Source of the DNA: Thermoplasmata archaeon
Lineage (GTDB): Archaea; Thermoplasmatota; Thermoplasmata; Thermoplasmatales; Thermoplasmataceae
Assembly: GCA_021811635.1 (NCBI GenBank)
Contig: JAJZNS010000029.1
Span: 1 to 14,143, forward strand
Direction: 5' to 3'
DNA: 14,143 nt
Shown here: piece by piece, positions 1 through 14,143 of the stretch
Numbering within the stretch: the stretch's first letter is position 1
Layout: the number at the start of each line of letters is the position of its first letter
Notes under the pieces: generated by a model
Database searches by the model: none
Told to the model about the DNA's origin: nothing
Seen by the model: only the letters and a program-made list of their open reading frames with translations
Position numbers and translations under genes: made by a program

Positions 1-474
1 GACAGGAAGACCAACTCCTTTGCCCAGTATTACGGGTCGCAAAATACGGACGGGGCGCTTCTCAGGATCCCCCATTTCGGAATCCTCCCGCCAAACGACG
101 AGATCATCCAGTCGACGGTGAAGAGAATAGAGGATGAGCTTATGACGAAGGACTTCCTTTTCAGGCGGTACACAAACGATGACGGCCTGAAATGCCCCGA
201 CAACGCCTTTCTCCTGCTTTCATACTGGTATGTGGAAGACCTGGTTCTCATGAGGGAATATGAAAAGGCCAGGGAGGTCTTCGATCATCTGCAGAAATTC
301 TCCAATCACCTTTACCTGATGTCAGAGGAAGTGGATCTGGAGTCCCTTGAGCCCATCGGGAATTTCCCGCAGGCCATGAGTCATCTTGGTCTCATAAGGG
401 CAGCAAAGCGCCTTAACGATGTCTTCAAGGGAAAGTCCCAGATTTACCGGAAAGAGGGGATACAGGATCAGTAG
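1..474 (+). CDS. GH15 glycoside hydrolase (glucoamylase/trehalase type), C-terminal part, 5' truncated by window edge
   Basis: Frame 1 is open from the first base to a TAG at 472-474, giving the last 157 residues of a longer protein; the GTG at 118 is internal and not the start. The sequence has the typical end of the GH15 (alpha/alpha)6 barrel: a segment rich in F, Y and W (NAFLLLSYWYVEDLVLM), then a helix (YEKAREVFDHLQKF), then SEEVD, where the second catalytic glutamate of the family is expected, and the closing block GNFPQAMSHLGLI. GH15 enzymes remove glucose from the ends of alpha-glucans, and characterised Thermoplasma members include trehalases, so the substrate (maltooligosaccharide or trehalose) cannot be decided from this end. 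No signal is visible because the N-terminus is missing. It ends 7 nt inside the convergent gene at 468-998. The family call is firm; the substrate is open. Confidence 0.92.
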   Translation, partial: DRKTNSFAQYYGSQNTDGALLRIPHFGILPPNDEIIQSTVKRIEDELMTKDFLFRRYTNDDGLKCPDNAFLLLSYWYVEDLVLMREYEKAREVFDHLQKFSNHLYLMSEEVDLESLEPIGNFPQAMSHLGLIRAAKRLNDVFKGKSQIYRKEGIQDQ

Positions 475-998
475 TTGCGCCTGAGTGCTATGCTGATCTC
501 CCTCCTCCTTATCACATAGGCGAGAATCAGTATTCCACCACCTGAGACCAGCAGGGCAAGAGCAAGATCCAGCAAAACAAGGGAGACGAAGGGCACCACC
601 GACATGTACACGGTGAAATTCAGATTGCTGTTGCCGTTGTTCTGGAATCCTATCTGCCACGTTCCTGACTGTGGCGCCACAATAACATCTGAAACAGATG
701 CGGAGAGGGTCACATTTGTATATGCGATGCTCTGGTTCCCTGGGGATACCAGATATACGGTAAGGCTGATTGCACTGCTCCCGGAATATTCAGGAGTAAC
801 TACGTATTCCAGATCATCCCCGGCATTCACGTACCTGGAAAACGTGAGCGAGCCGGATGAGTGCGGTGCAACGCTCTGAACTGGGAATCCCTCTCCTCCG
901 GAACCTATCTCGGACAGGGAAATCCCAAGGAAAACAAGCGAGGCGGCGACAACGATCGCCCCGATCCTGAAGAGCATCCTCGGGCTGGGTATGGCCAT
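468..998 (-). CDS. Small surface protein with two membrane anchors, unknown function
   Basis: This gene encodes 176 residues from the ATG at 998. A GTG two codons upstream (1004) is possible, but a TATA-like element centred near 1023 lies 25 nt from 998, so a leaderless start at the ATG fits better. The protein has an N-terminal hydrophobic helix (about residues 10-28), then about 100 polar residues rich in Ser, Thr, Asn, Gly and Val that look like a beta-sandwich outside the cell, with sequons such as NQS, NVT and NFT, then a second hydrophobic helix (about 132-160) followed by the basic stretch RRRE and a short basic tail. This predicts an outward-facing domain held by both ends. No family is recognised. 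It lies 43 nt downstream of valS on the same strand and may be read through from it, although it has its own promoter-like box. It overlaps the GH15 gene tail to tail by 7 nt. Confidence 0.75.
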   Translation of the reverse strand: MAIPSPRMLFRIGAIVVAASLVFLGISLSEIGSGGEGFPVQSVAPHSSGSLTFSRYVNAGDDLEYVVTPEYSGSSAISLTVYLVSPGNQSIAYTNVTLSASVSDVIVAPQSGTWQIGFQNNGNSNLNFTVYMSVVPFVSLVLLDLALALLVSGGGILILAYVIRRREISIALRRNY

Positions 999-1018
999 AT
1001 CCACTTAATGCCGATCCG

Positions 1019-1027
1019 TTAAAATAA
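1019..1027 (-). promoter_or_regulatory. TATA-like box for the 468-998 gene
   Basis: Read on the minus strand the sequence is TTATTTTAA, centred about 25 nt before the ATG at 998. That is archaeal TATA-to-start spacing and predicts a leaderless transcript. It lies in the 43-nt gap after valS, so the downstream gene may not depend on valS transcription. Confidence 0.45.
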
Positions 1028-1041
1028 TGATCGATCCCCTA

Positions 1042-3396
1042 TCAGGTTTCCACGCTTATCTCCTGGGCACTGCCCGCAAAGACAAGATCATCGACCTTCA
1101 GCAATCTGCATACGAGCGCTGCATCCCTCTTGATTGACGCCTCCGGGCCGCGCACGGCCACCCTTGGTATCGTGGCAGAGGGGGCAATCTGTCTCGATGA
1201 TCTTATGGATCTTATCCCCGCTATCATTTTCAGGGTATTCTCGAAATCGGTCTCCCTGAACGTAATGCCATCCATATCGGGCCATCTTTCCATGTGCAGG
1301 CTATCCAGCTTTCCCGGGACCGAAAGATTGCTGTAAACCTCCTCGGTTATGAATGGCATTATTGGGGCATAAAGTTTCAGCACGGTGAGAAATACGAAAT
1401 AAGCCACACTCAGGCTGCTGCCATCCGGGTCTTTACCTGCCCTGGACTCGCTCTTCAGTATTTCCAGGTAGTTGTCGCAGTAGCTGCCCCAGAAGAAGGT
1501 GTCAAGGGCCAGCCTGCCTCTGTAGAAATTGTGATCCTCCATAGCGGAAGTCATCTCGGAAGCAACTGTTTTCAGTGAATTAAGTATCCACGAGTCATAC
1601 GGCGCGCTGCTTTCATATGCTGGAGACACCGTTTTCCCGTCTGCAAGCATTGAAAGTAGCCTGGCGACGTTGTGGATCTTCACCACCAGCCTGCGCCCCC
1701 TAACCAGCTCCTGGTCATTCAGGGTGACGTCTTCCCAGGGGGATACAGACGCGCTCCAGTATCGCAGCGCGTCTGAACCGTACTTCTCTATGATCTGGGA
1801 TGGGGAAAGGGCATTCCCCTTGCTCTTGCTCATTTTCTTGCCCTCAGGATCAGTTACGTTTCCGCTGATTGAAATTTCCCTCCAGGGAATGCCTGAATGG
1901 TTGAGATGCGCCCTGAGTATGGTGGTGAAGGCCCAGGTGGAAATTATGTCATGTGCCTGGAACCTGCAGCTGAATGGATACTCCGGCTCGCCCAGCCCGT
2001 ATCTGTTCATTGCAATGTCGGGAGTGAGCGAGGAAGTGGCCCATGTGTCCATGACGTCCGTGTCCGGAACAAGATCACCCGATCCGCACTTTTCACATTT
2101 TTGGCCCCCAGAACCGAGCCTTGGATCCACCGGGAGTTCCTCGTCTTTTGGCAGGACTGCAGATCCGCAATTCCTGCAGTACCATACAGGGAACGGGATC
2201 CCGTAAAATCTCTGTCTGGAAATGCACCAGTCCCACCTGAGGCCGTTCACCCAGTTCTCGTAACGGATTCTCATGAAATCAGGTTTCCAGAGAATCTCCC
2301 TTCCCCGCTTAATCAGATCTTCCTTGAGATCAAGGCTCTTCACGAACCACTGGGTGCTTATAGAGATCTCAACCGGGGTATCGCACCTTTCATGCGCATT
2401 CACGGTGTGGACTATCTTCCTGCTCCCCTTCAGGTACCCCTCAGACTCAAGCCTCGAGATGATTGTCTTCCTTGCTTCGCCTATCCGCAGGCCTGAAAGG
2501 AACAATGCCTGGGAGTTCATCCTTCCGTCTTCTCCCACAATTTCCCTCAGCGGAAGCCTGAACTTCTTCCAAATCTCGAGATCGTTCTGATCGCCGAAGG
2601 TGCAGACCATCTCTGCCCCGGTTCCCTTATCCATTACCACGGACTCGTCCTTGATTACTGGCACCTCATACCCGGCTATAGGGACCCTGACCCTTGATCC
2701 TGCAACTGGCCTGTACCGCTCATCGGAAGGGTTTACGGCGATTGCCACACATGCAAACAGCAGTTCCGGTCTTGTGGTGGAAATGACCACGTTTCCATCA
2801 TCTCCCCTGAACTCTATGTCCACGAAGTCCGTTTCTTTTGTCTTGTTCTTCAATTCGCTCTGGGAGATGGCAGTCCCGCAAGTGGGGCACCAGTAAGACG
2901 GAGCCCTTGCCCTGTAAGCGGTACCGCTTCTAAGGAGATCCAGAAACAGCTTCTGGGAAATCCTCTGGGTATCCCTTTCCACGGTGCGGTAGGGATGCCT
3001 GAAGTCAGCGCTCAATCCCATGTTCATTGCCATTGCCGTCATCTCCTTCTCCAGATCAGTGCTTATCCTGAAACACTCTGCATTGAACTCTGAAAGGTTT
3101 TCCCTGCTCCCCCTCTTTCCCAGCACCTTTTCCACATATCTTTCTGTGGGCAGGCCGTTATCATCCAGTCCCCACGGGTAAAGCACGCGATAACCTCTCA
3201 TCCTTCTGTATCTGGCAACAAAATCCTGATGCGGATATGAAAAGGCATGCCCCATGTGCAGGGCACCCGACACGGTAGGAGGAGGGGTATCGATTGAATA
3301 GAGGCCTTTCCCGGACTGCTTTTTGAATTCGAATATGCCCCCTTCATACCAGCGGTCCTTCCATTTCTCCTCAACCGCTTTTATATCCAGATCCAT
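1042..3396 (-). CDS. valS: Valyl-tRNA synthetase
   Basis: This is a class I aminoacyl-tRNA synthetase of 784 residues that charges tRNA-Val in the cytoplasm. The Rossmann-fold signature HMGH is at residues 47-50 inside PPPTVSGALHMGHA, the valine-type form, followed by GLDDNGLPTER (about 76-86). The KMSKS loop (KKMSKSKGNALSP) is near residue 520. Cysteine pairs at 170/173 (YWCPTCG) and near 407 (WYCRNCG) and 434 (CEKCG) are probable zinc knuckles. The middle part holds the CP1 editing domain, which in this family removes mischarged threonine. A helical anticodon-binding domain follows KMSKS. The protein lacks the long C-terminal coiled coil of bacterial ValS (about 880-950 residues), as expected for the archaeal form. 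The start is fixed by the domain beginning and by a TATA-like box 24 nt upstream. It is divergent from the dtdA unit. IleS is excluded by the DDNGLPTER and PTVSG motifs. Confidence 0.96.
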   Translation of the reverse strand: MDLDIKAVEEKWKDRWYEGGIFEFKKQSGKGLYSIDTPPPTVSGALHMGHAFSYPHQDFVARYRRMRGYRVLYPWGLDDNGLPTERYVEKVLGKRGSRENLSEFNAECFRISTDLEKEMTAMAMNMGLSADFRHPYRTVERDTQRISQKLFLDLLRSGTAYRARAPSYWCPTCGTAISQSELKNKTKETDFVDIEFRGDDGNVVISTTRPELLFACVAIAVNPSDERYRPVAGSRVRVPIAGYEVPVIKDESVVMDKGTGAEMVCTFGDQNDLEIWKKFRLPLREIVGEDGRMNSQALFLSGLRIGEARKTIISRLESEGYLKGSRKIVHTVNAHERCDTPVEISISTQWFVKSLDLKEDLIKRGREILWKPDFMRIRYENWVNGLRWDWCISRQRFYGIPFPVWYCRNCGSAVLPKDEELPVDPRLGSGGQKCEKCGSGDLVPDTDVMDTWATSSLTPDIAMNRYGLGEPEYPFSCRFQAHDIISTWAFTTILRAHLNHSGIPWREISISGNVTDPEGKKMSKSKGNALSPSQIIEKYGSDALRYWSASVSPWEDVTLNDQELVRGRRLVVKIHNVARLLSMLADGKTVSPAYESSAPYDSWILNSLKTVASEMTSAMEDHNFYRGRLALDTFFWGSYCDNYLEILKSESRAGKDPDGSSLSVAYFVFLTVLKLYAPIMPFITEEVYSNLSVPGKLDSLHMERWPDMDGITFRETDFENTLKMIAGIRSIRSSRQIAPSATIPRVAVRGPEASIKRDAALVCRLLKVDDLVFAGSAQEISVET

Positions 3397-3415
3397 CGGT
3401 CTGCATTTTTTTTCC

Positions 3416-3424
3416 GTATAATTA
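3416..3424 (-). promoter_or_regulatory. valS promoter (TATA box)
   Basis: On the minus strand the element reads TAATTATAC, centred at about 3420, 24 nt from the valS ATG at 3396. The spacing implies a leaderless or almost leaderless valS mRNA. Only about 40 bp separate it from the oppositely oriented box at 3456-3464, so this is a compact divergent promoter. Confidence 0.55.
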
Positions 3425-3455
3425 GAATTCTGTCTGGTCTGCTAAAAAACAGTCA

Positions 3456-3464
3456 CTTTTAAAC
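3456..3464 (+). promoter_or_regulatory. Promoter (TATA box) of the 3488-4716 unit
   Basis: CTTTTAAAC is centred at about 3460. Archaeal transcription usually starts about 25 nt further on, near 3486, which is just before the ATG at 3488. This favours 3488 over the upstream in-frame ATG at 3476 as the true start, and a leaderless message. Confidence 0.5.
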
Positions 3465-3487
3465 CCCTGTCAGGAATGGTGGGTAGA

Positions 3488-3919
3488 ATGTCAGGGAACC
3501 GGGTCGATCCGCGAGAACGGATTGCGGAAATGCTCGCCAAAAGCATAAGCGAATACAATTCGCTGTACAGGCGAACCAGCATGGGGAACGCCAGGGAGTT
3601 CCTGGAGTTTTTCATCGGCATAAACAGAAGCTGCCTGACAGCCCTGAGAAAGAAGGAGAGCGTTGCTGTACCGATCGACCTGCATACGGACATACACACC
3701 ACAGATCATCTTTCGCCACAGGAATCAACGGATTCAGGAAGCCTCTCAAGTATTCTCCGTTTCATGACAAGTGAGCAGAGGAAGCTTTACGAAGGTGCAG
3801 AAAAAATCTCAAGAAAAGCCGGATTCCAGATTGGATCGGCAGAGGAGTCCGTGGTTGAGGTTCTGCAGAAGGCGAGCATGAAAGCAGAGATAATCTACGA
3901 CGAAATCATACAGAAATAA
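3488..3919 (+). CDS. Conserved-looking helical protein of unknown function, upstream of dtdA
   Basis: This gene encodes 143 residues from the ATG at 3488; an in-frame ATG at 3476 would add four residues but lies upstream of the predicted transcription start. No family is recognised. The protein is soluble and charged, with no signal or membrane helix. It appears to consist of two helical halves (about residues 8-52 and 88-143) joined by a Ser/Thr/Asp-rich linker that contains a histidine cluster, DLHTDIHTTDH (about 64-74). The cluster could bind a metal, but no paired ExxH motif of ferritin-like proteins is seen. The C-terminal helix has the pattern EGAEKISRKAG and QKASMKAEIIYDEI. The stop is 5 nt before the dtdA start, so the two genes are very probably co-transcribed and possibly translationally coupled, which suggests a role near translation or tRNA quality control; this is inference from position only. 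Confidence 0.8.
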   Translation: MSGNRVDPRERIAEMLAKSISEYNSLYRRTSMGNAREFLEFFIGINRSCLTALRKKESVAVPIDLHTDIHTTDHLSPQESTDSGSLSSILRFMTSEQRKLYEGAEKISRKAGFQIGSAEESVVEVLQKASMKAEIIYDEIIQK

Positions 3920-3924
3920 TACTG

Positions 3925-4716
3925 ATGATCATAGCAGTTTCATCCGTTTCAGATCCTGCAAGCAGGCGAATGGGGGAATATCTTGTTGAGAATTACGGGC
4001 TGGACAGAATCGACATCTCAACATTCAGGAAGGCCAACCTGACGCTCAAGATAATCGACGCTTCACACCTGTATTCAGACACAGAGGAGATCATCCGCAG
4101 TGCGAAGACTTCGGGGCCACCGGAAGGAATAGTCTTCCTTTCAAAACACAGCTCCAGCGCAAAAATCAGGTCCATGACAGTGCATCCCGTCGGAAATTTC
4201 TCTGAAGCGTTACTTGGAGGCCTTGAAGGCAGGCTTTCACGTGCATTCCCAGACAGGATGACCGATACATTAAGGAATCTCAAGGCCAGGAATACGGTAA
4301 AGGAGATGGAGGTGACGTTTGAAGCCACCCACCATGGACCATTCACCCAGACACCGGCATTCTATCTTGAGATAGGGACAACCGAGGAGGAGTGGAATAA
4401 TGAGGCCATCCTCGACTGCGTCCTGTCCTCGCTGGTCGAAGCAAAGGGGAACACATACCCGAACTTCGTAGGCATCGGTGGAGGCCATTATGCGCCAAAA
4501 TTCACGCAATATGTAATGTCTGAGAAAGTGAACATCGGCCACATAGTCCCGAAGTACCAGAGGGATCACGTAAATGATCAGACAATCAGGCAGGCGGTGG
4601 AAATGACTCCAAACTGCAGAGGGCTCATCATGGACTTCAAGGGATGCAACTCTGAGATGAGAAACACTGCCAGGGCAGTTGCAGCCGATATGGGCCTGGA
4701 GCTGATTGAAATTTAA
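3925..4716 (+). CDS. dtdA: D-aminoacyl-tRNA deacylase, archaeal/plant type
   Basis: This is a protein of 263 residues, the usual length for archaeal DtdA (GEK1 family). The enzyme hydrolyses D-aminoacyl-tRNAs such as D-Tyr-tRNA so that D-amino acids are not trapped on tRNA or used by the ribosome. The family landmarks are present in order: an N-terminal alpha/beta part, FLSKHSS (71-77), EATHHGP (133-139) with its conserved histidine pair, GIGGGHYAPKFT (183-194) and GHIVPKY (205-211). The histidines in these motifs are the expected zinc and catalytic ligands. It starts 5 nt after the previous stop, with no clear Shine-Dalgarno sequence, which suggests coupling to the upstream gene. It is followed by an AT-rich gap (4717-4881) in which a new promoter begins. 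The identification is firm. Its position directly upstream of an operon with possible D-glutamate chemistry is noted, but that operon has its own promoter. Confidence 0.95.
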   Translation: MIIAVSSVSDPASRRMGEYLVENYGLDRIDISTFRKANLTLKIIDASHLYSDTEEIIRSAKTSGPPEGIVFLSKHSSSAKIRSMTVHPVGNFSEALLGGLEGRLSRAFPDRMTDTLRNLKARNTVKEMEVTFEATHHGPFTQTPAFYLEIGTTEEEWNNEAILDCVLSSLVEAKGNTYPNFVGIGGGHYAPKFTQYVMSEKVNIGHIVPKYQRDHVNDQTIRQAVEMTPNCRGLIMDFKGCNSEMRNTARAVAADMGLELIEI

Positions 4717-4820
4717 TCATAACAATAAATAATATTATAATTATGTTTATGTTAAAATTTTGTCGGATGCCGGATAATTCAGGGTCCCCTTTACATTTGT
4801 AGTAAGATATTAGACACAAC

Positions 4821-4833
4821 ATTTATATATAAT
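4821..4833 (+). promoter_or_regulatory. Promoter (TATA box) of the 4882-8286 operon
   Basis: The element ATTTATATATAAT is a strong archaeal TATA box centred near 4826, which predicts transcription from about 4851. The ATG of the first gene is at 4882, so this mRNA has a leader of about 30 nt, unlike the leaderless-looking neighbours. The leader holds GAGGGG and AAAGGT as possible ribosome-binding sequence. Confidence 0.65.
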
Positions 4834-4834
4834 A

Positions 4835-4860
4835 GAAACCTGACATTTTTAACAGGTTTC
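4835..4860. promoter_or_regulatory. Perfect 8-bp inverted repeat, candidate operator
   Basis: GAAACCTG (4835-4842) and CAGGTTTC (4853-4860) are exact reverse complements separated by 10 nt. The repeat begins right after the TATA box and its right arm covers the predicted transcription start near 4851. Because the left arm would not be in the RNA, a protein-binding operator for a dimeric regulator is more likely than an RNA hairpin. The regulator is not encoded in this window. Confidence 0.55.
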
Positions 4861-4872
4861 TCCTGAGGGGAA
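4858..4872 (+). other. Small leader hairpin just upstream of the first operon gene
   Basis: TTCTCC and GGGGAA can pair as a 6-bp stem with one G-U pair around a TGA loop. The stem sits in the predicted 5' leader 9 nt before the ATG at 4882 and would hide GAGGGG, one of two possible ribosome-binding sequences. It is short, so a regulatory role is only a possibility. Confidence 0.3.
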
Positions 4873-4881
4873 CAAAAGGTA

Positions 4882-5850
4882 ATGGAGATAGTGAGTGAGG
4901 AGGAAGAACCTCCGGATACGACTCCTTTTTTTAGGGCCAGCAATATTGAAAAATCCCTCAAACTCAAGAAATTGTACATCAAGTTTGAAGGGGCGAGCAT
5001 AACCGGGACTCAGAAAGACAGGATCTCAAGGTTGCATGCAAGAAGGGCTAAAGCGCTGGGATATGACACCCTGTCGCTGGCTTCCTGCGGTAACTATGGA
5101 GCTTCAGTCTCGTATTATGCCAGGGTGCAAGGGCTTGGGAGCGTAGTGGCGGTACCGAGTGGATATTCGGGGGAGAGAAACGCGGAGATTGAACAGTATG
5201 GCGGAACTCTCCTGCGTGAGGACGGGAAGTATGAAAATCTTGTAGACATGATGCGGGACCTTGGCAACGATAACTGCTGGTACGACTGCAACCCAGGTTC
5301 GCAGAACTCATTCATCGACTTCCTTGGGTACGAGAACATAGCGTTTGAAATCATTTCCCAGCTGGGGCATGCACCCAACTTCGTAGCCGTCCCCGTGGGC
5401 AATGGAACCACGATGACCGGCATATATTCCGGATTCAAGAAAGCCTACAGGATGGGGCAGATCGATCATATTCCAAGACTGATCGCCTCCTCTACCGACG
5501 GCGGGAACGCGATTGTGCACTCGTGGAAGATGAAGAGCAGGAAGATAGTTGACCTTGATCCGCTGCGCCTAAAGGAAAGCAGGGCGAACGAGCCGCTGGT
5601 ATCGTATCATTCAATCGACGGACAGAAGGCGCTCAATGCCATTTACGAGAGCCGGGGATTCGCCGGATACGTTTCCGACGAGGAGATGATCCGCACCTCA
5701 TCCTTCATTGAAAGGCTGGAAAAGGTGCAGGCTCTGCCCGCCTCTTCTTCCGCACTTTCCGTTGCAGTCAGGGTGATGCGAAAATTCGTGGATTATCCAG
5801 AGTGTGTGGTTGTTCTGACAGGAAGAGGAAAGCCGTGGACAACGCAGTAA
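4882..5850 (+). CDS. PLP-dependent fold-type II enzyme, threonine-synthase-like
   Basis: This gene encodes 322 residues. The PLP-binding lysine is Lys45 in GTQKDR, corresponding to the SFKDR motif of threonine synthase and cysteate synthase. SCGNYGAS (68-75) is the substrate loop normally written SSGNTGAS, and PVGNGTTMTG (171-180) is the glycine-rich loop that holds the PLP phosphate. VVVLTGRGKPW near the end is the typical last strand. It is shorter than most threonine synthases and lacks their N-terminal zinc-finger or extra domain; the acidic start (EIVSEEEEPPDTTP) leads directly into the fold. Fold-type II enzymes catalyse beta- or gamma-replacement, elimination or racemisation of amino acids; the actual substrate is unknown. 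Its end overlaps the next gene by 16 nt, so it is the first gene of a three-gene operon with a DgcN-like and a MurL-like protein. It may be an amino-acid beta-replacement or racemase enzyme rather than ThrC. Confidence 0.88.
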   Translation: MEIVSEEEEPPDTTPFFRASNIEKSLKLKKLYIKFEGASITGTQKDRISRLHARRAKALGYDTLSLASCGNYGASVSYYARVQGLGSVVAVPSGYSGERNAEIEQYGGTLLREDGKYENLVDMMRDLGNDNCWYDCNPGSQNSFIDFLGYENIAFEIISQLGHAPNFVAVPVGNGTTMTGIYSGFKKAYRMGQIDHIPRLIASSTDGGNAIVHSWKMKSRKIVDLDPLRLKESRANEPLVSYHSIDGQKALNAIYESRGFAGYVSDEEMIRTSSFIERLEKVQALPASSSALSVAVRVMRKFVDYPECVVVLTGRGKPWTTQ

Positions 5851-6881
5851 TTCTGAGCGAAGGAGTTTTCGGCACAACTTACGGGAAAACCGCAAACGGG
5901 TTAATCAGGTATGGTACAAGATTCCGGCCCGTGGCAGTGATAGATTCTACCAAAGCCGGAATGGATGCGGGAGAGGTGCTTGAAGGCAGGCGAAAAGGGA
6001 TTCCCATAGTCGCCACTCTGCAGGACGCGATGGCACATCATCCCTCGACCCTGGTGGTTGGAATTGCCAGTGACGGCGGTTTTCTGCCGAAGGAGTACAG
6101 GCCAGCGATCAGGGAAGGGCTGGAACATGGCTTGAACGTTGTATGCGGGCTTCATGAATTTCTCTCAGACGACCCTGAATTTTCAGAGTTGGCAAGGAAA
6201 CACAACTGCACCATAACCGATGTCAGGAAAATGTTCAGGGACATGAAGATCCCTTACACCGGTAAGATCAGGGAGGTAAAATCATTCAAGATTGCGGTGC
6301 TTGGCACTGACAGCGCCGTAGGAAAACGCACAACCGCAGTGTACCTGAACAGATCAATGCAGGAGAACAACAGGACAAGTGTTATGATCGGGACGGGTCA
6401 GACTGCCTGGATGCAGGGTTTCCCCTATACTGTAGTGATAGATGCCATGATCAACGATTTCATCTCAGGGAATCTGGAGGATACGGTTTACAGGGCTTGG
6501 AAAGACCTACACCCGGACTACATGTTCCTCGAGGGCCAGGGATCGATCCTTCATCCTGCGTATCCCGGCAGCTTTGAGATAATAGCCGCCTGCAGGCCGG
6601 ATGCCATCATACTGCAGCACTCGCCATCCCGGGTTTACTATGACGGTTTTCCCGACTTCAGGATTGAGAGCATTGAAAAGTACATCAAGATCCTGCAGCT
6701 TGTCTCCGGGAAACCGGTAATTGCAGTGTCACTGAATCTTGAAAACATTCCGCAGGATAGAAAGGAGCAGGAGATAACGGCCATGGCAAAGAGGATTGGG
6801 ATACCAGTGTTTGATCCGCTTTCCGATCTGAGAGAGATAACGAAATACATAGAGACAATCTCGCCTGAAATCAATGTCTGA
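5835..6881 (+). CDS. DUF1611 family protein with P-loop, D-glutamate N-acetyltransferase (DgcN)-like
   Basis: This gene encodes 348 residues from the GTG at 5835, chosen because GGAAGAGG lies just upstream and the family fold begins at once (DNAVILSEGVFGTTYGKTA); a GTG at 5802 would add an unlikely extension. The N-terminal half is a Rossmann-like domain (VAVIDSTKAG, VVGIASDGGFLP, GLNVVCGLHEFL). The C-terminal half has a P-loop, GTDSAVGKRTT (157-167), then GTGQTAWMQG and the family hallmark LEGQGSILHPAYPG. DUF1611 members include DgcN of marine bacteria, which acetylates D-glutamate in a D-glutamate catabolic route, usually beside an enolase-superfamily racemase (DgcA). No DgcA is present here; the neighbours are a PLP enzyme and a MurL-like protein. 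It overlaps the upstream gene by 16 nt and the downstream gene by 8 nt (ATGTCTGA). Family membership is firm; acyl acceptor and donor are inferred from the family only. Confidence 0.9.
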   Translation: MDNAVILSEGVFGTTYGKTANGLIRYGTRFRPVAVIDSTKAGMDAGEVLEGRRKGIPIVATLQDAMAHHPSTLVVGIASDGGFLPKEYRPAIREGLEHGLNVVCGLHEFLSDDPEFSELARKHNCTITDVRKMFRDMKIPYTGKIREVKSFKIAVLGTDSAVGKRTTAVYLNRSMQENNRTSVMIGTGQTAWMQGFPYTVVIDAMINDFISGNLEDTVYRAWKDLHPDYMFLEGQGSILHPAYPGSFEIIAACRPDAIILQHSPSRVYYDGFPDFRIESIEKYIKILQLVSGKPVIAVSLNLENIPQDRKEQEITAMAKRIGIPVFDPLSDLREITKYIETISPEINV

Positions 6882-8286
6882 TTATCTTTCACGAATTGCC
6901 TGCTTCGAAACAGCAACTATTCACCCGGAAGAAGTGACCGGGAAAAGGATTGTTTCCACCGTGGATCTTGACGGGGAAAAGTTCAGGCTCATATTTTCCT
7001 ACAGCCATGACGTTCCAGAGATGGACAGGAACGTAGCCGGTCTAATCTCGCTCTTTCCCATTGTCAATTTCGGCCTTTTCACAAGGCGCATAAGGGCGGA
7101 ATTCCCGATGGAGAAGGCGGACCTGCAGTTCCTCACGAAGATGCTCGCGATCAATAATACGGAGGTGTTCGTAAACAAGATATGCAGGAGGCGGTATGAA
7201 TTCTACCGGAGGGAATACCTGCCGGAGGAAAGCGAGATCACCCAGCCAAACGCCATTGGAAGCAACATCCTTGAAGCCGAAGGGGAAGCAAGCTTCCCCA
7301 GGAAATATACGGGGAAAAGGACCGGCGTGCTGCTTTCCGGCGGCAAGGAGAGCCTGACCACCTTCGGCATTCTCACGGAGGCAGGAGAGGATCCTGACGC
7401 TTTCTTCTACAATGAATCAGGATCGCACTGGTTCCCTGCCGTACCAAGCTACAGGCATCTGGACGGAAGCGGCCATGCGTTCAAGGTGTGGACAAACACC
7501 GACAGGTTCTACAGGTGGGTTCTCCGCAGGATGAAGGTGCTTGACCAGGTAGCGGTGGCAAGAGTCGCAGACACATATCCGGTTCAGCTTTTCATATTTC
7601 CCGTATATCTGATGGCCCTGCTTCCCCTGATGATCGAGAGGAAAATCGGGGCAGTGTATATGGGGAATGAGTTTGACGATACCAGGGAAATGGTACCGTA
7701 CAGGGGGATCAGGCATTATTACGGCATATACGACCAGACTGCCGAATTCGAGAGGGAGTTCAACGCGTACCTTGGACATAAGGGCATAGGCATCAGGCTG
7801 ATGTCCGGCGTATATCCAATCAGCGCTTCCAAGGTCGAGGAAATACTGGTCAGGAGATACCCGGACCTCTTCAGGCTGCAGAGGTCATGCCACAGCTCAA
7901 GGATTGTACACGGAAAGGTGATCCCATGCGGCAGATGCTCAAAGTGCATCGGCGTAATTTCACTTATCCTTGCAGCAGGCGGAAATCCTGAAGAAATCAA
8001 TTATACCCATGAGGCTGTAGAAAATGCCGCGAAATCACTGCTTTCCGACAGGATAAGGCTTGACAGGGACGAGGTCGCCTATCTTCTCTCAGTGCTGCAG
8101 AACAGGCCAGTTGGAAGCGCCAGGCACATTGAAGGCGTTCACATTATTCCCGGTGAAAAGTTACCTTTTGAGCGCATCGATCCACCTGTCAGGGAAAAGA
8201 TCATTGCAATAGTCAATGAATACGCGAAGGGAAAATATGAACTCAGGGGGGATCAGTGGGTTAATGTTCAGAAGAATTCGGCCTGA
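6874..8286 (+). CDS. PP-loop ATPase with QueC-like cysteine cluster, resembling MurL glutamyl epimerase
   Basis: This gene encodes 470 residues. After an N-terminal domain of about 145 residues comes a PP-loop, LLSGGKESL (153-161), the ATP-pyrophosphatase motif that makes an adenylated intermediate. Near residues 339-358 there are four cysteines, one followed by CGRCSKC (C339, C352, C355, C358), the zinc-binding pattern seen at the C-terminus of QueC-type enzymes. A further domain of about 110 residues follows. The overall plan resembles MurL, which uses ATP to invert the terminal L-Glu of UDP-MurNAc-L-Ala-L-Glu; this resemblance is judged from memory without alignment. The archaea suggested by this window have no murein, so that substrate is not expected. 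Translation is coupled to the DUF1611 gene by an 8-nt overlap. Its 3' end overlaps convergent tsr3 by 19 nt. An alternative is a QueC-like nucleoside or amide-forming enzyme. Confidence 0.82.
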   Translation: MSDYLSRIACFETATIHPEEVTGKRIVSTVDLDGEKFRLIFSYSHDVPEMDRNVAGLISLFPIVNFGLFTRRIRAEFPMEKADLQFLTKMLAINNTEVFVNKICRRRYEFYRREYLPEESEITQPNAIGSNILEAEGEASFPRKYTGKRTGVLLSGGKESLTTFGILTEAGEDPDAFFYNESGSHWFPAVPSYRHLDGSGHAFKVWTNTDRFYRWVLRRMKVLDQVAVARVADTYPVQLFIFPVYLMALLPLMIERKIGAVYMGNEFDDTREMVPYRGIRHYYGIYDQTAEFEREFNAYLGHKGIGIRLMSGVYPISASKVEEILVRRYPDLFRLQRSCHSSRIVHGKVIPCGRCSKCIGVISLILAAGGNPEEINYTHEAVENAAKSLLSDRIRLDRDEVAYLLSVLQNRPVGSARHIEGVHIIPGEKLPFERIDPPVREKIIAIVNEYAKGKYELRGDQWVNVQKNSA

Positions 8287-8777
8287 ACCGAGATAATCTC
8301 CTCGTTGCTGCCGCAGGTGGAATACGCCTTCAGCAATTCCAGGTTTGTCTCGTAAAAAGTGTGTGCCCATGGGAACTTCGACAGCACGGAATCGGCAAGA
8401 GAATTTTCGCCCATGATATAGAGGGCAGACGCGATCGCCTCAACCGAAGAGAGCAGCCCGGGCTTGCCAAAGTTTACGGGATTTACGGGAAGAATAAGCG
8501 GCAATTTTCTCTGGTTCCCGGATTTTTGGGAATATCTGTCCTCAATGCGTTTCCATGAGGTCTCGATAACGCACAAACCGTACTTTTCCGCAATAACTTT
8601 GTCCCTGGCGGTCAGGTATTTATCTGAAAATGGCCATAGGAGAACCTTTCCGCGTATCATTTTTGCATCTATCCTGTATGCCATCCCGAACCTGGAAAGC
8701 TTCCTCATCGTTGACTTCCGCGGATCATCCATTCGCTCGTCAACGTAGGATATTCTGATCAAGTGCTTTCTTCCCAT
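8268..8777 (-). CDS. tsr3: Tsr3, small-subunit rRNA aminocarboxypropyltransferase
   Basis: This gene encodes 169 residues, the compact archaeal length (the yeast protein is about 310). Tsr3 transfers the 3-amino-3-carboxypropyl group of S-adenosylmethionine to a uridine or pseudouridine in helix 31 of small-subunit rRNA, a late step of ribosome maturation. The N-terminal RLI-like part is seen as MDDPRKSTMRKLSRFG (16-31). Then come WPFSDKYLTARD (48-59), CVIETSW (69-75) in place of the usual DCSW, and the strongly conserved NPVNFGKPGLLSSVEAIASA (99-118). The closing motif is FPWAHTFYETNLELLKAYS (135-153), the counterpart of FKWGHSFLKLN. The family assignment is firm. The ATG at 8777 gives the expected start. 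The gene is convergent with and overlaps the PP-loop gene by 19 nt, and is divergent from the small membrane protein at 8921. Confidence 0.94.
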   Translation of the reverse strand: MGRKHLIRISYVDERMDDPRKSTMRKLSRFGMAYRIDAKMIRGKVLLWPFSDKYLTARDKVIAEKYGLCVIETSWKRIEDRYSQKSGNQRKLPLILPVNPVNFGKPGLLSSVEAIASALYIMGENSLADSVLSKFPWAHTFYETNLELLKAYSTCGSNEEIISVQAEFF

Positions 8778-8885
8778 GATATCTCAGATCCTATTTTCCC
8801 TTTGTTCCCCGTCATGATAGTCTCAATAGACCATTAAATCCCGAACGAAACAGAATTTGAACTTATTTTAAAATCTGCAATATAA

Positions 8886-8893
8886 TTTATATA
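8886..8893 (+). promoter_or_regulatory. Promoter (TATA box) of the 8921-9133 gene
   Basis: TTTATATA is centred near 8890 and predicts a start near 8915, about 6 nt before the ATG at 8921. It marks the short downstream ORF as a real, independently transcribed gene. Confidence 0.6.
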
Positions 8894-8920
8894 CCTGATG
8901 CATCTCGTAATGACGATAAT

Positions 8921-9133
8921 ATGGCAACCGGGTTGAGTGCAAAGCAGACCAATATTCTGCTGGCAGTGCTGGGATTACTTTTGCTTGTGATAGGCATATA
9001 CATTCTTGCCGGAACTATTGCCATCACCAACCAGACCTCGTTCAATGGGAGTCTGATCATGATCATCATCGGCGCGATACTCATCGCGATTGTTTACGTC
9101 TACAACACTTTCTTCAAGCCTCAGAAAGTGTAG
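8921..9133 (+). CDS. Two-helix small membrane protein, unknown function
   Basis: This gene encodes 70 residues with a short polar N-terminus (ATGLSAKQTN), a first transmembrane helix (about 11-33, very Leu/Ile rich), a short polar loop with the sequon NQT and a second NGS, a second helix (about 43-61) and a basic tail ending in KPQKV. The charge distribution predicts both ends inside and the loop outside. No family is recognised; small two-helix proteins of this type are common in archaeal membranes. A strong TATA box lies about 30 nt upstream, supporting expression. Its last 13 nt overlap the convergent ATPase gene of the ABC importer. Confidence 0.75.
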   Translation: MATGLSAKQTNILLAVLGLLLLVIGIYILAGTIAITNQTSFNGSLIMIIIGAILIAIVYVYNTFFKPQKV

Positions 9134-9858
9134 GTGAATCTCCTACCCTCCGGCGAATCATAGATCCTGAATGGCAGTCCAAAGGCAGTTTTCAGGTTTT
9201 CCTCCGTCATGATCTCATCCTTTGGTCCGAAGCCCACGGTTCTACCACCCCTCATCAGGCAGACCCGGTCAGAATACCTGTGCAGCGCACTGATGTCGTG
9301 CAGCACAAGCACTATGGACTTTCCCTTTTCCCTGAGATCTTCTATTACGGAAAAAATAATCCTCTCCCTGTCCGGATCAAGGTAGGTGCCAGGCTCATCC
9401 ATAAGAAGAATGCCCGCATCCTGCAAAATCGATGCAGCGAAGAGCACCATCCTCTTCTCTCCTCCGCTCAGGGTGTTATAGTCACGGTATCTCAAAGCCG
9501 ATATGCTGCAAACATCAAGAATTTCTTCCACACGATCTTCATTTTGCGGATTGGAATAAACTGAAGTCCTGAGTATATCGTTGACTGAGAGGGCAAATGG
9601 CATTGGAATCTCCTGCCCCATAAGCGAGATATGCCTGGCGATCTGGAGCCTCGGGAATCTCCGCATGTCTGTCCCATTCAACCTGACCACCCCGGATTCC
9701 GGGGCGCTTATGCCGCAGAGCAATCTGAGGAAGGTGGATTTTCCGGAACCGTTTGGCCCGCCGATTCCCACAACTTCTCCCTCATTGACTGTAAAATTTT
9801 CCACAAAGAGGGAAAATCTCCCCCTGTTAAGTCTCAGGTTGGAAACTTCAAGTCGCAT
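9121..9858 (-). CDS. ABC importer ATPase, iron-siderophore/heme/cobalamin type
   Basis: This is a 245-residue cytoplasmic ATPase of the FecE/FepC/BtuD group. It shows Walker A GPNGSGKST (34-42), the Q-loop glutamine at 82 (MGQEIPMPF), the ABC signature LSGGE (130-134), Walker B ILLMDEP (150-156), with the D-loop in GTYLDP, and the switch histidine at 187 (LVLHDIS). The ATG at 9858 is preceded by a strong Shine-Dalgarno-like GGGGGGAGGAT. It is the last gene of the importer operon; its start overlaps the end of the permease gene by 11 nt, so translation is probably coupled. Two copies should dimerise on the permease pair to drive uptake. The substrate cannot be fixed from the ATPase; Fe(III) chelates or corrinoids are the usual ligands of this subgroup. 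Confidence 0.93.
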   Translation of the reverse strand: MRLEVSNLRLNRGRFSLFVENFTVNEGEVVGIGGPNGSGKSTFLRLLCGISAPESGVVRLNGTDMRRFPRLQIARHISLMGQEIPMPFALSVNDILRTSVYSNPQNEDRVEEILDVCSISALRYRDYNTLSGGEKRMVLFAASILQDAGILLMDEPGTYLDPDRERIIFSVIEDLREKGKSIVLVLHDISALHRYSDRVCLMRGGRTVGFGPKDEIMTEENLKTAFGLPFRIYDSPEGRRFTYTF

Positions 9859-10909
9859 ATCCTCCCCCCGCCATCCTGGAAAGCAGATATAGGAAGAAAG
9901 GAGCCCCTATAACTCCAGTTACAATCCCGATGGGCAGTACCTCCTGGGTTATTGCAATGTTGGCTATATCCTCGCAAAGGATGAGAAATATCCCTCCTAT
10001 GACCATGGCAGCCGGTATCGTCGCCCTGTTTGAACCGCCATAAATGATCCTTGAAATATGCGGTATGACAAGGCCAACAAACCCTATAAGGCCCGATATG
10101 GAAACGCAGATTGAAGTGGAGAGTGTGACCAGAAGGATAAGCATGAGCTTGGTGCTTTCCACATTTATTCCAACCGATGAGGCGTACTCCTCCCCGAGCT
10201 GCAGGGAATCAAGCTCCTTCCAGTAAAGGGCAACAATGAAGATCGTGAGCCAGTTTATTGCAAAGGCTATAATCAGTTCAGTCCAGGTGATCTGTGCCAG
10301 CGATCCCATGAGCCACATCCAGACCATATTCTGCAGCTTCAGGTTCGTAAATATCAGGTATGCGACAAATGAGGATATGAACAGGGAAACAGCTATGCCG
10401 GTGAGAAGCAGGTACGTAAGCGGGACCTTGCCTTTCCTGAATGCGCCAAGGTATACAACCATGACAGTGGCCACTGAAAACGTGAATGCTATGATCTGAA
10501 GGGAATAGATCCCAAGAATCGTGATCCCAAAATCCAGAACAACGACCGCACCAAGAGCCGCACCGCTGGAAATTCCAATTATGTAGGGCTCTGTGATGGG
10601 ATTCCTGAACACGCTCTGTATGACAGCACCGCCCACAGCCAGCGTGGATCCAATCACCAGGGCACCAAGTATCTCTGGTTCTCGCAGTTCAACAACGATT
10701 ACCCAGTATGCCCCGGATCTGGGATAGGCATTGCTGAAAGGGAAGATCTGCTCTTCCACAATTCTGAGAACGTCCTGGAATGGGATGCTCACCTGCCCGA
10801 GGAAAAGGGAAAATATGGTGACCAGCACCAGTGCACCGACAGCCGACATCCACTTTAACGAGGACATCAGCTGTGAGGACGTTCCAAAGCCGGACTTCAG
10901 GAGATCCAT
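9848..10909 (-). CDS. FecCD-family permease of iron/cobalamin-type ABC importer
   Basis: This gene encodes 353 residues with about ten membrane helices in the BtuC/FecCD arrangement. Family landmarks are VELREPEILGALVIGSTLAV (REP replaces the usual RLPR), GGAVIQSVFRNPITEPYIIG, then ISSGAALGA, and near the C-terminus SISGLIGFVGLVIPHISR with a following coupling-loop region and TGVIGAPFFLYLL. FecCD proteins form a homodimer that passes the substrate released by the binding protein. The N-terminal 20 residues are cytoplasmic. The ATG at 10909 follows directly on the stop of the binding-protein gene (TGA then ATG, no gap), and its 3' end overlaps the ATPase by 11 nt, so the three genes make one operon. 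There is only one permease gene, consistent with a homodimer. Confidence 0.93.
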   Translation of the reverse strand: MDLLKSGFGTSSQLMSSLKWMSAVGALVLVTIFSLFLGQVSIPFQDVLRIVEEQIFPFSNAYPRSGAYWVIVVELREPEILGALVIGSTLAVGGAVIQSVFRNPITEPYIIGISSGAALGAVVVLDFGITILGIYSLQIIAFTFSVATVMVVYLGAFRKGKVPLTYLLLTGIAVSLFISSFVAYLIFTNLKLQNMVWMWLMGSLAQITWTELIIAFAINWLTIFIVALYWKELDSLQLGEEYASSVGINVESTKLMLILLVTLSTSICVSISGLIGFVGLVIPHISRIIYGGSNRATIPAAMVIGGIFLILCEDIANIAITQEVLPIGIVTGVIGAPFFLYLLSRMAGGGYAT

Positions 10910-11911
10910 TCAGTTCCATCCGTATGACGGCGGATAGGGGAGATTTATCGGGAAGACCGGGAAACTGTTCATGATGAGCGGATTGCTTGTTATCTCTATC
11001 AGCCATGCCACTGCATAAACTGCCCTGAAATCAGGTTCATCAAAGAAGCTGTCGTTGAAGATTGCATAAACATGATTTGAATAGTACGCGCTTGTAGTGT
11101 TGAAAGGGGTCACATTGACTGCAGAATATGGCACGTACTGGTCAAGCAGAATAATGTCCGGGGATGAGTTTACTATTATCTCCGGGTTAATGGTGTAATA
11201 TCCGTTCTGTGTAGCAATATTCTTGAGATGCGCTATATTGAAGTAATTCTGGAAAAAGGTGTTGTTTCCGGCGGTCCAGTATCCGCCATAGTTGTCAAGG
11301 TAATAGAACACCGTCTGTTCTTCGGCAGGAGTGATCGAGGCTGTGCTGTTGCTGAGATAGGAAAGTGAATTCTGCATCCAGTTCACTACCAGTGTGGCGT
11401 TGTGGTAACATCCCGTGAGGTTCCCCAGCATAAGGGTTTCATTCTCAATCTGTGAGAAGCTGTTGGGGTTGTCCAGAAGGAAAGGAATGTGCAGCGTGTT
11501 GTTTATGTACACGCCATAAGTGGGCATGGTCGCGCCATAACCGAGAACCACCTGCGGCTGCAGGCTTACCAGCTCCTCATAGTTGACGGAATATGAGTTT
11601 CCCACGTTTGGCAGAGTTTCATTTGGCGGATACGCATCAAATTCATTGCCTCCCACCATGTATTTGTATGCCCCGATTGCGTAAAGAGTGGCGGTTGCGG
11701 ACGGATCCAGGCTGACAATCCTTTCCACCGGTCCCGGAAAATAAAACGTCCTACCGGCGGAATCAGTGACCTTTATCACCTTCAGGTTTGGAGCCGGTGA
11801 ATTAACGGTACTGGATCCTGCCGCATTTCCAGCGTTCGAGACAGCGTAAAAAGAAAGGCCCGATGCAACCAGCACCAGGGCCACTACTATTGCGATCATT
11901 CTGTTTTCCAT
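10910..11911 (-). CDS. Membrane-anchored substrate-binding protein of the iron/cobalamin-type importer
   Basis: This gene encodes 333 residues. A hydrophobic N-terminal segment (about 5-27) without a lipobox cysteine is followed by a Ser/Thr/Asn/Pro linker, so the protein is probably anchored by this helix and faces outward. The rest is the FecB/BtuF (Peripl_BP_2) fold: VKVTDSAGR-like entry (IKVTDSAGRTFYFPGPVERI), VSLDPSATATLYAIGA, the block NYEELVSLQPQVVLGYG and the late SSPDIILLDQYVP. It carries about ten N-glycosylation sequons (for example NETL, NLTG, NATL, NSTA, NVTP), typical of archaeal surface proteins. AGGTG 7 nt before the ATG acts as ribosome-binding site. It is first in the operon, the usual order for this importer type. 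The ligand is unknown; an iron-responsive palindrome upstream would favour iron. Confidence in the family is high. Confidence 0.91.
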   Translation of the reverse strand: MENRMIAIVVALVLVASGLSFYAVSNAGNAAGSSTVNSPAPNLKVIKVTDSAGRTFYFPGPVERIVSLDPSATATLYAIGAYKYMVGGNEFDAYPPNETLPNVGNSYSVNYEELVSLQPQVVLGYGATMPTYGVYINNTLHIPFLLDNPNSFSQIENETLMLGNLTGCYHNATLVVNWMQNSLSYLSNSTASITPAEEQTVFYYLDNYGGYWTAGNNTFFQNYFNIAHLKNIATQNGYYTINPEIIVNSSPDIILLDQYVPYSAVNVTPFNTTSAYYSNHVYAIFNDSFFDEPDFRAVYAVAWLIEITSNPLIMNSFPVFPINLPYPPSYGWN

Positions 11912-11921
11912 TTATGCACCT

Positions 11922-11955
11922 GCAAATATTTTTTACAACTGTAAAAGAATATTGC
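11922..11955. promoter_or_regulatory. 34-nt near-perfect palindrome at the importer promoter, candidate metal-repressor operator
   Basis: The core TTTTACA-AC-TGTAAAA (11931-11946) is a perfect 7-bp inverted repeat with a 2-nt centre. The outer flanks are also related: GCAAATATT on the left and, read as reverse complement, GCAATATTC on the right, equal apart from a one-base shift. The repeat covers the predicted transcription start (about 11932) of the minus-strand operon. DtxR/IdeR- and Fur-like repressors bind palindromes of this size at such promoters, but no regulator gene is present here. Confidence 0.6.
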
Positions 11956-11964
11956 ATATATCTT
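11953..11964 (-). promoter_or_regulatory. Importer operon promoter (TATA box)
   Basis: Read on the minus strand the element is AGATATATGCAA, centred near 11958. It lies 47 nt from the ATG at 11911, so the mRNA has a leader of about 20 nt that contains the AGGTG ribosome-binding sequence. It abuts and partly overlaps the palindrome at 11922-11955, which would allow a bound repressor to block TBP or polymerase. Confidence 0.5.
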
Positions 11965-11965
11965 T

Positions 11966-12400
11966 TTTCCCTTCTGTCTGCATGCGACAACGCGGTTCTG
12001 GAAACCATAAAATCAGGTCAGGGCATGTGTTTTCCCTCTCATTGCCGGTAAGAATTGCCCTGCAGGCATTGCATCACTTTTGCCAAACTAACCTGCACTC
12101 GCAAAATGACCATTTTTTTCATATACGGGATAGGATTCTAAACCGGGGCACAGCATCCCGTCTGTATTTTAGGCACTTCACCTCTGACATCGACCACATC
12201 AGTTCTCCAAATTTACCAGCATCACCCCTTGACTCAAGAAAGGAAATTGCGAATTGAATGATCATGGATCGGTGACAGTGGACAGCATCGTTAACGGGAT
12301 AAATGAGATACCTGAAGCAATCTGTATGATTCCAGATTTGCATGACTTGACTATTGAGTAATGGAATCTGATATATGCTATATATTGCTAAATACCAATC
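11966..12400. other. Gene-poor stretch of about 435 bp
   Basis: No convincing gene, tRNA, insertion sequence or terminal repeat is seen here. A minus-strand frame (12119-12403, 94 codons) and an overlapping plus-strand frame (11952-12257) are open, but neither has a promoter, ribosome site or recognisable motif. The minus-strand frame reads like protein in its middle and may be a decayed gene fragment. The right edge is AT-rich and leads into the promoter of the MFS gene. Confidence 0.4.
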
Positions 12401-12428
12401 CATATAGTATATGTATAATGTTTATCTA
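12401..12428 (+). promoter_or_regulatory. MFS transporter promoter region
   Basis: The region is AT-rich and includes the palindrome CATATAGTATATG (12401-12413) and a TATA-like TTTATCTA (12421-12428). The second lies 26 nt before the ATG at 12450 and would give a leaderless mRNA. A third box, CTATATATT at about 12379, is 28 nt before the alternative ATG at 12411. The sequence alone does not settle which is used. Confidence 0.4.
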
Positions 12429-12449
12429 AGTATTGATTATTCAATCCTG

Positions 12450-13898
12450 ATGTCTAACAAAGATGGATCGGATCTGCCAGATCTTATGGATTCGATGGAC
12501 AACGCATCTGTAGGCAGGTTCCACTATAAAACGTGGCTGCTTGCGGGTATGGGGTTCTTTACGGATGCGTACGATCTTTTCATTATAGGAACGGTACTGG
12601 CAATAATGCCGCTTGTAGGATGGAGCACGCTGAATACAGCCACTGCCACAGGAAAGTACTACACTGCCCTTGCAGGTTCCACAGCACTCCTCTCCGCGAT
12701 AATTGGTGCAGTTCTTTTCGGAAGGCTTCTGGATATGCTGGGACGAAAGGCGATTTACGGCATTGAACTGGTGCTTCTTGTGATAGGTGCCCTGGGCAGC
12801 GCTTTCCTTACCCCTGTCAACAGTCCTTTCATACTCATAGCATGGAGATTCCTGCTCGGTATAGGTATTGGGGGCGACTATGCCACGAGTTCGACAATAA
12901 TGGCTGAATATTCCAATACCAGGAGCAGGGGAAAACTAGTCGGAATGGTATTCTCCATGCAGTCCCTTGGCCTGGTAGTGGGTCCCGCGATCGCTCTTGG
13001 TCTCATGTACAGCGGGATGTCACTGACCCTTGTATGGCAGCTTTTGCTCGCATTCGGTGCAATCCCGGCCGCGTTTGTAATCTATGGAAGAAGGAAGCTT
13101 CCCGAACCACCTAGATATACGCTCAACGTGAAGGGAAAGACGAAGGAGGCTGCGAAGACCTGGGAGAAGTACACCGGACTGAAGGTTGACGAGAACTCCC
13201 AGATAAAACCATCCAAGGCAAAATGGTCCAAACTGTTCACTGACAGGACGTTCATGCTCACCCTGATCGGTACAGCCGGGACCTGGTTCCTCATGGACTG
13301 GGCTCTCTACGGAAACAGCATAATGTCACAGAACATAGCTGGAGTGCTCATACCGTCAAGCGTCACCGGACTTGCAAAGATCAAGATCTCAACATTCTAC
13401 ACCCTGCTGATTTTTGCACTTGCCGCCTTCCCCGGATACTGGATCGCAACCTTTACGATCGACAGGATTGGAAGGAAGCCGATACAGACGATCGGTTTCC
13501 TGTTCATGGCGGCAACGTTCTTCACGCTCGGCCTGGCGCCGTACATACAGAGCGCCGCATATGCTGTGGAGTTCCTGGTCATATACGGGATGAGTTACTT
13601 CTTCATAGAATTCGGGCCAAACGTGACGACTTTCATCTACCCGCCTGAGGTGTTTCCTACCTCCTTAAGGGGACTGGGAACTGGAGCTTCAGCTGCAGGT
13701 GGGAAGACCGGCGCCTTCATAGGCACATTCCTGGACCTCTTCATAATCGCTGCCTTCGGTTACTCCGGGCTTTTCCTGCTTCTGGCAATGTTTGCCGTGC
13801 TGGGGCTGATCCTCACAGTCGTGCTTCTGCCCGAGCCTAAAGGAATGAACCTTGAGGAGAGTTCAGGCGATAACAGGCTCCGCCAGGAGAACGCATAA
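12450..13898 (+). CDS. MFS transporter, phosphate/sugar:proton symporter-like
   Basis: This gene encodes 482 residues from the ATG at 12450 (MSNKDGSD); an in-frame ATG at 12411 would add 13 residues of unusual composition. It has twelve predicted membrane helices. The first helix carries AGMGFFTDAYDLFIIG, the hallmark of the PHO84-type phosphate symporter family. The loop 2-3 motif GRLLDMLGRK, the helix 4 motif GIGIGGDYATSSTIMAEYSN, followed by RSRGKLVGMVFSMQSLG, and the second-half repeat IDRIGRKPIQ all fit. A soluble central loop (about residues 210-265) is rich in Lys. Related proteins move phosphate, sugars or organic acids with protons; acidophiles carry many paralogues, so the substrate is undecided. 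It stands alone: the upstream 450 bp is empty and a T-rich tract follows the stop. Family confidence is high, substrate confidence low. Confidence 0.92.
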   Translation: MSNKDGSDLPDLMDSMDNASVGRFHYKTWLLAGMGFFTDAYDLFIIGTVLAIMPLVGWSTLNTATATGKYYTALAGSTALLSAIIGAVLFGRLLDMLGRKAIYGIELVLLVIGALGSAFLTPVNSPFILIAWRFLLGIGIGGDYATSSTIMAEYSNTRSRGKLVGMVFSMQSLGLVVGPAIALGLMYSGMSLTLVWQLLLAFGAIPAAFVIYGRRKLPEPPRYTLNVKGKTKEAAKTWEKYTGLKVDENSQIKPSKAKWSKLFTDRTFMLTLIGTAGTWFLMDWALYGNSIMSQNIAGVLIPSSVTGLAKIKISTFYTLLIFALAAFPGYWIATFTIDRIGRKPIQTIGFLFMAATFFTLGLAPYIQSAAYAVEFLVIYGMSYFFIEFGPNVTTFIYPPEVFPTSLRGLGTGASAAGGKTGAFIGTFLDLFIIAAFGYSGLFLLLAMFAVLGLILTVVLLPEPKGMNLEESSGDNRLRQENA

Positions 13899-13922
13899 GG
13901 CCTTTGAAACCATAATCCCCAA

Positions 13923-13936
13923 CCTTTTATTTTTTA
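13923..13936 (+). terminator. T-rich terminator after the MFS gene
   Basis: CCTTTTATTTTTTA follows the MFS stop by about 25 nt. Archaeal polymerase commonly stops at such T-tracts without a hairpin. A second run of six T (13972-13977) could act as backup before the SRP RNA promoter. Confidence 0.5.
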
Positions 13937-14027
13937 GACCTCTTTAATTTATTAAAATCTTATAGAATGACTTTTTTGCAAAGATCAGGAGCACCATTCC
14001 AGAAGAAACAATGATCGTTCAAGAAAG

Positions 14028-14036
14028 GATTTATAT
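14028..14036 (+). promoter_or_regulatory. SRP RNA promoter (TATA box)
   Basis: The element GATTTATAT is centred near 14033, about 25 nt before the first recognisable SRP RNA helix. A purine-rich AAGAAAG precedes it and could be a BRE-type element. A strong promoter is expected for this abundant RNA. Confidence 0.6.
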
Positions 14037-14054
14037 CCGTTACAGATGCTCAGC

Positions 14055-14143
14055 AGTCGGGCTTGGCCGGGATACTAGGCACATCCTGTTACCCGAAGTC
14101 GACACGCGGGGGCGACAGTCGCCAGAGATCAACCGGATTTCTG
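14055..14143 (+). ncRNA. ffs: SRP RNA (7S RNA), 5' Alu-domain part, cut by window end
   Basis: The start of the archaeal signal recognition particle RNA is recognisable. GGGCTTGGCCGGGAT leads into a hairpin (GGAT with ATCC around a loop containing AGGC). The universally conserved turn CCTGTTACCC (the UGUNR motif, here UGUUA) follows, and then a second hairpin (GTCG with CGAC around ACACGCGGGGG). This is the fold and order of helices 2-4 of the Alu domain. The RNA scaffolds SRP19 and SRP54 and targets membrane proteins to the translocon. The exact 5' end (14050-14058) is judged from the TATA box; the S domain lies beyond the window. Confidence 0.85.

Follow-up and report, generated by a model that had tools for sequence, protein, structure and literature searches.

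What do three overlapping genes of a Thermoplasmata archaeon do together, and is the third of their products an enzyme of the kind that inverts an amino acid at the expense of ATP? The sequence-only reading of the window (the whole stretch of DNA that was analysed, 14,143 nt) had described three open reading frames overlapping by 16 and 8 nt, and both the sequence and the list of open reading frames agree with that description. The features on which the argument depends are as follows:

3925..4716, + strand: upstream gene for a D-aminoacyl-tRNA deacylase (DTD2); PF04414, 209.7 bits
4882..5850, + strand: gene for a fold-type II PLP enzyme (PALP); PF00291, 160.5 bits; NF004996, 396.3 bits
5835..6881, + strand: DUF1611 gene, encoding a Rossmann-like N domain and a P-loop C domain; PF07755, 191.8 bits; PF17396, 105.5 bits
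6874..8286, + strand: gene for a PP-loop protein (PPL), with an N-terminal domain and a MurL/QueC-like PP-loop domain
5835..5850, + strand: 16-nt PALP/DUF1611 overlap in the sequence; PALP stop codon at 5848-5850, DUF1611 GTG start at 5835
6874..6881, + strand: 8-nt DUF1611/PPL overlap in the sequence; DUF1611 stop codon at 6879-6881, PPL ATG at 6874

Layout and conservation of the gene team

The program-made list of open reading frames begins the DUF1611 gene at an earlier GTG (5802); we adopted the GTG at 5835 because the alignment of orthologues favours the later start. A TATA-like stretch, read by eye, lies 50-60 nt upstream of position 4882, and a single promoter may serve all three genes. 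The genes found adjoining in the window and in neighbourhoods of the order are those for PALP, DUF1611, DTD2 and a TSR3-like protein, and no Mur ligase (MurD2-type included) was detected among the seven window proteins scanned. Of the 28 stretches fetched for loci of the window's family f1, 26 include the DTD2 gene (on the far side in two of them), against 0 of 12 for families f3 and f4; it is a conserved neighbour within f1 and at most a candidate member of the unit.

To establish how widely the arrangement is kept, we used 40 neighbourhoods hand-chosen across genera of the order from 77 genomes with PPL. The DUF1611 and PPL genes adjoin on one strand in all 40, separated by no more than 58 nt in 39 and by 597 nt in the remaining locus (L049). 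The PALP gene lies upstream of this pair in 32 loci and is not in the operon in the other eight, and the 16-nt PALP/DUF1611 overlap is repeated in 17 of the 32, when starts are chosen nearest to that of the window. The constancy of the pair (40/40) and the frequency of PALP beside it (32/40) indicate that the three-gene arrangement is not due to chance. Two further loci beyond the 40 both have PALP: in L090 the DUF1611 and PPL genes adjoin with broken frames, and in L087 they are separated by ~4.2 kb. Within family f1, PPL was found in 57 of 61 genomes.

Outside the order, the complete triple was detected in 16 of 20 loci (18 genomes) of the phylum and in all five fetched bacterial loci, in which PPL carries a creatininase domain; in three of these five an enolase-superfamily gene lies 3' of the triple in the same operon. 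Bacterial carriers were rare in the samples (1 of 31, 3 of 199 and 2 of 294 genomes, with G379 common to the first and last), and a plasmid search gave no PPL match. Long open reading frames in L197 and L201 had been considered as PALP-DUF1611 fusions and were rejected, their upstream part being out of frame and without a PALP match. Overall, the three families, whose co-occurrence the sequence-only reading had proposed as a check and whose separation in related genomes it had held would count against it, are neighbours in the order, elsewhere in the phylum and in bacteria; conservation of the gene team in archaea and some bacteria is well supported.

Family relationships of the three proteins

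The PF00291 match bears out the earlier assignment of the first gene product to the fold-type II PLP enzymes. The protein also passes the threonine synthase model NF004996, which carries the label PRK06381 (396.3 bits against a cut-off of 266), a label given by sequence. Residues K45, D46 and R47 are invariant in 32 orthologues and, by motif logic, we take Lys45 within TGTQKDR to be the likely PLP lysine.

The second protein, previously read as DgcN-like, belongs to the DUF1611 family, since both Pfam domains score over their cut-offs; the narrower DgcN equivalog NF041892 was scored at 165.1 bits, below its cut-off of 480. A sequence search matched it to PDB entries 2g0t, 2obn and 7xrj, and the core motifs GLH, GTD, GK, TGQ and EGQ are invariant in 11 rows that include the annotated DgcN of strain CF6-2. 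In the tree, PPL-linked DUF1611 proteins fall into one group (36 rows, 98/91), next to a racemase-linked group (24 rows, 100/100). A racemase or epimerase lies directly 3' of DUF1611 in 9 of 15 opened annotated plasmid regions (L110, L111, L112, L114, L115, L218, L219, L220 and L223); the count of regions without an annotated racemase in that position (6 of 15: L109, L113, L116, L217, L221 and L222) is limited by an incomplete plasmid gene table, and in L221 an epimerase gene is present two positions upstream. In the sister clade, an alanine-racemase fold was found in 74 of 76 open reading frames downstream of DUF1611 from 80 bacterial loci, these being the best 80 of at least 587 for a query drawn from a DUF1611-racemase pair and so a sample of one clade. 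No further gene convincingly common to such pairs was found; the open reading frames upstream of them include one cluster of 29. The partners of related DUF1611 genes are thus often a racemase or epimerase, of the enolase or alanine-racemase fold.

The third protein, PPL, comprises an N-terminal domain (~1-140) with the order strand-strand-strand-helix-strand-helix and a PP-loop domain whose four-Cys site consists of C339, C352, C355 and C358. No Pfam or NCBIfam family matched the window protein, and DUF6395 (PF19932) was rejected as its family, with 0 of 41 genomes over the cut-off. When its PP-loop half was compared by hhalign using 188 PPL rows (40 fetched archaeal sequences, 30 of 120 listed and 118 of another 120 cut to the first 560 residues), MurL gave a P value of 2.6e-10 and QueC one of 2.4e-5, against 0.37 and 0.43 for unrelated controls; with only the 40 PPL rows the result was a near tie (9.6e-6 against 3.6e-5). 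The MurL profile held eight sequences, five from Xanthomonadaceae, P0172 being left out for its internal repeat, and the QueC profile held 15, all from Thermoplasmatota. The motifs GG[KR]xS and CxnCxxCxKC occur in 187 and 188 of the 188 PPL sequences, in 8/8 MurL and in 0/15 archaeal QueC, and an S.LRPLSEL-like stretch in 49/188, 8/8 and 0/15, respectively. The QueC family PF06508 (cut-off 22 bits) gave no match to the window PPL up to E 10 and matched 7 of 28 PPL members with a best E of 0.01, and 39 of 41 genomes contain a separate strong QueC match (E 5e-55 or better). By these profile and motif comparisons, the PP-loop domain is related to MurL, more nearly than to QueC; grouping with QueC was the outcome that had been named in advance as contrary to the MurL reading. 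That reading holds for the PP-loop domain and less well for the protein as a whole: in precomputed annotation the MurL domains PF26298/PF26299 are present on the 120 MurL matches listed and on none of the 120 PPL matches listed, and the N-terminal domains of PPL and MurL show no sequence match. The strand-helix order of the N-terminal domain is similar in PPL and in a MurL model, which is poor (pLDDT 51.8), so that its fold searches carry little weight. The nearest solved structure to PPL is QatC, across both domains.

A possible pathway and its alternatives

From the gene set, order, overlaps, families, conservation and the PP-loop/MurL relationship we infer the following chemistry. With confidence a little short of even, we favour one small-molecule pathway in which an amino acid, probably glutamate-like, would be N-acylated by the DUF1611 enzyme and then activated at its carboxylate and inverted by PPL at the expense of ATP. 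Because of its homology to DgcN, the DUF1611 enzyme would move an acyl group onto the amino group of its substrate, with glutamate or a closely related amino acid the likeliest. According to PMC5808125 and PMC8788868, MurL consumes ATP, yields AMP and acts as an inverting enzyme on a glutamyl residue that is N-acylated; because of the relationship to MurL, PPL would use ATP to adenylate the N-acylated amino acid at its alpha-carboxylate. The activated compound, possibly a five-membered oxazolone-type ring, would readily give up its alpha proton, be inverted and then be released by hydrolysis. Members of the creatininase family open a five-membered cyclic amide, and in bacteria the fused domain could open the ring. 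In the weakest step, the threonine-synthase-like PLP enzyme might supply or consume the amino acid via elimination or replacement. An enolase-type epimerase in the same operon would probably have a different substrate, for instance a dipeptide. In the fully specified version, an undescribed pathway of archaea and some bacteria, DUF1611 would do the acyl priming and PPL, driven by ATP, would invert a free N-acyl amino acid in one direction via an activated ring intermediate, which in bacteria the fused creatininase domain would open; this version is unlikely to be right in every part. Points counted against the favoured reading are the missed DgcN cut-off, the lack of a MurL Pfam domain and of an N-domain match, the co-occurrence of the enolase, the six plasmid regions without a racemase and the gap in L087.

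The window DUF1611 gene has PPL as its neighbour and no adjacent enolase-type DgcA, and PPL had been taken as a stand-in for the enolase. This idea did not survive wider sampling: in addition to the three bacterial operons, 5 of the 20 archaeal loci outside the order have an enolase gene close to PPL (the triple is present in four of these five), and by hand count 25 of 77 PPL genomes contain an enolase relative above 190 bits. Strict mutual exclusion was therefore rejected, and PPL is not a mere substitute for the enolase. None of the 18 f5 genomes has PPL, and 15 of them contain a DgcA relative scoring above 170 bits, partial in one case (hand count). The shared operons and loci suggest that the enolase may invert and PPL may form a bond, and on this somewhat unlikely alternative PPL would be an ATP-dependent amide- or peptide-bond former in the style of QueC or an amidotransferase, the operon would make a small N-acylated amide whose stereochemistry is set by the enolase or another enzyme, and the creatininase domain would hydrolyse or cyclise. 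The deep profile comparison, the MurL-like GG[KR]xS and CxKC motifs and the pairing of sister DUF1611 genes with racemase-like genes all argue for the inverting PPL instead. The same enolase genes are consistent with salvage of D-glutamate or D-amino-acid peptides from bacterial walls, in which DUF1611 would acylate the D-form and PPL or the enolase would return it to the L-form, as the DgcN-DgcA pathway converts D-Glu to L-Glu (PMC10845958 and PMC12363236). A weak M14-peptidase match in L208, the one locus scanned, points the same way. We consider salvage quite unlikely: MurL works from L to D only (PMC8788868), the M14 match scores 21.7 bits where the cut-off is 21.6, and the presence of PPL throughout most of f1 fits biosynthesis as well.

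It is improbable, too, that the PLP gene is simply the cell's threonine synthase and that the pathway consists of DUF1611 and PPL alone. The NF004996 score, the eight order loci without PALP in the operon and the lack of a second PALP match at E 1e-15 in some genomes (e.g. G001, G016, G017 and G020) point that way; however, at least 8 of 10 fetched PALP paralogues (7 of 8 genomes, same or other families) pass another threonine synthase cut-off among the matches listed to E 1e-60, and PALP remains part of the operon in bacteria as well as beyond the order. Modification of a protein or nucleobase by PPL, as Cap9 does and QatC supposedly does, would fit the structural match to QatC, but the neighbours are amino-acid enzymes and nearly all the genomes searched have a separate strong QueC match, which makes this very improbable.

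Known systems and significance

Searches of the open-licence literature for DUF1611, creatininase, threonine synthase and dipeptide epimerase in pairs found nothing related, and those for MurL with PP-loop or QueC nothing relevant, PMC2922099 included; the main text of a 2026 QueC family survey (PMC13329287) names neither MurL nor DUF1611. Inversion by PPL is a concrete prediction for a family without assigned function that is present in most genomes of f1. If true, MurL-type chemistry would extend to archaea, the bacterial counterpart carrying a fused creatininase domain, and ATP-dependent stereo-inversion would reach beyond cell-wall synthesis.

PPL resembles MurL in its PP-loop domain, its two motifs and, in part of the family, the S.LRPLSEL-like stretch, and differs from it in giving no sequence match over the N-terminal domain, in lacking PF26298/PF26299 among its listed matches and in having no Mur ligase among the window neighbours scanned. 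It shares the PP-loop fold and four-Cys site with QueC, QatC and Cap9, of which QatC also has an N-terminal extension, whereas its QueC profile match is weaker and its partner genes differ; QatC is set apart by gene neighbours, the qatABCD operon being absent at the window locus. DgcN-DgcA of Pseudoalteromonas sp. CF6-2 likewise places a DUF1611 gene beside an epimerase gene and has the core motifs in common, but DgcA is an enolase, whereas the window partners are a PP-loop protein and a PLP enzyme, and the window DUF1611 protein falls in another clade, under the DgcN cut-off. The bacterial pairs of DUF1611 with an ornithine/alanine-racemase-like protein are the nearest DUF1611 clade in the tree and also form an overlapping two-gene unit, but have as partner a racemase-like PLP protein of fold type III. 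The comparison suggests that inverting enzymes of three unrelated kinds have been combined with DUF1611 enzymes, and PPL would be the third.

The coupled genes in the window

The sequence-only reading had placed three coupled genes in the window, encoding a fold-type II PLP enzyme (PALP), a relative of DgcN (DUF1611) and a PP-loop protein resembling MurL (PPL). Their overlaps are 16 nt between PALP and DUF1611 and 8 nt between DUF1611 and PPL. The unit is confirmed, more strongly than had been claimed.

3925-4716, DTD2, a D-aminoacyl-tRNA deacylase, directly upstream of the operon
4882-5850, PALP (Pfam PF00291), same strand as DUF1611 and PPL
5835-6881, DUF1611 (Pfam PF07755 and PF17396), same strand as PALP and PPL
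6874-8286, PPL, PP-loop protein, same strand as PALP and DUF1611
8268-8777, TSR3-like gene (PF04034), convergent with the operon

The window PPL has no match in Pfam or NCBIfam. Beyond the TSR3-like gene lie genes that look, on visual inspection, like an ABC importer set (9121-11911), and then an MFS transporter (12411-13898). The window PALP passes NF004996, a threonine synthase model. Because at least 8 of 10 PALP paralogues from 8 genomes, in 7 of these genomes, pass another threonine synthase cut-off, the operon PALP is probably specialised in genomes with such paralogues; a search at E 1e-15 gave only the one PALP match in some genomes, G001 included.

Conservation in archaea and bacteria

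Within the order, 77 of 101 relatives carry PPL, including 57 of 61 genomes of f1, the family of the window, and 93 of 101 carry DUF1611. Among the PPL matches listed, those with a name belong to Thermoplasmata (Thermoplasma, Picrophilus, Ferroplasma, Cuniculiplasma), and on this ground we treat the host as a Thermoplasmataceae-like archaeon. That the three families should be neighbours in related genomes was borne out in 40 PPL neighbourhoods hand-picked from different genera: DUF1611 and PPL are encoded on the same strand in all 40, separated by at most 58 nt in 39 (597 nt in L049), and PALP precedes them in 32, the other eight being from families f3 and f4. Outside these 40, DUF1611 adjoins PPL with broken frames at L090 and lies ~4.2 kb from it at L087, PALP being present at both. 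DTD2 was found within the fetched stretch at 26/28 f1 loci and 0/12 f3/f4 loci, and its nearness to the operon in f1 may be plain synteny.

A profile built from 28 PPLs and searched against 292 genomes of the phylum detected PPL in 57, of which 26 lie outside the order. Eighteen of the latter genomes supplied 20 loci, of which 16 contain the ordered triple on one strand, with a wider gap in two (L197 and L198). The remaining four are L209, L216 (a 25% match), and L200 and L213, each an additional copy in a genome that carries the triple elsewhere. Two apparent PALP-DUF1611 fusions were rejected as out-of-frame artefacts.

With a divergent archaeal PPL as query, bacterial proteins were retrieved at ~40% identity, many carrying a precomputed creatininase domain (PF02633); many bacterial PPLs (P0295-P0362) are ~765-840 aa long with this domain C-terminal. 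Carriers are rare (1/31, 3/199 and 2/294 genomes). We fetched five bacterial loci, from the Phycisphaerae genome of L149, one further genome of its phylum and three of the phylum of L133, titled Acidobacteriota. PALP, DUF1611 and PPL share one strand in all five, and the creatininase domain was detected by Pfam in L238, L239 and L240. A tblastn search with a PPL-creatininase protein located it in L242 and also in L241, where the contig end truncates it. The Phycisphaerae genome G379 contains both a racemase-type (L149) and a PPL-type (L238) DUF1611 locus.

Partners of DUF1611

A racemase or epimerase directly follows DUF1611 in 9 of 15 annotated plasmid regions opened: DgcA in Pseudoalteromonas CF6-2, Ruegeria, Vibrio pelagius and Sphingobium YC-XJ2, a dipeptide epimerase in Halorussus and Haladaptatus, and an alanine or ornithine racemase relative in Phaeobacter, V. 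parahaemolyticus and Aliiroseovarius. None is annotated in that position in the other six, where the gene table is incomplete. When named genomes were scanned with a Vibrio-led DUF1611 alignment, at least 587 loci matched and the best 80 were followed, a set that is one clade drawn by similarity to a query having such a racemase-like partner. A downstream ORF, in most cases overlapping DUF1611 by 4 nt, was obtained at 76 of these best 80; 74 of the 76 match Ala_racemase_N and 74 an ornithine racemase model; the single member with a full readout scores 369.5 on the latter, below its cut-off of 480. Many bacteria have such two-gene units (L110-L112, L117-L196), which in some cases lie on Vibrio or roseobacter plasmids. 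In family f5 of the order, DUF1611 is present in 16/18 genomes, PPL in 0/18 and a DgcA relative (>170 bits) in 15/18, the last lying close to DUF1611 in L071, L072 and L080.

In a DUF1611 tree of 72 rows, the PPL-linked rows, archaeal and bacterial, group together (98/91) beside the racemase-linked group (100/100); four canonical DgcN rows are distant from the PPL-linked group, and two haloarchaeal enolase-linked rows stand apart from the canonical ones. The DUF1611 partner thus seems to have been swapped among unrelated inverting enzymes, of which the PP-loop enzyme would be a third kind.

Separately, three Pseudonocardia plasmids (L091, L092, L093) carry a MurL-like gene, 34-36% identical to Xanthomonas MurL and convergent with a large gene annotated as WD40-repeat in two of the three; no Mur ligase is annotated beside it.

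Proposed chemistry

We take DgcN, from its NCBI label, to be an N-acetyltransferase. Published work describes DgcN as acting with DgcA in a D-Glu to L-Glu pathway (PMC10845958, PMC12363236), and MurL as converting ATP to AMP while inverting an N-acylated glutamyl residue, by a proposed adenylation of the alpha-carboxylate (PMC5808125, PMC8788868). Joining these roles, we infer a chemistry for DUF1611, PPL and creatininase alike, in which the DUF1611 enzyme would N-acylate the substrate and PPL would activate and then invert the N-acylated compound. Activated N-acyl amino acids form oxazolones, which racemise readily, and creatininase opens a five-membered ring derived from an N-substituted amino acid; oxazolone closure followed by such ring opening would account for the bacterial PPL fusion.

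The main result that speaks against this chemistry is an enolase within the same operon; PPL could then be a bond-forming enzyme. An enolase-type gene lies near PPL at 5/20 loci outside the order, four of them with the triple, and follows the triple at three of the five bacterial loci (L238, L239 and L242, two of them scanned with Pfam); none was seen in L240, and the sequence of L241 ends at the contig end. At L208, the single locus at which these two neighbours were scanned, a 450-aa gene beside the enolase-type gene scores 21.7 bits for Peptidase_M14 against a cut-off of 21.6, and a GNAT gene scores 54.3 bits for Acetyltransf_1.

The sequence-only reading had interpreted the operon as activating, inverting and capping an amino acid or short peptide, which we judge partly right. 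Overall, we rate the operon as a variant of the DUF1611-racemase kind, with a specific prediction for its chemistry.
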